Assembly: GCF_900102875.1 (NCBI RefSeq)
Contig: NZ_FNGH01000004.1
Coordinates: forward strand, 243,666-307,665
Length of the DNA: 64,000 bases
Reading direction: 5' to 3'
From: Franzmannia pantelleriensis
Lineage (GTDB): Bacteria; Pseudomonadota; Gammaproteobacteria; Pseudomonadales; Halomonadaceae
In this document: positions 1 through 64,000 of the stretch, piece by piece
Numbering within the stretch: the first letter of the stretch is position 1
How the letters are laid out: every line of letters starts with the position of its first letter
Position numbers and translations under genes: made by a program
Notes under the pieces: generated by a model
Seen by the model: only the letters and a program-made list of their open reading frames with translations
The model's database searches: none
What the model was told of the DNA's origin: nothing

Positions 1-363
1 CCACCGCCAGCAGCCGCAACTCGCTGAGCGATTCGATCACCACGCTATTGGGGTCGGCGCTCTTCAGCGCGTGGGTGGTCAACGAAGGCACCAGGTACTG
101 CGGCGTCGCCCAGTCGGAACCGAGGAACAGCCCGGCCGTCTCGAGGGCTTCGGCACGCGCCTCCATCGCCGCACAACCGCCGGGCTGCATCATCACCCGG
201 CGTGCGGTGTCGAGCACCCGCCCCAGCTTGCCCGGCTTGGCGAAGTCGCGGGCCGCATCGAGCAGCTGTATCGCCTCGTCCAGCTTGACCAGCAGGCCGG
301 TGAGTTTGTCCCCGTCGGGCGGGGGCTGCGTTGCACTGTTTGTTTCTGGGTGCTCGGTCACAC
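1..363 (-). CDS. Hypothetical protein, partial (runs off the left edge)
   Basis: An open frame of 121 codons reads leftward from a GTG at 363 to the window edge without a stop. A GGAGT ribosome-binding site lies 4 bases before the GTG, and the gene starts 30 bases after the ATP-grasp gene ends on the same strand, so the two are probably co-transcribed. The visible part has a Pro/Gln-rich N-terminus, then a mostly helical stretch (KLDEAIQLLDAARDFAKPGK, residues about 26-45) and a conserved-looking middle with LFLGSDW. There is no signal peptide or membrane segment. I do not recognise the family; a role with the neighbouring ligase is only inferred from position. Confidence 0.6.
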
Positions 364-392
364 CGACTCCTTATCCCGGTCTCTGCCAGGGA

Positions 393-1616
393 TTATACAT
401 AGAAGTCCAGATCCTCCTGGTGTTTGAGCAGGTCACGCAGTTGGTGAGGATCCTCGCCCTTGAAGTAGATCAGCCCCCAGTGGGTGCCGAAGGCGGTACG
501 TTTGGTCACCGTTTCTTCCATCGGTGGCGTCAGCTCGTGGGACTCGAAATACGGATGGTCCTCGACCTCTTCGGGAATCTCCAGCCGGCTGACCACGCGC
601 CGACGCGGGTAGACCCCGAAGCAGCCGGCGTAGCCGTTGGCATCCTCGACCTCCTTGGGGAAGAACGCCTTGACCTCCTCGGCGCTGGCCTTGGGGTCGA
701 ACACCAGCATCGAGGCCTGATAGGCGTTGAAGCCGTAGACCCGCTCGAGCAGCTCGAAGACCTTGAAGCCTGGTGGACGGTAGGCCACCTCGCCGAAGTA
801 CATCTCGCCGTCGCTGGTCACGAAGTACTCGGGGTGGATCAGGCCGAATTCGATGTCGAAGGTCTTGATCAGCTTCTCGATCTGGGCGGTGATCTGCGGC
901 CGATACTGCTCGAGCTCCGGTGAGGCCGGCACGAACACCGAGTAGCCCAGGGTCACGTATTCGGAGATGTTGAGAAACACGATCTTACCGTCGTGGACCC
1001 AGGCCTCGACGGCGAACTCCCAGCCGTCGAGGTGGGACTCCATCAGCACCGGAAACTCCTCGTCGGGGATGGTATCGACCTCATCCGGGGTGCGGATCAC
1101 CCGGTGGCCCAGGCAGCCAGCCTTGTCGAAGGCCTTGAGGTGAATCGGGTCATTGGGGTCGCCGTCGAGCTTGAGCAGGGTCTGGTTGACCCGCTTGAGA
1201 AAGCGCACCACGTCGTCCTTGTCGTGGGCCTCCTCGAAAATGCCGACGCGAATGCCGCCGAGCTGGGCACGACGCTTCATCAGCGCCTTGTCGCGCAGCA
1301 GCAATGACTGGCCATAGAGACGCGGGTTGTCGAGCAGCAGCGAGTTGATGGCGCCGGCCCATTCGACGGTCTCTTCATAGAGCGGGATAGCCACATCGAC
1401 GCCCATCTCATTGAGGGTCTCGGCGATCTCCATGGAACGATCGTTGAGGCGCTCGAAGTTCCATGACACATAGGGAATGTCGTGCTTCTTGCAGTACTCC
1501 TCGGCCCAGTCCGGTGCCACCACCACGTAGCGGCGGTCGAAGTTCTCGGCGGCTTCGATGGCACTCAAGCTCCAGCCCAGAAGCGCGATATAGCCCTTGT
1601 TGGGGTCCTTGGTCAT
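393..1616 (-). CDS. ATP-grasp domain ligase of unknown substrate
   Basis: A 407-residue soluble protein with the layout of the ATP-grasp superfamily: an N-terminal Rossmann-like preATP domain (residues about 8-100), then an ATP-binding region containing FPVLMESHLDGWEFAVEAW, and a metal/ATP-binding core around GLIHPEYFV and EMYFGEVAYRPPG (about 270-300). Such enzymes join a carboxylate, activated as acyl phosphate, to an amine or thiol nucleophile, or carboxylate a substrate. The substrate cannot be read from sequence. An AACGGAGG ribosome-binding site sits 8 bases before the ATG. It is followed at 30 bases by an unknown gene on the same strand. Carnosine-synthase-like or biotin-carboxylase-like activities are possible, but nothing here decides between them. 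Confidence 0.75.
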   Translation of the reverse strand: MTKDPNKGYIALLGWSLSAIEAAENFDRRYVVVAPDWAEEYCKKHDIPYVSWNFERLNDRSMEIAETLNEMGVDVAIPLYEETVEWAGAINSLLLDNPRLYGQSLLLRDKALMKRRAQLGGIRVGIFEEAHDKDDVVRFLKRVNQTLLKLDGDPNDPIHLKAFDKAGCLGHRVIRTPDEVDTIPDEEFPVLMESHLDGWEFAVEAWVHDGKIVFLNISEYVTLGYSVFVPASPELEQYRPQITAQIEKLIKTFDIEFGLIHPEYFVTSDGEMYFGEVAYRPPGFKVFELLERVYGFNAYQASMLVFDPKASAEEVKAFFPKEVEDANGYAGCFGVYPRRRVVSRLEIPEEVEDHPYFESHELTPPMEETVTKRTAFGTHWGLIYFKGEDPHQLRDLLKHQEDLDFYV

Positions 1617-1767
1617 GGTAGTGCCTCCGTTGGAAATTGGTTGAACGAGTATTTACACGCTACACGCTGTGACACGAACTTGATAGCGCGGCGGGCCCAC
1701 AAGGCGGCGTGGGCACATGGCGATACGACGCTAATGGGTCCCAGGGGTTCCGTGCGTGTCTGCGCGG

Positions 1768-1796
1768 TTGCGAGGCCGGAGGGGCACTGTTATAGT
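1768..1796 (+). promoter_or_regulatory. Sigma-70-type promoter for the SRP RNA
   Basis: TTGCGA (1768-1773) and TATAGT (1791-1796) are separated by exactly 17 bases and point at the SRP RNA, which begins about 60 bases downstream. The distance implies a 5' leader that is removed during maturation. This is a motif match only. Confidence 0.5.
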
Positions 1797-1859
1797 GCGC
1801 CTCGCTCGGCCGGTCACATGCTCTTGTAGCTTAGCTGATGTGCACAGGCTGATCGTTAT

Positions 1860-1971
1860 GGTGGCCCTCGTCGGTCCTCCCGCAACGCTAAACTGCGAAC
1901 CCCGCCAGGCCCGGAAGGGAGCAACGGTAGTGGTGGATGCGTGTGCCGGGATGTGGCTGTCGGGGGCCGCC
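1860..1971 (+). ncRNA. ffs: Signal recognition particle RNA (4.5S RNA, bacterial small type)
   Basis: This is the RNA scaffold of the signal recognition particle, which binds Ffh and targets nascent membrane proteins to FtsY. The sequence has the near-invariant elements of bacterial 4.5S RNA: CTCCCGCAACGCTA after the 5' arm, the asymmetric-loop/tetraloop segment CAGGCCCGGAAGGGAGCA at the apex, and CGTGTGCCGGGATGTGGCTG on the return strand. The ends pair: GGTGGCCC (1860-1867) with GGGCCGCC (1964-1971), with one G-U pair. The length of about 112 bases matches E. coli (114). Its position just upstream of dnaX is common in gammaproteobacteria related to Pseudomonas. Confidence 0.95.
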
Positions 1972-2124
1972 TCCAATCTGGGTGGTCGGTTCCGGCTACC
2001 TGTCGGCGTCGCTTTCCCCTGCGTGTCCCAGCCGCTAGAATGAAGTCCCTGTCATGACAGCGCTTGCTGGCCTCGGCCAGGCGTTATTTCCGTCGTGAAC
2101 CCGGCCGCAAGGATTCTGCCCGCA

Positions 2125-4146
2125 ATGAGTTATCAGGTACTGGCCCGCAAGTGGCGCCCGCGCACCTTCCACGAGCTGGTCGGCCAGGATCACGTGCGGC
2201 GTGCGCTGGTCAATGCCCTTGACCAGGGGCGCCTGCACCACGCCTATCTGTTCACCGGTACCCGCGGGGTGGGCAAGACCACCCTGGCGCGAATTCTCGC
2301 CAAGTGCCTGAATTGCACCGCCGGCGGTTACGACGACACTGCCGTGACCTCGACGCCCTGTGGCCAGTGTGACAGTTGTCGAGCCATCGACGAGGGCCGC
2401 TTCGTTGACCTGATCGAGGTCGATGCCGCCTCGCGCACCAAGGTTGAAGATACCCGCGAGCTACTCGACAATGTGCAGTACGCCCCGACCCAGGGGCGCT
2501 TCAAGGTGTACCTCATCGATGAGGTGCACATGCTGTCGACCCACAGTTTCAACGCGCTGCTCAAGACCCTCGAAGAGCCGCCACCCCACGTCAAGTTCCT
2601 GCTTGCCACCACCGACCCGCAGAAGCTGCCGGTCACGGTGCTGTCGCGCTGCCTGCAGTTCACGCTCAAGAACATGCCGCCGGAGCGCATCGTCGAGCAT
2701 CTCGGCAAGGTGCTGGGTGCCGAAGGCGTCGAGTTCGATGAATCGGCGCTGTGGCTACTGGGGCGCGCTGCCGATGGCTCGATGCGCGATGCCATGAGTC
2801 TCACCGACCAGGCCATCGCCTTCGGCCAGGGCGTCGTGCGTCAGGTCGACGTGGCGGCCATGCTCGGCACCCTCGATCATGGCCACCTGCTGGCCCTGGT
2901 CGAGGCGCTGGCCGAGGTCGATGCCGCACGCGTGTTGAGTGAGGTGGCGGCACTCGCCGAGCAGGGCCCCGACTTCGCCGGCGTGCTCGACGACCTGATG
3001 GGTACGCTGCACCGGCTGGCGGTGGCCCAGATGGTCCCGGACGCGCTGGATAACGGCCACGGCGACCGCGAGACGCTGCTGGCACTGGCCACACGCTTCA
3101 CCCCCGAAGACATCCAGCTCTACTATCAGATCGGCCTGCAAGGCCGTGGCGACATGGACCATGCGCCGGATACCCGCACCGCGCTGGAAATGACGCTGCT
3201 GCGGATGCTGGCCTTTCGCCCCCAGGGGGTGCCCAAGCCGGCGACTACGCCGCTGCCCATCAGCAACACTGCGTCCACTCAAGGGCAGCCCGGTGCGCCT
3301 GCGGCAACCGCTGAGGTTCCCGAGTCCGGCTCGGCGCCGGGCGGTGCCGAGCGCGCTGCTGAGCCGCCCCCCGCTGACCCGATGCCGCCGACCAGCGAGT
3401 CGCCCCCCGCAGACCCGGTGCCGCCGACCAGCGAGTCGCCTCCCGTTGACCCGGCGCCGCCGACCAGCGAGTCGCCTCCCGTTGACCCGGCGCCGCCGAC
3501 CAGCGAGCCGCCGCCGTGGGAAGCGCCGGCCGCTGAGCCCGCTGGCCAAGCCCCGTCGGTTGCAGCCCCCGAACCCGTTAGCGCTGCGCCGGCCGAGCAG
3601 GTCGCAGTCCCTGACGAGCCGGTTGCCGATGAGGTCGCGGCCGAGCCGGTGACAGAGACCCACCCGTCGCCCCCGGTGTCCGAGGAATCTGCAACGCCGG
3701 CCGGTGACTCGCCAACTGCCGCGGAGCCTCAAGGGACTGTCGACCACGCGACCTGGCTGGCACGCTTCGACGATCTGGGGTTGGGCGGTTTGACGCGCAA
3801 CCTTGCCGCCCACTGCCTGGTCGAACACGACGACGGCCAGCGTCTGCAGCTCAGGCTCGACCCTAGTCAGGCGGCGATGAATGCCGAGGTCCACGTCGAG
3901 CGGGTCGAGAAGGCGCTGCTCGCGTTGGGCGTAACGCGCCGCGTCAACATCGAGCCCGGCGAATTGCCGCCCGGCATCGAGACGCCGCGGGCCATGGCCG
4001 ATCGTCTCAACGCCGAGCGGCATGCCGCCGCGGTGCAGTCGCTCGAGGCCGACCCTCACGTACAGGAACTCCGCGAGGCCTTCGGTGCCCGATTGCTGGA
4101 AGCCTCGGTGTCCCCACAGCAGCGCAGCGGCGAAGCCGCGCGCTGA
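2125..4146 (+). CDS. dnaX: DNA polymerase III subunits gamma/tau
   Basis: Clamp-loader ATPase of the replicative polymerase, 673 residues from the ATG at 2125. An in-frame GTG 10 codons upstream gives an extension unlike the family, whose members start [12 protein letters not shown], as here. The Walker A motif is GTRGVGKTT (45-53). A zinc-binding set follows (C61, C64, C79, C82, C85), then the DEVH Walker B box, the LSRC sensor/arginine-finger region and the collar domain to about 370. A long Pro/Glu/Ala-rich linker with four 12-residue repeats separates this from a C-terminal domain (about 540-673) that in tau binds polymerase alpha. I see no run of As like the E. coli frameshift signal, so a separate gamma product is not evident. 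It heads the dnaX-ybaB-recR operon. Confidence 0.97.
3361..3504 (+). repeat. Four tandem 36-bp repeats inside dnaX
   Basis: Units start at 3361, 3397, 3433 and 3469. Each encodes a 12-residue Pro-rich unit of the form ESPPxDPxPPTS in the linker between the ATPase core and the tau C-terminal domain. Units 3 and 4 are identical in sequence, which points to recent slippage or duplication. A coding repeat in a disordered linker can change length without breaking either domain. Confidence 0.9.
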
Positions 4147-4171
4147 CCACCACGATCCAGGAGCATTAGCC

Positions 4172-4498
4172 ATGATGAAAGGCGGAATGGACAACCTGAT
4201 GAAGCAGGCTCAGGAAATGCAGGAAAAGATGCAGCGCATGCAGGAAGAGGCGCAGCAGGCCGAGGTGACTGGCGAAGCCGGTGCCGGCATGGTCAAGGTG
4301 ACCATGAACGGGCGTCACGATGTCAGCAAGGTGGACGTTGACCCAAGCGTGCTGGAAGAGGACAAGGAACTGCTCGAAGATCTGCTGGCTGCCGCAGTCA
4401 ATGACGCGGTTCGCAAGGTCGAGGTGACCACCCGGGAGCGGATGGAAGAAGCCACCGCTGGCCTCAATCTGCCACCTGGTTTCAAGATGCCGTTCTGA
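4172..4498 (+). CDS. ybaB: YbaB/EbfC family nucleoid-associated protein
   Basis: A 108-residue DNA-binding protein of the YbaB/EbfC family, which forms tweezer-like dimers and coats DNA. The N-terminal half is a Met/Gln/Glu-rich helix (residues about 5-35, repeating [15 protein letters not shown]). A beta-rich core follows with GMVKVTMNG and the family ending [11 protein letters not shown]. The ATG at 4172 has AGGAG 8 bases upstream; in-frame codons further upstream lie inside dnaX and are not needed. It sits between dnaX and recR, the usual order, and its TGA overlaps the recR ATG by one base, so the two are translationally coupled. Confidence 0.95.
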
Positions 4499-5103
4499 TG
4501 AGCTTTTCTCCACTCGTCGATCGCCTGCTCGAGTCCCTGCGGGTGTTACCCGGGGTTGGCCCCAAGAGCGCCCAGCGCATGGCGCTGTATCTGCTCGAGC
4601 GCGACCGCGAGGGCGGCCAGCGGCTTGCCGCGGTGCTGGCCCAGGCCCTTGATGAGGTCGGCTACTGTCAGCGCTGCCGCACGCTGACCGAAGAGGATAT
4701 CTGTGGTATTTGCCGCAGCCCGCGCCGTGACGACGGCATCCTCTGTGTGGTCGAGTCGCCGGCTGACATGCTGGCCATCGAGGATGCCGGCGGCTACCAA
4801 GGGCAGTACTTCGTGCTCCATGGCCACCTGTCGCCGCTAGATGGTATCGGTCCCGAAGACATCGGCCTCGACCAACTCGAGGCGCGTATCGATGCCGAGG
4901 CAGTCGGTGAGGTGATTCTGGCCACCAATCCCACCGTGGAGGGCGAGGCCACCGCCCACTACATTGCCGCGCAGCTTGACGGTCGCCAGCTACGCCTATC
5001 GCGTCTCGCCTATGGCGTGCCGATGGGCGGTGAGCTGGAGTATGTCGACGGTGGCACTCTCAGCCGCGCCTTCAACGGCCGCCTGCCATTTCAAAGTGAA
5101 TGA
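4498..5103 (+). CDS. recR: Recombination mediator protein RecR
   Basis: A 201-residue RecR, which with RecO (and RecF) loads RecA onto SSB-covered DNA at gaps. Visible parts are the N-terminal helix-hairpin-helix ([20 protein letters not shown]), a four-cysteine zinc finger (C57, C60, C69, C72) and the Toprim domain that starts at [15 protein letters not shown] and continues to [16 protein letters not shown]. The length is that of the family. The start is fixed by the one-base TGATG overlap with ybaB. Confidence 0.97.
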
Positions 5104-5133
5104 GCCGCCTCGCGGCCAGGACACCCCCTGACT

Positions 5134-6270
5134 ATGCCCACCACTGCTACCCCCGACATCCGCTGGGTTGATACGCCGGCGGCGCTGGACGCCGCCTGTG
5201 CCGACCTGGCGGCGGCCGAGACCCTGGCGCTGGATACCGAATTCTTTCGCGAATCGACCTTTCACCCAGTGCCTGCGCTGGTCCAGCTCACCGCCGGCGA
5301 GGCGGTCTACCTGATTGACCCCCAGGCACTAGAGGCCAGTCCAGCGCTGCGCGAACTGCTGGGCTCCGGGCCGCTCAAGCTGCTACACGCCAGTAGCGAA
5401 GACCTCGAGGTGCTGCGCAACTGGGCGGATGTGCTGGTGGCCCCGCTGGTCGATACCCAGGTGGCTCAGGGGCTACTGGGGGAGGATCCGGCGATGGGGT
5501 ATCAGCGCCTGGTCGAACACTGGACCGGCGAGACCCTGCCCAAGGACGAGACGCGCTCCGATTGGCTGGAGCGCCCGCTGTCGGAGGCCCAGTGTCTGTA
5601 TGCGGCGCTCGACGTGGTCTATCTGCTCGAGGTGTGGAAGCAACAGCGGACGCGGCTGGTCGAGCTCGATAGATTGGACTGGCTCGAGGCCGACTGCGCC
5701 GAGCTGCTGGCCCAGGCGGGGCGCAACGGCGATACCGACGGCCAGTGGTACCTGCGCCACCGTCAGCTGTGGCGTCTCTCCCCACGTCAGATCGAAGCCT
5801 ATCGGCGCCTGACGATCTGGCGCGAAGGCGAGGCGCGGCGTCGCAACCTGCCGCGCGGCTGGTTGGTCAATGACAAGCTGCTTTACGCGATCGCCGAGGC
5901 ATTGCCGCAACATCGCCAGGCGCTGGCGGCCATCGAAGGCGTCAAGCCGACGCTGGTCAAGCGCGAGGGCGACACGCTGTTGGCGCTGGTTGGCGAGGCA
6001 CTTCGGGTCGACGAGAGCGATTTGCCTGAAGCGCTGCCGTCGCCCCTGGCGGGGGGCTTCAAGAAGCGTTTCAAAGCGCTCAAGCGGGTGGTGGCAGCCG
6101 AGGCCGACGCACTGGGGGTGGCACCTGAAGTGCTGCTGCGGCGCCGCGATCTGGAAGCCGTGGTCGCTGCCGACCTGCAGAGCCGCCCCCTGCCGCTGCC
6201 CGCCGGCTGGCGCGGCGAGCGGCTATCGGCGGGGCTGGCTAGGGCGCTGTCGGCAGGAGATGAGGCATGA
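5134..6270 (+). CDS. rnd: Ribonuclease D
   Basis: A 378-residue 3'-5' exoribonuclease that trims tRNA and other stable RNA 3' ends. The DEDD-y catalytic residues are present: D34 and E36 in LDTEFF, D90 in HASSEDLEVL, and the YxxxD pair Y156/D160 in YAALD. HRDC-type helical domains follow from about residue 205 (LSPRQIEAYRRLTIWRE) to the C-terminus. It starts 30 bases after recR. Its TGA overlaps the ATG of ycgL (ATGA), so rnd and ycgL are coupled, as in other gammaproteobacteria. Confidence 0.95.
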   Translation: MPTTATPDIRWVDTPAALDAACADLAAAETLALDTEFFRESTFHPVPALVQLTAGEAVYLIDPQALEASPALRELLGSGPLKLLHASSEDLEVLRNWADVLVAPLVDTQVAQGLLGEDPAMGYQRLVEHWTGETLPKDETRSDWLERPLSEAQCLYAALDVVYLLEVWKQQRTRLVELDRLDWLEADCAELLAQAGRNGDTDGQWYLRHRQLWRLSPRQIEAYRRLTIWREGEARRRNLPRGWLVNDKLLYAIAEALPQHRQALAAIEGVKPTLVKREGDTLLALVGEALRVDESDLPEALPSPLAGGFKKRFKALKRVVAAEADALGVAPEVLLRRRDLEAVVAADLQSRPLPLPAGWRGERLSAGLARALSAGDEA

Positions 6271-6563
6271 GCAGTGACAAGCTGATATGCGAGATTTTCA
6301 AGAGCTCGCGCAAGGATGAGCTGTATCTCTACGTCGACAAGCGTCAGGGCCTCGCCGAGGTGCCTGAGCCATTGCTCGAGCATTTCGGCACGCCGCTGCC
6401 GGTGACCACCATGCTGCTGACAGCCGATAAGCGACTGGCTCGCGCCGAGGCCAGCGAGGTCATGGCGCAGATCGCCGAGAAAGGGTTTTATCTGCAGATG
6501 CCCCCGGCCAAGGAGGCGTATCTGCTCGACCTCTATCGTACGCCGACGCAATCACGTTACTGA
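6267..6563 (+). CDS. ycgL: YcgL domain protein
   Basis: A 98-residue protein of the YcgL family (UPF0745), small soluble proteins of unknown function restricted to gammaproteobacteria and usually found next to rnd and ycgN. It shows the family N-terminus with a cysteine and KSSRKDELYLYVDK, the middle segment HFGTPLPVTTMLLT, and the C-terminal AKEAYLLDLY. The start overlaps the rnd stop by four bases (ATGA). Confidence 0.92.
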   Translation: MSSDKLICEIFKSSRKDELYLYVDKRQGLAEVPEPLLEHFGTPLPVTTMLLTADKRLARAEASEVMAQIAEKGFYLQMPPAKEAYLLDLYRTPTQSRY

Positions 6564-6590
6564 GTGCCGCTGGCGCCAGGGAGACACCGT

Positions 6591-7040
6591 ATGCGCGAGC
6601 TATTCTGGGAGCGCTATCGCCTCGACGAACTCACCGACGAGGAGTGGGAGGCGCTGTGCGACGGCTGTGGTCAGTGCTGCCTGCTTAAATTCCAGGACGA
6701 GGACAGCGGTGACCTGGCGGTGCTTAACGTGGCGTGCGAGCTGCTCGATATCAACAGCTGCCGCTGCGGCGACTATGCCAATCGCTTCGAGCGGGTGCCT
6801 GACTGCACTCAGCTGACCCCGGCGCGTATCGATGAGTTTCGCTGGCTGCCCGGTTCCTGCGCCTACCGCCGGCTGGCCGAGGGCCGCAGCCTGGCACGCT
6901 GGCATCCGTTGATCGCCGGCGACAGCCGCCGCATGCACCGCAAGGGCATCAGCGTGGCCAGCTTCGCGGTCTCCCAGCGCGACGTGCCAGAGACCGATTA
7001 CGAAGAGCATATCATCGCCATCCTGCCGATCGATGGTTAG
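6591..7040 (+). CDS. ycgN: YcgN family cysteine-cluster protein (UPF0260)
   Basis: A 149-residue protein of the YcgN/YkgJ zinc- or iron-binding type. A tight cysteine cluster, CDGCGQCC, lies at residues about 23-30, with further cysteines around CRCGDY and a late conserved C in PGSCAYR. The biochemical role is not established. The ATG at 6591 was chosen over an in-frame GTG at 6564, because MRELFWERY is the family N-terminus and GGGAGA lies just upstream. It closes the rnd-ycgL-ycgN run. Confidence 0.9.
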   Translation: MRELFWERYRLDELTDEEWEALCDGCGQCCLLKFQDEDSGDLAVLNVACELLDINSCRCGDYANRFERVPDCTQLTPARIDEFRWLPGSCAYRRLAEGRSLARWHPLIAGDSRRMHRKGISVASFAVSQRDVPETDYEEHIIAILPIDG

Positions 7041-7232
7041 TGCCGGTCAGCCGTTTCCATCAGTCTTTAACCCCGTGACGCCTGGCAAGGCTGAGCCAAT
7101 TCGTGCGCCATAATCACCCTGCCTTCTGATTGTAGTGGCCCACTAACCCGACGATGCTGATCAATGTATGTAACAACGTGTTTCTGGCTCTCTGCAGGGC
7201 CGGCGACGGGGATCTGCACTTGGGGGTGGAAC

Positions 7233-7937
7233 ATGAAACGCTATCGGGGGATAGGCCTGCCGCTGGTGTGCCTGATGCTGGCGGCACCGGCTGCCTGGTC
7301 GCAGTCGAGCAGTTGGGACGCGTTGGCGGAGCCGGGCGAACTCGACTCGCTGTCGGATGACGAGGTACTGGAGATGATCGACGACCTGCCACCTACCGCC
7401 GCGGGCGGTGGAGGCGGCGGTGGCTGCGGGGCCGGGGGCGGCGAGGATGGTGGTGGCTGCGGAGGTGGGTTCCTGCTTAGCGTCAACACCAGCCCCGATG
7501 CTGAGCCGCCCGTGCTGGTGCCGGTCGAAGAACCGGCGGTACCGTCCAATCCGTCGACACCGGGCAATGGCGGCGGAAATGGTGGTGGCGGCAACGGCAA
7601 CGGCAACGGCAACGGCGGTGGAAATGGTGGTGGCGGCAACGGTGGCGGTGCCGGTGGTGGCGGTAATGGCGGTGCTGGCGGCGGCAATGGCGGCGGTGCC
7701 GGTGGTGGCGGTAACGGCGGTGCTGGTGGCGGCAATGGTGGCGGTGCCGGTGGTGGTGGTAACGGTGGCTCGGGCGGCGGTAGCGCCGGTGGCGGGTCAG
7801 GCGGTGGTGGTAACGGTGGCTCGGGCGGTGGTAGCGCCGGCGGTGGGGCAGGCGGTGGCGGTAACGGTGGTTCGGGCGGTGGTAGTGGTGGGGGCGCAGG
7901 CGGTGGTGCCAACGGCGGCAGCGGCGGCGATAGTTGA
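7233..7937 (+). CDS. Secreted glycine-rich repeat protein
   Basis: A 234-residue protein. An N-terminal signal peptide (MKRYRGIGLPLVCLMLAAPA, cleavage probably near AWSQ) is followed by an acidic segment (LSDDEVLEMIDDLP). Next comes a Gly/Cys patch with three or more cysteines, a Pro/Val spacer, and about 120 residues of near-pure Gly with Asn, Ser and Ala (GGGNGG and GGGSAGG units). Such proteins form disordered or silk-like extracellular material, but no function can be assigned. The ATG at 7233 was chosen because it gives a clean signal peptide and follows a G-rich ribosome-binding site. It stands alone, convergent with ptrB. The antisense Pro-rich frame over the same bases is a composition artefact. 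Confidence 0.7.
   Translation: MKRYRGIGLPLVCLMLAAPAAWSQSSSWDALAEPGELDSLSDDEVLEMIDDLPPTAAGGGGGGGCGAGGGEDGGGCGGGFLLSVNTSPDAEPPVLVPVEEPAVPSNPSTPGNGGGNGGGGNGNGNGNGGGNGGGGNGGGAGGGGNGGAGGGNGGGAGGGGNGGAGGGNGGGAGGGGNGGSGGGSAGGGSGGGGNGGSGGGSAGGGAGGGGNGGSGGGSGGGAGGGANGGSGGDS
7561..7934 (+). repeat. Low-complexity GGN-codon repeat tract
   Basis: Short GGC/GGT/AAC units (mostly GGCGGTAACGGC-like and GGCGGTAGCGCC-like blocks of 12-30 bases) repeat through the 3' half of the glycine-rich gene. Two or more longer blocks recur almost unchanged. The tract is prone to slippage and to assembly error. Confidence 0.85.
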
Positions 7938-7976
7938 GATATCGCTACCGCGCCACACGCTGATCGTCACGCGGCC

Positions 7977-10055
7977 CTAGTCGCGGGTCATGCCCAGCGC
8001 CCAGAGGATGAAGGCGTCCTGGCGAGCGCCGTCTCGCCATGCCTTGAAGCGTCCAGACGCGCCGCCATGGCCGGCAGCCATGTCGGTGCGCAGCAGCACC
8101 GGACCGCGCGCACTGCCCAGCTCACGCAGTCGTGCATAGAGCTTGGCCGGCTCCCAGTAGGGTACCCGCGAGTCGTGCCAGCTACCCTGCAGAAAGACGC
8201 TGGGGTAGGGTAGCGGCGCGAGGTTGTCGAGCGGTGAATAGGCCCGGATACGCTTGCGTACCGCGGGTTCATCGGGGTTGCCCCACTCGGTGTATTCGGC
8301 CGTGGTCAGCGGCAGGTCGGGATTTTCCATGGTGCGCAGCACATCGACGAACGGCACGTCGAGCACCGCGGCGCAGAAGGCTTCGGGAGCCAGGTTGAGA
8401 CTGGCGCCGACCAGCAGGCCGCCGGCGCTGGCGCCATAGGCGGCGATGCGATCCGGGTCGCTGAGGCCGGTGGCGGCCAAGGCATCGCGTGCAGCGAGAA
8501 AATCGCGAAAGCTGTTTTCCTTATGCTCCATCTTGCCCGCCAGGTACCACGGCTCGCCGCGGTCGCCGCCGCCGCGCACGTGGGCCACAGCGAAGGCCAC
8601 CCCGCGCTCGAGCAGTTCGAGTCTGGCGACCGAGAACCAGGGGTCGAGCACCTCGCCGTAGGCGCCATAGCCGTAGAGCAGCGTCGGCAGTGGCGCCTGG
8701 CCAAGGCAGTCGGCGCGGGCCACGATCGATACCGGGATCTGCTCACCGTCGTGAGCGGTAGCCCACAGCCGCCGGCATTCGAGCTGTTCGGGAAGCAGCG
8801 AGCCGTGAATCGGCTGCTCCTTGAGCAGGCGCCGCTCGCCGCTATCGAGATCGTGTTCCAGCCAACGCACCGGCAGTGTGAATGACTCCTCGCGCAGCCT
8901 CAGACAGCGGGTGGAGAAGTGCGGCATATCGCCCAGCATCAGGCTGCAGGGCGCTTCGGGTAGCGGCAGTCGCTCGTCGCGGCCGATCGCGTGGGCGGCA
9001 TCCAGTTCGATAACACGCATCCGCACCTGGGCCTGCTGATGGTCGCGCTCAGTGATCACCAGCCCCCAGCTGAAGGCGTCCACTCCTTCGAGGGTGGCGT
9101 CGTCGCGATGGGCCAGCAGTGGTTGCCAATCGGGATCGCTTGCCGTCTCCTCGGCCCAGTCGAGCTGGAAATGCACGGCGTGTCGGTTATGCAGTACGTA
9201 GAAGACCCCGGGGCGATGGTCCAGCGAGTACTCCACCCCGCTCTCGCGGTGCCTGAAGCAGCGCGGCGCGGTGGTCGGTGCGTCGGCCGGGATCAGGTGG
9301 CACTCGGTGGTGTCCTTGGAGGCCGACTCGAGCACCAGCCACTGGCGAGAGCGGGTCTTGCCCAGTCCCAGCCAGAACTCCGGGTCGTCCTCACGCAGAA
9401 TGAGGCTGGCCTCGCCGGCCTGGCCCGCGGCGTCGATGCTCAGTCGCCATACGCTGTCGGGGCGCTGGGTGGCATCATAGCGGGTAAACAGCAGTGTCGC
9501 GTTGTCCTCGGCCCAGCTCAGCTCCGGGCCGATCTCTTCCAGCACGCGCCGTGGCGTGCCCTCCGGTAGCCGCATGAGCCACAGTTCGAAGGTTTCGTCA
9601 CCGCGCGTATCCTCGCTCCACGCCAGCCACTGCTCGTCGGGGGAAAGCGCCATGTCGCCGAGCTCGAAGAAATCGTGCTCGGCGGCGCGGGCCTCCAGGT
9701 CGAGAAAGCAGTGACGCGCTTCAGGTGAGGCGAGGGGGTAACGCCACCAGCATGGAAAATCGGCGTCTGCCGCGGTCTCGCTCCAATAGCAGTGGTGGTC
9801 GAGGGGCGTCGGCAGGCCGCTGACGGCCAGCTCGCGGCGTGCCAGGTGGCCGCGATAGAGGGCCTCGGTGAGCGCCTCGAGAGGCGCGAACCAGGCGTCG
9901 GATTCGCGGTTGGCGGCCTCAAGGAAGGCACTGACCTGTGGCGCGTCGCGCGCTTCCAGCCAATGCCACTCCGGGTCGTCGGGGCGGCGGTAGGCGGCAA
10001 CCGGCGAGTTGTCTGCCTGATTGAGCGGATTATGACGCTGCGGCTGTGCTTTCAT
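7977..10055 (-). CDS. ptrB: Oligopeptidase B (S9A family serine peptidase)
   Basis: A 692-residue cytoplasmic peptidase of the prolyl oligopeptidase family that cleaves short peptides after Arg/Lys. A seven-bladed propeller (residues about 60-400) precedes an alpha/beta-hydrolase domain. The catalytic serine is in GASAGG (about residue 542), the aspartate in WHDSRVPYWEP (about 627) and the histidine in AAGHGG (about 661). The family signatures GYGAYG and AHVRGGGDRG are intact. It is transcribed leftward, convergent with the glycine-rich gene and divergent from the membrane-protein/VWA operon. Confidence 0.92.
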   Translation of the reverse strand: MKAQPQRHNPLNQADNSPVAAYRRPDDPEWHWLEARDAPQVSAFLEAANRESDAWFAPLEALTEALYRGHLARRELAVSGLPTPLDHHCYWSETAADADFPCWWRYPLASPEARHCFLDLEARAAEHDFFELGDMALSPDEQWLAWSEDTRGDETFELWLMRLPEGTPRRVLEEIGPELSWAEDNATLLFTRYDATQRPDSVWRLSIDAAGQAGEASLILREDDPEFWLGLGKTRSRQWLVLESASKDTTECHLIPADAPTTAPRCFRHRESGVEYSLDHRPGVFYVLHNRHAVHFQLDWAEETASDPDWQPLLAHRDDATLEGVDAFSWGLVITERDHQQAQVRMRVIELDAAHAIGRDERLPLPEAPCSLMLGDMPHFSTRCLRLREESFTLPVRWLEHDLDSGERRLLKEQPIHGSLLPEQLECRRLWATAHDGEQIPVSIVARADCLGQAPLPTLLYGYGAYGEVLDPWFSVARLELLERGVAFAVAHVRGGGDRGEPWYLAGKMEHKENSFRDFLAARDALAATGLSDPDRIAAYGASAGGLLVGASLNLAPEAFCAAVLDVPFVDVLRTMENPDLPLTTAEYTEWGNPDEPAVRKRIRAYSPLDNLAPLPYPSVFLQGSWHDSRVPYWEPAKLYARLRELGSARGPVLLRTDMAAGHGGASGRFKAWRDGARQDAFILWALGMTRD

Positions 10056-10095
10056 CGGGTGCGGTGTACCATAATGGAGTATGAATGTTGCAACG

Positions 10096-10115
10096 CTGCG
10101 TCAAGACTGACGCAG
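10096..10115. promoter_or_regulatory. Perfect inverted repeat between ptrB and the 10130 operon
   Basis: CTGCGTCA (10096-10103) and TGACGCAG (10108-10115) are exact complements around a 4-base AGAC centre, 14 bases before the ATG at 10130. It could be an operator for the divergent promoters or a leader hairpin; no regulator is implied. Confidence 0.4.
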
Positions 10116-10129
10116 GTCTGGAGAGTTCG

Positions 10130-10558
10130 ATGCTGATATCCGATTCCATGCCTCTACTCTGGCTGATTTACGCTGTGCTGTCGCTGGTGGTGCTGGCGAC
10201 TGGCTACATGGCGATCCGCTTTTTGCCGCGCTTGCCGCGATTGGTGATTGTCGGGGCGGTAGCCGGCGCGCTATGGATGCCGACGCGTTTCCGGCTGCCA
10301 TTAATCGAAGAGGGCGAATTCTATACCGGTTTTGCGCCCGCAGTGGTCGTCGCCGGCATCACGTTTCTGCAGCGTGATGGCGGCACCATGACCACTGCGT
10401 TGATTCTGCTGGTACTGGGGGTTGGCCTGGGTGCCGTGGCCGGTGTGGCGCTATGGCTGCTGGGCCGCCAGCGCGACGAGGATGGGTCGCAACAGGCGCC
10501 GGCGGAGCGCGCCGAACGGCCTCCCTCCAGTGAACGTCGGGAGCCGGTGATCGGCTAA
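10130..10558 (+). CDS. Small inner-membrane protein, unknown function
   Basis: A 142-residue protein with three hydrophobic segments: about 8-28 (LLWLIYAVLSLVVLATGYMA), 37-50 and 88-110 (ALILLVLGVGLGAVAGVALW). A charged, Pro/Glu/Arg-rich cytoplasmic tail follows (about 112-142). The ATG at 10130 follows GGAGAG at good spacing. The gene ends 9 bases before the VWA gene, so they form one operon. I do not recognise the family. Position suggests a membrane partner of the VWA protein. Confidence 0.65.
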   Translation: MLISDSMPLLWLIYAVLSLVVLATGYMAIRFLPRLPRLVIVGAVAGALWMPTRFRLPLIEEGEFYTGFAPAVVVAGITFLQRDGGTMTTALILLVLGVGLGAVAGVALWLLGRQRDEDGSQQAPAERAERPPSSERREPVIG

Positions 10559-10567
10559 GGAAACGTC

Positions 10568-12454
10568 ATGCGCGGCGTGTTGAAGGTGGGGTTGTGGTGG
10601 CTGCTGGCCGTGGCAATGCCGCTGATGGCGCAGCCGGCAGTGGAACTCACCACCGATGGCGGCCAGCCGCCGCTGCTGCTGCTCGAGCGCGGTGCTGAGC
10701 GCAGCCAGGCGGCAGACGTGCGGGTCGTCGTCGATGTTTCCGGAAGCATGCGCCATAACGATCCCGATCAACTTGCCGCCAGCGCTCTGGAGTTGCTGGT
10801 GGCGTTGTTGCCCAGGGGTATCCACGGCGGAATCTGGACCTTTGGCGAGTTCGTCGACAACCCGTTGCCGGTGGCGCCGGTGGATGCCGAGTGGCGACAA
10901 CAGGCGCTGGCGCTGCGTCCGGCGCTGGTCGACTACCAAATGTTCACCGATATCGAGGCAGCGGTGCGTGAGGCCTCAGGCGACGCCGACAACGGTCCGC
11001 GTCATCTGATTCTGCTCACCGATGGCATGATCGATCTTCCCGCCGACGGGCAGAATAAAGCCGCCCGTGACGAGGCATCCCAGCGCAGGTTGAGCGATGA
11101 GCTGACGCCGCGGCTGGCCGAGGAGGGGGTGGTGATTCATGCCGTGGCTTTCTCGCCGGAGGCCGACCTGCCACTGGTCGAACTGCTCGGGCAGCGTAGC
11201 GGTGGCCTGGCCGCCCTGGCCGAGTCTCCCGACGAACTGCTGCGGGCGTTCCTGGATATCTTCGACCGTATCTTCCCCGGTGACCGGGTACCGCTCGACG
11301 ATGGGCACTTCACCATCGATGATCAGATCGAGTCGTTCTCGGCGCTGCTTTTCCATGACCCCGACTCGCCGCCGTTGACCCTGATTGGTCCAGACGGGCA
11401 GCGCTACAGCCGCGACGACCATCCTGATAGCGTACGCTGGCAGAGCGAACCGCGCTTCGACCTGATCACCGTGCCCGACCCCGCCGAGGGAGAGTGGCGC
11501 GTCGAGGGCCCGATCAGCGTCGACAGCCGCATCAGCGTGGCCTCGACTCTGACGCTGCGCAGCGCGGAACTGCCGGCGACTCTCTACCAGGGATTCGAGG
11601 TGCCGATCGAGGCCTGGCTCGATCTCAATGGTGAGGTGCTGGCGTCGCCAGCCTGGCCCGACGACCTGAGGCTGCGCGTCGAACTGCAGGACCTGGCGGG
11701 CAATGTCCAGGCGGCAACGCGTCTGGCGGCCGACGATCAGCGTTTCCGCGGCGTACTTCCAGCGCCGGCGCTGACCGGCAATGCGCGGCTGGTGATCGAC
11801 GCCGACAGCGTGCGCTTCCAGCGTCAGCGAGTGCAGGCGGTCAACGTGCTGCCGGCGATTGCCGCCGAGGTCGACGAGACGGTATCGCAGGTCAGCCTGC
11901 GCGCCGAGCACCCGCGGTTGACCATCGACAACACCCAGATTCGCGCTGAACTGCAGGGCGAGCGGCTCGACGTCGAGCCGCTGGACGAGCGCCAGTGGCG
12001 GATCCCCCTGCCTGAGCTGCCTGACGAGACTCGCCTGCCGCTACTGCTCAGTGCCACGGTGACCCTCGACGACCAGCGACTTGAGCTCAGCCTGCCGCGG
12101 CTGGTACTCAATCCCCAGGCGCGGATTGGCGTCGATGCCGCACCGCCGGATAGTGTCGGCATGCAGGCCGAGGCGCTCGAAGAGGTGCCCGCCGAGGAGC
12201 CCGAAGCGGTGCCCGAACCCGACTTGGCCGAGCGTCTGGTGAGTGCCATCAACCAGCTGCCGCGTCAGGCCCAGGCCCTATGGCGCGATGCCGTACCGCG
12301 CCTCGAGCGTGCCGGCGAACCCCTTGGCCTGGACGCCGAGAGCAGCCTGCGCTGGGCCGGCGGACTCGCTGCGGCACTGATTGCGCTGCTGGTGCTAGGT
12401 GGCTGGTCGCGTACTCGCCGGCGGCCATCGCATCGCGAGGAACCACATGTGTGA
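10568..12454 (+). CDS. VWA domain protein with signal peptide and C-terminal membrane anchor
   Basis: A 628-residue periplasmic-facing protein. A signal peptide (residues 1-21, ending AMPLMAQ) is followed by a von Willebrand type A domain (about 50-240) with a complete MIDAS motif DVSGSM (56-61) and LTDGMID. A long beta-rich region follows (about 260-510), then an acidic linker. One C-terminal transmembrane helix (about 598-616) and an Arg-rich tail end the protein. It probably binds a protein ligand through a metal ion at the cell surface or in the periplasm; the ligand is unknown. It overlaps the next gene by 8 bases. Confidence 0.8.
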   Translation: MRGVLKVGLWWLLAVAMPLMAQPAVELTTDGGQPPLLLLERGAERSQAADVRVVVDVSGSMRHNDPDQLAASALELLVALLPRGIHGGIWTFGEFVDNPLPVAPVDAEWRQQALALRPALVDYQMFTDIEAAVREASGDADNGPRHLILLTDGMIDLPADGQNKAARDEASQRRLSDELTPRLAEEGVVIHAVAFSPEADLPLVELLGQRSGGLAALAESPDELLRAFLDIFDRIFPGDRVPLDDGHFTIDDQIESFSALLFHDPDSPPLTLIGPDGQRYSRDDHPDSVRWQSEPRFDLITVPDPAEGEWRVEGPISVDSRISVASTLTLRSAELPATLYQGFEVPIEAWLDLNGEVLASPAWPDDLRLRVELQDLAGNVQAATRLAADDQRFRGVLPAPALTGNARLVIDADSVRFQRQRVQAVNVLPAIAAEVDETVSQVSLRAEHPRLTIDNTQIRAELQGERLDVEPLDERQWRIPLPELPDETRLPLLLSATVTLDDQRLELSLPRLVLNPQARIGVDAAPPDSVGMQAEALEEVPAEEPEAVPEPDLAERLVSAINQLPRQAQALWRDAVPRLERAGEPLGLDAESSLRWAGGLAAALIALLVLGGWSRTRRRPSHREEPHV

Positions 12455-13244
12455 ACTGTTGGGCATGAGTGCCAATGTCCCGACCGATATCTGCTTCAGC
12501 TTCACCGGCTTTCTGCATCGCGGTGGCGGTACCGGCCCGCACCGCGATGGCTGGGGCATCGCCTTCTATGAAGCTGGCGGCTATCGCGATTTTCGCGACC
12601 CCCACCCCTCGGTGGATTCTCCCATCGCGCGCCTTATCTGCGACTATCCGATCAAGTCCCACGTGGTGATTAGCCATATTCGCCAGGCCAACGTCGGCCA
12701 GGTGCAGTTGGCCAATACCCACCCCTTCACCCGCGAGATGTGGGGACGCCAGTGGTGCTATGCCCACAACGGCCAGCTCGCCGGCTGGCAGTCGTTGCCG
12801 CTGGAGGTATATCGCCCGGTGGGCAGCACCGACAGCGAGCACGCCTTCTGCTTCCTGCTCGGCGAACTGCGGCGTCGCTTCGACGACCTGCCGGCTTCGC
12901 CCGAGGCGATCTGGCAGGCGCTACACGGGCTATGCGAGCGGCTGCGCCGCCTGGGCGTATTCAATCTAATGCTCTCCGATGGCGTCCACCTTTACGCCTA
13001 TTGCTCCACCAAGCTGGCGCATATCACCCGGCGGGCGCCATTCGGCAGGGCACAGCTGTCGGATGCCGAGCTCAGCGTCGATTTCGTCGAGCACACCACT
13101 GAGCACGATGTGGTGTCGGTGCTGGCCACTGAGCCACTCACCGACAACGAGCAGTGGGTGCGCATGCTGCCCGGTGAACTGCTGGTGTGGCGCGACGGTG
13201 AGATCGTTGCGCGTTACCTGGGTGATGGCGAAACCGTCCAATAA
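12447..13244 (+). CDS. Class II glutamine amidotransferase, YafJ type
   Basis: A 265-residue N-terminal-nucleophile amidohydrolase. The ATG at 12447 puts the catalytic cysteine at position 2 (MCELLGMSAN), which the mechanism requires, and this decides the start. Other family landmarks are GPHRDGWG (substrate binding), HIRQANVG and the oxyanion NG in YAHNGQL. Family members hydrolyse gamma-glutamyl amide bonds (EgtC, DUG-type); the substrate here is not known. The gene overlaps the end of the VWA gene by 8 bases and is probably translated from the same message. Confidence 0.88.
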   Translation: MCELLGMSANVPTDICFSFTGFLHRGGGTGPHRDGWGIAFYEAGGYRDFRDPHPSVDSPIARLICDYPIKSHVVISHIRQANVGQVQLANTHPFTREMWGRQWCYAHNGQLAGWQSLPLEVYRPVGSTDSEHAFCFLLGELRRRFDDLPASPEAIWQALHGLCERLRRLGVFNLMLSDGVHLYAYCSTKLAHITRRAPFGRAQLSDAELSVDFVEHTTEHDVVSVLATEPLTDNEQWVRMLPGELLVWRDGEIVARYLGDGETVQ

Positions 13245-13322
13245 ACCATAGGCTTGGGGGTGATGCTGGCCAAAAGTGGCATGGCATTGGACGCCTCGAT
13301 CTGTCATGTTCCAACGTTAGTT

Positions 13323-13338
13323 TCAATCGATCGTTTAA
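13323..13338. promoter_or_regulatory. Weak PsrA-like operator upstream of fadD
   Basis: TCAATC-GATC-GTTTAA matches the inverted-repeat form TCAAAC-N4-GTTTGA at 10 of 12 positions. It lies 54 bases before the fadD ATG. A much stronger copy precedes the acyl-CoA dehydrogenase at 39357. PsrA is the TetR-type fatty-acid sensor of many gammaproteobacteria; its consensus is quoted from memory. Confidence 0.35.
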
Positions 13339-13392
13339 CAGACAACAAGAGTCGACAGGGTGTCGATCCATCTCAATAACGGAGATTAGCTC

Positions 13393-15066
13393 ATGAGCGA
13401 GCACGCCACTGCCCCGGTTCTCAATGGCCCGGCCCTGGAGCGCCTCGACGATTACGCGTCGGTGATGGATGTCTTCAAGATATCGGCCAGAAAATTTGCC
13501 GACAAGCCGGCCTTTACCTGCATGGGACAGACGCTCACCTATGCCGAACTGGACCGGCAGTCTCAGGCCTTTGCGGCCTGGCTACAGCATGAGACCGGCC
13601 TCGAGCCCGGCGATCGCATCGCCATCCAGCTGCCCAACGTGCTGCAGTTCCCGGTAGCGGTGTTCGGTGCCATGCGCGCCGGCCTGGTGGTCGTCAACAC
13701 CAACCCGCTGTATACCGAGCGCGAAATGGCGCACCAGTTCAAGGACTCGGGCGCCAAGGCGATCCTGATTCTCGCCAACATGGCCGACAAGCTGGAGAAG
13801 GTGCTCGATCGCACCGAGATCCAGCATGTGCTGGTCACCGAACTCGGCGACATGCACGGCTTCCCCAAGCGGCTGCTGATCAATGCGGTGGTCAAGTATG
13901 TCAAGAAGATGGTGCCGGCCTACTCGCTGCCCACGGCCGTGGGGTTCCGCGAGGTACTGAGCAAGGGCGCGGGGCTCAAACTTCAGGACGTCGAGCGCAC
14001 TCCCGACGACGTCGCCGCGCTTCAGTACACCGGCGGCACCACGGGGCTTGCCAAGGGCTCGATGCTCACCCACCGTAACCTTATCGCCAACATGTTGCAG
14101 GCGCGCCAGGCGATCGGTCCGGCCCTCAAGGACGGTGAAGAGACGGTGGTTGCACCGCTGCCGGTCTACCATATCTATACCTTCACCGTGAACTGCCTGT
14201 TCCTGGTCGAGACTGGCAACCATTCGATCCTGATCACCAACCCCCGCGATCTCGACAACTTCGTCAAGGAGTTGAAGAGCGTCAAGTTCAGCGGTTTCAT
14301 TGGCCTCAATACGCTGTTCAATGCGTTGTGCAACCGCGACGACTTCAAGCAGCTCGACTTCTCGCGGCTCAAGCTGACGATATCGGGGGGCATGGCGCTG
14401 ACCAAGGCCGCCGCCCAGCGCTGGGAGGAGGTCACCGGCTGCCCCATCGCCGAGGGCTACGGCATGACCGAGACCTCGCCGATCGTCACCTTCAACCCGG
14501 TTGACGCCATTCAGCTCGGCACCATCGGCAAGCCGGTGGCCGGCACCACGGTCAAGGTGATCGACGACGACGGCCAGGCGCTGCCCTATGGCGAAGCGGG
14601 CGAGCTGTGCGTGCAGGGCCCGCAGGTCATGAAGGGCTACTGGAACCTGCCCGAGGAGACCGCCAAGGCGATGGACGACGAAGGCTGGATCCGCACTGGT
14701 GATATCGCCGTGCTGCAGGAGGATGGCTACGTCAAGATCGTCGATCGCAAGAAGGACATGATCATCGTCTCTGGCTTCAACGTCTATCCCAATGAGGTCG
14801 AGGACGTGGTGGCCAGCCATCCCGATGTGCTCGAGGCCGCCGCGGTGGGGGTGCCCGACGAGGATACCGGCGAGGCGATCAAGCTGTTCGTGGTGTCGCG
14901 CAACCAGGACCTCGATGGCGAGACCCTGCGCCAGTGGTGCAAGAAGGAGCTCACCGGCTACAAGGTGCCCAAGTTCGTTGAGTTCCGCGATGAACTGCCC
15001 AAGACCAACGTCGGCAAGGTGCTGCGCCGCGAGCTGCGTGACCAGGAGACTAAGCAGAGCGCCTAA
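13393..15066 (+). CDS. fadD: Long-chain fatty acid-CoA ligase
   Basis: A 557-residue adenylate-forming enzyme that activates fatty acids to acyl-CoA at the inner membrane, the first step of beta-oxidation. Landmarks are the AMP-binding P-loop TGGTTGLAKG (residues 213-222), EGYGMTETSP, the hinge region IRTGDIAVLQEDGYVKIVDRKKD and the C-terminal catalytic lysine in TNVGKVLRRELR. Length and motifs fit FadD rather than acetyl-CoA synthetase. The gene stands alone, with GGAG 7 bases before its ATG, and is followed by an intergenic structured repeat. Confidence 0.92.
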   Translation: MSEHATAPVLNGPALERLDDYASVMDVFKISARKFADKPAFTCMGQTLTYAELDRQSQAFAAWLQHETGLEPGDRIAIQLPNVLQFPVAVFGAMRAGLVVVNTNPLYTEREMAHQFKDSGAKAILILANMADKLEKVLDRTEIQHVLVTELGDMHGFPKRLLINAVVKYVKKMVPAYSLPTAVGFREVLSKGAGLKLQDVERTPDDVAALQYTGGTTGLAKGSMLTHRNLIANMLQARQAIGPALKDGEETVVAPLPVYHIYTFTVNCLFLVETGNHSILITNPRDLDNFVKELKSVKFSGFIGLNTLFNALCNRDDFKQLDFSRLKLTISGGMALTKAAAQRWEEVTGCPIAEGYGMTETSPIVTFNPVDAIQLGTIGKPVAGTTVKVIDDDGQALPYGEAGELCVQGPQVMKGYWNLPEETAKAMDDEGWIRTGDIAVLQEDGYVKIVDRKKDMIIVSGFNVYPNEVEDVVASHPDVLEAAAVGVPDEDTGEAIKLFVVSRNQDLDGETLRQWCKKELTGYKVPKFVEFRDELPKTNVGKVLRRELRDQETKQSA

Positions 15067-15080
15067 TGCCACTGCCGTGG

Positions 15081-15200
15081 GCGAGGGACGCCGGGGATAG
15101 GCCGAAGAGGAGGTTTGCGCCATGGATGGCGCAAGGTAGCGCCCAGGGATGGGTTTACAGCGCCTCCTCGTAGGCCTATACCCGGATCAGTCCCGAGCAT
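15081..15200 (+). repeat. Structured intergenic repeat, copy 1
   Basis: First of four related 118-120-bp elements in this window. The outer stem is CCGGGGATAGGCC (15091-15103) against GGCCTATACCCGG (15173-15185), with one mismatch. The second stem is GAGGAGG (15107-15113) against CCTCCTC (15163-15169). Hairpin 1 is TTGCGCC/GGCGCAA around ATGGAT (15115-15134). Hairpin 2 is CCCA-GGGA-TGGG (15142-15153). A terminal GGGAC/GTCCC pair closes the element. It sits between fadD and hrpA. Confidence 0.9.
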
Positions 15201-15315
15201 TGCTGGATTGGTTGGGCGCCCTGAATTAGGCGCGGCCAGGCGCCAAGCGTTACACTATGCTGCCCGCCTCGGGAACACCGGGGCGGGCAGTGTCATTTCA
15301 ACCTGTGAGGCTGCC

Positions 15316-18300
15316 TTGAGCACCACCGCTTCCCGCTCCACTGCATCCCCCGACCTGACTCGTCTGCGCGACCTCGAGGCGCGGCTGGATGACTGCCTGC
15401 GCGGCGACGCCGTACGCCTGACCAAGCGCCTGGCCGGGCTCAAGCGCCGTGCGCGGGACGGCAAGCCGGTGGATCGTGGCCTAAGCGAGATCGAACGGTT
15501 GATCGAGACGTCGGCCAGCAAGGTCGCCGCGCGGCGTGCCCAGCCTGTCACCCTGCGCTACCCGCCGGAGCTGCCAGTGGCCGAGCGTCGCGACGATATT
15601 CTCGCCGCGCTGCGCGAGCATCAGGTGGTGGTGGTGGCCGGCGAGACCGGTTCGGGCAAGACCACGCAGCTGCCCAAGCTGTGCCTGGAGCTGGGCCTGG
15701 GGCGGCGCGGCCTGATCGGCCACACCCAGCCGCGCCGGCTGGCGGCACGCTCGGTAGCCACGCGCCTGGCCGAGGAGCTCGAGGTGCCGCTCGGCGAGCA
15801 GGTCGGCTACCAGGTGCGCTTCACCGACCAGAGCAACGAGCGCACCCTGGTCAAGCTGATGACCGACGGTATCCTGCTGGCCGAGACCCAGCACGATCCC
15901 GATCTGAGTCGCTATGACGCGATCATCATCGACGAGGCCCACGAGCGCAGCCTCAATATCGACTTTCTGCTCGGCTATCTAAAGCGCCTTACTGCGCGCC
16001 GGCCGGACCTCAAGATCATCATCACCTCGGCGACCATCGACGTTGAGCGCTTCGCCGCGCACTTTGGCGAGCCGGGCCGGCCGGCGCCGGTGGTGCAGGT
16101 CTCCGGCCGTACCTACCCGGTGGAGGTGCACTACCGGCCGCTGGTGCGCGAGGCCGACGACGAGGAGGATCGCACCCTGCAAGAGGGTATCCTGCAGGCA
16201 GTGGAGGAGATCGAACAGATCGAGCGCGACAAGCGCTGGTGGCACGGCCCCCGCGACGTGCTGATCTTCCTGCCCGGCGAGCGCGAGATCCGCGAGACCG
16301 CCGATACTCTGCGCCGCGCCGACCTCAAGGGTACCGAGATCCTGCCGCTCTATGCGCGGCTCTCCAACGCCGAACAGAATCGCGTCTTCCAGCCCCACGC
16401 CGGGCGCCGCATCGTGCTTTCGACCAACGTCGCCGAGACCTCGCTGACGGTGCCCGGGATTCGCTACGTGATCGACCCGGGGCTGGTGCGCATCAGCCGC
16501 TACAGCTACCGCTCCAAGGTCCAGCGGCTACCGGTAGAACCGGTTAGCCAGGCCAGCGCCGACCAGCGCAAGGGGCGCTGCGGGCGGATCGCCGAGGGCG
16601 TCTGCATCCGCCTCTACGCCGAGGAGGACTTCCTGGCGCGGCCGGCCTTTACCGAGCCTGAGATACAGCGCACCAACCTGGCCTCGGTGATCCTCTCGAT
16701 GCTGTCGCTCAGGCTCGGCGACATCGAGGCCTTCCCGTTCGTCGATGCGCCGGATGCGCGCTTCATCAAGGATGGCTTCCGGCTGCTGTTCGAGCTCGGG
16801 GCCGTCGACGAGGCCCAGCGCCTCACCGCCACCGGCAAGCGCCTGGCGCGCCTGCCTATCGACCCGCGGCTGGCGCGCATGGTGCTGGCCGGCGCCGAGC
16901 AGGGCGCGCTGCGCGAGGTATTGATCGTGGTGTCGGCGCTGGCGGTCCAGGACCCCCGCGAGCGTCCGGCAGACAAGCGCCAGGCTGCCGACCAGGCCCA
17001 CCGCCGCTGGCAGGACCCGGAGTCGGACTTCGTCGCCTGGCTCAACCTGTGGCACGGCTTCGAAGCCGCCCGTGACGAGCTATCCGGCAATCAGCTCAGG
17101 CGCTGGTGCCGCGATCATTATCTCAGCTACCTGCGCCTGCGCGAGTGGCACGACACCTTCCGCCAGCTGCGTCAGCTGCTGCGTGAGATGGATATCCAGG
17201 TGCCGCCGGCTGCGCCGCACAGTGCCGATGACGATGCCGAACAGCGCGACGAGGTGCGCCGCGAGAGCGCCGCCAAGCTGCATCAGGCGCTGCTCACCGG
17301 CCTGCTTTCCAACCTCGGCCAACTGCTCGAGAACCGCGAATACCTCGGGGCGCGCAATCGCAAGTTCGTCATCCACCCAGGTTCCGGGCTGGCCAAGAAG
17401 TCGCCCAAGTGGCTGATGGCCGGTGAACTGGTCGAAACCTCACAGTTGTTCGCCCGCGAGGTGGCACGTATCCAGCCGCAGTGGATAGAGCCGCTGGCCG
17501 GGCATCTGGTCAAGCGCAGCTACAGCGAGCCGCACTGGGAGATGAAGCGCGCTCAGGTGGTCGCCTTCGAGCAGGTAACGCTGTTCGGGCTGCCGATCAT
17601 CAATCGGCGTAAGGTGCACTACGGGCCGATCGCCCCCGGCGAGGCGCGCGAGATCTTCATTCGCCGCGCGCTGGTGGAGGGCGAGTTTCGCACTCGCGGT
17701 GAGTTCTTCGAACACAACCGGGCGCTGATCGACGAGGTCGAGGATCTCGAGGATCGCGCCCGCAAGCGCGATATCCTGGTCGACGAAGAGGCGCTGTTCG
17801 ACTTCTACGATCAGCGCCTGCCGGCCGAGATCATCAATGGCAAGGGCTTCGAGGCGTGGCGCAAGCGCGCCGAGGCCGACGACCCGGGGATCCTCAAGTT
17901 CGACCGCGAGGCGCTGATGGCCCGCGACGCCGGCGACGTCACCGTCGAGCAATACCCGGATGAGCTGGTGCTGGGCGGGGTGCGCTACCCGCTGGCCTAC
18001 CATTTCCAGCCCGGCGCCGCCGACGACGGGGTGACCCTGACGGTGCCGGCGGCGATGCTGGCCCAACTGCCGGCGGCGCGTCTCGAGTGGCTGGTGCCGG
18101 GGCTGCTGCGCGAGAAGTGCATTGCGCTGATGAAATCGCTGCCCAAGGCGGTCCGCCGTCAGGTGGTGCCGATTCCCGACTGGGTGGATGCTGCCCTGGA
18201 GGCGCTGGTGCCCGACGATGTGCCGCTGAGCGCGGCGCTGGGCGAGTTCCTGCGGGTCAAGACCGGCCTGCGCCTGTCGCCAGATGACTGGCGCTACGAC

Positions 18301-19314
18301 CAGCTCGAGCCGCACCTGATCATGAACCTGCGGGTGGTCGATCATGACGGCAAGGTGCTGGGCGAGGGGCGCGATCTCGAGGCGCTGATCGAGCGTTTCA
18401 GCGCGGCGGCCAGCCAGGGCGCCCGAGCGCTGGCCGAGGCCGCAGGCGGCAGCGAAGCGGTCGAGTCGCTGCCCGAGCAGGCGCTGCCCGAGTCGCGGGT
18501 AACCACCCAGGCGGGGATTCGCGTCGAAGCGTACCCGGCGCTGGTGGCCAACGGCGACGCGCTGGCCGTGGAGCTCTTCGACCACCCCGACAAGGCCCTG
18601 GTGGCGCATCGCCGCGGGGTGACCCAGCTGGCGATTCAGCGGCTCTCTGACCAGGCGCGGCACATCGCCCGGCTCAAGGGGCTCGAGCGCTGTGCGCTGC
18701 TGTTCGCCAAGGTCGGCAGCAAGCGCCAACTGGTCGACGACGTGGTCTTTGCCAGCGTCCAGCAGGTGGTGGCGGTGGACCCGCTGCCGCGCTCGCGCGG
18801 TGACTTCGAAGCGCGTCTCGAGGCCAGCCGTGCCGAGCTGGTGCCCCATGCCGAGGCACTGGTCGCCACTCTGGAACAGGCGCTCAAGGGGCATCTGTCA
18901 GTGACCAAGGCGTTGAAGGGCAACCTCAGCTTCGCCCTGGCGCTGGTATACAGTGACCTGAAGGCGCAGATGCAGCGGCTGGTCTATCCCGGCTTCGTCA
19001 CTGACGCCGGGGGCTGGCTAGAGCACTATCCGCGCTATATGCAGGCCGCCGAAATACGGCTCGAGAAGGCGCCCCGGGAACGCAACCGCGATCAAATGAT
19101 GATGCATGAGGTGCAGGACTTCGAGCGCCGCTTGGAGGAGCGCCGTGAGGCGATTCGGCGGGCCGGCGCCAGCGACCCTGAGCTCGATGACTTCGGCTGG
19201 TGGATCGAGGAGCTGCGGGTATCGCTGTTCGCCCAGCAGCTTGGCACCCTGATGCCGGTATCGCCCAAACGCCTGGAACGGCGCTGGGCCGAGATCACCG
19301 GCCGACACCAGTGA
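15316..19314 (+). CDS. hrpA: ATP-dependent RNA helicase HrpA
   Basis: A DEAH-box RNA helicase of 1332 residues, close to E. coli HrpA (1300), which rescues stalled or collided ribosomes and acts on mRNA. Motifs in order: GETGSGKTTQLPK (from 109), TQPRRLAARSVA, DEAH (206-209), SAT, and the RecA2 motifs STNVAETSLTVPG and QRKGRCGR. HA2/OB-fold domains follow and then the long HrpA-specific C-terminus. No in-frame ATG lies near the start of similarity. TTG at 15316 follows TGAGG at 5-bp spacing and is the best start. Upstream in-frame codons fall inside the structured repeat and are not credible. Confidence 0.93.
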   Translation: MSTTASRSTASPDLTRLRDLEARLDDCLRGDAVRLTKRLAGLKRRARDGKPVDRGLSEIERLIETSASKVAARRAQPVTLRYPPELPVAERRDDILAALREHQVVVVAGETGSGKTTQLPKLCLELGLGRRGLIGHTQPRRLAARSVATRLAEELEVPLGEQVGYQVRFTDQSNERTLVKLMTDGILLAETQHDPDLSRYDAIIIDEAHERSLNIDFLLGYLKRLTARRPDLKIIITSATIDVERFAAHFGEPGRPAPVVQVSGRTYPVEVHYRPLVREADDEEDRTLQEGILQAVEEIEQIERDKRWWHGPRDVLIFLPGEREIRETADTLRRADLKGTEILPLYARLSNAEQNRVFQPHAGRRIVLSTNVAETSLTVPGIRYVIDPGLVRISRYSYRSKVQRLPVEPVSQASADQRKGRCGRIAEGVCIRLYAEEDFLARPAFTEPEIQRTNLASVILSMLSLRLGDIEAFPFVDAPDARFIKDGFRLLFELGAVDEAQRLTATGKRLARLPIDPRLARMVLAGAEQGALREVLIVVSALAVQDPRERPADKRQAADQAHRRWQDPESDFVAWLNLWHGFEAARDELSGNQLRRWCRDHYLSYLRLREWHDTFRQLRQLLREMDIQVPPAAPHSADDDAEQRDEVRRESAAKLHQALLTGLLSNLGQLLENREYLGARNRKFVIHPGSGLAKKSPKWLMAGELVETSQLFAREVARIQPQWIEPLAGHLVKRSYSEPHWEMKRAQVVAFEQVTLFGLPIINRRKVHYGPIAPGEAREIFIRRALVEGEFRTRGEFFEHNRALIDEVEDLEDRARKRDILVDEEALFDFYDQRLPAEIINGKGFEAWRKRAEADDPGILKFDREALMARDAGDVTVEQYPDELVLGGVRYPLAYHFQPGAADDGVTLTVPAAMLAQLPAARLEWLVPGLLREKCIALMKSLPKAVRRQVVPIPDWVDAALEALVPDDVPLSAALGEFLRVKTGLRLSPDDWRYDQLEPHLIMNLRVVDHDGKVLGEGRDLEALIERFSAAASQGARALAEAAGGSEAVESLPEQALPESRVTTQAGIRVEAYPALVANGDALAVELFDHPDKALVAHRRGVTQLAIQRLSDQARHIARLKGLERCALLFAKVGSKRQLVDDVVFASVQQVVAVDPLPRSRGDFEARLEASRAELVPHAEALVATLEQALKGHLSVTKALKGNLSFALALVYSDLKAQMQRLVYPGFVTDAGGWLEHYPRYMQAAEIRLEKAPRERNRDQMMMHEVQDFERRLEERREAIRRAGASDPELDDFGWWIEELRVSLFAQQLGTLMPVSPKRLERRWAEITGRHQ

Positions 19315-19369
19315 ACACCTTATATATACGACGGCCAGGAGTCTCGATGCCGTCGCCAGGAGAAACGCC

Positions 19370-20491
19370 ATGACCTCAGCCGTGATCACCGGCAGCGGCC
19401 TTTTCACCCCCAGCCAGGCGATCGACAACGATGCCCTGGTGGCGGCCTTCAATGCCTGGGTCGATGCCGAGAACGCGCGTCACGCCGAGGCCATCGCCGC
19501 CGGCGAGCGCGAACCGCTGCAGCACTCCAGCAGCGAGTTCATCGTCAAGGCCTCGGGGATTCACAGCCGCTACGTGCTCGACGCCGAGGGTATCCTCGAT
19601 CCCGAACGGATGCGCCCCAAGCTGCCGCAGCGCGGCAACGACGAGCCCTCGATCCAGTGCGAGATGGGCCTGAGCGCTGCGCAGCAGGCGCTGGACAACG
19701 CCGGCGTCGAAGCCGCCGAGATCGACCTGTTGATCGTCGCCTGCTCGAACCTCGAACGACCCTATCCGGCCGTGGCGGTGGAGCTGCAGGCGGCGCTTGG
19801 CACCGGTGGCTACGCCTTCGACATGAACGTGGCGTGCAGCTCGGCAACCTTCGCCATCGACATGGCCAATAACGCCATCCGCGCCGGGAGCATTCGCCGG
19901 GCGCTGGTGGTCAACCCCGAGATATGCTCGGCGCACCTCAACTTCCGTGATCGCGATAGCCACTTCATCTTCGGCGATGCCTGCACCGCAGTGGTGGTCG
20001 AGGACGCCGAGGTGGCGCGCAGCGAGCGACGCTTCGAGATCCTCGGCACACGCCTGACCACACGCTACTCCAATGCCATTCGCAACAACGCCGGCTTCCT
20101 CAATCGGGTCACCGACAGCGACCCGCAGGCACTGGACAAGCTGTTCATCCAGGAGGGGCGTCGGGTGTTCAAGGAGGTCTGCCCGATGGTGGCGGCACTG
20201 ATCGGCGAGCATCTGGCGAGCCTGGGGCTGGCCGATACGCCCCCGGCCCGGCTATGGCTGCACCAGGCCAACCGCCATATGAACGATTTGATCGCGCGGC
20301 GTGTATTGGGCCGCGAGCCCAGCGAGACCGAGGCGCCGGTGATCCTCGACCGCTATGCCAATACCAGCTCGGCCGGCTCGATCATCGCCTTCCACCTGCA
20401 TCGCGACGATCTGCAGGCCGGCGAGCTGGGGGTGGTGTGTTCGTTTGGGGCCGGCTACAGTGCCGGCAGCGTGGTGGTACGCAGGGCTTAA
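19370..20491 (+). CDS. Beta-ketoacyl-ACP synthase III family protein
   Basis: A 373-residue thiolase-fold condensing enzyme of the KAS III/FabH type. The Cys-His-Asn triad is present: C156 in NVACSSAT, H298 in LHQANRHM and N331 in YANTSSAG. It is longer than E. coli FabH (317) because of an insertion near residues 25-95. This matches the second FabH-like enzymes of Pseudomonas and Halomonas that extend acyl-CoA or acyl-ACP primers. The true primer is unknown. The ribosome-binding site CAGGAG is 9 bases upstream. It stands between hrpA and mlaA, with no operon partner evident. Confidence 0.85.
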   Translation: MTSAVITGSGLFTPSQAIDNDALVAAFNAWVDAENARHAEAIAAGEREPLQHSSSEFIVKASGIHSRYVLDAEGILDPERMRPKLPQRGNDEPSIQCEMGLSAAQQALDNAGVEAAEIDLLIVACSNLERPYPAVAVELQAALGTGGYAFDMNVACSSATFAIDMANNAIRAGSIRRALVVNPEICSAHLNFRDRDSHFIFGDACTAVVVEDAEVARSERRFEILGTRLTTRYSNAIRNNAGFLNRVTDSDPQALDKLFIQEGRRVFKEVCPMVAALIGEHLASLGLADTPPARLWLHQANRHMNDLIARRVLGREPSETEAPVILDRYANTSSAGSIIAFHLHRDDLQAGELGVVCSFGAGYSAGSVVVRRA

Positions 20492-20528
20492 TCAACCATC
20501 TACAATATAGCGGTAACCACAGGGTGAC

Positions 20529-21314
20529 ATGATGCAAGGCAAGGGACGCGGGCAGGGGAAGGCGGTGACGGCCAGGGTACGGCTGGCGGTAATGCTGATG
20601 GTGACGCTGTTGCTGGCTGGCTGTGCCGGGGCTCAGACCATCGAAGAGCGCCATCCGGACGACCCCTGGGAGGGCTTCAACCGCCGGGTATTCGTGTTCA
20701 ATGATGCGCTCGACCGCGCCGTGCTGCGCCCCGTGGCGCGCGGCTATGATACGGTGACGCCGCAGCCGGTGCAGACCGGTGTCAGCAATTTCTTCTCCAA
20801 CCTGGGCGAGCCGCGTACCGTGATCAACAGCCTGCTGCAGGGCAAGCCGGGCAACGCCGGCATCGCCGCGACGCGGTTCTTGATCAATACCACCGTGGGT
20901 ATCGGCGGGCTGTGGGATTTCGCCACGCATATGGAGATCACCGGTCGCGATGAGGACTTCGGCCAAACCCTGGCCGTGTGGGGCTGGGAGGAGTCACGTT
21001 ACCTGGTGCTGCCTTTCCTGGGCCCGAGCACGCTGCGCGATGCCGGCGGCCTGCCGGCCGATACGGTGACCTATCCGCTCTACTACCTGGATGATACAGA
21101 ACTCGAGATTGCGCTGACGGCGCTGCGGGTCGTCGACATGCGTGCCGGCCTGCTGGATCTCGAGGAGATGATTCGCGGTGACCGCTACAGTTTCATTCGT
21201 GACTCCTATCTGCAGCAGCGCCGCTTCGAAGTCAGCGACGGGGAGCTGGGTGACGACCCGTTCGCCAGCGACGAGTTTGATTTCGACTTTGACGATGACG
21301 ACTTCGCCGATTGA
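20529..21314 (+). CDS. mlaA: MlaA (VacJ) outer-membrane lipoprotein
   Basis: A 261-residue lipoprotein of the Mla system, which removes phospholipids from the outer leaflet and passes them inward to keep outer-membrane lipid asymmetry. A lipoprotein signal ends in LLAGC (C32 lipidated). The family core starts at DPWEGFNRRVFVFNDALDR and includes GVSNFFSNLGEP and FLINTTVGIGGLWD. The C-terminal tail is extremely acidic (FDFDFDDDDFAD). The remaining mla genes are not in this window. The order mlaA-rssB-rssC-tal is shared with Pseudomonas aeruginosa. Confidence 0.94.
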   Translation: MMQGKGRGQGKAVTARVRLAVMLMVTLLLAGCAGAQTIEERHPDDPWEGFNRRVFVFNDALDRAVLRPVARGYDTVTPQPVQTGVSNFFSNLGEPRTVINSLLQGKPGNAGIAATRFLINTTVGIGGLWDFATHMEITGRDEDFGQTLAVWGWEESRYLVLPFLGPSTLRDAGGLPADTVTYPLYYLDDTELEIALTALRVVDMRAGLLDLEEMIRGDRYSFIRDSYLQQRRFEVSDGELGDDPFASDEFDFDFDDDDFAD

Positions 21315-21323
21315 AGGTGGTAT

Positions 21324-22520
21324 ATGGCTAGTGACAAGCGCTTGATCGGGGTCATCGACCAGCCGGGGGAGGAGCGTGATGCGCTGGCCGATATGATTGC
21401 CAAGGGCCACTTCGCCGTCGTCGCGGTGGCCGATCCGGAAGAGCTACCCGACCACACTCTGCTGGCGGTGGCGCATGTGCGCGCCGTGCCACCGACCCAA
21501 TGGGCGATGCTGTCGGAGCGTCTGCCGACCCTGGTGGTCAGCGATACGCGGCTGGACGCCGAGCTGATCAAGGCAGTGGATGTCGGTCTGGTCGACTACA
21601 TCGTCGAGCCGCTGCGTCATGGCGACGTGCTGCGGCGGATGATCGACAAGGTGATCGACAATCATCGCCTGGCGCGGGAGCATGAGCGCGACCGCCTGCG
21701 CCTCGCCGATCTCAACGAGCATCTCGAGACCCATCTGGCCATGCTGCGCCTCGACCAGCAGGCCGGCGGTCATATTCAGCGCAAGCTGCTGCCGCATCGG
21801 CCGCTGACACTTAACGACGTCAGCTGTGACTACTGGCTGGCGCCATCGCTGTACCTCTCCGGCGATTTTCTGGACTTCCAGCGCTTCGACGACCGCTATA
21901 GCGTGTTCTACTTCGCCGATGTCTCAGGGCATGGCGCTTCGTCGGCGTTCGTCACGGTGCTGCTCAAGTATCTGTGCAATCACTGGCTGGCGGAGTGGGA
22001 CGGTCGTGATCCAGAGCAGCTGCCGCCGCGCTGGTTGAAAGCGCTCAACCGTGAGCTGCTGGATGCCGGCATCGGCAAGCATGCGACCCTGTTCGTCGGG
22101 GTCATTGACCGTCAGCGTCGCTACCTGCACTATTCGCTCGGCGCCCAGCTACCGATGCCGATGCTGGTGAGTGACGGGCGTCTGCGGCTGCTCGACGGTG
22201 AAGGCATGCCGGTGGGCTTGTTTCCTGGCGTGGAATATCCCACGCTAGGCTGTGAGCTCGCACAGAACTTCCGACTCTGGTTATGTTCGGATGGGGTATT
22301 GGAGTGCTTGCCCGGTGACGGGCTCGATAGTCGGCTCAAGGAACTCGAGCGTCTGGTGCAGACCAGCGAAGATGTGGCTGCACTGCGGGGGAAGCTGTCA
22401 TTGGGTGACGTGCCGGAAAACGACGACGATGCCGTCGCCCAGCGCGCCCCAGGCCATGATGAGCTTCCGGATGACCTGACGATCATGACGTTGAGCGGAT
22501 TTGACGATGATGATGCATGA
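21324..22520 (+). CDS. rssB: RssB-like response regulator with PP2C phosphatase domain
   Basis: A 398-residue protein with a receiver-like domain (1-110), a helical linker (about 112-150) and a SpoIIE/PP2C domain. RssB delivers the stationary-phase sigma factor RpoS to ClpXP; here synteny (mlaA before, STAS gene and tal after) supports the name. The receiver is degenerate: the phospho-acceptor position aligns to A48 (PDHTLLA) and the conserved Lys is Glu (E95, YIVEP). By contrast the phosphatase metal-site motifs are all present: GDFLD (180-184), ADVSGHG (199-), SDGVLE and DDLTIM. E. coli RssB has lost these. It probably dephosphorylates the STAS partner, whose ATG overlaps its end. Confidence 0.85.
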   Translation: MASDKRLIGVIDQPGEERDALADMIAKGHFAVVAVADPEELPDHTLLAVAHVRAVPPTQWAMLSERLPTLVVSDTRLDAELIKAVDVGLVDYIVEPLRHGDVLRRMIDKVIDNHRLAREHERDRLRLADLNEHLETHLAMLRLDQQAGGHIQRKLLPHRPLTLNDVSCDYWLAPSLYLSGDFLDFQRFDDRYSVFYFADVSGHGASSAFVTVLLKYLCNHWLAEWDGRDPEQLPPRWLKALNRELLDAGIGKHATLFVGVIDRQRRYLHYSLGAQLPMPMLVSDGRLRLLDGEGMPVGLFPGVEYPTLGCELAQNFRLWLCSDGVLECLPGDGLDSRLKELERLVQTSEDVAALRGKLSLGDVPENDDDAVAQRAPGHDELPDDLTIMTLSGFDDDDA

Positions 22521-23031
22521 AGGGCGACTGAAGGCAGCGTTCGATTCCGGTGTCTTCGTGCTCAAACTATGTGGTGACGTGCGCCTGACGCTGTGTGCCA
22601 CCCTCGACGATCAGGTCCAGCGACTGGCCGAGACGCCCGGGCTCAAGGCCGTCATGATCGACCTGCGTGATACCAGCAACGTTGACTCCACCGCACTGGG
22701 ATTTCTCGCCAAGGTAGCGATGGCGGTGCAGGGCAAGGTCGAGCAGCCGCCAACCATTGTGGCTGACCATCCCGACGTTCAGCGCATGCTCGACGTGATG
22801 GGATTCTCCCACTACTTCACCCTGGTCGAGGCGCCGCTCAGTGAGCCGCGTGAACTCGACGAGCTGCCGCAGATCGAGGCTGATGAAGCCGGCCTGCAGC
22901 AGCGTATCCTCGAAGCGCACCGCATCCTGATGCACATGAATGAGCATAACCGTTCAGAGTTTCAGCCGCTGGTGGAGCTCCTCGAGACCCAGCAGCGCGA
23001 GCATGAGCGCGACCCAGAACCGCTCAAGTAA
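22507..23031 (+). CDS. rssC: STAS-domain anti-sigma factor antagonist (RssC-like)
   Basis: A 174-residue protein with a STAS domain (about 5-100). The phosphorylatable serine is S61 in NVDSTALGFL, the SpoIIAA-type site. A helical tail (about 125-174) follows. In the partner-switch scheme a kinase phosphorylates the serine and a PP2C enzyme, here the gene just upstream, removes it. No such kinase is in this window. The start is one of three consecutive ATGs from 22507, overlapping the rssB stop, so the two are coupled. Confidence 0.85.
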   Translation: MMMHEGRLKAAFDSGVFVLKLCGDVRLTLCATLDDQVQRLAETPGLKAVMIDLRDTSNVDSTALGFLAKVAMAVQGKVEQPPTIVADHPDVQRMLDVMGFSHYFTLVEAPLSEPRELDELPQIEADEAGLQQRILEAHRILMHMNEHNRSEFQPLVELLETQQREHERDPEPLK

Positions 23032-23051
23032 GCGGCTCGGGCCGCGCTGCC

Positions 23052-23987
23052 CTAGCGGCGTAGCTCACCCAGTAGTGCCTCCAGCTTGCGCTGGTCATCC
23101 ATGAACTTGCGGATTCCTTCGGCCAGTTTCTCAGTGGCCATGGCGTCCTCGTTCATGGCCCAGCGGAACTCCGCCTCGGCGTGCGGCTCAGGCGCCGAGG
23201 TCTCGGCATCCAGAGGCGTCAGACGGCGGCTAAGGGTGCCACGGTCGGTGGCCAGCTCCTCGAGCAGCTTGGGGGAGATGGTCAGCCGGTCACAGCCTGC
23301 CAGGGCCTCGATCTCAGCGCGGTTACGAAAGCTTGCCCCCATCACGATAGTCCGATAGCCGTGGCCCTTGTAGTGCTCGTATATCGCCTTGACCGAGCGC
23401 ACCCCGGGATCGTTGTCGCCGCTGAAGTCGGCGTCCGGGGTGGCGGCCTTGTGCCAGTCGAGAATGCGGCCCACGAACGGCGAGATCAGCGTCACGCCGG
23501 CATCGGCGCAGGCCTGGGCCTGGGTGAAGCTGAACAGCAGGGTGAGGTTGGTGCGGATACCCTCGCGCTCCAGCTGCTGGGCGGCGCGGATGCCCTCCCA
23601 GGTCGACGCGACCTTGATCAGGATGCGCTCGCGACCGACGCCGCGACGCTCGTAGCGCTCGATCAGCGAGTGGGCACGGGCCAGGGTGGCATCGGTGTCG
23701 AAGGAGAGGCGTGCGCTGACCTCGGTGGAGACATAGCCGGGCACCAGCTCGCTTATCTCGCTGCCGATCTCCACCGCCACGGCGTCGAGGGCATCGTCGA
23801 TATCGACGCTCTGCCGTGCCAGCTCGGCCAGCCGGGCACGACGCGTCTCCTGCTGGGCCGCCTGTAGAATCAGTGAGGGATTGGTGGTGGCATCGGTCGG
23901 GGTGAAACGTCGAATGGCGTCAATATCACCGGTATCGGCAACCACCGTGGTCATGGTCTTGAGCTGTGACAGTTTATCCTGATCCAT
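23052..23987 (-). CDS. tal: Transaldolase
   Basis: A 311-residue class I aldolase of the non-oxidative pentose phosphate pathway. It moves a dihydroxyacetone unit between sedoheptulose-7-phosphate and glyceraldehyde-3-phosphate. The N-terminal [13 protein letters not shown] and the Schiff-base lysine in [12 protein letters not shown] (about residue 131) are intact, as is the C-terminal block around [10 protein letters not shown]. The length is that of E. coli TalB. It is convergent with rssC, 20 bases apart, and divergent from the Bcr/CflA exporter. An AGGAAA ribosome-binding site precedes the start. Confidence 0.95.
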
Positions 23988-24137
23988 GGGCCTGTTTCCT
24001 GTGCGTGGTGAAAGCCGTTGCCGCTACTCTACCAATCGTGCCAGCACTGCGCCTAGCCGAATAGCGTGGTAAGATTAGCCTCCTATCTTTTTTTGCGCCG
24101 GTGGCTCGACGCTGCCTGCCGGCCATGAGGAGGCGTC

Positions 24138-25325
24138 TTGACACTCGATCCTCGGCGGGTTGCGCTGCTGGTGGCGGCGAATACCGCGCTGGCCCCCTTT
24201 GCCATTGATGCCTATCTGCCGGCGATGTCGCGGCTGGCGGCCTCGGTGGAGGCCAGTATTCATCATACTGAACTCTCGATCAGTGTGTTCCTGTTTGGCT
24301 TCGCCCTTGGCCAGCTGGTATTCGGGCCGCTGTCGGATCGGCTGGGGCGCAAGCCAGTGCTGATCGGCGGCCTGGTGGTGTTCATGCTGGCGAGCCTGAT
24401 GATCACCACGGTGGGGTCGCTCCCCGAGCTGCTGGTGTGGCGCTTCGTGCAGGCGCTGGGCGGCGGGGCCTGCGTGGTCAACTCGGCAGCCATCGTGCGC
24501 GACTGCTTCAGCGGTCGCCAGGCGGCCAGCGTGATGTCGACCATGGCGATGATCATGATGCTGGCGCCGCTGGTGGCGCCGGTGGTGGGCAGCGGGCTGC
24601 TGTACCTCGCCGACTGGTGGCTGATCTTCGTATTCCTGGCGCTCTACGCGGCGTTTCTGATCTGGCTGCTCAGCACCCAGCTGCCGGAGACCCGCGATCC
24701 CAACCTGCCGGCGGCCAGTCCGCGCCAGGTGCTGGCCAACTATGCCAGTGTGCTGAGCCATCGCCAGGGCATGGGCTATATCTGCGCGGTGGCGGCCTCG
24801 TTCGCCGGGCTATTCGCCTTCGTGACCTTCTCGCCGTTCCTGTATCTCGACTACTTCGGGCTGTCGCCGGCCATGTACCCGCTGGTGTTCGGCGTCAACG
24901 TGGTGGTGATCGCGCTCTCCAACTGGGTCAATATTCGCCTGCTGCGCGGCAAGCGCACCCCGCAGCAGAACATGTATCTGGGCCTGGGCATTCAGCTGGG
25001 TGCGGCCACCGCCCTGGTCGCGGTCACCGTATTGGGGCTCGATTCTCTGTATACCCTGGTGCCGCTGATCATGATCTACGCCGGTATGGTGGGGCTGATC
25101 ACGCCCAACGCCATGTCGTCGCTGCTCGACCACTTTGGCCATATCAGTGCCACGGCCACTGCGGTGATGGGGGGCATCAAGTTTGGGTCCGCCGGTCTCG
25201 CCGGGGTAATGGTCAGCGCCTTCGAGATCGAGAACCTGTGGCCGATGGTGCTGACCATGTTGGGCGTTTCGATCTTCGGCAACGTCGCGCTGCGTTGGCT
25301 GGTAGGGCGCCGCGCGCATGCCTGA
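24138..25325 (+). CDS. Bcr/CflA family drug-proton antiporter (MFS)
   Basis: A 395-residue major facilitator protein with 12 predicted membrane helices. Motif A, GPLSDRLGRKPV (residues about 57-68), and the N-terminal APFAIDAYLPAM typical of the Bcr/CflA branch identify it. These proteins export drugs such as bicyclomycin or chloramphenicol, or natural metabolites. The start is TTG at 24138, with GAGGAGG 4-5 bases upstream; a nearby ATG is in another frame. Its end overlaps the next permease by 8 bases, so both are expressed together. Confidence 0.88.
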   Translation: MTLDPRRVALLVAANTALAPFAIDAYLPAMSRLAASVEASIHHTELSISVFLFGFALGQLVFGPLSDRLGRKPVLIGGLVVFMLASLMITTVGSLPELLVWRFVQALGGGACVVNSAAIVRDCFSGRQAASVMSTMAMIMMLAPLVAPVVGSGLLYLADWWLIFVFLALYAAFLIWLLSTQLPETRDPNLPAASPRQVLANYASVLSHRQGMGYICAVAASFAGLFAFVTFSPFLYLDYFGLSPAMYPLVFGVNVVVIALSNWVNIRLLRGKRTPQQNMYLGLGIQLGAATALVAVTVLGLDSLYTLVPLIMIYAGMVGLITPNAMSSLLDHFGHISATATAVMGGIKFGSAGLAGVMVSAFEIENLWPMVLTMLGVSIFGNVALRWLVGRRAHA

Positions 25326-26052
25326 GCCGCTGTTTGCCGCGCTCGACGTGGCACCGTTGGTGTGGATTGGCTGCGGCCTGACGCTGCTGGTGGGGGCTTT
25401 CGTGCAGCGTGCCACCGGCTTTGGCCTGGCGGTGGTGGGTGCGCCGCTGCTGCTGATGCTCGAGCCGCGGCTGGTACCGGTGATCCTGGTGCTGTTCGGT
25501 TTCACGGTGTCGCTGATGATGGTCGGCAAGTACCGCCATGAGGTGCGGGTGACCTTTATCGGCACGGCGCTGGTGGGGCGGGTGCCTGGTACCATGCTCG
25601 GGGTCTGGCTGCTGCTGGCCGCGCCGCTGGCGATGCTCGAGAACGCCATTGCCTTGATCGTGCTGACCGCGGTGGCGGTCAGCCTGTTGAAGGTCAGTCT
25701 GCCGGTCAACCGTGTGAGCCTGTTCGTGGCCGGGGTGCTGTCGGGTATCTTCGGCACCGTTTCGGCGATCGGCGGGCCCCCCATCGCCATGCTGATGCAC
25801 CGCCTGCCGCCGGACAGTGCACGCGGTAACCTGGCCGCCTACTTTATCTGCAGCTCGCTGATGACGCTGCTGGCGCTGGCGCTGGCGGGGCAGATACGCC
25901 TGTGGCACCTGACGCTCGCCATTACGCTGTTTCCCTGGCTACTGGTCGGCAATGCGCTGGCCAACGCCTGTGCCCACCGCTTCGACCGCCGCGCCCTGAC
26001 CTGGTCGTCGATGGCGCTCTCCACCCTGGCGGCGCTCAGCCTGCTGCTGTAG
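25318..26052 (+). CDS. TSUP (TauE/SafE) family permease
   Basis: A 244-residue membrane protein with about eight hydrophobic helices and the family repeat (QRATGFGLAVVGAPLLLML near the start, FGTVSAIGGPPIAMLMHRL in the second half). TSUP proteins move sulfite, sulfonates or other organic anions across the inner membrane. The substrate is not decided by sequence. It overlaps the upstream exporter by 8 bases (its ATG lies in CATGCCTGA). The Pho-regulated pstS promoter starts just after its stop. Confidence 0.85.
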   Translation: MPEPLFAALDVAPLVWIGCGLTLLVGAFVQRATGFGLAVVGAPLLLMLEPRLVPVILVLFGFTVSLMMVGKYRHEVRVTFIGTALVGRVPGTMLGVWLLLAAPLAMLENAIALIVLTAVAVSLLKVSLPVNRVSLFVAGVLSGIFGTVSAIGGPPIAMLMHRLPPDSARGNLAAYFICSSLMTLLALALAGQIRLWHLTLAITLFPWLLVGNALANACAHRFDRRALTWSSMALSTLAALSLLL

Positions 26053-26056
26053 GGCG

Positions 26057-26133
26057 CTGTCACAAAAGCTTCATTGAAAAAGCCGCTATCACGCCGTGTT
26101 TGTCACGTGAGTGTCATGCGCGATTTCTATAGT
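26057..26133 (+). promoter_or_regulatory. Pho box(es) and promoter of pstS
   Basis: The downstream box TTGTCAC-GTGA-GTGTCAT (26100-26117) matches the PhoB repeat CTGTCAT-N4-CTGTCAT at 11 of 14 positions. It is followed after exactly 10 bases by TATAGT (26128-26133), the spacing of PhoB-activated promoters that lack a -35 element. A second, weaker box CTGTCAC-AAAA-GCTTCAT (26057-26074) lies upstream. Induction under phosphate starvation is predicted. Confidence 0.75.
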
Positions 26134-26212
26134 GCGTTGGCACATCGGTCATGCAGGGCATGGCTAGATAAGGCCACCAGGCCAAATACGCTGCGCATAT
26201 CTGGAGATCAAC

Positions 26213-27166
26213 ATGAAACTCAAGGTTCTGGCTGCTGCCGTCATCGGCGCCTCTTTCATCTCGACCCACGCCATGGCAGACGTCGATCCCGATCTGCCCG
26301 AGTACGAAACCGTCAGCGGTATCTCCGGCAACATGACCAGTATCGGCTCCGATACCCTCAACAACCTGATGACGCTGTGGGCCGAGGAGTTCGCCGGCTA
26401 CTACCCCAACGTCAATATCCAGATCCAGGGCGCCGGCTCCGGCACTGCGCCGACCGCGCTGACCGAGGGCACCGCCCAGTTCGGCCCGATGAGCCGCGAG
26501 ATGCGTACCTCCGAAATCCAGGAATTCGAAGAGCGCTTCGGCTATCCGCCGACCATGGTGCCGGTGGCCATCGATGCTCTGGCGGTCTACGTCAACCAGG
26601 ATAACCCCATCGAGAGCCTGACCATCCCCCAGATCGATGCAATCTTCTCCGATACCCGCCGCTGCGGCTATGACGAGGATATCACCCGCTGGGGACAGCT
26701 GGGCCTGGACGGCAACTGGGAGAATCGCGACTTCACCCTCTACAGCCGTAACGCGGTCTCCGGCACCTACGGCTTCTTTGCCGAAAACGCCCTGTGTGGC
26801 GGCGACTTCAAGGCCTCGATCAACGAGCAGCCGGGTTCCGCCTCGGTGGTGCAGGGCGTCAGCGAGTCGGTCAACGGTATCGGCTACTCCGGCATCGGCT
26901 ACATCACCTCCCAGGTGCGTGCGGTGCCGGTGGCACGTGACGAAGGCGAAGAAGCCTACGAGGTCAGCCACGAGAACTACCCGCTGGCGCGCTACTTGAT
27001 GGTCTACGTCAACAAGCACCCCAACGAAGATCTGGATCCGCAGCAGGCCGAATTCCTGCGCATGATCCTCTCGCGTCAGGGCCAGGAAGTCACCAACCGT
27101 GACGGCTATATCCCACTGCCTGAGGCGGTTGCCAGCCGCGTACGCGCTGAGCTGGATCTCGACTGA
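26213..27166 (+). CDS. pstS: Phosphate ABC transporter substrate-binding protein
   Basis: A 317-residue periplasmic phosphate-binding protein. A signal peptide (about 1-23, cleavage after THAMA) precedes a two-lobe PBP domain. Phosphate-contacting loops are recognisable: TSIGSDTLNNLM, GAGSGTAPTAL, PMSREM and SRNAVSGTYGFF. A cysteine pair (C about 147 and 197) may form a disulfide. It belongs to the PstS-like branch common in Pseudomonas and marine bacteria. It heads pstSCAB. A strong terminator 29 bases after its stop suggests pstS is made in excess over the membrane parts. Confidence 0.93.
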   Translation: MKLKVLAAAVIGASFISTHAMADVDPDLPEYETVSGISGNMTSIGSDTLNNLMTLWAEEFAGYYPNVNIQIQGAGSGTAPTALTEGTAQFGPMSREMRTSEIQEFEERFGYPPTMVPVAIDALAVYVNQDNPIESLTIPQIDAIFSDTRRCGYDEDITRWGQLGLDGNWENRDFTLYSRNAVSGTYGFFAENALCGGDFKASINEQPGSASVVQGVSESVNGIGYSGIGYITSQVRAVPVARDEGEEAYEVSHENYPLARYLMVYVNKHPNEDLDPQQAEFLRMILSRQGQEVTNRDGYIPLPEAVASRVRAELDLD

Positions 27167-27194
27167 TCCGGGCGATTCATCGAGGTATGCAACT

Positions 27195-27216
27195 GGGGCG
27201 CTTCGGCGCCCCTTTT
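27195..27216 (+). terminator. Intrinsic terminator after pstS
   Basis: GGGGCGC-TTCG-GCGCCCC followed by TTTT: a perfect 7-bp GC stem with a UUCG loop. It lies between pstS and the second Pho box and should stop or attenuate read-through into pstC. Confidence 0.85.
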
Positions 27217-27235
27217 GCATGCATGGCAGGCAGGC

Positions 27236-27269
27236 TTGTCACGGTTCTGTCATCTATGCCCCGTACCCT
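27236..27269 (+). promoter_or_regulatory. Pho box and promoter of pstCAB
   Basis: TTGTCAC-GGTT-CTGTCAT (27236-27253) matches the PhoB box at 12 of 14 positions. A TACCCT -10-like hexamer starts exactly 10 bases later (27264). It gives pstC its own phosphate-controlled start downstream of the pstS terminator. Confidence 0.7.
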
Positions 27270-27309
27270 TGCCCTACCTTTTCGCACTCGCCGGGACTGC
27301 CAATCCATC

Positions 27310-29613
27310 ATGAATGACATCTCCCAGTCACCAGAACGCCGACAGATCGCCCCAGGCGGCCGGCGCTCGCTGCTGCCCTCAACCGAGCAGCGCGAGCGGC
27401 TGCGCAAGCGGCGCGCCTTCAAGGACCACTTCTCTCGCTACGGGATCGGTATTGCCGGAGTAGGCGTGGTTGCTGCCCTGGCGATGATCTTCGTCTATCT
27501 GTTCTCTGAAGTGGCACCGATGTTCCGCTCCGCCAGCGTCGATCCCCAGGCCAGCTACAGCGTGCCCGGGGTCGAGACCGACGATGCCCTGGTGCACTTG
27601 AGCCTGGAGCGCTACAACCAGCTCGGAACCAGCTTCTCGCAGCGCGGCAACGTCACCTTCTTCGAGACCGATGACGGCGCCATCCGCACCCAGTTCGAAT
27701 TGCCGATTCCAGAAGATGCCACCACCTCGGCGGTGGCCACTGGGGTCGCCAATGCCAATGCAGTGGCCTACGGCTTCGACAACGGCCAGGTGTCCCTTGG
27801 CGTGCTGGAGTACGCGCTCTCCTACCCGGATAACCAGCGCCACATAGAGCCCGACCTGGCGCTGCCGCTGGGCGATGGACCCATCACCCTCGACGAGCAG
27901 GGGCGCGCCATCGAGGTGCTTGGCGTGCAGGTCAGCGATCGTGGTACCTATATCGCTGGCGCCACCGAGGATGGCGAGCTGCTGCTAGCGTCGTTCGAGC
28001 GTAACGAAAACCTGATGACCGGTGAGGTCACGCTCGAGCAGGACACGGTCACGCTGCCGGCCTTCGACGGCGAGCCGCGCCATATTCTCATCGACGGCCG
28101 TTTTCGGCATCTGTATGTGGCAGACGATGGTGGCCGCATTCACCATTACGATATCGGCAATCTCAACAGTGTCGACTACCTGGGCGCGGTACAGGTCACC
28201 GATCAGGGCCAGGTCACCAAGATGGCCTATCTCAACGGCACGGTGTCGCTGATCGCCGGCACCAGCGATGGCCAGGTACGCCAGTACTTCCCGGTGCGCC
28301 AGAGTGGTGGGCAGCACAGCCTCGAGCACGTACGGGACTTTTCCCGCTACCAGGGCGCCATCACCCATATCGAGCCCGAGTACAATCGCCGCGGCTTTCT
28401 TGTCGGGGACGATCAGGGTTACCTCGGGATTCATCACGCCACGGCGGGGCAGGACGTCTTTCACCGCCAAATGGTCGAGGGGCCGCTGAGCCGGGTTGCG
28501 GTATCGCCGGTGAATAGCATGGCGCTGATCGTCGATGAAAATGCTCAGCTGCAGCGTGCCGAGGTACGGAACCATCACCCGGATATCTCGCTGTCATCGC
28601 TGTGGGGCAAGGTCTGGTACGAAGGACGCAGCGAGCCGCGCTATATCTGGCAGTCCACCGCCTCGACCGATGAGTTCGAGCCCAAGATGAGCCTGATGCC
28701 GCTTACCATCGGCACCCTCAAGGCGGCCTTTTACGCGATGCTGTTCGCCACTCCGCTGGCGCTGATGGGGGCGGTCTATACCGCCTACTTCATGAGCCCA
28801 AGGTTGCGCGGCAAGGTCAAGCCAACTATCGAGATCATGGAGGCGCTGCCGACGGTGATCCTCGGCTTCCTCGCCGGGCTGTGGCTGGCGCCCTTCGTCG
28901 AGGGCAGCCTGCCCGCCGTGTTCAGCGTGCTGCTGCTGATGCCGCTGGCGATGCTGGCCTTTGCCTACGCTTGGAGCCGCCTGCCGGAGCGCGTTCGACG
29001 GCTGGCGCCGGACGGCTGGGAAGCGGTGTTGCTGGTCCCGGTGATTCTGCTGGTGGGCTGGTTCTGCGTGGCCATGAGCCCGCATCTGGAGATCTGGCTG
29101 TTCGACGGCAACATGCGCCAGTGGTTGACCGATATCGGCATCGTCTATGACCAGCGCAATGCCCTGGTGGTGGGTATCGCGATGGGCTTTGCGGTGATCC
29201 CGACAATCTTCTCGATCGCCGAAGATGCGGTGTTCAACGTGCCGCGCCATCTGACCCAGGGCTCTCTGGCGCTGGGCGCGACTCGCTGGCAGACCGTGCT
29301 GGGGGTAGTGCTGCCCACCGCCAGCCCGGGGATGTTCTCGGCGGTGATGATGGGCTTTGGACGCGCAGTGGGCGAGACCATGATCGTGCTGATGGCCACC
29401 GGCAATAGCCCGATCATGAACTTCAACCTCTTCGAAGGCATGCGCACCCTGTCGGCGAACATCGCCGTTGAACTCACCGAAACCGCCGTGGGCTCGAGCC
29501 ACTTCAGGGTGCTGTTCCTCGCTGCCCTGGTACTGCTGGCCATGACCTTTGTGGTCAATACCCTGGCAGAAATCATTCGTCAGCGCCTGCGCAAGCGCTA
29601 CAGCAGCCTCTAA
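27310..29613 (+). CDS. pstC: Phosphate ABC transporter permease with large periplasmic insertion
   Basis: A 767-residue permease, far longer than E. coli PstC (319). Transmembrane helix 1 (about 47-68) is followed by about 390 residues of beta-rich, Gly/Asp-turn sequence that looks like a propeller (units such as VADDGGRIHHYDI and IAGTSDGQVRQYF). The permease core from about residue 465 has the ABC coupling motif ALGATRWQTVLGVVLPTASPG and GFGRAVGETM. Pseudomonas-type PstC proteins have a similar extension. The ATG at 27310 was chosen because upstream in-frame codons cover the terminator and Pho box. It pairs with PstA and PstB. Confidence 0.92.
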   Translation: MNDISQSPERRQIAPGGRRSLLPSTEQRERLRKRRAFKDHFSRYGIGIAGVGVVAALAMIFVYLFSEVAPMFRSASVDPQASYSVPGVETDDALVHLSLERYNQLGTSFSQRGNVTFFETDDGAIRTQFELPIPEDATTSAVATGVANANAVAYGFDNGQVSLGVLEYALSYPDNQRHIEPDLALPLGDGPITLDEQGRAIEVLGVQVSDRGTYIAGATEDGELLLASFERNENLMTGEVTLEQDTVTLPAFDGEPRHILIDGRFRHLYVADDGGRIHHYDIGNLNSVDYLGAVQVTDQGQVTKMAYLNGTVSLIAGTSDGQVRQYFPVRQSGGQHSLEHVRDFSRYQGAITHIEPEYNRRGFLVGDDQGYLGIHHATAGQDVFHRQMVEGPLSRVAVSPVNSMALIVDENAQLQRAEVRNHHPDISLSSLWGKVWYEGRSEPRYIWQSTASTDEFEPKMSLMPLTIGTLKAAFYAMLFATPLALMGAVYTAYFMSPRLRGKVKPTIEIMEALPTVILGFLAGLWLAPFVEGSLPAVFSVLLLMPLAMLAFAYAWSRLPERVRRLAPDGWEAVLLVPVILLVGWFCVAMSPHLEIWLFDGNMRQWLTDIGIVYDQRNALVVGIAMGFAVIPTIFSIAEDAVFNVPRHLTQGSLALGATRWQTVLGVVLPTASPGMFSAVMMGFGRAVGETMIVLMATGNSPIMNFNLFEGMRTLSANIAVELTETAVGSSHFRVLFLAALVLLAMTFVVNTLAEIIRQRLRKRYSSL

Positions 29614-29625
29614 TCCCGGGAGTCG

Positions 29626-31305
29626 ATGATGAAGCAATGGTATAAGAGCGGCGCCCCCTGGATCTGGCTGAACGCCGGGGCTGTCGCCATCTCCGTGATT
29701 ATGGTGTTGGGTCTGATCGGGCTGATCGCCGTGCGCGGTCTGAGCCACTTCTGGCCGGCCGAAATCGTCGAGTTCCAGGTCGGTGACCCGGAGCTTGGGC
29801 TGGGCACAATGGTGGTCGGCGAGCATGTGCGCTCCCAGACCATTCCGGTGCAGGTGGCACGGGATGCCGGTATTAGCGTGCCACCTGAGCTGGGCGAGGG
29901 TGACCTGGTCACCCGCCACCTGATCAAGCAGGGCAATCGTGACGTGACCGGGCGCGACTTCGCCTGGTACCCCGAGCTGCAAATGAGCCAATGGCAGACG
30001 CCACCCGACGCCATGGTGCTGGAGCGCCGCGAGTGGGGAGACTTCTTCGGCTATCCGCTGCGTCTGCTCGAGGATGGCGAAGTGGTGGCCGAAGGTGAGG
30101 GGCTGTGGGACGAACTGCAGGCACGGATTGACCGCGGCAATGAGCTGTTCCGCGAGATACGCCGTATCGAGCGCCGCGACGTTGGGGTGATCAGCGAGCG
30201 CATGGAGGAGCTGCGCCTCCAGCAGCGCGGTCTGCAGCGCGATCCGGATATCGCACCGGAGGCGCTGGCCGATGCGCTGGATCGTATCGAGAGCGAGGGC
30301 GCCTCGCTGCAGGACGAGTTCCAGGTCTTGCGCGAGGAGCTCGATGTGCTACGTCGGGCGAGCCAGCGAGATGTGCTGGTCGCCAGCGTGGCCGGCGGTG
30401 AAGAGGTCGAGATCAACGTCGGTGAGATCGTGCGTGCGGTGCAGCCCAACAGTTTGAGCCTGGGGGGCAAGGTTGCGGCCTATGTGCAGCAGTTCTGGGC
30501 CTTCGTCAGCGACGAGCCGCGTGAAGCCAATACCGCCGGCGGCATCTTTCCGGCGATCTTCGGCACCGTGACCATGGTGCTGCTGATGTCGCTGATCGTC
30601 AGCCCTTTCGGCGTACTGGCGGCCATCTACCTGCGTGAATATGCCAAGCAGGGGCCGCTGCTGCGGCTGATCCGTATCTCGGTCTACAACCTCGCCGGGG
30701 TGCCGTCGATCGTCTACGGGGTGTTCGGCCTGGGCTTCTTCGTCTACACCCTGGGCGGCTCCATCGATGAATTGTTCTACGCCGACCGCTTGCCGTCGCC
30801 GACCTTCGGTTCGCCGGCACTGATCTGGGCCTCGCTGACCCTGGCGCTGCTGACCCTGCCGGTGGTGATCGTCTCCACCGAGGAGGGCCTGGCAAGGATT
30901 CCCTCCTCGGTGCGCCAGGGCAGCCTGGCGCTGGGTGCCACCAAGTCCGAGACACTCTGGAAGGTGGTAGTGCCGCTGGCTACGCCGGCGATGATGACCG
31001 GCATGATCCTGGCGATTGCCCGTGCGGCGGGCGAGGTGGCGCCGCTAATGCTGGTGGGGGTCGTCAAGTTGGCGCCGACGCTGCCAGTGGATGGCAGCTT
31101 CCCCTTCGTGCACCTTGACCGCCAGATCATGCACCTCGGCTTTCATATCTACGATGTCGGCTTCCAGAGCCCCAACGTCGAGGCCGCTCGGCCGCTGGTC
31201 TATGCCACGGCGCTGGTGCTGGTGATTCTGATCATCGTGCTCAACATGACCGCTATCAGCATTCGCAACCGGTTGCGCGAGCGCTATCGTGCCGCGTCCG
31301 ACTGA
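29626..31305 (+). CDS. pstA: Phosphate ABC transporter permease with coiled-coil insertion
   Basis: A 559-residue permease (E. coli PstA is 296). After helix 1 (about 18-38) comes a periplasmic insertion of about 250 residues that includes a heptad-rich coiled coil (about 160-245, IRRIERRDVGVISERMEEL and later QDEFQVLREELDVLRR). The permease core follows from about residue 300 and has the coupling loop LALGATKSETLWKVVVPLAT and ARAAGEVAPLML. PstC and PstA both have enlarged outer domains, which may dock together or with PstS. It starts 12 bases after pstC. Confidence 0.92.
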   Translation: MMKQWYKSGAPWIWLNAGAVAISVIMVLGLIGLIAVRGLSHFWPAEIVEFQVGDPELGLGTMVVGEHVRSQTIPVQVARDAGISVPPELGEGDLVTRHLIKQGNRDVTGRDFAWYPELQMSQWQTPPDAMVLERREWGDFFGYPLRLLEDGEVVAEGEGLWDELQARIDRGNELFREIRRIERRDVGVISERMEELRLQQRGLQRDPDIAPEALADALDRIESEGASLQDEFQVLREELDVLRRASQRDVLVASVAGGEEVEINVGEIVRAVQPNSLSLGGKVAAYVQQFWAFVSDEPREANTAGGIFPAIFGTVTMVLLMSLIVSPFGVLAAIYLREYAKQGPLLRLIRISVYNLAGVPSIVYGVFGLGFFVYTLGGSIDELFYADRLPSPTFGSPALIWASLTLALLTLPVVIVSTEEGLARIPSSVRQGSLALGATKSETLWKVVVPLATPAMMTGMILAIARAAGEVAPLMLVGVVKLAPTLPVDGSFPFVHLDRQIMHLGFHIYDVGFQSPNVEAARPLVYATALVLVILIIVLNMTAISIRNRLRERYRAASD

Positions 31306-31365
31306 CGGCAACCCGACTGTACGGCGGCGGCTTGGGCCGCCACCACGATACTCAAGAGGCGAGAG

Positions 31366-32181
31366 ATGACTTCCATGACGTCAGCCATGACCACCGCCAG
31401 CCATCGCGACGCCATGCGTGGCATGGGCAAGACCACCTTCAAGGTGCGCGACCTCAACCTCTACTACGGCAAGGACCAGGCGCTAAAGGGCATCGACCTG
31501 GATATTCCGGCCAACAAGGTCACCGCCTTTATCGGCCCGTCGGGCTGTGGCAAGTCGACGTTGCTGCGCTGCTTCAACCGCATGAACGATCTGGTCGATA
31601 TCTGCCGCATCGAGGGGGAAATTCTGCTCGATGACGAGAACATCTACGATCGCGGCGTCGATGTTGCCGAACTGCGCCGCAAGGTAGGGATGGTGTTCCA
31701 GAAGCCCAACCCCTTTCCCAAGTCGATCTACGAGAACGTCGCCTATGGACTGCGCCTGCAGGGGGTTAACAGCAAGTCGGTGCTCGATGAGGTGGTGGAG
31801 CGTTCGTTGCGTGGCGCGGCACTCTGGGACGAGGTCAAGGACCGCCTCGGCGACAACGCCTTCGGCCTCTCCGGCGGCCAGCAGCAGCGCTTGGTGATCG
31901 CCCGGGCCATCGCCATCGAGCCGGAGGTGATCCTGCTCGACGAGCCGGCCTCGGCGCTGGACCCGATCTCGACGCTGAAGATCGAGGAGCTGATCCACGA
32001 GCTCAAGGAGCAGTACACCATTCTTATCGTCACCCACAACATGCAGCAGGCGGCCAGGGTCTCCGACTATACCGCCTTCATGTACCTGGGCGATCTGGTC
32101 GAGTTCGGCGAGACCAACACCATCTTTACCGAGCCCGAGAAAAAGCAGACCGAGGACTATATCACCGGCCGCTACGGCTAA
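31366..32181 (+). CDS. pstB: Phosphate ABC transporter ATP-binding protein
   Basis: A 271-residue ATPase that drives the PstCA permease. Walker A is GPSGCGKST (57-65), the signature is [14 protein letters not shown] and Walker B is VILLDEPAS, with the switch histidine in IVTHNMQQ. The ATG at 31366 follows GAGGCGAGAG; later in-frame ATGs (31375, 31387) are also possible. The usual last genes phoU and phoBR are not downstream, where the arsenic cluster begins instead. Confidence 0.95.
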
Positions 32182-32194
32182 GCCTGAATGCCAG

Positions 32195-32252
32195 GCGGGG
32201 CTGTTCAGCTGCAAGTTCAGCCCCGCAGGCAGGCCGCCGAGTGCGGCTTTTT
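32195..32252 (+). terminator. Terminator region after pstB
   Basis: Two hairpins lie in tandem. GCGGGGCTG (32195-32203) pairs with CAGCCCCGC (32218-32226) over a 14-base loop. Then GCCGC-CGAGT-GCGGC is followed by TTTTT (32233-32252), a standard intrinsic terminator. Together they separate the pst operon from the arsenic promoter. Confidence 0.75.
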
Positions 32253-32262
32253 CTTGGTCATT

Positions 32263-32288
32263 ACATATATGGTATTTTGCATATATGT
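32263..32288. promoter_or_regulatory. Probable ArsR operator upstream of the GAPDH-arsJ operon
   Basis: ACATATATG (32263-32271) and CATATATGT (32280-32288) form a perfect 9-bp inverted repeat with an 8-base spacer, 36 bases before the GAPDH start. The core CATATATGGTATT-NN-GCATAT recurs at the acr3 promoter (37298-37322, other strand), the only other place I see it. ArsR, encoded in between, is the natural ligand; this assignment is inferred. Confidence 0.65.
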
Positions 32289-32324
32289 CAGTGGCGATAT
32301 CGTAACGATTGGTGGGAGAAAAAC

Positions 32325-33356
32325 ATGAGCGTAAGCATCGGCATCAATGGCTTCGGGCGTATCGGTCGCCTGGCCCTGCGCAGCCTGTGGGCCAGCGTCG
32401 AGGCCGGCGCGGTGGAGATCGCGCGCATCAACGACCCGGGCGGTGACGCCGCTACCTTCGCCCATCTGCTCGAATTCGACTCGGTACACGGCCACTGGTC
32501 GCCGGGGCAGGGCATCGTGGCGCAGCAGGATGCCATCGTCATCGACGGCCGACGCATCGCCTTCAGCGCCAACCGCGAGCTCGGCGACAGCGACTGGTCG
32601 GCCTGCCGGGTGGCCATCGAGTGCTCCGGCAAGATGAAGACCCAGGAAAAACTCAACGCCTACCTCGACCAGGGCGTCGAGCGGGTGGTGGTCAGCGCCC
32701 CGGTCAAGGAGGCGGGCGTGCTCAACCTGGTGGTCGGCGTCAACGACGACCTCTACGACCCGGACCAGCACCGCATCGTCACTGCGGCCAGCTGCACCAC
32801 CAACTGTCTGGCGCCGGTGGTCAAGGTGATCCACGAGACCTACGGCATCCGCCACGGTTCGATGACCACGGTGCACGACATCACCAACACCCAGACCATC
32901 CTCGATGCTCCGCACAAGGATTTACGTCGCGCCCGGGCCTGCGGCATGAGCCTGATTCCCACCACCACCGGTTCGGCCAAGGCGATCACCGCAATCTTCC
33001 CCGAGCTCGAGGGCAAGCTCAACGGCCACGCGGTACGCGTGCCGCTGGCCAACGCCTCGCTCACCGACATGGTCTTCGAGCTCGAGCGCGAGGTCTCGGT
33101 CGCAGAGGTCAATGCCGCGCTCGAGGCCGCGGCAGAAGGGCCGCTGGCTGGCATACTCGGCTACGAGGAGCGACCGCTGGTCTCCATCGACTACCGCAGC
33201 GACCCGCGCAGTTCGATCATCGACGCGCTCTCGACCATGGTCGTCAACGGCACCCAGCTCAAGCTCTACGCCTGGTACGACAACGAGTTCGGCTATGCCA
33301 ACCGCACTGCCGAGCTGGCGCTGAAGGTTGGTGGCGTGCAGGTGGCCCGTGGCTGA
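32325..33356 (+). CDS. ArsJ-associated glyceraldehyde-3-phosphate dehydrogenase
   Basis: A 343-residue type I GAPDH. It has an NAD site [13 protein letters not shown] at the N-terminus, the catalytic cysteine C157 in [12 protein letters not shown] and the C-terminal [11 protein letters not shown]. In arsenic clusters this paralogue uses arsenate in place of phosphate to make unstable 1-arseno-3-phosphoglycerate, which ArsJ exports. It differs from a housekeeping gapA in context: it is next to arsJ and under an ArsR-type operator. The ATG at 32325 follows GGGAG; upstream in-frame codons cross the operator. ArsJ follows at once. Confidence 0.92.
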
Positions 33357-33360
33357 GGCG

Positions 33361-34593
33361 ATGTCGTTGCTGGCGAGGGTCAGGCAGCTGCCCTTCGAGG
33401 TGCGCCAGTACCTGCTGATCACCGGCAACTACTGGGCCTTCACCCTCACCGACGGCGCGCTGCGCATGCTGGTGGTGCTCTACTTCAGCCAGTTGGGCTA
33501 CTCGCCGCTTGAAGTGGCCATGCTGTTCCTGTTCTACGAGGCGTTCGGCGTGGTCACCAACCTGGTGGGCGGCTGGCTCGGCGCGCGGCTGGGGCTCAAT
33601 CGCACCATGAACGTCGGGCTCGGTCTGCAGATCGTCGCCCTGGCGATGCTCCTGGTCCCCGCCGGCATGCTCACGGTGGTATGGGTGATGGCCGCCCAGG
33701 CGCTGTCGGGGATCGCCAAGGACCTCAACAAGATGAGCGCCAAGAGCGCGGTCAAGGTGCTGGTGCCCAAGGAGAGCGCCAGCGCCGGCAGCGCGCTCTA
33801 CCGCTGGGTGGCGATGCTCACCGGCTCCAAGAATGCCCTCAAGGGGCTGGGGTTCTTTCTCGGCGGGCTGCTGCTCACGCTGATCGGCTTCCAGGGCGCG
33901 GTACTGGCCATGGCGTTGATGCTCAGCGGGGTGCTGGGGCTGTCGCTGTGGCGGCTGCGCGCCGACCTGGGCCGTCAGAAGGCCAAGCCCAAGTTCTCCG
34001 AAGTGTTCTCCAAGTCGCGAGCGGTCAATGTGCTGTCGGCCGCTAGACTGTGCCTGTTCGCCTCCCGCGATGTGTGGTTCGTGGTGGCGCTGCCGGTATT
34101 TCTCTACGATCAGCACGGCTGGAGCCAGTGGACCGTGGGCGGCCTGCTGGCGGTGTGGGTGATCGGCTACGGTGGGGTGCAGACCCAGGCGCCCAGGCTG
34201 ACCCGCCTGATGAGCGGCGAGGCGCGGGTGATCACCGCCGGCTGGGCCGCGGCCTTGGCGCTGCTTGGCGTGGCCCTGGCGCTGCTGCCGCTGACCGCGG
34301 TGGGCTGGCTGGTGGCGGGGCTGCTGGCCTTTGGGGTACTGTTTGCCATCAACTCCAGCTGGCATAGCTACCTGATCGTGCACTATGCGCGTGCCGACGG
34401 CGTGTCGATGGACGTCGGCTTCTACTACATGGCCAACGCCATGGGCCGGCTTATCGGCACGCTGCTCTCCGGCTGGCTATACATGGCCCACGGCCTCAGC
34501 GCCTGCCTGTGGGTAGCGGCGGCGCTGGTCGCCGCCAGCGCCTTGATGGCCCTGGCGCTGCCGCGCCAGGCCGATACCGCGGTCGCCGATTAG
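33361..34593 (+). CDS. arsJ: ArsJ, organoarsenical (1-arseno-3-phosphoglycerate) exporter
   Basis: A 410-residue major facilitator protein with about 11-12 membrane helices. The N-terminal YLLITGNYWAFTLTDGALRM and the loop GIAKDLNKMSAKSAVK are distinctive of ArsJ. It removes 1-arseno-3-phosphoglycerate, so arsenate is detoxified without reduction. The start could also be the GTG at 33349, which overlaps the GAPDH stop; I used the ATG at 33361. The tight spacing fits the known GAPDH-ArsJ functional pair. A structured repeat follows. Confidence 0.92.
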   Translation: MSLLARVRQLPFEVRQYLLITGNYWAFTLTDGALRMLVVLYFSQLGYSPLEVAMLFLFYEAFGVVTNLVGGWLGARLGLNRTMNVGLGLQIVALAMLLVPAGMLTVVWVMAAQALSGIAKDLNKMSAKSAVKVLVPKESASAGSALYRWVAMLTGSKNALKGLGFFLGGLLLTLIGFQGAVLAMALMLSGVLGLSLWRLRADLGRQKAKPKFSEVFSKSRAVNVLSAARLCLFASRDVWFVVALPVFLYDQHGWSQWTVGGLLAVWVIGYGGVQTQAPRLTRLMSGEARVITAGWAAALALLGVALALLPLTAVGWLVAGLLAFGVLFAINSSWHSYLIVHYARADGVSMDVGFYYMANAMGRLIGTLLSGWLYMAHGLSACLWVAAALVAASALMALALPRQADTAVAD

Positions 34594-34608
34594 GGTAGGG
34601 TTACCGCA

Positions 34609-34727
34609 GCGAGGGACGCCGGGGACAGGTCGAAGAGGAGGTTTGCGCCATGGATGGCGCAAGGTAGCGCCCAGGGAAGGGTTTACAGCGCCTCCTCGCA
34701 GGCCTGTCGACGGATCAGTTCCGAGCG
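34609..34727 (+). repeat. Structured intergenic repeat, copy 2
   Basis: Related to the element at 15081. The outer stem reads CCGGGGACAGGTC against GGCCTGTCGACGG, so an A-U pair of copy 1 has become C-G (ATAGG/CCTAT to ACAGG/CCTGT). The GAGGAGG/CCTCCTC stem and TTGCGCC/GGCGCAA hairpin are unchanged. Hairpin 2 is CCC-AGGGAA-GGG. The closing pair uses a G-U (GGGAC/GTTCC). It separates arsJ from arsR. Confidence 0.9.
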
Positions 34728-34811
34728 GTGCTGCCTATCTGCGATAGCCCTGCCGATCAGGACCATCAAGTTGAATGCGTCAATATCATAGAAATAATCA
34801 AGAGAGGCCCC

Positions 34812-35156
34812 GTGCAACCGCTACGCCTGTTCAAATGCCTGGCCGACGACACCCGCCTGATGCTGATGCTGCTGATCCGCGAGGAGGGCGAGCTATGCGT
34901 GTGCGAGATGACCCACGTGCTTGAGGAGTCGCAGCCCAAGGTGTCGCGGCACCTGGCCCAGCTGCGCGGCTGTGGCCTGGTGGTCGACCGGCGCGACGGC
35001 CAGTGGGTCTACTACCGGCTGGCGCCGACGCTGCCGTCCTGGGCGCTGGACGTCCTGAGCGCCGCCGCCGAGGGCGACCCGCAGCGCATTCAGGCGGGTT
35101 TGGCGCGGCTGGCGGCGATGGGCAATCGCCCCGAGCGACGCGCGGCGCTGTGTTGA
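34812..35156 (+). CDS. arsR: ArsR family arsenic-responsive repressor
   Basis: A 114-residue winged-helix repressor. The arsenic-binding motif ELCVCEM (C29, C31) lies at the start of the DNA-binding helices and is followed by LEESQPKVSRHLAQLRGCGL, the recognition helix. GTG at 34812 was chosen: AGAGAGG lies just upstream and similarity begins with PLRLFKCLADDTRL. In-frame codons further upstream add an unrelated sequence. It lies between the GAPDH-arsJ operon and the leftward acr3 operon and converges with the latter, with its stop 2 bases from that of the next gene. Confidence 0.92.
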   Translation: MQPLRLFKCLADDTRLMLMLLIREEGELCVCEMTHVLEESQPKVSRHLAQLRGCGLVVDRRDGQWVYYRLAPTLPSWALDVLSAAAEGDPQRIQAGLARLAAMGNRPERRAALC

Positions 35157-35158
35157 CG

Positions 35159-36124
35159 CTATGTTTCGCTCGGTGAAGGAATCAGCCAGCGCGGCACCCA
35201 ACGTAGATAGGCGACCATGCCGAACAGCTCGACCAGCGACTGAAACACGATCACCACCACCGCGATCTGCCAGGCCTCGGGCAGGGTCAAGGCGATGGGC
35301 AGCACCACGAACGAATTGCGGGTGCCGAAGCTGAATGTGAGGGTGCGTGCCGGCCCTGGCGCGAGGCCGAACCCACGCCCCAGCAGCCTGCCCAGTAGCG
35401 CCGCCAGCAGCAGATAGGCGAGAAAGATCGCCAGCACCTGCAGCAGGATGCTGCCCAGGCCACCTAGACCTGTCACCTGAGAGGCGGCGATCGCCAGCAC
35501 CACCAGCGCCAACAACGGGACCGGCAGCGCGCCGAGGCCCTCTACCAGCCGCTTGGCGCCGGCCCGGCGCTTGGCCAGGCGCTCGGTCAGCCAGGCCAGG
35601 GCCAGCGGGGTGAGGATAAGGCCTGCGAAGGCGCCGAGCAGCTGGGTGCTGAGCACCATTTGGAACCACCCCGGACCGAGAAATAGCCACAGGTAGGCGG
35701 GTAGCGCGACGATCTGCCCCAATAGCAGTAGCGGTGCTGCGGCAATGGCGCGCCCCGCATCTCCCCTGCCCAGATGCGTAAAGCTAATGAACCAATCGGT
35801 GCACGGCACCAGCAGCACCAGCAGTACACCGGCCTGCACTGCCGCGGACAGCGGCAGCAGGCTTGTGGCCACGCCCACCAGCAGCGGAATTAGCACGAAG
35901 TTACCCAGCAGCAGCGCGGCGATAAAGCGCCAATCCCTTACACCACGGCGAACCTGCAGCAGTGGGATCTGGGTAAAGGTGGCATACAGCAGGCCGCCGA
36001 GCAGCGGCCACAGCAGTGGCTCCAGCATCGCCGCCAGCGTTGGCCGCCACAGTCCCAGTGCCAGGCCGGCCAGGATGCACGCCAGGTAGATCCAGGCCTG
36101 GTGGCGCTCCATTCGCTCGCGCAT
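35159..36124 (-). CDS. ACR3/SBF-like permease, second transporter of the arsenic cluster
   Basis: A 321-residue membrane protein with about ten helices, of the bile-acid/arsenite (SBF/ACR3) superfamily. Its key loop reads LLVPCTDWFISFTHLGRGDA, which parallels the ACR3 loop APCTAMVFVWSYLTRGDA and keeps the cysteine, but the surrounding residues differ. A GTRNSFVVLP segment marks the second repeat. It follows acr3 by 62 bases on the same strand, so it is probably in the ArsR regulon. It may export arsenite, another metalloid, or an organic arsenical; sequence does not decide. Confidence 0.75.
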   Translation of the reverse strand: MRERMERHQAWIYLACILAGLALGLWRPTLAAMLEPLLWPLLGGLLYATFTQIPLLQVRRGVRDWRFIAALLLGNFVLIPLLVGVATSLLPLSAAVQAGVLLVLLVPCTDWFISFTHLGRGDAGRAIAAAPLLLLGQIVALPAYLWLFLGPGWFQMVLSTQLLGAFAGLILTPLALAWLTERLAKRRAGAKRLVEGLGALPVPLLALVVLAIAASQVTGLGGLGSILLQVLAIFLAYLLLAALLGRLLGRGFGLAPGPARTLTFSFGTRNSFVVLPIALTLPEAWQIAVVVIVFQSLVELFGMVAYLRWVPRWLIPSPSET

Positions 36125-36186
36125 CAGAACGCGGTCTCCTCGTCAGTGGGACGATGCAGCCATCGTACCTGAAGGAAGCCTCTGCG

Positions 36187-37266
36187 CTATCGTGCGGCAG
36201 CGACGGGAAAGTGATGGCGGGTCTTGTTGGCGATACGCACCAGGGCCAGCATCAGCGGCACCTCCACCAGCACGCCGACCACCGTGGCCAGCGCCGCCCC
36301 GGACTGCAGGCCGAACAGCGCGATGGCGGCGGCCACCGCCAACTCGAAGAAGTTGCTGGCGCCGATCATCGCCCCAGGCGCGGCGACATTGTGGGGCACT
36401 TTCCACGCCTTGGCCCAGCCGTAGGCAATAAAGAAGATCAGGAAGGTCTGGATGATCAACGGGATGGCGATCAGCACGATATGCAGCGGGTTGGCGAGGA
36501 TCACCTCGCCCTGGAAGGCGAACAGTAGCACCAGGGTGATGATCAGCCCGATCGGGGTAACCGGCGCCAGGCGTTTCATGAAGACGCTGTCGAACCACTC
36601 GCTGCCGCGCCGCTTGATCAGGGCCTGGCGGGTCAGGTAGCCGGCCGTCAGCGGGATGACGATATACAGCACCACCGACAGAATGACCGTATCCCAGGGC
36701 ACCTGGATATTCGATATGCCGAGCAGGAAGACCACGATGGGGGCGAAGGCGAACAGCATGATCAGGTCGTTGACCGCCACCTGCACCAGGGTATAGGCGG
36801 CGTCGCCGCGGGTCAGGTAGCTCCATACGAAGACCATGGCGGTACAGGGCGCGGCGCCCAGCAGGATAGCGCCGGCCAGGTATTCACTGGCGCGCTCCGC
36901 GGGGATCAGCGGGGCGAACACCACCATCAGGAAGAACCAGGCGATAGCGAACATGCTGAAGGGCTTGATCAGCCAGTTCACCGAGGTGGTGATCAACAGT
37001 CCCTTGGGCTGGCGGCGCACGCCGAGGACGGAGGTGAAGTCGATCTGCAGCATCATGGGAAAGATCATTGCCCAGATCAGAATCGCCACCGGAATGGAGA
37101 CCTGGGCAACGTCGAAGCGCGACAGCGCCTCGGGCACCGCTGGGGCGAACTGTCCCAGCAGAATACCGGCGACGATGGCCAGTGCTACCCACAGGGACAG
37201 GAAGCGTTCGAACAGGCCCATGCCCTCGGAGACGCTGGGTGCTTGGGTGTCCTGGTGTGCGGTCAT
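36187..37266 (-). CDS. acr3: ACR3 family arsenite efflux permease
   Basis: A 359-residue, ten-helix permease that exports arsenite using the proton gradient. The essential cysteine is C141 in GAAPCTAMVFVWS, and the conserved glutamate in helix 9 is in GVLVEVPLML. NFFELAVA and TAGYLTRQ are other family marks. The start is the ATG at 37266 with AGGAG 8 bases upstream; an in-frame ATG 17 codons earlier adds an unrelated Arg/Ser-rich stretch that runs toward the operator. No arsC reductase is in the cluster. Confidence 0.93.
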   Translation of the reverse strand: MTAHQDTQAPSVSEGMGLFERFLSLWVALAIVAGILLGQFAPAVPEALSRFDVAQVSIPVAILIWAMIFPMMLQIDFTSVLGVRRQPKGLLITTSVNWLIKPFSMFAIAWFFLMVVFAPLIPAERASEYLAGAILLGAAPCTAMVFVWSYLTRGDAAYTLVQVAVNDLIMLFAFAPIVVFLLGISNIQVPWDTVILSVVLYIVIPLTAGYLTRQALIKRRGSEWFDSVFMKRLAPVTPIGLIITLVLLFAFQGEVILANPLHIVLIAIPLIIQTFLIFFIAYGWAKAWKVPHNVAAPGAMIGASNFFELAVAAAIALFGLQSGAALATVVGVLVEVPLMLALVRIANKTRHHFPVAAAR

Positions 37267-37297
37267 GGCCTGACTCCTGCCGGAGAAACGATGACGC

Positions 37298-37336
37298 CAT
37301 GATATGCGCAATACCATATATGCTCAAGCATATATG
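37298..37336. promoter_or_regulatory. Probable ArsR operator upstream of acr3
   Basis: Read on the minus strand, CATATATGGTATT-GC-GCATAT (37302-37322) matches the GAPDH-arsJ operator at 19 of 21 positions. A further self-complementary CATATATG lies at 37329-37336. The site sits 32-70 bases before the acr3 start, where a promoter is expected. Confidence 0.65.
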
Positions 37337-37419
37337 AGGTGTCCATAGGATGGGTAAGGGGCGAGGCGGATGAAGCAGGCGCCCTTGGAGGAGGGCGCCG
37401 AGGGTTGTCAGAACGGGGG

Positions 37420-38607
37420 CTAGTCGGTCAGCTCCACGGCGATAGCGGTAGCCTCGCCGCCGCCGATGCACAGGCTGGCAACGCCGCGCTTGCCGCCGGT
37501 GACGCGCAGGGCGTTGATCAGGGTGGCAATGATCCGTGAGCCGGTAGAGCCCACCGGGTGGCCCTGGGCGCAGGCGCCGCCGAACACATTGACCTTGGCG
37601 TGGGGAATCCCGAGGTCGTCCATGGCCATCAGGGTCACCACGGCGAAGGCTTCGTTGACCTCGAACAAGTCGACATCCTCCACCGTCCAGTCGAGCCGCT
37701 CGAGCAGCGAGGCAATAGCCCCCACCGGCGCGATGGTGAACTCGCTAGGGTGACGCGAGAAGGTGCTGTGGCCGAGCACCCGGGCAATCGGCGTCAGGCC
37801 GTGGGCCTGGGCCGCGGCGCGGCTGGCCACGACCACCGCCGAGGCGCCGTCGGAGATCGAACTGGCGTTGGCAGCGGTGATGGTGCCGTCCTTGGCGAAG
37901 GCCGGGCGCATGCTGCGGATCTTGTCGAGTCTGGCCTGGAATGGCTGCTCATCGTGATCCACCAGCGTCTCGCCGCTGCGCGAGACGACCGTTACCGGGG
38001 CCATCTCGGCGGCCAGGTGGCCCGCCTCATGGGCCGCCATGGCACGCTCCAGTGAGGCGATGGCGAAGTCGTCCATTCGCTCACGACCGTAGCCACGTTC
38101 ATCGGCGACCTGCTGGGCGAAGGCGCCCATCAATTTGCCGGTCTCGGCATCTTCAAGGCCGTCGTGGAACATATGGTCCTTGAGCTCGCCGTGGCCGAGG
38201 CGATAACCGCTACGCGCCTTGGTCAGGAGGTGCGGGGCGTTGGACATCGACTCCATGCCGCCGGCCAGGATCAGCTCGCCGCTGCCGGCGCGAATCAGGT
38301 CGTGGGCCAGCATCACGGCTTTCATGCCGGAACCGCACAGCTTGTTGATGGTAGTGGCACCGACCCGATCGGGAATGCCGGCCTGGCGCATCGCCTGGCG
38401 TGCCGGGCCCTGCTTGACGCCGCCGGGCAGTACGCAGCCAAGAAAGCCTTCATCGATCTCGTCGGGCTCGATGGCGGCGCGCTCGATGGCGGCACGGATC
38501 GCCACGGCGGCCAGTTCGGGGGCACTGAGACTCGCCAGGCTGCCCAGCATGCCGCCCATCGGGGTGCGGGCGGCGGAGAGAATCACGATATCGTCGGATG
38601 TGGCCAT
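37420..38607 (-). CDS. Acetyl-CoA acetyltransferase (thiolase)
   Basis: A 395-residue thiolase. The nucleophile is C91 in NKLCGSGMKAV; the second and third active-site blocks are H350 in AQGHPVGSTGSR and C380 in SLCIGGGEATA. The last block reads GGGEAT where many thiolases have GGGMG/GGGQG, a known variant branch. It either condenses two acetyl-CoA or cleaves 3-ketoacyl-CoA. The start ATG at 38607 follows AGGAG; longer in-frame extensions overlap the divergent regulator. It is divergent from a TetR gene that probably controls it. Confidence 0.9.
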   Translation of the reverse strand: MATSDDIVILSAARTPMGGMLGSLASLSAPELAAVAIRAAIERAAIEPDEIDEGFLGCVLPGGVKQGPARQAMRQAGIPDRVGATTINKLCGSGMKAVMLAHDLIRAGSGELILAGGMESMSNAPHLLTKARSGYRLGHGELKDHMFHDGLEDAETGKLMGAFAQQVADERGYGRERMDDFAIASLERAMAAHEAGHLAAEMAPVTVVSRSGETLVDHDEQPFQARLDKIRSMRPAFAKDGTITAANASSISDGASAVVVASRAAAQAHGLTPIARVLGHSTFSRHPSEFTIAPVGAIASLLERLDWTVEDVDLFEVNEAFAVVTLMAMDDLGIPHAKVNVFGGACAQGHPVGSTGSRIIATLINALRVTGGKRGVASLCIGGGEATAIAVELTD

Positions 38608-38697
38608 GGGGAACTCCTGGAAAGACGGCGACAATTGACCCGTTGTGGGGGCTATGCTTTGCTCCAGCATAACCAAGCAAGCGCTAGTGTAAATGCG

Positions 38698-39276
38698 ATG
38701 AATGTAGCGACCGACTCGCCTCGCCGCCAGCAACTGACCCGAATCGCCGCGCGGCTGTTCATGCAGCAAGGCTTCGATCGCACCACGGTGCGCATGCTGG
38801 CCGATGCCATGGGCATCAAGTCGGGCAGTCTGTTTCATCATTTCGCCGACAAGCAGGAGATTCTCTGCGCGGTGATCGAGGACAGCACCCGACATGCCCT
38901 GTTCAGCGCCCGGCGAGCTCTGGCCGACGCTGCGCCGACAACGCGTGCGCGTCTGTTGGCGCTGGCCAGGGTGCATCTCGACACCCTCCACGACGACCGG
39001 CACGCTCACGGTGTGGCGCTCTACGAATGGCGGCGTCTCAGCGACGAGGATCGCGAGCACCTCACGCATCTGCGCGATGCCTACGAAACACTCTGGCTTC
39101 AGGTGATCGAGGAGGCGCGCAGGGCGGGGCAGGTCCAGGGCGATGCGGCGATCATTACCCGCTATGCGCTGGGCGCCCTCAACTGGACGGCGCGCTGGTA
39201 CGACCCCGATGGGCCGATGGATACCGCCCAACTGGCCCATGAGCTGGTGGATATGATTGTGGCCCCGGCCAGCTAG
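38698..39276 (+). CDS. TetR family transcriptional regulator
   Basis: A 192-residue repressor. The N-terminal helix-turn-helix covers about 10-55 (FMQQGFDRTTVRMLADAMGI and GSLFHHFADKQEIL). The C-terminal helical domain would bind a ligand, plausibly an acyl-CoA given the flanking thiolase and acyl-CoA dehydrogenase. The ATG at 38698 begins the HTH region with a short N-terminus. Upstream, TATGCT-N7-AGCATA (38652-38670) and ACCAAGC-AA-GCGCT are candidate operators in the thiolase/regulator gap. It resembles regulators of fatty-acid genes, but I cannot tell whether it is PsrA itself. Confidence 0.85.
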   Translation: MNVATDSPRRQQLTRIAARLFMQQGFDRTTVRMLADAMGIKSGSLFHHFADKQEILCAVIEDSTRHALFSARRALADAAPTTRARLLALARVHLDTLHDDRHAHGVALYEWRRLSDEDREHLTHLRDAYETLWLQVIEEARRAGQVQGDAAIITRYALGALNWTARWYDPDGPMDTAQLAHELVDMIVAPAS

Positions 39277-39318
39277 GCGCTGCCTGGCAGGCGCACCACC
39301 AAGGTCGTAGTCCAAGCA

Positions 39319-39376
39319 TCAAACGAACGCTTGACTCTGAGTGGCGCGAGGGCTAATTTCAAACACATGTTTGAAA
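39319..39376. promoter_or_regulatory. Two PsrA-like operators upstream of the acyl-CoA dehydrogenase
   Basis: TTTCAAACACATGTTTGAAA (39357-39376) is a perfect 8-bp inverted repeat around ACAT, in the form CAAAC-N4-GTTTG known for PsrA sites. A second site, TCAAAC-GAAC-GCTTGA (39319-39334), matches the same form at 11 of 12 positions. They lie 44-102 bases before the start codon. Repression relieved by long-chain acyl-CoA is predicted. Confidence 0.7.
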
Positions 39377-39420
39377 GCGCCGCCGGCGCTTTCCTGCGCC
39401 CGACGTGAGGAGACTGCAAG

Positions 39421-41226
39421 ATGCCCGACTACCAGGCCCCGCTGCGCGATTTGCGCTTCGTGATGGACGAGATGTTTGACTTCCCCGGCCACTACGCCTC
39501 TCTGCCGGGGGGCGACGACGCCTCGCCGGATGTGGTCGCGGCGATCCTCGAGGAGGGCGCGCGTTTCTCCCGAGAGGTGCTGCTGCCGCTCAATCAGAGC
39601 GGCGACCAAGAGGGCTGTCTGCTCGAGGGCGGCGACGTCAAGGCGCCCAAAGGCTTCAAACAGGCCTACCAGCAGTACGTCGAAGGCGGCTGGCCGAGCC
39701 TTTCCGCCGAGCCCGAATTCGGTGGCCAGGGACTACCGCATTCGCTGGGTATGGTGCTGTCCGAGATGATCTGCGCCACCAATCTGGCCTGGGGCATGTA
39801 CCCGGGGCTCTCCCACGGCGCCGCCGATGCGCTGCGCCATCACGGCAGCGATGAGCAGAAGGCGACCTACTTGACCAAGCTGGTCGAGGGCGTATGGACC
39901 GGCACCATGTGCCTCACCGAGCCGCATTGCGGCACCGACCTGGGGCTGCTCAAGACCCGCGCAATACCCACCGATGACGGTGGCTACGATATCACCGGCA
40001 CCAAGATCTTCATCTCCGCTGGCGAGCACGATCTGGCCGAGAACATCGTGCATCTGGTGCTGGCCAAGTTGCCGGATGCCCCAGAGGGCTCCAAGGGCAT
40101 CTCGCTGTTCGTGGTGCCCAAGTTCCTGCCCGATGCCGATGGCAACCCCGGTGAGCGCAACGGTGTGACCTGCGGTTCGCTGGAGCACAAGATGGGCATC
40201 CACGGCAACGCTACTTGCGTGATGAACTTCGACGCCGCCAAGGGCTACCTGGTGGGCGCGCCCAACAAGGGCCTGGCCTGCATGTTCACGATGATGAACG
40301 TGGCGCGCATCGGCGTCGGCATCCAGGGGTTGGGTGTCACCGAGGCGAGTTTCCAGAACGCCCTGGCCTATGCCCGCGACCGCCTGCAGATGCGCGCGCT
40401 CTCCGGTCCCCAGGCGCCGGAAAAGGTCGCCGACCCGATCATCGTGCATCCTGATGTGCGGCGCATGCTGCTGACTCAGAAGGCATTCGCCGAGGGTGGT
40501 CGGATGTTGGTGCTGTACACCGCGCAGATGGTCGACGTGGTCGAGCACGGTCAGGACGCCGCCGAGCGCGAGCGCGCCGAGACCCTGCTCGGCCTGCTCA
40601 CGCCGATCGTCAAGGCGTTCCTCACCGAGGTCGGCTTCGAGGCGACCAACGAGGGGGTGCAGGTGTTCGGCGGTCACGGCTTCATCCAGGAGTGGGGCAT
40701 GGAGCAGCTGGTGCGCGATGCGCGCATCACGCGTCTCTACGAGGGTACCACCGGCATTCAGGCGCTCGACCTGCTGGGCCGCAAGGTGCTGATGAGCCAG
40801 GGTGAAACGCTCAAGGTCTTCACCAAGGAGATTCATAAATTCTGCCAGGCTGAGGCCGATAACCCGGCGCTCGCCGAGTTCATCAAGCCGCTGGCCAAGC
40901 TCAACGCCGAATGGGGCGAGCTGACCATGGGCGTGGGCATGAAGGCGATGCAGGACCGTGAGGAAGTCGGCGCGGCCAGCGTCGACTACCTGATGTACTC
41001 AGGCTACGTGACCCTGGCCTACCTGTGGGCACGCGCCGCCAAGCAGGCCACTGAGGCATTGGAGGGCGATGAGCGCGCCTTCTATCAGGCCAAGCTCGAC
41101 ACGGCACGCTTCTACTATCAGCGCCTGCTGCCGCGCACCCGCGCCCACGCCGCCATGGTGCAGGCCGGCGGTGGCTCACTGATGGCGATTTCCGCCGAGG
41201 ACTTCGGCCTGGGCTTCGAGATCTAA
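39421..41226 (+). CDS. FadE-type acyl-CoA dehydrogenase
   Basis: A 601-residue flavoenzyme that makes the first double bond of beta-oxidation. An N-terminal extension (RFVMDEMFDF) precedes the classic domains: FAD/substrate motifs MCLTEPHCGTDLG and TGTKIFISAGEHD, the catalytic base E441 in LYEGTTGIQALDLLG, then a C-terminal domain of about 130 residues found in the long bacterial class (as in Pseudomonas PA0506/PA0508). The neighbours (fatty-acid-type operator, TetR, thiolase) agree with fatty-acid oxidation. A strong terminator follows, so it is a single-gene unit. Confidence 0.92.
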   Translation: MPDYQAPLRDLRFVMDEMFDFPGHYASLPGGDDASPDVVAAILEEGARFSREVLLPLNQSGDQEGCLLEGGDVKAPKGFKQAYQQYVEGGWPSLSAEPEFGGQGLPHSLGMVLSEMICATNLAWGMYPGLSHGAADALRHHGSDEQKATYLTKLVEGVWTGTMCLTEPHCGTDLGLLKTRAIPTDDGGYDITGTKIFISAGEHDLAENIVHLVLAKLPDAPEGSKGISLFVVPKFLPDADGNPGERNGVTCGSLEHKMGIHGNATCVMNFDAAKGYLVGAPNKGLACMFTMMNVARIGVGIQGLGVTEASFQNALAYARDRLQMRALSGPQAPEKVADPIIVHPDVRRMLLTQKAFAEGGRMLVLYTAQMVDVVEHGQDAAERERAETLLGLLTPIVKAFLTEVGFEATNEGVQVFGGHGFIQEWGMEQLVRDARITRLYEGTTGIQALDLLGRKVLMSQGETLKVFTKEIHKFCQAEADNPALAEFIKPLAKLNAEWGELTMGVGMKAMQDREEVGAASVDYLMYSGYVTLAYLWARAAKQATEALEGDERAFYQAKLDTARFYYQRLLPRTRAHAAMVQAGGGSLMAISAEDFGLGFEI

Positions 41227-41276
41227 CCCGTTACGCGATTGTCTCTCTCGGTCAGGTGCTCTGACTGAACCGCTTG

Positions 41277-41304
41277 AGGCGGCCCGCTTGGGCCGCCTTT
41301 TTTT
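41277..41304 (+). terminator. Intrinsic terminator of the acyl-CoA dehydrogenase gene
   Basis: AGGCGGCCC-GCTT-GGGCCGCCT: a 9-bp perfect stem, followed by a run of seven Ts. Confidence 0.92.
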
Positions 41305-41409
41305 CTCCATGACGAGTCCCTGTTCGTGAGGTGCCAGCGTTTCCGACGCTCGGCTCGACGACCCAGTTTCCGCGCAGCCTGACGCAGATCAAGTAGTGGG
41401 TAAGGGGGA

Positions 41410-41434
41410 CTTGAAAACTCCTCGTTCGCCATCA
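41410..41434 (+). promoter_or_regulatory. Possible sigma-32 promoter of hsp20
   Basis: CTTGAAA (41410-41416) is a perfect heat-shock -35 element, but the best -10 candidate, CGCCATCA (41427-41434), matches CCCCATnT only partly and the spacer is short (10 bases). Compare the far better site before htpG at 55642. Confidence 0.35.
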
Positions 41435-41520
41435 ACTTTTAAAGTGCCTAGGGGTGACCCGATGGCATTAATCCTCCCCTATTGCGTCACATGTTGCGAG
41501 AAACGAACAGGAGGTGGCGT

Positions 41521-42054
41521 ATGAATCTGCAAAAACTCTCTCCCTGGAACTGGTTCAAGAGCGAGGGGGCCGATGCGCCGGCTGCTCCCTCCGCAGTGGA
41601 GCCGCGGCGGAGTGACATCACTCCCTTGCTGGGTATGCATCAGGAGCTGGACCGCTGGATGGATAACGTGATGCGGCAGTTTGGCATGCCTTCCCTACAG
41701 GGGCGTGTTGGCGATATGCCGGGCCTGCTGCAGCCGCGGCTCGATATCGCCGAGCGCGACAGCGAGTATGTCATCAGCGTCGAGGTACCGGGAGTAGAGG
41801 AGAAGGATATCTCCCTGTCCCTGGACGAGCAGCGCTTGGTCATTGAAGGTGAGAAGCGCCAGGAGAGTCGTAGCGAAGACAACCAGCTGCATCGCATCGA
41901 ACGCTCCTATGGTCGGTTTCGCCGCGTGCTGGACCTACCGGCGGATGCCAAGCACGAGGACATCAAGGCCTCTTTCAGCAATGGCGTGCTGACGGTGCAG
42001 GTGCCACGCAGCGAGCATGCCAAGTCGGCTCGCCGCGAAATTCCCATCCATTGA
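41521..42054 (+). CDS. Hsp20/alpha-crystallin small heat-shock protein
   Basis: A 177-residue small heat-shock protein that holds unfolding proteins in a refoldable state as a large oligomer. The alpha-crystallin domain (about 75-170) has LDIAERDSEYVISVEVPGVE, LVIEGEKRQE, RSYGRFRRVLDLP and the conserved FSNGVLTVQVPR near the end. The N-terminal region (1-70) is variable, as usual. The ATG at 41521 follows AGGAGG at good spacing; the earlier in-frame ATG at 41482 has no such site. Confidence 0.92.
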   Translation: MNLQKLSPWNWFKSEGADAPAAPSAVEPRRSDITPLLGMHQELDRWMDNVMRQFGMPSLQGRVGDMPGLLQPRLDIAERDSEYVISVEVPGVEEKDISLSLDEQRLVIEGEKRQESRSEDNQLHRIERSYGRFRRVLDLPADAKHEDIKASFSNGVLTVQVPRSEHAKSARREIPIH

Positions 42055-42075
42055 TAACGCCCCTTGCCATCATGC

Positions 42076-42101
42076 AGCTCGCCACCCGGCGAGCTTTTTT
42101 T
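42076..42101 (+). terminator. Intrinsic terminator of hsp20
   Basis: AGCTCGCC-ACCC-GGCGAGCT, an 8-bp perfect stem, followed by seven Ts. Confidence 0.9.
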
Positions 42102-42138
42102 AGCGGCGCCGGACGTGGCGTCAATCGATCTGGTTCGT

Positions 42139-42939
42139 TCAGGCAGCCGCCTGCCACTGTGCCGCCAGTGCCTGGCTGGCCAGGGTCAGCATGCTGAGAT
42201 TGCCGAAGCTGAAACTCTGGTGCAGGGCGTGCAGCGGCTCGCCCTGCATGGCCCCGACCACCATCAGCAGCGGCAGGAAGTGCTCCGGGGTGGGGTGGGC
42301 GTGGCGGGCATGGGGCGCCTGGCGCTGCCAGTCGGCGAGGACCGCTAGGTCGCCGCGCTCGGCCACCTCACTGGCCCAGTCGTGGAAGGTCTGGGCCCAG
42401 GCGTCCGGCGGCGTGCCTTCCGGCCGGCGGTCGCCGAGATTGTGGGTGGCCGCGCCGGAGCCGATCAGCCACAGGTCGTGGTCGCGAGCGAAGTCGCCAA
42501 GCTGGCGCGCAGTCTCCAGTTGTTCCCGTGAGGTAAGCGCCATCGGCACGCTGACCGGCAACAGCGGCACCTCGGCCTTGGGCCATACCAGCGACAGCGG
42601 CGACCAGATGCCGTGGTCGAGCGGGCGCTCGTCATCGAGGCTGACGTCGATGCCGGCCGCTTGCAGGCTGGTGCTCAGATCCCGGGCGGTATCCGGCATG
42701 CCTGGCGCCGGATAGCGCATCTGGTAAAGCGCTTCGGGAAACCCGTAGAAGTCATGCAAGGTAGCCGGCGCCGCGGCGCTGCCCAGGGTCACTCCCGGGG
42801 TCTCGAAGTGCGCCGAGACCACCAGCGCACCGCGCGGACGTGGCAGCCGCTGGCCGAGCTCGATGAGAAAGTCCCGCGCCGGGTGGTCGCTGATGACCAG
42901 CGCGGGAGAGCCGTGGGAAATGAACAGTGCCTGATGCAT
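42139..42939 (-). CDS. ygiD: LigB-type extradiol dioxygenase (YgiD/DODA family)
   Basis: A 266-residue protein of the 4,5-DOPA extradiol dioxygenase family, single-domain relatives of LigB that open catechol rings using Fe(II) or Zn. Candidate metal ligands are H9 (FISHGSP), H44 (VSAHFE) and the later H in SGAATHN and HPTPEHFLPL. The physiological substrate in bacteria is usually unknown. It is transcribed leftward, convergent with hsp20, and its stop lies near the hsp20 terminator. Confidence 0.88.
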   Translation of the reverse strand: MHQALFISHGSPALVISDHPARDFLIELGQRLPRPRGALVVSAHFETPGVTLGSAAAPATLHDFYGFPEALYQMRYPAPGMPDTARDLSTSLQAAGIDVSLDDERPLDHGIWSPLSLVWPKAEVPLLPVSVPMALTSREQLETARQLGDFARDHDLWLIGSGAATHNLGDRRPEGTPPDAWAQTFHDWASEVAERGDLAVLADWQRQAPHARHAHPTPEHFLPLLMVVGAMQGEPLHALHQSFSFGNLSMLTLASQALAAQWQAAA

Positions 42940-43242
42940 GGCAGCCTCCGAAGCATTGGGGGAACCTGACCTCAGGCTACTCGGGTAGCGTCGCCATGAC
43001 AGCGAGCGAACGGCGAATGCACTGTTCGCAGTATGGCAAGGATGGATGCGAGCTGAGGCGCGCTCTCATCCAGTGCCGCACGCGTGGGTATTTTCCAACT
43101 TACGCTACACTTTTCCAATGCGATGCTAATTGAACCCGCCTAGGCGCTCGATAGGGGCTAGGCATTTCACTTTGTTTCGTGTTCACGCTTCAATGGTGGC
43201 ATTAGTATGATTGCGGCCGATCACTGGCTGGGAGGAGAGCGA
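42940..43242. other. Intergenic region between ygiD and ybaN
   Basis: About 300 bases between divergent genes. No convincing open frame with a ribosome-binding site is present. The right half is AT-richer (TTTTCCAACTTACGC near 43090) and probably holds the ybaN promoter, but no clear -35/-10 pair stands out. A short inverted repeat GCCTAG...CTAGGC (43138-43163) is present. Confidence 0.4.
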
Positions 43243-43662
43243 GTGGCACAGCCTACACCCATGGACGCCTCTGCCGGAGGGTTGCGCACGATCCGCAACG
43301 CGCTGTATCTGGTGCTTGCCTGGTGCAGCTTTGCGCTGGGCGTGATCGGCGTGTTCGTGCCGCTTATGCCGACCACCTGCTTCATGCTGCTGGCGGTATG
43401 GGCCGCCTCGCGCGGTTCGCCGCGTTTTGCCCAATGGATTCGTGAGCACCCACGCTTTGGTGCCTCGGTGGTCGCCTGGGAGCGTGAGCGAGCGATTCCA
43501 CGGCGTGCGAAATGTGTGGCTATCCTGATGCTTGGTTTTTCGGTGTTGGTGCTGCTGCTGACGGTGCCAAGCCTGATCGTCAAGCTGGCACTGGTCACCG
43601 GTCTCAGCCTGCTGGCGCTATGGATAGTGACCCGCCCGGCGCCGGGGCACCCCTCGCTATAG
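43243..43662 (+). CDS. ybaN: YbaN (DUF454) family inner-membrane protein
   Basis: A 139-residue membrane protein of DUF454, function unknown. Typical features are an N-terminal helix containing GVIGVFVPLMPTTCFMLLAVWAASRGSPRF and a second hydrophobic pair at the C-terminus (LMLGFSVLVLLLTVPSLIVK and following). The intervening loop has the family RFGASVVAWERERAIPRRAK. GTG at 43243 was preferred: GGAGGAG lies 5 bases upstream, whereas the in-frame ATG at 43207 has no site. It is followed by structured repeat copy 3. Confidence 0.85.
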   Translation: MAQPTPMDASAGGLRTIRNALYLVLAWCSFALGVIGVFVPLMPTTCFMLLAVWAASRGSPRFAQWIREHPRFGASVVAWERERAIPRRAKCVAILMLGFSVLVLLLTVPSLIVKLALVTGLSLLALWIVTRPAPGHPSL

Positions 43663-43735
43663 TCGGTGCGGTTGAAGCCTCTCGCAGTGAGGGGCGCAAG
43701 AATTAAGCTGAATAGCAACTGCAAATGGCTGCGGT

Positions 43736-43853
43736 GCTCGGGACTGATCCGGCGGCAGGCCTGCGAGGGGGCGCTGTAAACCATCCCTGGGCGCTACCGA
43801 TGCCATCCATGGCATCGAAACCCCCTCTTCGGCCTGCCCCCGGCGTCCCTCGC
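43736..43853 (-). repeat. Structured intergenic repeat, copy 3 (reverse orientation)
   Basis: Read on the minus strand it is the same element as at 15081, with compensated stems: outer CCGGGGGCAGGCC/GGCCTGCCGCCGG, second stem GAGGGGG/CCCCCTC, hairpin 1 CGATGCC/GGCATCG around ATGGAT, hairpin 2 CCA-GGGA-TGG. It is the only copy in reverse orientation and lies between ybaN and pepN. Confidence 0.9.
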
Positions 43854-43884
43854 GCATCGTCATCGGGAAGTCTGACGATGCTTT
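43854..43884 (+). terminator. Perfect 9-bp hairpin after ybaN, possible weak terminator
   Basis: GCATCGTCA (43854-43862) pairs with TGACGATGC (43873-43881) around a 10-base loop, then TTT. The short T run makes termination uncertain. It abuts repeat copy 3 and precedes pepN by 60 bases. Confidence 0.4.
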
Positions 43885-43943
43885 GAGTCTGGTGACCGCT
43901 GGGCCGTACAATGGGAACAATTTCCGACCAGGAGCGTTCCTCG

Positions 43944-46586
43944 ATGTCAGCCCCCCAGCCGACTTACCTGCATGATTACCAGCCGCCTGCTCACCGTGTC
44001 ACCCACACCGAACTGACGTTTGATCTCTCACCCGGCGCCACACGCGTCAAGGCGCGGTTGCACCTCGAACGTCATCCCGACCGCGAGGATGCCGCCGAGT
44101 CGCCGCTGGTACTCGACGGCGAGCAGCTGTCGCTCAAGGGCATCGCCATCGACGGTCAGCCCCTCGATGCCGACGAGTATCGGGTCAGCGATACGCAACT
44201 GACCGTGCATCGGGTACCCGAACGCTTCCTGCTCGATACCGAGGTCGAGATCGCCCCCGAGGCCAACACCGCGCTGGAGGGGCTCTACCAGTCCAACGGC
44301 ATGTACTGCACCCAGTGCGAAGCCGAGGGTTTTCGGCGCATCACCTTCTATCCTGATCGTCCCGACGTGATGGCGACCTTCTCTACCACCGTGGTCGGCG
44401 ACGCCCAGCGTGAGCCGGTGCTGCTCTCCAACGGCAATCTGGTGGAGCGTGGCGAGCTTCCCAATGGTCGTCACTTCGTGACCTGGGAGGACCCGCACCC
44501 CAAGCCGTGCTACCTGTTTGCGCTGGTGGCGGGGAATCTGCAGAAGGTCGAGGACAGCTTCACGACCATGAGCGGGCGCGAGGTGGCGCTGCAGATCTGG
44601 GTCGAGGAGGAGAACCTCGACAAGACCGACCACGCCATGGCCTCGCTCAAGCGTGCCATGGCCTGGGACGAGCAGACCTACGGCCGCGAGTACGACCTCG
44701 ACCTGTTCATGATCGTCGCAGTCAACGACTTCAACATGGGCGCGATGGAGAACAAGGGCCTCAACATCTTCAACTCGGCGGCGGTGCTGACCCACCCGCA
44801 AACCGCCACCGATGCGGCTTTCCAGCGCGTCGAGGGTATCGTCGCCCACGAGTACTTCCATAACTGGTCGGGCAACCGGGTGACCTGCCGCGACTGGTTT
44901 CAGCTCTCCCTCAAGGAGGGCTTCACGGTGTTCCGCGATCAATGCTTTTCGGCGGACACTAACTCGGCGCCGGTCAAACGCATCGAGGACGTGGCCTTCT
45001 TCCGCACCGCCCAGTTCGCCGAAGATGCCGGGCCCACCGCCCATCCGATCCGCCCCGACCACTACATCGAGATTACCAACTTCTACACCCTGACCATCTA
45101 CGAGAAGGGTGCCGAGGTGGTGCGCATGCTGCGCAACCTGGTGGGCTGGGAGGCGTTCCGCCAGGGCAGCGACCGCTACTTCGAGCGCTTCGATGGCCAG
45201 GCGGTGACCATCGAGGACTTCGTCGACTGCATGGCCGAGGCCTCGGGGCTTGATCTCAGCCAGTTCATGCGCTGGTACTCTCAGGCCGGCACGCCGGAGA
45301 TCGACGCCCACGGCGAGTATGACTACGCAAAGGCCGAGTATCACCTGACCCTGCGCCAGCGCACCCCGGCCACACCTGGCCAGCCCGACAAGCTGCCGCT
45401 GCACATTCCGGTCCGCCTGGGCCTGGTCGGCACCAAGTCAGGCGAGGACCTGCGCATGACCCTGGACGGCGAGGAGCTCGGCCGCGATGCGGTGATCCAC
45501 CTGCGCGAAGAGGAGCAGCACTTCGTCTTCACCGACATCGCCGAGGCCCCGGTGCCATCGCTGCTGCGCGGCTTCTCGGCGCCGGTCAAGCTGCGTTTCC
45601 CCTATGCTCGCGAAGACCTGGCCTTCCTGCTGACCCACGACAGTGACGGCTTCAACCGCTGGGATGCCGGCCAACGCCTGGCGCTGCTGGCATTGGATGA
45701 CCTGATTGCCGCTCACCGTAACGGCGTCGAGAAGGTCATGGACGTGCGCGTGATCGAGGCGTTCCGCGGCCTGCTCAATGCCGAGACCGACGACAAGGCG
45801 GTGCTTGCCGAGATGCTGACGCTGCCCTCCGAGGCGTATATCGCCGAGCAGCAGCCAGTGGTCGATGTCGATGCCATCCACGCAGCGCGCACCTTCGTCA
45901 AGCAGTCGCTGGCGGTTGCGCTGCGCGATGACTTCCTGCGCGTCTATCACGATAATGCCAGCGACGCGGCCTACGCCCCAGAGCCCGAGCAGATCGCCGC
46001 GCGCAGCCTCAAGAACGTGGCACTGTCGTACCTGATGAGCGTTGAGGACGAGGAGGGCATCGAACTGGCCCAGCGCCAGTTCAGCGCCGGCCACAACATG
46101 ACCGACGTGCGCTGCGCCTTGACCTTGCTGACGCACAGCTCGCGGGGCGACCTGGCCGACCCGGCGCTGAGGCTGTTCGGCGAGAAGTGGGCCCACGATC
46201 CGCTGGTGATGGATCAGTGGTTCAGCATCCAGGTAACACGCCCCCAGGCGGACGTGCTCGATCGGCTGACCTACCTCATGGAGCACCCGGCTTTCTCACT
46301 CAAGAACCCCAACCGCGTGCGCGCCCTGATCGGCGCCTTCGCCGGGCAGAATCGCGTCAACTTCCACCGTATCGACGGCGCCGGTTACCGGCTGCTGGCC
46401 GATGTGGTGATCGAGCTGAATCGCCTCAATCCGGAGATCGCCGCGCGCATCATCACGCCACTGACCCGCTGGCAGCGCTTCGACGAGCAGCGCCAGGCAC
46501 TGATGAAGGCCGAACTCGAGCGTATTCGCGCCGAGGAGCTGTCGCCCAATGTCTTCGAAGTGGTAGAGAAGGCGCTGGCCGAGTAG
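43944..46586 (+). CDS. pepN: Aminopeptidase N (M1 family)
   Basis: An 880-residue zinc aminopeptidase, near E. coli PepN (870), that removes N-terminal residues in cytoplasmic protein turnover. The exopeptidase motif GAMEN lies at 266-270, and the zinc site HEYFHNWSGN at about 302-311 has its second Glu ligand in LKEGFTVFRDQ. The family domains DUF3458 Ig-like and C-terminal follow. The ATG at 43944 follows AGGAG at 10 bases; an in-frame ATG 11 codons upstream is less likely. Confidence 0.95.
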   Translation: MSAPQPTYLHDYQPPAHRVTHTELTFDLSPGATRVKARLHLERHPDREDAAESPLVLDGEQLSLKGIAIDGQPLDADEYRVSDTQLTVHRVPERFLLDTEVEIAPEANTALEGLYQSNGMYCTQCEAEGFRRITFYPDRPDVMATFSTTVVGDAQREPVLLSNGNLVERGELPNGRHFVTWEDPHPKPCYLFALVAGNLQKVEDSFTTMSGREVALQIWVEEENLDKTDHAMASLKRAMAWDEQTYGREYDLDLFMIVAVNDFNMGAMENKGLNIFNSAAVLTHPQTATDAAFQRVEGIVAHEYFHNWSGNRVTCRDWFQLSLKEGFTVFRDQCFSADTNSAPVKRIEDVAFFRTAQFAEDAGPTAHPIRPDHYIEITNFYTLTIYEKGAEVVRMLRNLVGWEAFRQGSDRYFERFDGQAVTIEDFVDCMAEASGLDLSQFMRWYSQAGTPEIDAHGEYDYAKAEYHLTLRQRTPATPGQPDKLPLHIPVRLGLVGTKSGEDLRMTLDGEELGRDAVIHLREEEQHFVFTDIAEAPVPSLLRGFSAPVKLRFPYAREDLAFLLTHDSDGFNRWDAGQRLALLALDDLIAAHRNGVEKVMDVRVIEAFRGLLNAETDDKAVLAEMLTLPSEAYIAEQQPVVDVDAIHAARTFVKQSLAVALRDDFLRVYHDNASDAAYAPEPEQIAARSLKNVALSYLMSVEDEEGIELAQRQFSAGHNMTDVRCALTLLTHSSRGDLADPALRLFGEKWAHDPLVMDQWFSIQVTRPQADVLDRLTYLMEHPAFSLKNPNRVRALIGAFAGQNRVNFHRIDGAGYRLLADVVIELNRLNPEIAARIITPLTRWQRFDEQRQALMKAELERIRAEELSPNVFEVVEKALAE

Positions 46587-46610
46587 TCCCAGCGGCTGCC
46601 CGGGCTTTGC

Positions 46611-46901
46611 CTAGCGGCCGATGAGCCAGCTCAGGACCACCAGGCCAAGGAAGGCCCAGATGAGGGTGGCAATCAAGCGCCGGGCGAGCAGCGCGCGCAG
46701 GGCGCAGTAGAGCATCCACACGCCGACGATCAGCAGCAGCAGGCTGAACAGGGTGGGGTTGATGCCCATGGCATCGCTGAGCCCGCCGATGAAGCCCTCG
46801 AGCGAACCTCGCAGGCTGGAGAAGAAGATCACCAGCAGATCGATGATCCAGCGCAGTGTCTCGCCGATCAGGGTGCCTAGCCAGTTGAAGAAGCCTTCCA
46901 T
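46611..46901 (-). CDS. Small membrane protein, unknown function
   Basis: A 96-residue protein with one amphipathic N-terminal stretch and two clear transmembrane helices near the C-terminus (about 49-66 and 75-93). No family is recognised. It is convergent with pepN (24 bases between stops) and divergent from mgtC. The start ATG follows AGGACACCC only weakly. Confidence 0.6.
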   Translation of the reverse strand: MEGFFNWLGTLIGETLRWIIDLLVIFFSSLRGSLEGFIGGLSDAMGINPTLFSLLLLIVGVWMLYCALRALLARRLIATLIWAFLGLVVLSWLIGR

Positions 46902-47010
46902 GGGTGTCCTGCCGCCGCGGATCGAGATGACGAATCTGCGGGCTCATGGCGGCCAGGTCAAGTATTGTGGGGGCTATGCTGATGTAGGGAGCGATCATGG
47001 AGAGGATGCG

Positions 47011-47706
47011 ATGAGCGCAGACCAGCTGTTGATGGTGTTCTACCTGGGGGCGGCCTGGCTGGCGGGTAGCTTGATCGGGCTGGAGCGCAGCTATCACGGG
47101 CGCCCGGCGGGCTTTCGCACCCATGCGTTGGTATGCCTGGCCTCAGCGCTGCTGATGATGGTCACGACGCATCAGGGCCAGTGGTTCGGTGCCTCGGTGC
47201 CGGCCAGCGCGGTCACCACCGACCCTACGCGCATGGCTCAGGGCATCATGACCGGAATCGGCTTTCTCGGCGCCGGCGTGATCTTCAAGGAAGGGCTGAC
47301 GGTGCGCGGCCTGACCACCGCTGCGTCGATCTGGATGACGGCCGCGCTGGGCATTCTCTACGGCATTGGTTTTCTGTTCCCGGCGATCCTGGTCACTATC
47401 GTGACGCTGGTCACGCTGTCGCTGTTTCGCTGGATGGAGTCGCGTATGCCGAGCCAGCACTTCGCCGATCACATGCTCTCGTTCGCGGTCGACAGCGCCC
47501 TGGACGAAGCCAGCATGCGTGAACTGATCCACGCCCAGGGCTTTCGCATCAAGTCATTGAGCTATCGCCTGGTGCAGCGCGGCACGGTGTATGAGTATCA
47601 CATGACCCTGCAGACCCTCGATCGGCTCAATTTCGGCCGCCTGGCCGAGGCGCTACGCGGTCGCGATGGGGTACTGGAGTTTCGTCTCGCCCCGCTGGCA
47701 GAGTAA
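47011..47706 (+). CDS. MgtC/SapB family membrane protein
   Basis: A 231-residue protein. Its N-terminal membrane domain (about 1-150) is the MgtC fold, with LIGLERSYHGRPAGFRTHALV, GIMTGIGFLGAGVIFKEG and VRGLTTAASIWMTAALG. A cytoplasmic C-terminal ACT-like domain (about 155-231) follows. MgtC proteins support growth in low Mg2+ and modulate F1Fo ATPase and phosphate uptake in Salmonella. The role in this organism is unknown. The ATG at 47011 follows GGAGAGG. Confidence 0.88.
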   Translation: MSADQLLMVFYLGAAWLAGSLIGLERSYHGRPAGFRTHALVCLASALLMMVTTHQGQWFGASVPASAVTTDPTRMAQGIMTGIGFLGAGVIFKEGLTVRGLTTAASIWMTAALGILYGIGFLFPAILVTIVTLVTLSLFRWMESRMPSQHFADHMLSFAVDSALDEASMRELIHAQGFRIKSLSYRLVQRGTVYEYHMTLQTLDRLNFGRLAEALRGRDGVLEFRLAPLAE

Positions 47707-47766
47707 GCTCGATGGCTGCCCCTGATGACTTTCACGGCGCATTGCGCCCCTGACCAGAGACCGGCT

Positions 47767-48363
47767 ATGTCGATGACCAGCATTGTTCTACTCGTGATTG
47801 CCGTGGCGCTGATTTTCTACGGCGTCAGCATCTACAACCGCCTGGTGGCGCTGCGTAATCGCTACCAGAATGCCTTCGCCCAGATCGAAGTGCAGCTCAA
47901 GCGCCGCTACGACCTGATCCCTAATCTGGTTGAGACTGCCAAGGCGTATATGTCGCATGAGCGTGACACCCTGGAAGCGGTGGTCCAGGCGCGCCAGGGT
48001 GCCATGGCCGGCCTGGCGTCGGCCGCCGAGAAGCCCGGTGACCCCAAGGCGATGGCCGAGCTGGCCGGCGCCGAAGGCGCGCTTAGCTCGGCCATGGGTC
48101 GGCTCAACGTGGTGATGGAGGCGTACCCCGACCTCAAGGCCTCGGCCAACATGCAGCAGCTCAGCGAGACCCTGACCAGCACAGAGAATCGGGTCGCCTT
48201 CGCTCGCCAGGCCTTCAACGACGCGGTGATGCAGTACAACACCTATCGCCAGCGCTTCCCCACGGTGCTGCTGGCCGGCACCTTCGGCCACGGTCAAGAT
48301 GCCGCGCTGCTCGAGTTCGAGGACAGCGAGGCGATTCAGGAAGCACCCAAGGTTTCGTTTTAA
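47767..48363 (+). CDS. lemA: LemA family protein
   Basis: A 198-residue protein with one N-terminal transmembrane helix (about 4-22) and a long helical domain with the LemA signature YNRLVALRNRYQNAFAQIEV and RYDLIPNLVETAKAYM. LemA proteins are linked to membrane quality control and often paired with M48 proteases. Here the protease gene begins on the base after the TAA. The start at 47767 (or the ATG at 47773) gives the family N-terminus. Confidence 0.93.
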   Translation: MSMTSIVLLVIAVALIFYGVSIYNRLVALRNRYQNAFAQIEVQLKRRYDLIPNLVETAKAYMSHERDTLEAVVQARQGAMAGLASAAEKPGDPKAMAELAGAEGALSSAMGRLNVVMEAYPDLKASANMQQLSETLTSTENRVAFARQAFNDAVMQYNTYRQRFPTVLLAGTFGHGQDAALLEFEDSEAIQEAPKVSF

Positions 48364-50295
48364 ATGGCGGCGCCAAGCTCAATGGACTTCTTTGCCGCCC
48401 AGGACCGTGCCAGGCGCAACACCGGGCGTCTGGTACTGCTGCTGATCATCGCCGTGGTCTCGCTGGTGGCCATGGCAACCTTGGCGGTGGCATTGGTGCT
48501 GGTGATCAGCGAGGGCAGCCAGCAGCAGACCGCCGGCGATCCGCTGGCGCGCGCGCTGGACCCCTATCTGCTGGGCAGCGTAGCGCTTGGCGTGCTGGCG
48601 CTGGTGGTAATGGGCAGCCTGTTCAAGCACCTGCAGCTGCGCGCCGGCGGGCGGGCGGTGGCCGAGGCGATGGGCGGACGGCTACTCAACGGTAATGCCC
48701 GTGATGCCGACGAGCAGCGCATGCTCAACGTGGTCGAGGAGATGGCGATCGCCTCCGGGACACCGGTGCCGGCGGTGTATGTGCTCGAAGAGCCGGGGAT
48801 CAACGCGTTCGCTGCCGGTCATTCGCCCCAAGATGCGGTGGTCGGCATCACCCGCGGCGCCATCGAGCGACTCGACCGCGATGAGCTGCAGGGCGTGGTG
48901 GCCCACGAGTTCAGCCATATCTTCAACGGCGACATGCGCCTCAATCTGCGGCTGGTGGCGCTGCTCCACGGACTGTTGCTGATTGGCTTGATCGGTCATA
49001 TGGTGCTGCGTGGCAGCGCCGTTCGGCGCCTGTCTGGCGGTGGTAATCGCAACAACAATGGCCAGGCCGCGATGCTGGCGCTGGGGGCGGCGCTGATGGT
49101 GGTGGGCTATGTCGGTACCCTGTGCGGTAACCTGATCAAGGCCGCGGTGAGTCGCCAGCGCGAATTTTTGGCCGATGCTTCGGCGGTGCAGTTTACCCGC
49201 GACCCGAACGGGATCGGCGGGGCGTTGAAGAAGATTGGTGCCCATCAGCACGGCTCGCAGCTTGAGGCGAGCAATGCCGCCGAGTTCAGCCACCTCTACT
49301 TCAGTCGTGGCATACGCGCCGCCAGTGGCATGCTGGCGACCCATCCGCCCCTCGACGAGCGCATCCGCCGCGTCGACCCGCAGTGGGACGGCGAATTGCC
49401 CAGCACCGCGGAGCGACGCGATAGCGTCGACGAGACGCCGGCCGACCCGACGCCCGCCGGTGAGTCTCGGGGACGCGATGCCCGGCAGCTGATGGCCATG
49501 GCGCTGGCCACCATCGGCCAGCTGGACCAGGCGCACCTCGACGATGCGCGTCAGCGTCTGGACGCCCTCGACCCGAGACTGACGGAGGCCGCCCATGACC
49601 CCGGCGCGGCGCGGGCGGTGGCCTATGGCGTGCTGATTCATCTCGACCCCGAGACCGCGGCGGCTCAGCGAGCGTTGCTCGACGGCGTGGCCGATCCCGG
49701 CGTGCTGCGCGAGCTGGATGCCCTCGAGTCGCCGCTGGCGGCGCTCCCCTCTGATCAGCGGCTGGTGCTGCTGGAACTGGCCATCCCGCTGCTCAAGCAG
49801 CTCTCCACCGGCCAGTACGCCACCTTCAAGCTGTGTCTCGAGCGCCTGATTTCCGCCGAGGCGGCACCCGGTGCCCTGCAGTGGGCGCTCTACCGGGTAC
49901 TGGTGCAGGGCGTTGAAGGGCGCCATACGCGCCGCCGCGACCGTGGGCTTTCGGCGCTGGCCGAGCCGGCGGCGCTGCTGCTGTCGAGCATGGCCCGCGC
50001 CGGCACCGACGATGCGGAGGAGGCCCGGCGTGCCTTCGCCGCCGGGTTGGCAACGCTGGCCCCGCTGGCACTCGACTATGTGCCCGGGCCGACCGCTTTC
50101 AGTGAGCTGGACCTGAGTCTGGATCGTCTTCAGCGGCTCAACGGCGAGGGACGCCGGCAACTGCTCGCGGCCCTCGCCGAGTGCGTCGAACACGACGGGC
50201 GGGTCAGTCCGCGTGAAGCCGAGCTGTTCCGGGCGCTAGCCGAGGCGCTGGACTGTCCGCTGCCACCGCTTCTGGATGATGACAACGCTGAGTGA
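48364..50295 (+). CDS. M48 family membrane metalloprotease
   Basis: A 643-residue HtpX-like protease. Two N-terminal helices (about 20-45 and 66-88) precede a zinc site HEFSH (181-185) in GVVAHEFSHIFNGD, with a second pair of helices at about 198-216 and 235-255. The third zinc ligand is probably the Glu in REFLADASA. The C-terminal half (about 370-640) is helical and ends in a TerB-like motif, ECVEHDGRVSPREAELFRAL. It is longer than HtpX (293). It probably cleaves misfolded membrane proteins with LemA as partner. Confidence 0.9.
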   Translation: MAAPSSMDFFAAQDRARRNTGRLVLLLIIAVVSLVAMATLAVALVLVISEGSQQQTAGDPLARALDPYLLGSVALGVLALVVMGSLFKHLQLRAGGRAVAEAMGGRLLNGNARDADEQRMLNVVEEMAIASGTPVPAVYVLEEPGINAFAAGHSPQDAVVGITRGAIERLDRDELQGVVAHEFSHIFNGDMRLNLRLVALLHGLLLIGLIGHMVLRGSAVRRLSGGGNRNNNGQAAMLALGAALMVVGYVGTLCGNLIKAAVSRQREFLADASAVQFTRDPNGIGGALKKIGAHQHGSQLEASNAAEFSHLYFSRGIRAASGMLATHPPLDERIRRVDPQWDGELPSTAERRDSVDETPADPTPAGESRGRDARQLMAMALATIGQLDQAHLDDARQRLDALDPRLTEAAHDPGAARAVAYGVLIHLDPETAAAQRALLDGVADPGVLRELDALESPLAALPSDQRLVLLELAIPLLKQLSTGQYATFKLCLERLISAEAAPGALQWALYRVLVQGVEGRHTRRRDRGLSALAEPAALLLSSMARAGTDDAEEARRAFAAGLATLAPLALDYVPGPTAFSELDLSLDRLQRLNGEGRRQLLAALAECVEHDGRVSPREAELFRALAEALDCPLPPLLDDDNAE

Positions 50296-50429
50296 GTGGC
50301 CAGCTCTGTGCTGCTCGGCTAGCTGGCCGGTTGGTGACATGCTATCGACGAATCAGGCTTGTGGCATGAGCACGCCTCTGGTCAAATACTGTCCAACTGT
50401 AACGCCGTGATATCAAAGGAGAGGTAAAC

Positions 50430-50984
50430 ATGAGGCTAAAACCCTGGATACCGGCAGCCATGGCGCTGACGCTGAGCCTGGGACTGACCGCCTGCGGTAA
50501 CGGCGATGAAGACCCGGTGGTGGAGGATGAGCCGGTCGAGGAAACCACCGACGCGGCACCTGCCGGTGACGATGACGTGGCGATGCCGGACACACAAGAC
50601 GATGACGTAGCAATGCCGGATACTCAGGACGATGACGTCTTGAGCGAACCCGATGCCGCGGCACCGGACGATCCTGCCGCTGGTGCTGACGAGGACCCCT
50701 TGGCGGCCGACGAGGATCCGTTCGAGGCCGAGCCGGCTGATGAACTCGATGCCGGTGAAACCCTGGGTGAAGGTCCGGATACACTGGATGAGGGCGCGGC
50801 CCTGCCGGGCGAGACCAGCGACTCCGATATCGATGCCTTCATGGAAGAGACCGAGCGTCGCTTCGAGGAAGCCCAGCGCCAGATCGAGGAGCAGTTTGAA
50901 GAGGTCGAGAGTCAGCAGCCGGGCATGGAAGGTGACGACTTCGAGTTCGATGACGAGATCAGCGAGCCCGATACCCAGAACTGA
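50430..50984 (+). CDS. Acidic lipoprotein, unknown function
   Basis: A 184-residue protein. The lipoprotein signal ends in LGLTAC (C22). The mature part is extremely rich in Asp, Glu, Pro and Ala, with a perfect 10-residue repeat DDDVAMPDTQ twice plus a partial third (bases 50568-50639). A short helical segment at about 130-165 (DAFMEETERRFEEAQRQIEE) is a candidate coiled coil. High acidity is common in halophiles. No family is recognised. Confidence 0.7.
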   Translation: MRLKPWIPAAMALTLSLGLTACGNGDEDPVVEDEPVEETTDAAPAGDDDVAMPDTQDDDVAMPDTQDDDVLSEPDAAAPDDPAAGADEDPLAADEDPFEAEPADELDAGETLGEGPDTLDEGAALPGETSDSDIDAFMEETERRFEEAQRQIEEQFEEVESQQPGMEGDDFEFDDEISEPDTQN

Positions 50985-51020
50985 TCTTGCGGCGCACGTC
51001 ATTGATGGCGTCGGCGTCAC

Positions 51021-51053
51021 AAAAAAGGGCCACCCTTCGGGGTGGCCCTTTTT
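51021..51053. terminator. Strong bidirectional terminator
   Basis: GGGCCACCC-TTCG-GGGTGGCCC forms a perfect 9-bp stem, with AAAAA on one side and TTTTT on the other. It ends both the lipoprotein gene and, on the minus strand, csp. Confidence 0.9.
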
Positions 51054-51129
51054 CATCCTACCACTTGCTTACAGCATGTATGCGAGATGCATAGGCTTGG
51101 GCAACTGGCGGTGATCAAGACCTCAACGT

Positions 51130-51336
51130 TTAGTTGGCGACCTTGATGTTGGCGGCCTGAAGGCCTTTTTTGCCCTGAGTGACCTCGAAGGTCACCTTCT
51201 GGCCGTCCTGCAGGGTCTTGAAGCCTTCAGCCTGGATCTCGGAGAAGTGCGCGAACAGGTCATCGCCGCCGTCGTCCGGAGAGATGAAGCCGTAGCCCTT
51301 GGTGTCGTTGAACCACTTGACAGTGCCAGTTGCCAT
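51130..51336 (-). CDS. Cold-shock protein (CspA family)
   Basis: A 68-residue CSD protein that binds single-stranded nucleic acid. RNP1 is KGYGFI (13-18) and RNP2 is DLFAHF (about 26-31). It is a stand-alone gene with AAGGAA before its ATG and a gap of about 345 bases upstream, which fits the long 5' leader many csp mRNAs have. It shares a terminator with the convergent lipoprotein gene. The paralogue cannot be named from sequence alone. Confidence 0.95.
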
Positions 51337-51681
51337 TGTCGATTTCCTTAACTAACTAAATGATGGTGCTGGGCTGTCATGCCTAGCATGAGCGAACCCG
51401 TAGTGCGTAGGTCGAGCGAAGGTGAAAGCGCACTGGGAGTCTCGAAGGAATCGATCAACAACTGACGTCATTCAACTTGCAAACCAACGCAGCGGTTGGT
51501 GCATCGGCGTACGGAGCAGCGTCAATCTGTCGCTGGTGATCCGCTTGCGATGCCCGCCAACCCAACTGTAGATGGAAAAAACCAGAGCGTCCAGAGAATC
51601 TCGGTCCCCTCGGCGGGCTCTCGCCGAGGGCCGAGATGGCGTAGTATGGCGCTCGCCGATGACGCTGCGAGGATCGCCCAC
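51337..51681. other. Divergent intergenic region of csp and the LysE gene
   Basis: About 345 bases. The left part would be the csp 5' leader. A 6-bp hairpin ACCAAC-GCAGCG-GTTGGT lies at 51483-51500. No ORF with a ribosome-binding site is convincing; open frames that extend the LysE gene leftward have no similarity to its family. No promoter is clear enough to call. Confidence 0.4.
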
Positions 51682-52326
51682 ATGCTGCTGGATGCCCAGT
51701 TCTGGCCCTTTCTGATTGCCATTACCCTGCTCACCATGAGCCCCGGGGTGGACACGTTACTGGTGATTCGCAACACCGCTCGGGGCGGGGTGCGTGATGG
51801 GGTGCTGACCAGCCTGGCGATCTGCTGTGGGCTGTTCGTGCACGCTGCGGTGTCGGCCCTGGGGATTTCGCTGATCCTGCTGCAATCGGCCTGGGCGTTC
51901 CACCTGCTCAAGCTGGTAGGGGCTGCCTATCTGATCTGGCTCGGGGTGCAGAGTCTGCTCAATGCGCGTCGCGGCGTGGCGCTGCCGGTCGCCGCCATGG
52001 GCATCGAGCGCTCGCCGGTAACGGCCTGGGTGCCGCTGCGTGAGGGGCTGCTGTCCAATGTGCTCAATCCCAAGACGGTGGTCTTCTACATGGCGTTTCT
52101 GCCGCAGTTCATCGCGCCAAGCGACCCGGCGCTGCTCAAGTCGCTGTGGCTGGCCGGCGTGCACTTCCTGATCGCCAACCTGTGGCAGATCGCCATCGTG
52201 TTGACGGTAGGGCGCGCCGGCCAGTGGCTGGCCAAGCGCTGGGTGTCGCGCTGCCTGGAGGGCGCCACCGGCACGGTGCTGATTGGCTTTGGCGCCAAGC
52301 TGGCGCTGGAGCAGCGGCCGGTCTGA
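51682..52326 (+). CDS. LysE/RhtB family amino-acid exporter
   Basis: A 214-residue, six-helix exporter. The N-terminal FLIAITLLTMSPGVDTLLVIRNTARGG is the family signature, and LLSNVLNPKTVVFYMAFLPQF is the second conserved block. Typical substrates are homoserine, threonine, lysine or leucine; not decided here. The ATG at 51682 follows GAGG at 9 bases and gives family length; longer in-frame starts add 62 unrelated residues. Structured repeat copy 4 follows. Confidence 0.88.
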   Translation: MLLDAQFWPFLIAITLLTMSPGVDTLLVIRNTARGGVRDGVLTSLAICCGLFVHAAVSALGISLILLQSAWAFHLLKLVGAAYLIWLGVQSLLNARRGVALPVAAMGIERSPVTAWVPLREGLLSNVLNPKTVVFYMAFLPQFIAPSDPALLKSLWLAGVHFLIANLWQIAIVLTVGRAGQWLAKRWVSRCLEGATGTVLIGFGAKLALEQRPV

Positions 52327-52358
52327 TACTGCTATGGGCGACGGGCTGCGGCATATCA

Positions 52359-52477
52359 GCGAGGGGCGCCGGGGATAGGCCGTAGAGAGGGTTTCGATGC
52401 CATGGATGGCATCGGGAGCGCCTAGGGATAGCTTGTAGCGCCCTCTCGTAGGCCTATCACCGGATCAGCGCCGAGCA
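52359..52477 (+). repeat. Structured intergenic repeat, copy 4
   Basis: Same element as at 15081, with compensated changes: outer CCGGGGATAGGCC/GGCCTATCACCGG, second stem GAGAGGG/CCCTCTC, hairpin 1 GATGCC/GGCATC around ATGGAT, hairpin 2 CTA-GGGA-TAG. In the terminal pair GGGAC becomes GGGGC while GTCCC becomes GCGCC, so the A-U pair is replaced by G-C, with one mismatch. It lies between convergent lysE-type and slt genes. Confidence 0.9.
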
Positions 52478-52539
52478 TGCGGGCTACGCGCTGATGTTTA
52501 CATCATGTTGCTCGCAGCTCGGGGCTCGCAGCTTTAAGT

Positions 52540-54489
52540 TCAGTTCCTGGCCAGCAACGAGGCGTCATAGCGCACGTTGCGCTCCGACGGGGTCAGCATC
52601 GCCACGCCGCGGCTATCACCGCCGTTGGCCAGGCTCTCGAAGATTACCCGGTAGGCGAGAACGGCTTGCACATAGTCGCGGGTCTCGCGGAACGGAATGC
52701 TCTCGACGAACAGGTCGAACTCCTCCGGCGCGTCGCGCAGCCAGCGGTCGACCCGACCGGGCCCGGCATTGTAGGCCGCGGCCGCGGCCAGGCGGTTGCC
52801 GCTGTAGCGATTGGTCATATCGCGAATATAGGTGCTGCCGAGGCGGATATTGAGCGCCGGGTCGAGCACGCCATAGGGCCCCGGGTCGCTGATGCCTAGC
52901 TGGCGGCTGAGTTGGGTGGCGGTGCCCGGCATGATCTGCATTAGGCCGCGAGCACCGGCCGGTGACAGTGCCTCGGTGTTATAGGCGCTTTCGCGGCGGG
53001 CGATGCCCATCAGCAAGTAGGGGTCGACCCCGGTCATGCGCCCCCAGTGCAGAAACTCCTCGTGGAAGGCCTGAGGGAAGCGCCACTCCAGCGCATCCCA
53101 CATCTGCCCAGTGATGGTGGTTTGAACCAGCTTGGCGTACCAGCCCTTGCGGTGGGCGTAGTCGGCCAGGGCATGGGCCTCCTGATTGCTGGCGCGAGCC
53201 ACGGCGGCATACCACTCGCTGTTGGCCAGGCCCTGCTCGCCGATACGCATCAGCGCTTCGGTGCGCTGTACCACCGGCCAGTCCGCGACTTCCTGGCGGT
53301 AGTCGTCGTTGAACGCAGCGCGCTCCATGTTGAGCTCATAGGGCTGGTCGAGGCGGTCAGCGGCGGCGAAGGCGAAGAAGCTGCGCCCCTGAGCAGAGCG
53401 CTCATAGGCGGCACGGGCCGCCTCGCTGTTGCCGAGCATCTCGTTGCTCCGCGCCAGCCAGTACTGCCAGCGGCTGTCGCTGAGGGTATCCTCGGGCATC
53501 CGTTCCAGCCAGCGGCGGGCGTCCTGCCAGTCGCGGTTTGCCAGGGCGTTGCGCACGCGTAGTTCATACAGGCTGCCGCTGACCAGGCGTGGTAGTGCGT
53601 CGTCGACCCAAGCGAGGTTCTGGCGCACGTCGCGGACCATCGAATAGAACGCCAGATCATGCTCGATGTCGTGACGGGCGTCGCTGTCGATGCTGAGGTG
53701 TGGCGCGATCTTGCGCCACGCCTCGAGCGCCGCCTCGGTATCGGCGCGGGTGAAACCATGCATGGCGGCGGCGAACATCGCACTGCTGCCGCGCCCCTGG
53801 GGGCCGACCTGCGCCGGCACCCGGGTTACCGCGGCGTAGTCGCCGCGCAGGCGATCCACGGCAGTGCGTGCCTCGTCCCAGTCGCTGCCGAGCAGGCGTC
53901 CGAGGTAGCTCATTAGGCCGCTCTCGCCGCTCTGCCAGGCCAGCATCTTGCGTGCCCAGATATCCTCGGCGCTGATCTCGCCGGTGGCGCGCAGGCGATC
54001 GAACAGGGTGTCGCAGGCCGACGGCTGTGAGTGCCCGACCATCCACAGCTCGCGGCCGCCCTCGGCGGCAGCGGCGGGGTCGCTGCCCAGCAGGGCGGTG
54101 TAGTAGTAGCACTGGCGCTCGCTGCCGCTGGGCACGCCGTCGCTGACGGCCAGCAGGCTGCCGAAGCGTCCGGCCTGGCCGTAGCGGCTCTGGGCTTGGC
54201 CGCGCATCCACTCGGCCAGCGGCGAGTCGGCGTGGCGCTCCATGTAGTCGAGAATCTGACCCGGTTCGGCCTGGGGCAGGCGCGCGCGCAGGCGGTGATA
54301 CTCGACGTAGCCGGCCAGCAGGTGATCGTCGATACCGGCGGCATCGACACGGCTCCACTCCTGATTGCGGGCCGCCTCGAGGGCGTCACGCATGGCTTGA
54401 TCGCGGCTCTGGTCGGCATGAAGTGGCAGACTCAGGGCCAGGGCGGTGAACAGGGTGACGACACCCCTGGCAAGACGGATATGCGGCAT
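52540..54489 (-). CDS. slt: Soluble lytic murein transglycosylase (Slt70 type)
   Basis: A 649-residue periplasmic enzyme that cleaves murein glycan strands between MurNAc and GlcNAc with 1,6-anhydro formation. A signal peptide (1-25, LSLPLHA) precedes a superhelical U-domain (about 30-460). The C-terminal lysozyme-like domain has the catalytic Glu in ARRESAYNTEALSPAGARG (about residue 499), GLMQIMPGTA and AAYNAGPGRVDRW. It matches E. coli Slt70 (645). It is convergent with the LysE gene and divergent from the thioesterase pair. Confidence 0.95.
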   Translation of the reverse strand: MPHIRLARGVVTLFTALALSLPLHADQSRDQAMRDALEAARNQEWSRVDAAGIDDHLLAGYVEYHRLRARLPQAEPGQILDYMERHADSPLAEWMRGQAQSRYGQAGRFGSLLAVSDGVPSGSERQCYYYTALLGSDPAAAAEGGRELWMVGHSQPSACDTLFDRLRATGEISAEDIWARKMLAWQSGESGLMSYLGRLLGSDWDEARTAVDRLRGDYAAVTRVPAQVGPQGRGSSAMFAAAMHGFTRADTEAALEAWRKIAPHLSIDSDARHDIEHDLAFYSMVRDVRQNLAWVDDALPRLVSGSLYELRVRNALANRDWQDARRWLERMPEDTLSDSRWQYWLARSNEMLGNSEAARAAYERSAQGRSFFAFAAADRLDQPYELNMERAAFNDDYRQEVADWPVVQRTEALMRIGEQGLANSEWYAAVARASNQEAHALADYAHRKGWYAKLVQTTITGQMWDALEWRFPQAFHEEFLHWGRMTGVDPYLLMGIARRESAYNTEALSPAGARGLMQIMPGTATQLSRQLGISDPGPYGVLDPALNIRLGSTYIRDMTNRYSGNRLAAAAAYNAGPGRVDRWLRDAPEEFDLFVESIPFRETRDYVQAVLAYRVIFESLANGGDSRGVAMLTPSERNVRYDASLLARN

Positions 54490-54688
54490 GACGGCGGTGC
54501 CTCTCGGTGCGTACGAACTCGACCCGTCTATCCTCGCCGATGCGACGCCCGCTGAGTAGTGTCGCGCAGCTGCGACAGGGGCATTCGAGTAGCCTGTAGG
54601 AGAAAGGCGGCTAAGGTCGACGTTGCCGACGCGCGCATTATGGCGCTAAATAACCTATACATACGTTTGAATAGCAGTCGAGGCAGCG

Positions 54689-55186
54689 ATGACCACCCAC
54701 GGTGAGCGCACACCCGAGGCCTGGCAGATGGCGCTGACGCGCTTCGTCCAGGTGATCCCACATACCCGTGACCTGGGGCTCGAAGTGGTCGAGGCCGCGC
54801 CGCCTAGGGTGACCATGCGCCTGCCGTGGCACGATGATCTGCTCGGTGACAGCCAGCGTGGGCTGGTCCATGGCGGCGTGCTGAGTATGCTGCTGGATAC
54901 CCTGTGCGGCTCGGCGGTGCTGTGTGGTCTGCCCGAGCCGGAGGTGTGTCCGACGCTGGATCTGCGGGTCGACCACTACCGCCCGGCGCTGGCCGGCCAC
55001 GACCTGCATGGTGAGGCCTGGGTGGTACGCATCTCCGAGTCGGTGGTGTTTACCGAGGGGCGGGTCTGGCAGCAGGCGGAACGCATCGTGGCGCGCGGTA
55101 TCGGCAACTTCGTGCGGCTGGGACCGCGCAATACGCCGCCGGGCTTTGCTGCGGCGCTGTTCGGGGAGGTGCCTGCGGATGTTTGA
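54689..55186 (+). CDS. PaaI-type hotdog thioesterase, first of a pair
   Basis: A 165-residue hotdog-fold protein, probably an acyl-CoA thioesterase. The conserved LVHGGVLSMLLDTLCGSAV (about 55-74) holds the catalytic acidic residue, followed by PTLDLRVDHYRPA. The gene overlaps the next one, a second hotdog protein, by 8 bases (ATG at 55179, stop at 55186). The pair may form a heteromer. Substrate unknown. Confidence 0.85.
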   Translation: MTTHGERTPEAWQMALTRFVQVIPHTRDLGLEVVEAAPPRVTMRLPWHDDLLGDSQRGLVHGGVLSMLLDTLCGSAVLCGLPEPEVCPTLDLRVDHYRPALAGHDLHGEAWVVRISESVVFTEGRVWQQAERIVARGIGNFVRLGPRNTPPGFAAALFGEVPADV

Positions 55187-55646
55187 ATCGTCCATTGCCA
55201 GCCAGTGGCTGGCTCACACCCGTGAAAGCGGCGACCTCGAGGCCTGGCTGGCGCTGATCCCGTATGCCCGACGCATCGGCGTCAGCGCCGAGATCGACGA
55301 GGATGGCGTGCTATTCCACCTTGCACCGCAGCAGGGCAACGTTGGCAATGTGCTGCTGCCGGCCCTGCACGGCGGGGTCGTGGCAGCCTTCATGGAAACT
55401 GCCGCCTCCCTGGACCTGATGCTGGCGACACGCGAGCCGCGGCTGCCCAAGATCATCGACTTCTCCATCGACTTCCTGCAGGCGACGCGGCTGGCGCCGA
55501 CCCAGGCGCGTTGTCGGCTGCTGCGTGAAGGCAAGCGCATGGCCAATGTCCAGGTCACGGCCTGGCAGCAGAGCGCAAGCCAGCCGGTGGCCACGGCGCG
55601 GCTACACTTCGCACTGGCTGATCCGGATCAATCTCACGACGCTTGA
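55179..55646 (+). CDS. PaaI-type hotdog thioesterase, second of a pair
   Basis: A 155-residue hotdog-fold protein. The helix motif LPALHGGVVAAFMETAASLDLM (about 64-85) parallels that of the upstream protein, followed by PKIIDFSIDFLQATRL. The two share fold but little sequence, so this is an old duplication or a pairing of paralogues. Its stop codon lies inside the htpG heat-shock promoter. GAGG precedes the start, within the end of the first gene. Confidence 0.85.
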   Translation: MFESSIASQWLAHTRESGDLEAWLALIPYARRIGVSAEIDEDGVLFHLAPQQGNVGNVLLPALHGGVVAAFMETAASLDLMLATREPRLPKIIDFSIDFLQATRLAPTQARCRLLREGKRMANVQVTAWQQSASQPVATARLHFALADPDQSHDA

Positions 55647-55669
55647 AAAGCGCAGGCTGAGCCCCATAT
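55642..55669 (+). promoter_or_regulatory. Sigma-32 (heat-shock) promoter of htpG
   Basis: CTTGAAA (55642-55648), a 13-base spacer and CCCCATAT (55662-55669) match the RpoH consensus completely. Transcription would start near 55677, 62 bases before the htpG ATG. The TGA of the preceding thioesterase gene lies inside the -35 element. Confidence 0.85.
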
Positions 55670-55738
55670 CACGATCACGTTATGACCCGGCGCCGAGAGG
55701 CTGCCAATTTTCACTGTGATCCTATGAGGGCTCGTTCC

Positions 55739-57643
55739 ATGGCCACTGCCACTCAAGAAGAAACCCTGGGTTTTCAGACCGAGGTCAAGCAGCTGCTGCA
55801 TCTGATGATCCACTCCCTGTATTCCAACCGGGAGATCTTCCTGCGTGAGCTGATTTCCAATGCTGCCGACGCCTGCGACAAGCTGCGCTATGAGGCGCTG
55901 GACAACGATGCGCTGTACGAGGACGACAGCGAGCTGCGCGTCGAGATCGAGGTCGATGCTGACGCCAACACCGTGACCCTGCGCGACAGCGGCATCGGCA
56001 TGAGCCGCGACGAGGTGATCAAGAACCTCGGCACCATTGCCCGCAGCGGCACCGCTGAGTTCCTCCAGCAGCTCTCCGGCGAACAGCAGAAGGATGCCAA
56101 GCTGATCGGTCAGTTTGGGGTCGGCTTCTATTCCGCGTTCATCGTCTCCGATGAGGTCACCGTGCGCACCCGTCGTGCCGGGGAGCCGAGCGAGGCCGGC
56201 ATCGAGTGGCGCTCCAAGGGCGAGGGCGAATTCACCATCGCCGAGATCGACCGTCCCGTCCGCGGCACCGAGATCGTGCTGCAATTGAAGGAGGACGCCA
56301 AGGAGTTCGCCGACGACTTCCGGCTCAAGAGCCTGGTACGCAAGTACTCCGACCATATCGACGTGCCGGTGCGCATGCCCAAGGTCGAGTCCGCCAAGGA
56401 CGACGACGGCAACCCCATCGAGGGCAGCGACGTCACCACCTGGGAGACCGTCAACGAGGCCACCGCGCTGTGGGTGCGACCCAAGAGCGACCTCAGCGAC
56501 GACGACTACAAGGCCTTCTACAAGCACGTCGCCCACGACTTCAGCGATCCGCTGACCTGGAGCCACAACAAGGTCGAGGGCAAGCTCGAGTACACCAGCC
56601 TGCTGTATGTGCCGGGACGTGCGCCTTTCGATCTGTATGAGCGTGACGGCGCCCGCGGCGTCAAGCTCTACGTGCAGCGCGTGTTCATCATGGACGACGC
56701 CGAGCAGTTCCTGCCGCTCTACCTGCGCTTCATCAAGGGCGTGGTGGACACCAAGGACCTGTCGCTCAACGTCTCCCGTGAGCTGCTGCAGCAGGACCCG
56801 CAGGTCGAGAAGATGAAGAGCGCGCTGACCAAGCGCTCGCTGGACATGCTCAAGAAGCTGGCCAAGGACGACGAGGCCTACCAGACCTTCTGGAACACCT
56901 TCGGCAGCGTGCTCAAGGAGGGCCCCGCCGAGGACTACGCCAACCGCGACAAGATCGCCGGGCTGCTGCGCTTTGCCACCACCCATACCGACAGCACCAC
57001 CCAGGATCAGTCGCTGGCGGCCTATGTCGAGCGCATGCAGGAAGGTCAGCAGAAGATCTACTACATCGTTGCCGACAGCTTCAATGCGGCCAAGAACAGC
57101 CCGCATCTCGAGATCTTCCGCAAGAAGGGCATCGAGGTACTGCTGCTCTCCGACCGCATCGACGAGTGGCTGATGAGCCACCTCACCGAGTTCGATGGCA
57201 AGTCCTTCGTCGATGTGGCCAAGGGCGAGCTGGATCTCGGCGAGATCGAGGGTGAAGAGGAGAAGAAGGCTCAGGAGGAGACCGCCAAGGCCAAGGAGGA
57301 CCTGCTCAAGCGCGTCAAGGACGCACTGGGTGAGGAAATCCAGGAGGTCAAGGTCACCCATCGCCTGACCGATTCACCGGCCTGCGTGGTACTGCCGGAG
57401 AACGAAATGGGCTTCCAGATGCGCCGTATCATGGAAGCCGCCGGCCAGCCGCTGCCGGAGGTCAAGCCGATCCTCGAACTCAACCCCGAGCACCCGCTGG
57501 TGAGCCGTCTGGAGAGTGCCGAGGGCGACGCCTTCGGCGATCTGGCGCGGATCCTGCTCGACCAGGCGATCATCGCCGAGGGAGGGCATCTCGACGATCC
57601 GGCGGCCTACGTCAAGCGCCTCAACGCACTGCTCACCGCCTGA
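55739..57643 (+). CDS. htpG: Molecular chaperone HtpG (Hsp90)
   Basis: A 634-residue bacterial Hsp90. The N-terminal GHKL ATPase has [39 protein letters not shown] (with the catalytic Glu), DSGIGM and [11 protein letters not shown]. The middle domain starts at about 230 and the C-terminal dimer domain ends at residue 634. The ATG at 55739 follows GAGGG and agrees with the family; the in-frame extension reaches into the promoter. A dedicated heat-shock promoter and a strong terminator bracket the gene. Confidence 0.97.
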
Positions 57644-57662
57644 TCGCGTCTCGCTAGCAGCG

Positions 57663-57698
57663 AAAACCTCGCCGGCCCCGTGCCGGCGAGGTTTTTTT
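57663..57698 (+). terminator. Intrinsic terminator of htpG
   Basis: CCTCGCCGGC-CCCGT-GCCGGCGAGG, a 10-bp perfect stem, preceded by AAAA and followed by seven Ts. Confidence 0.93.
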
Positions 57699-57805
57699 GC
57701 GTCTGGGCCCAGGCTGGCGCGTAGCCAACGCGGCGTTGGCGGGGCGGCCGGCAGAGTCGCCGTTCAACGCCTATGCTGCAGTGAACCCCAGCCAGAGGCA
57801 GCGCT

Positions 57806-58405
57806 ATGAATCGTCAGGTCGGCCAGACCAAGCTACGCATCTGCGATGCCCGCGACGAAGGCGCGGCGTTGATGATCATCGATGTTCAACAGGCCATCGA
57901 CGACACCCGCTACTGGGGCGAGCGCAACAACCCTGATATGGAGGAGCGGCTGGCCGATCTGCTGGCCTGCTGGCGCGGCGGCAATGGCCATGTCGTGCAC
58001 GTGCGGCACTTTTCGCGAACGCCACGCTCCCCATATCGTTCCGGCCAGCCCGGCGCCGACTTCAAGGCGTGCGTGATGCCGCGACAGGGCGAGCGCGTGG
58101 TTACCAAGCACGTCAGCAGCGCTTTCGTCGGTACCGACCTCGAAAGCTGGCTGCGCCGTCACGGCGTGGCGCGTCTGGTCGTGGCCGGTGTCGCCACGGC
58201 GCATTCGGTGAGTACTACGGTGCGGCATGCTGCCTGTCTCGATTTTGGTGTCAGCGTGGTCGCCGACGCCTGCGCCACCTTCGCGGTGGAGGATCGCCAC
58301 GGTCAGCGTTGGCAGGCCGATGAGGTTCACCGCTTGAATCTGGCACTGCTCGACGGCGAGTATGCACATATCGCCTCGACGTTCGAGGTCGTCAGACACT
58401 ATTGA
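57806..58405 (+). CDS. Isochorismatase-like hydrolase with a changed nucleophile
   Basis: A 199-residue cysteine-hydrolase fold protein. Of the usual triad, Asp is present as D26 (MIIDVQQ) and Lys as K101 (VVTKHVSSAF). The cysteine position in the signature GxxTxxCV is serine (S134, GVATAHSVSTT). Isochorismatase proper also lacks the Cys, so activity is not excluded, but an amidase-type thiol mechanism is. It stands alone between htpG and pntA. Substrate unknown. Confidence 0.85.
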   Translation: MNRQVGQTKLRICDARDEGAALMIIDVQQAIDDTRYWGERNNPDMEERLADLLACWRGGNGHVVHVRHFSRTPRSPYRSGQPGADFKACVMPRQGERVVTKHVSSAFVGTDLESWLRRHGVARLVVAGVATAHSVSTTVRHAACLDFGVSVVADACATFAVEDRHGQRWQADEVHRLNLALLDGEYAHIASTFEVVRHY

Positions 58406-58522
58406 CGGACGAGTGTCGCTTCATTACTCAGAACAAAACGCCATCACACCTAGGCTTGTACGCAACGTCGGCGAGCACGGGACGTTTTCGTACCAAACCT
58501 AGCCTCGATAACAAGGAGGGGA

Positions 58523-60100
58523 ATGCACGTGAAGATTGGAGCACCCAAGGAGACGTTTGCCGGGGAGGCCCGAGTGGCCCTAACCCCGGAGAGCGCGTCA
58601 CATATTCAAAAACTCGGCCATGAATGCCTGATCGAGAGCGGCGCTGGCCTGGCCGCCGGCTTCAATGACGACGCCTATCGCGACGCCGGCGTGACCGTGG
58701 TCGACAACGCCGAGGCGCTATGGCGCGACGCCGAGGTGGTGATCAAGGTGCGCGAGCCCTCCGAAACCGAGGCCGACCTGCTGCACGAGGGGCAGACCCT
58801 GATCAGCTTCTTCTGGCCGGCCCAGCAGGAAGCGCTGCTCGAGCGCTGCCGGGCCACCGGTGCCAGCGTGATCGCCATGGACATGGTGCCGCGCATTTCG
58901 CGGGCCCAGAAGATGGACGCGCTCTCCTCGATGGCCAACATCGCCGGCTACCGAGCGGTGATCGAGGCCGGCAATAACTTTGGGCGCTTCTTCACCGGCC
59001 AGGTGACCGCTGCCGGCAAGGTGCCGCCAGCCAAGGTGCTGGTGATCGGTGCCGGGGTGGCAGGGCTTGCCGCTATCGGCACGGCGACCAGTCTTGGTGC
59101 CGTGGTGCGTGCCTTCGATGTGCGCCCCGAGGTGGCCGAGCAGATCGAATCCATGGGTGCCGAGTTCCTGTTCCTCGATTTCGAGGACAGCGCCGATGGC
59201 TCGGAGAGTGGCGGCTATGCCAAGCCGTCGAGCCCCGAATTTCGCGAGAAGCAGTTGGCACTGTTCCGTGAGCAGGCGCCGGAGGTGGACATCGTCATTA
59301 CCACCGCGCTGATTCCCGGCCAGCCGGCCCCCAAGCTGTGGCTCGAGGACATGGTCGCGGCCATGAAACCCGGCTCGGTGATCGTCGACCTGGCCGCCGA
59401 GAAGGGCGGCAACTGCGATCTGACCCAGCCCGATGAGCGCGTGGTGAGCGACAACGGTGTGGTCGTGGTCGGCTACACCGACTTCCCGTCGCGCATGGCC
59501 ACCCAGGCTTCGCTGCTCTACGCCACTAACGTGCGCCACATGCTCACCGACCTGACGCCGGAGAAGGATGGTGCCATCGTCCACGACATGGAGGATGACG
59601 TGATCCGCGGCGCCACGGTGACCCACCAGGGTGAGGTGACCTTTCCGCCGCCGCCGCCCAAGGTCAAGGCGATTGCCGCGGCCAAGCCCAAGCCCAAGGA
59701 GAAAGCCCCCACCCCGGAGGAGAAGAAGGCCGCCGAACTGGCGACCTTCAAGGCCCAGACCAAGCGTCAGCTGACTTTGCTCGGCGCCGGCGGGGCGCTG
59801 ATGCTGCTGCTCGGACAGATCGCTCCGGCCTCGTTCATGCAGCACCTGATCGTCTTTGTGCTGGCCTGCTTCGTCGGCTTCCAGGTGATCTGGAACGTCA
59901 GCCACTCCCTGCATACGCCGCTGATGGCAGTCACTAACGCCATTTCGGGGATCATCATCCTCGGCGCAGTGCTGCAGATCGGCTCGGGTAACTGGGTCGT
60001 GGTGGTGCTGGCGGCGATCTCGGTGCTGATCGCCACCATCAATATCGTGGGCGGCTTCCTGGTGACACGCCGGATGCTGGCCATGTTCCAGAAATCCTGA
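58523..60100 (+). CDS. pntA: NAD(P) transhydrogenase subunit alpha
   Basis: A 525-residue subunit of the proton-pumping transhydrogenase, which reduces NADP+ with NADH using the proton gradient. The N-terminal NAD(H) domain I ([20 protein letters not shown], then [20 protein letters not shown]) runs to about 385. A Lys/Pro-rich linker leads to four C-terminal helices (about 415-520). It starts at ATG 58523 with AGGAGGGG upstream; GTG at 58529 is an alternative. PntB follows 16 bases later. Confidence 0.95.
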
Positions 60101-60116
60101 GCGGCGGAGACAGACT

Positions 60117-61559
60117 ATGTTGGGTCAAGGATTCGTATCTGCCGCGGCGATTGCGGCGAGTGTGCTGTTCGTCCTGTCACTGGGCGGGCTGAGTAATCAA
60201 GAAAAGGCCAAGCGGGCGGTGTGGTATGGCATCGTCGGCATGGCACTGGCGGTGGTGTTCACCGCCCTGGGGCCCGGCATCGGCGCCTACTGGCTGATGC
60301 TTCCGATGATCATCGCTGGCTCGGTGATCGGCTGGCGGGTCGCCAAACGGGTAGCGATGACCGAGATGCCGCAGCTGGTGGCGGCGCTTCACAGCTTCGT
60401 CGGCCTGGCCGCGGTATTCGTGGCCTGGAGTGCCGACCTGGAGCGGCGCCGGGTGCTGGCGGTGCGCGCTACCGAGGGCGTGACTGAAGAGTTCTCGGCC
60501 TTTGCCGCGCTGGTCGCCACCAAGGCGCCGGACGAGCTGACCTTCCTGCAGCTCGAAGTGGTGTTCGCCATCTTCATCGGCGCGGTGACCTTCACCGGCT
60601 CGGTGATCGCCTTTGGCAAGCTGGCCGGCAAGGTCGACGGCAAGCCCAAGCAGCTGCCGGGTGGGCACCTGCTCAACGCGGTGGCAGCCGGGCTATGTTT
60701 GCTGCTGGCCATCGCCTATGTGGCCGGGGCAGGCTTCTGGACGCTGCTTATTCTGGCTGCGCTGTCGTTCTTCATCGGCTACCACCTGATCATGGGCATC
60801 GGCGGCGCCGACATGCCGGTGGTGGTCTCGATGCTCAACAGCTACTCCGGCTGGGCGGCGGCGGCGATCGGCTTCACCCTCTCCAATGACCTGCTGATCG
60901 TCACCGGGGCGCTGGTTGGCTCCAGCGGGGCGATTCTCTCCTACATCATGTGCAAGGCGATGAACCGCGATTTCCTCAGCGTGATCCTGGGTGGCTTTGG
61001 CGGCACCAGCGGACCCGCGGCGGAGATCGAAGGCGAGCAGGTGGCCATCGACGCCGGTGGGGTGGCCGCGGCACTCAACAACGCCGACAGCGTGGTCATC
61101 GTGCCGGGCTACGGCATGGCAGTGGCCCAGGCGCAGAACGCGGTGAGCGAGTTGACCCGCAAGCTGCGTGCCGCGGGAAAGGAGGTGCGCTTCGCTATCC
61201 ATCCGGTGGCCGGGCGTCTCCCAGGGCATATGAATGTGCTGCTGGCCGAGGCCAAGGTGCCTTACGATATCGTGCTGGAGATGGACGAGATCAATGACGA
61301 TTTCCCCAATACCGACGTGGCGATCGTCATCGGCTCCAACGACATCGTCAATCCCGCTGCCCAGGAGGATCCCAACAGTCCCATCGCCGGCATGCCGGTG
61401 CTAGAGGTGTGGCGCTCACGGGTCGTGTTCGTGTGCAAGCGCGGCCAGGGCACCGGCTACTCGGGGATCGAGAACCCGCTGTTCTTCAAGGAAAACACGC
61501 GGATGCTCTACGGCGACGCCCGGGACAGCATCGATACCCTGATCCCATTGATCGAATAA
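60117..61559 (+). CDS. pntB: NAD(P) transhydrogenase subunit beta
   Basis: A 480-residue partner of PntA. About eight to nine N-terminal membrane helices (to about 270) form the proton channel domain, with a conserved His in [17 protein letters not shown]. The C-terminal NADP(H) domain III has [34 protein letters not shown] and [11 protein letters not shown]. Subunit order and close spacing are those of pntAB. A terminator follows. Confidence 0.96.
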
Positions 61560-61587
61560 GGCGCCGTGCCGCGACCTTTTGCCTACC

Positions 61588-61612
61588 AACGCCCCTTTCG
61601 AGGGGCGTTTTT
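61588..61612 (+). terminator. Intrinsic terminator of pntAB
   Basis: AACGCCCCT-TTCG-AGGGGCGTT, a 9-bp perfect stem with a UUCG loop, followed by TTT. Confidence 0.88.
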
Positions 61613-61659
61613 GGTTACCATGCGGCATAACGTCAACCTCAATAGGCTCAGAGGCGATC

Positions 61660-62727
61660 ATGTCACAACAACCCACGCGGGTGGCGGTGCTCGGCGGCGG
61701 CAGCTTTGGTACTGCGCTAGCCAGCATCGCCGCCGACAACGGCTGTACGGTACGCCAGTGGCTGCGCGATGCGGCACTGGTTGAGGAGATCAACCGTGAT
61801 CAGCGCAACTCACGCTATCTGCCTGACTACGCCATCAACCCGGCGGTGCACGCCAGCACCGACATGGCCGAGGTGCTCGATGGGGCCGAGCTGGTGCTGG
61901 TGGCGATCCCCTCCAAGGCGTTTCGCGAGGTGGTGCGCCAGGCGCGCCCCTATCTGAACGCCGAGCAGATCCTGGTCAGCACCACCAAGGGCATCCAGCA
62001 GGAGGGCTTCAAGCTGATGAGCCAGATCCTCGAGGAGGAGACCGGCTTCGTGCATATCGGCGTGCTCTCGGGGCCCAACCTGGCCTCCGAAGTCGCTCAA
62101 AAGCAGCTCACCGCCACGGTGATCGCCAGCGATGACGACCTGACCCGGGCGCGGGTACAGAGCGTGCTGGGCTGCGACTATTTTCGGGTCTATGCCAGTA
62201 ACGACCGCTATGGGGTCGAACTGGGCGGTGCGCTCAAGAATATCTATGCCATTGCCGCCGGCATGGCCGCAGCGCTTGGCATGGGCGAGAACACCCGCAG
62301 CATGCTGATGACCCGGGCGCTGGCCGAGATGAGCCGCTTCGCCGTGGAGCAGGGCGCCAACCCCATGACCTTCCTGGGGCTGGCCGGGGTCGGCGACCTG
62401 ATCGTCACCTGTTCTTCCAGCCTGTCGCGCAACTACCGGGTCGGGTATGCGCTGGGCGAAGGGCGGACCCTGGATGAGGCCGTCGAGGCGCTCGGGCAGG
62501 TCGCCGAAGGCGTCAACACCGTGCGACTGGTGCGCGACAAGGCGCACGCCGAGGGCATCTACATGCCGCTGGCCGAAGGTCTCTACCAGGTACTGTTCAA
62601 CGACGTGCCGGCGCGTCAGATGGCCAAGATGCTGATGCAGGGCGAGCAGAGCAGCGACGTCGAGTTCATCCTCTCCCGCGAGGACGTCAAGCAGGCGCGT
62701 CGCCGGGAGGCCCAGGATGGCGACTGA
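61660..62727 (+). CDS. gpsA: Glycerol-3-phosphate dehydrogenase [NAD(P)+]
   Basis: A 355-residue cytoplasmic enzyme that reduces dihydroxyacetone phosphate to sn-glycerol-3-phosphate for phospholipid synthesis. The dinucleotide site is [10 protein letters not shown] (12-21), the catalytic lysine is K193 in [13 protein letters not shown], and [14 protein letters not shown] is the other family block. The ATG at 61660 follows GAGG; upstream in-frame codons run back into the pntAB terminator. It overlaps sixA by 11 bases. Confidence 0.96.
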
Positions 62728-63202
62728 ACGGCTGTGGATCATGCGCCATGGCGAAGCCGGCCACGGCGTGCCGGATGCCGCACGGCGGCTCACATCGCGT
62801 GGCGAAGCCGAGGTACAGCGCATGGCTGCCTGGCTGGCCGAGGAGCTGAGCGACGCCGAGCGTCTTGCGCTACGCATCGTCGCCAGCCCCTTCACCCGCG
62901 CCCAGCAGAGTGCCGCGCTGGTGGCCGAGACGCTGGGCGGTGAGCTCGACACCCTGGACGGCATTACGCCGGATGACGCACCGATGCCCGTCATCGACTG
63001 GCTGCAGGCCAACGCCGGCCGACCGCTGCTGCTGGTCAGCCATATGCCGCTGGTTGGCGATCTCACCACCTGCCTGGTCGAAGGACCGCGCGGCCGCGGG
63101 CTAGGCTTTGCTACGGCGGCGGTTGCCAGCCTAGAAGCCGACGTATGGGCTGCCGGCTGTGCCACGCTTCGCGGCCTGACGACGCCTGGCGAGCTTGGCT
63201 GA
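62717..63202 (+). CDS. sixA: Phosphohistidine phosphatase SixA
   Basis: A 161-residue histidine phosphatase. The catalytic RHG motif lies at 10-12 (IMRHGEAGH). The second histidine is in [12 protein letters not shown], with the SixA-specific [10 protein letters not shown] between. SixA removes phosphate from phosphohistidine domains, for example in the nitrogen phosphotransferase system. The start is inside the end of gpsA, so the two are translationally coupled. Confidence 0.92.
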
Positions 63203-63335
63203 GCGCAGGCCAGATCCGCTGCCCGCCGGCGCTACCATGCCGCTGGTGGGCTTTGTCGACCTGCAGTGTTCGGTTAAACTTTAGTCGGAAATTACCTCCC
63301 TCCCGCTTGTTCGCTACCGCCAAAGTCTCTAGCTT

Positions 63336-63356
63336 GTATGTTGTATGATGTATGAC
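63336..63356. promoter_or_regulatory. Triple 7-bp direct repeat upstream of kdgD
   Basis: GTATGTT, GTATGAT and GTATGAC follow each other without gaps, 66 bases before the kdgD start. The pattern looks like a regulator-binding site, for example for a GntR-type sugar-acid regulator, but no family can be assigned. Confidence 0.4.
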
Positions 63357-63421
63357 ACCGACAGGAATCGGCAGTCGATGACAACACGGAGGCGTGGCCT
63401 CCAGAGCAAGAGGGTAGACGG

Positions 63422-64000
63422 GTGACGTTTTCCAACCAAGCAGTGAAGCGTGCAGTAGGCGATGGGCTGTTGTCCTTTCCCATCACCGATTTCGATGAGC
63501 AGGGTCGCTTCGATGAGGCGAGCTATCGTGAGCGTCTGGCGTGGTTCATCGGTCACGATATCTCTGCGGTATTCGTTGCCGGTGGGACCGGGGAGTTCTT
63601 CAACCTGTCGCTCGACGAATTCCGTCGGGTGGTCGAGGTAGCGGTCGATGTGGTCGATGGCAAGCTGCCGGTGATCGCCAGCGCTGGCCTGAGCGTGGAG
63701 ACCGGCAAGGCCTTTGCCAAGGCCGCGGAAGAGGCGGGCGCCGACGGTATTCTGCTGATGCCGCCCTATTTGACCGAGTGCCCGCAGGATGGCCTGGTCG
63801 AATACGCCAAGCAGATTTGCGACTCGACCTCGCTGGCGATGATCTACTACAACCGTGGTAATGGCATTCTCGACGCCGCCTCGGCTCAGAAGCTGGCTGA
63901 CCAGTGTCCGAATCTCATCGGCCTCAAGGATGGCAAGGGCGACATCCAGGCGCTCAACAAGATCGTCAAGACGGTAGGTGATCGGCTGGTCTATGTCGGC
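63422..64000 (+). CDS. kdgD: 5-dehydro-4-deoxyglucarate dehydratase, partial (runs off the right edge)
   Basis: 193 codons of a DHDPS-superfamily enzyme, open to the window end. It converts 5-dehydro-4-deoxy-D-glucarate to 2-oxoglutarate semialdehyde, CO2 and water in glucarate/galactarate use. Visible marks are LLSFPITDFDEQGRF at the N-terminus, AGGTGEFFNLSLDE, PPYLTECPQDGLVEYAK and the Schiff-base lysine in LIGLKDGKGD (about residue 165). The GTG start at 63422 gives the family N-terminus (MTFSNQAVK when read as Met). Further glucarate genes would be expected to the right. Confidence 0.9.
   Translation, partial: MTFSNQAVKRAVGDGLLSFPITDFDEQGRFDEASYRERLAWFIGHDISAVFVAGGTGEFFNLSLDEFRRVVEVAVDVVDGKLPVIASAGLSVETGKAFAKAAEEAGADGILLMPPYLTECPQDGLVEYAKQICDSTSLAMIYYNRGNGILDAASAQKLADQCPNLIGLKDGKGDIQALNKIVKTVGDRLVYVG

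Follow-up and report, generated by a model that had tools for sequence, protein, structure and literature searches.

What keeps the stems of a repeated palindrome paired while their letters change? This question arises at positions 43,736 to 43,853 of a 64,000-nucleotide stretch of the Franzmannia pantelleriensis genome (the whole stretch analysed, called the window here). A preliminary description, made from the letters alone, noticed that both sides of several stems change together between copies of a repeat, and it proposed selection on the structure of an RNA or of a DNA cruciform. We find that the window carries four copies of one repeat, each about 119-125 bp long. The described copy and the three further copies, at 15081-15205, 34609-34733 and 52359-52483, are real, and the stems named earlier are present. 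The strand needed a correction: the GGA loops lie on the minus strand at 43736 and on the plus strand in the other three copies. The features are as follows.

43732..43855, minus strand: the copy of the preliminary description, GGA-loop strand minus with its 5′ end at 43855; both flanking gene calls are antisense to it, and it lies 70 nt beyond the stop of the gene ending at 43662
43798..43817, minus strand: hairpin 1 of this copy, CGATGCC-ATGGAT-GGCATCG, hexaloop at 43805-43810
43781..43790, minus strand: hairpin 2 of this copy, CC-AGGGAT-GG, hexaloop at 43783-43788
15079..15202, plus strand: element copy beginning 13 nt past the stop at 15066; both neighbouring gene calls run in its sense
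15115..15134, plus strand: hairpin 1 of the 15079..15202 copy, loop ATGGAT at 15122-15127
15142..15153, plus strand: hairpin 2 of the 15079..15202 copy, loop AGGGAT at 15145-15150
34607..34730, plus strand: element copy beginning 14 nt past the stop at 34593; both neighbouring gene calls run in its sense
52357..52480, plus strand: element copy, 31 nt after the stop at 52326, next gene convergent

Searching the window with Rfam, we found the bacterial small SRP RNA (RF00169, 1869-1965, 72.7 bits) as the sole match at threshold. Short-period repeats within open reading frames at 7568-7956 and 3361-3540 (9/12/15 nt and 36 nt spacing) are probably repetitive protein segments.

The repeat is dispersed over the whole 4.4 Mb genome. 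Plain similarity gave 44 matches, and a covariance model gave 89 with E values no higher than 1; we took forward the 58 strongest (≥62 bits). The model, R1, was built from 36 full copies of this genome, the rows left in the alignment after removing copies shorter than 93 nt and L034, and then L021. RNAalifold, run unguided, folded the repeat into one long stem with two hairpins at its tip, and 18 of 34 pairs showed double changes. For the 31 pairs that we named, 98.3% of the cells were paired across the 36 copies, compared with 87.8% in shuffled alignments. The cells changed on both sides numbered 138 (35.9 in the shuffles), and 18 of the 31 pairs were doubly changed (10.1 in the shuffles); none of the 500 shuffles was as high for any of these three values. 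The count of further pair types was less striking (32 versus 28.1, with 9 of 500 shuffles as high). Shifting one side by a single column brought the pairing below 50%. The claim that compensatory changes keep the stems intact is thus borne out, with 138 changes on both sides where 35.9 were expected.

As a covariation check, for which R-scape had been proposed, we used a tree-aware null from a custom R-scape-like procedure (not R-scape itself) with 60 null alignments. Among 7503 column pairs, four pairs of the structure reached E < 0.05 and none outside it did. The number is modest, since the copies of this genome are closely related, but it is specific. Within the hairpin 1 stem, each of the four Watson-Crick pairs is found at positions 2 to 6. 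The preliminary description had also raised the possibility that the copies are simply two lineages of a palindromic transposon. This is contradicted by several pairs with three to four pair types and by the unrelated stems of relatives described below.

For comparison beyond this genome, a search pattern that covers hairpin 2 only, leaving the arms and hairpin 1 untouched, was run on public genomes. It gave at least 122 matches once those near locus ends were dropped; 10 of 122 lacked a 10-pair stem and were also dropped, leaving 112 elements (the wide set). Stems of 16-47 pairs are found in 112 of the 122 listed matches.

Both hairpin loops read CANGGANG, a form of the Rsm consensus. In hairpin 1, the fixed letters of C A N G G A N G are present in 36 of 36 own-genome copies. 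In hairpin 2, each fixed letter has at most one exception, and the last G is gapped in 9 of 36 copies, which have a shorter stem. The two N positions of the loop are the only ones that vary freely among the 36 copies. The GGGA of hairpin 2 had been read as a GNRA-type tetraloop with a changing closing pair, and this reading is ruled out. GGGA sits in an ANGGAN hexaloop, its first letter is variable (G 32, T 3, A 1), and the supposed closing pair is not conserved, the letter after GGGA being T 22, C 9, A 3 and G 2 against an invariant A. The loop ATGGAT, described as unchanging, is indeed constant in the four window copies but not in the 36, where its second letter is T 25 or G 11 and its last letter T 32, A 3 or C 1.

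The wide set retains the same loops. Among the 112 stem-bearing elements listed, 103 carry GGA in the hairpin 1 loop and the other 9 carry none there. In these 103 listed elements, the fixed flanks of hairpin 1 are C in 89, A in 90 and G in 88, all four letters occur at the first N, and N is variable at both loop places. The spacing from GGA to GGA is 22-24 nt in 98 of the 103, although the stems vary.

These loops resemble CsrA sites. A review gives the CsrA SELEX consensus as RUACARGGAUGU, mostly in hexaloops closed by AC/GU and in hairpins mostly of four or fewer pairs (PMC7652899). A CsrA dimer bridges sites 10-63 nt apart (PMC7652899, PMC4066749), best above 18 (PMC7652899). The repeat places its GGA in hairpin loops that fit RUACARGGAUGU and CANGGANG, and the 22-24 nt between the two falls within the bridging range; one own copy, L037, holds the SELEX consensus letter for letter. 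Unlike most SELEX hairpins, hairpin 1 often has more than four pairs. Outside the loops, AGC before hairpin 2 and TTYAC after it are conserved, and CsrA alone does not account for these letters. Judged from sequence, the tip likely functions as a double CsrA site.

Some copies are larger. An inserted module of about 80 nt lies in hairpin 1 of 9 of the 58 own copies, where the match is 165-172 nt long. In the predicted fold, all nine (9/9) carry a further CATGGATG or CAAGGATG hairpin in the module, while hairpin 2 is absent from the fold in 4 of 9, one of these without its GGA. The module loci are L320-L326, L300 and L294 (own genome) and L344, and a similar module is present in the G003 ortholog of the 52359 copy. 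The module may be a nested mobile unit or an extra CsrA site.

Checking the genomic placement, we found all 58 of 58 own copies to be intergenic by our own gene caller; here and below, gene positions come from simple codon-usage callers and not from annotation. Relative to the GGA strand, both neighbours are sense in 37 copies and antisense in 11 (p 2e-4); five copies lie between convergent genes, four between divergent ones, and one is ambiguous. Copies sense to the upstream gene start at a median of 31 nt past its stop codon, and for 39 of these 42 copies the distance is at most 75 nt. The 11 antisense copies, the one at 43736 among them, are 6-70 nt from the stop codon of the opposite gene. 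The sense bias is weaker in the wide set (34 versus 21, p 0.10), counted over 93 listed intergenic elements after removing 15 of 112 whose neighbours could not be called and 4 of the remaining 97 that overlap a gene call.

Our main reading, to which we give a probability of about 0.6, takes the repeat as a dispersed non-coding element: transcribed, it would fold into a long stem with two GGA hairpins and bind one CsrA/RsmA dimer across them. Lying mostly just behind stop codons, the element would be part of the host gene's transcript, as 3′-UTR or intercistronic RNA. It could then tether CsrA to the host mRNA and alter how stable this message is or how well the next gene is translated, and the some 58 copies per genome might jointly act as a CsrA sink. 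Transcription in Franzmannia pantelleriensis, CsrA binding and the effects on mRNA are what we infer from the features above.

The best-surviving alternative keeps the RNA and changes its role. The element would be a general stable 3′ stem that delays decay of the message or is an RNase III cleavage site, and its tip would be read by a protein other than CsrA. The 31-nt median distance of sense copies from the stop codon, the stems of 16-47 pairs and the conserved letters outside the loops, not required by CsrA, speak for it. We consider it unlikely nevertheless, since both loops fit the CsrA SELEX core at bridging distance with only N free, and some copies have gained a module with this same loop in it.

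Of 58 genomes searched with the repeat model, 27 contain the element, the own genome among them. Scanning public genomes with the pattern gave at least 119 stretches, and nearly all of the 80 titles listed name gamma-proteobacteria. Hosts among the matches listed are Halomonas, Stenotrophomonas, Microbulbifer, Marinobacter, Shewanella, Rheinheimera, Yersinia, methanotrophs and others. In a sample of the phylum, 25 of 398 genomes matched, all in the class of the window's organism, with up to 68 matches per genome; the reversed control pattern gave no matches in the same 398 genomes. The own genome has one csrA gene, and csrA is present in all 25 element-bearing genomes (25/25) of the phylum sample. 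Within the class, 104 of 137 genomes have csrA, and the element is found in none of the 33 without it (hand count, p 5e-4), an association confounded by ancestry.

Comparing copies within genomes of relatives, we find that tip and stem behave differently. In G039, G041 and G055, the stems are long (about 30 bp) and near-perfect, and hardly any two copies share a related one, whereas their tips are alike. Arm pairs alike number 0 of 105 in G039, 3 of 325 in G041 and 1 of 66 in G055; in G039 the element ends are also alike between copies, by eye. The stem of G051 is common to all 21 pairs compared, and the stems of the own genome are also alike. G051 shows nine csrA matches together with many element copies sharing one common stem.

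Spread by phages or plasmids was rejected on the scant matches in both collections. In the viral collection 17 stretches matched, several of them without the hairpin 1 layout by eye. The own copy at 15079, used as query, matched nothing among phage records, and the 72,556 plasmid records yielded a single 1.8 Mb Halomonas record. The Yersinia copy L173, used as query against 5426 E. coli genomes, matched 5 of them, each time only in part.

Occupancy of the sites differs between sister species. Upstream of pepN, by eye, the own genome (G000) carries the element on the minus strand and G003 on the plus strand, and none is present in G001, G002 and G004. At the 52359 site, G003 has the same element plus the extra module, G002 a remnant, and G001 and G004 none; at the 34609 site, G002 and G003 retain the 5′ part and G004 the 3′ part, with nothing in G001 (both partly by eye). 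Occupancy at these three sites thus differs among five genomes whose neighbouring proteins are 92-99% identical. Comparing filled and empty pepN sites by eye, we saw no clear target-site duplication; the outer arms do pair. As orthologous sites are often empty or partial, no single copy looks essential. In the G002 and G003 orthologs of 34609-34733 (L351, L354), a purine-rich AGGAGAGA directly precedes what appears to be the start codon of the next gene, giving the impression that the remnant was reused as a ribosome binding site.

The repeat could also be a REP- or MITE-like mobile element whose hairpins are seen by a transposase as single-stranded or cruciform DNA, the match to an RNA site being incidental. 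High copy number fits this, as do the pepN site, whose occupancy varies among species of one genus, two of them carrying the element in opposite orientations, and the stems shared in G051. So do the inverted element pairs that are frequent in G041, G039, G055 and G046, about 150-260 bp apart from start to start, in a REPIN/BIME-like layout. The placement of the own-genome copies, biased to sense, goes against it. A direct test is available, because a G·T mismatch on one strand is an A·C on the other. Selection on a DNA hairpin alone predicts equal remnants of the two, and a cruciform treats both strands alike.

We counted these remnants in the elements of public genomes by aligning the 5′ arm as DNA to the complement of the 3′ arm. 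Omitting 11 of the 112 wide-set elements with an arm alignment score below 12, we find in the long stem of the 101 listed elements 121 G·U and 29 A·C on the GGA-loop strand (p 1.5e-14). By sign per element, 60 favour G·U and 12 favour A·C, and isolated long-stem mismatches alone give 67 versus 11. An order-level set (67 of 83 matches kept from five genomes, those with more than two substitutions or a low score omitted) gives 77 versus 31, with G046 unbiased at 1 versus 1. The own genome gives 17 versus 4 over the 31 named pairs. This last excess vanishes if an extra helix beside hairpin 2 is counted, which adds 3 G·U and 15 A·C. The helix (GUA/UAC, own columns 60-62 with 80-82), which appears in the predicted folds of some own copies, was excluded for two reasons: 14 of 36 copies have A·C as the third pair, and its GUA is present in only 18 of the 112 listed wide-set elements.

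The stem of hairpin 1 shows no such excess, with 18 G·U and 17 A·C in 105 listed wide-set elements, and 4 and 3 at positions with both neighbours paired. We therefore assign the wobble asymmetry to the long stem. A mutation bias linked to transcription is an unlikely cause, as the 15 wide-set elements antisense to both neighbours still give 14 G·U and 2 A·C. With the long stem biased four-fold to one strand, the DNA cruciform and pure template-switch repair, which treat the strands alike, are disfavoured as sole causes, though not by hairpin 1. Of the two options left open by the preliminary description, the RNA is thus favoured over the cruciform. Selection on the structure, and on RNA in the case of the long stem, is very likely, and the incidental-RNA account of a mobile DNA, to which the unbiased hairpin 1 still lends some weight, appears improbable.

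The preliminary description had argued that neutral decay would not keep the pairing. The argument is incomplete, as quasipalindrome correction also keeps the arms matched. Template switching during replication, copying arm onto arm, could explain without selection why near-every copy in G039, G041 and G055 has its own near-perfect stem; as the whole explanation it is very improbable, for it predicts equal G·U and A·C where the long stem has 121 and 29, and it conserves neither loop letters nor the 22-24 nt spacing. It may contribute to the drift of stems.

Returning to the RNA that would bind a CsrA dimer, its fixed tip and its turnover can be combined in a broader proposal, which we consider less likely than not. 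The element would be mobile and its unit of selection the CsrA-binding RNA, with the tip fixed and the stem free to differ per copy, so that each insertion behind a gene would plug it into the Csr network. CsrA regulons are usually viewed as single mRNA leaders plus a few sponge RNAs. If the proposal is true, the repeat equips dozens of 3′-UTRs with a preformed double CsrA site, and its turnover between sister species is a direct route for global regulon change, a rewiring by insertion. Counting G·U against A·C also offers a simple test of RNA versus DNA selection in palindromic repeats.

How does the element compare with known systems? REP elements, REPINs and other short palindromic repeats are likewise intergenic, of high copy number and often of alternating orientation (PMC2817692), and REPs are 20-40 bp long and tagged with GTAG or CGTC (PMC3733652). 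The repeat is set apart by its length of about 120 bp and its branched tip of two hairpins. The sponge RNAs CsrB, RsmY and RsmZ have several GGA hairpins per molecule, as it does, and capture CsrA. They are dedicated sRNA genes, few in number, whereas the repeat is intergenic and in many copies. RsmZ (RF00166, cut-off 44 bits) is not reached in the own genome, the best match having 14.6 bits and E 0.97.

Two Rfam families also resemble the repeat. The consensus of Ysr224 (RF02770), reverse-complemented, resembles the repeat tip by eye. Ysr224 is modelled on the strand without GGA loops, and its weak matches hit the complementary strand of own copies, the best in the own genome at 22.9 bits being far below the gathering cut-off of 70. 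Ysr224 is reported to have several copies with differing expression in Yersinia ruckeri (PMC12112432) and is among the most frequent sRNA annotations of a survey (PMC9029176). That a family with reported Yersinia transcripts is modelled on the opposite strand counts against our main reading.

TwoAYGGAY (RF01731) is like the repeat in its long variable outer stem, its two tip hairpins with GGA hexaloops and the AG linker between them, and both have gamma-proteobacteria among their hosts. It was listed in 2010 as a probable RNA of the human gut, gamma-proteobacteria and Clostridiales (PMC2864571) and was predicted in 2014 to bind CsrA (PMC4333381). Its cut-off of 43 bits is not reached in the own genome, where the best match is partial at 30 bits. 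A 60-nt core match of 30 bits at G000:C13:195122-195184, below threshold and not listed by the repeat model, could be a single-copy relative. Among 15 genomes searched, own included, TwoAYGGAY is above threshold in three. One of these places, G041 438399-438516, is also found by the repeat model; the third (L338, G189) was not recovered on rescanning the locus against all Rfam. Where the family has AYGGAY loops, the repeat has ANGGAN in both hairpins, with T at the place of the first Y in 25 of 36 copies in hairpin 1 and G there in 32 of 36 in hairpin 2. The repeat differs in that hairpin 2 usually reads AGGGAN, followed by the conserved TTYAC, and in having tens of copies per genome. In the portions of the literature on CsrA with repeats, TwoAYGGAY, RF01731 and Ysr224 that we covered, we found no description of the family as a dispersed repeat, nor of its strand asymmetry, its free stems or its link to Ysr224. 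The CsrA idea for RNA of the TwoAYGGAY shape is already known, and the repeat family grades into TwoAYGGAY. If our reading is true, it ties the TwoAYGGAY and Ysr224 families together and gives them a strand.
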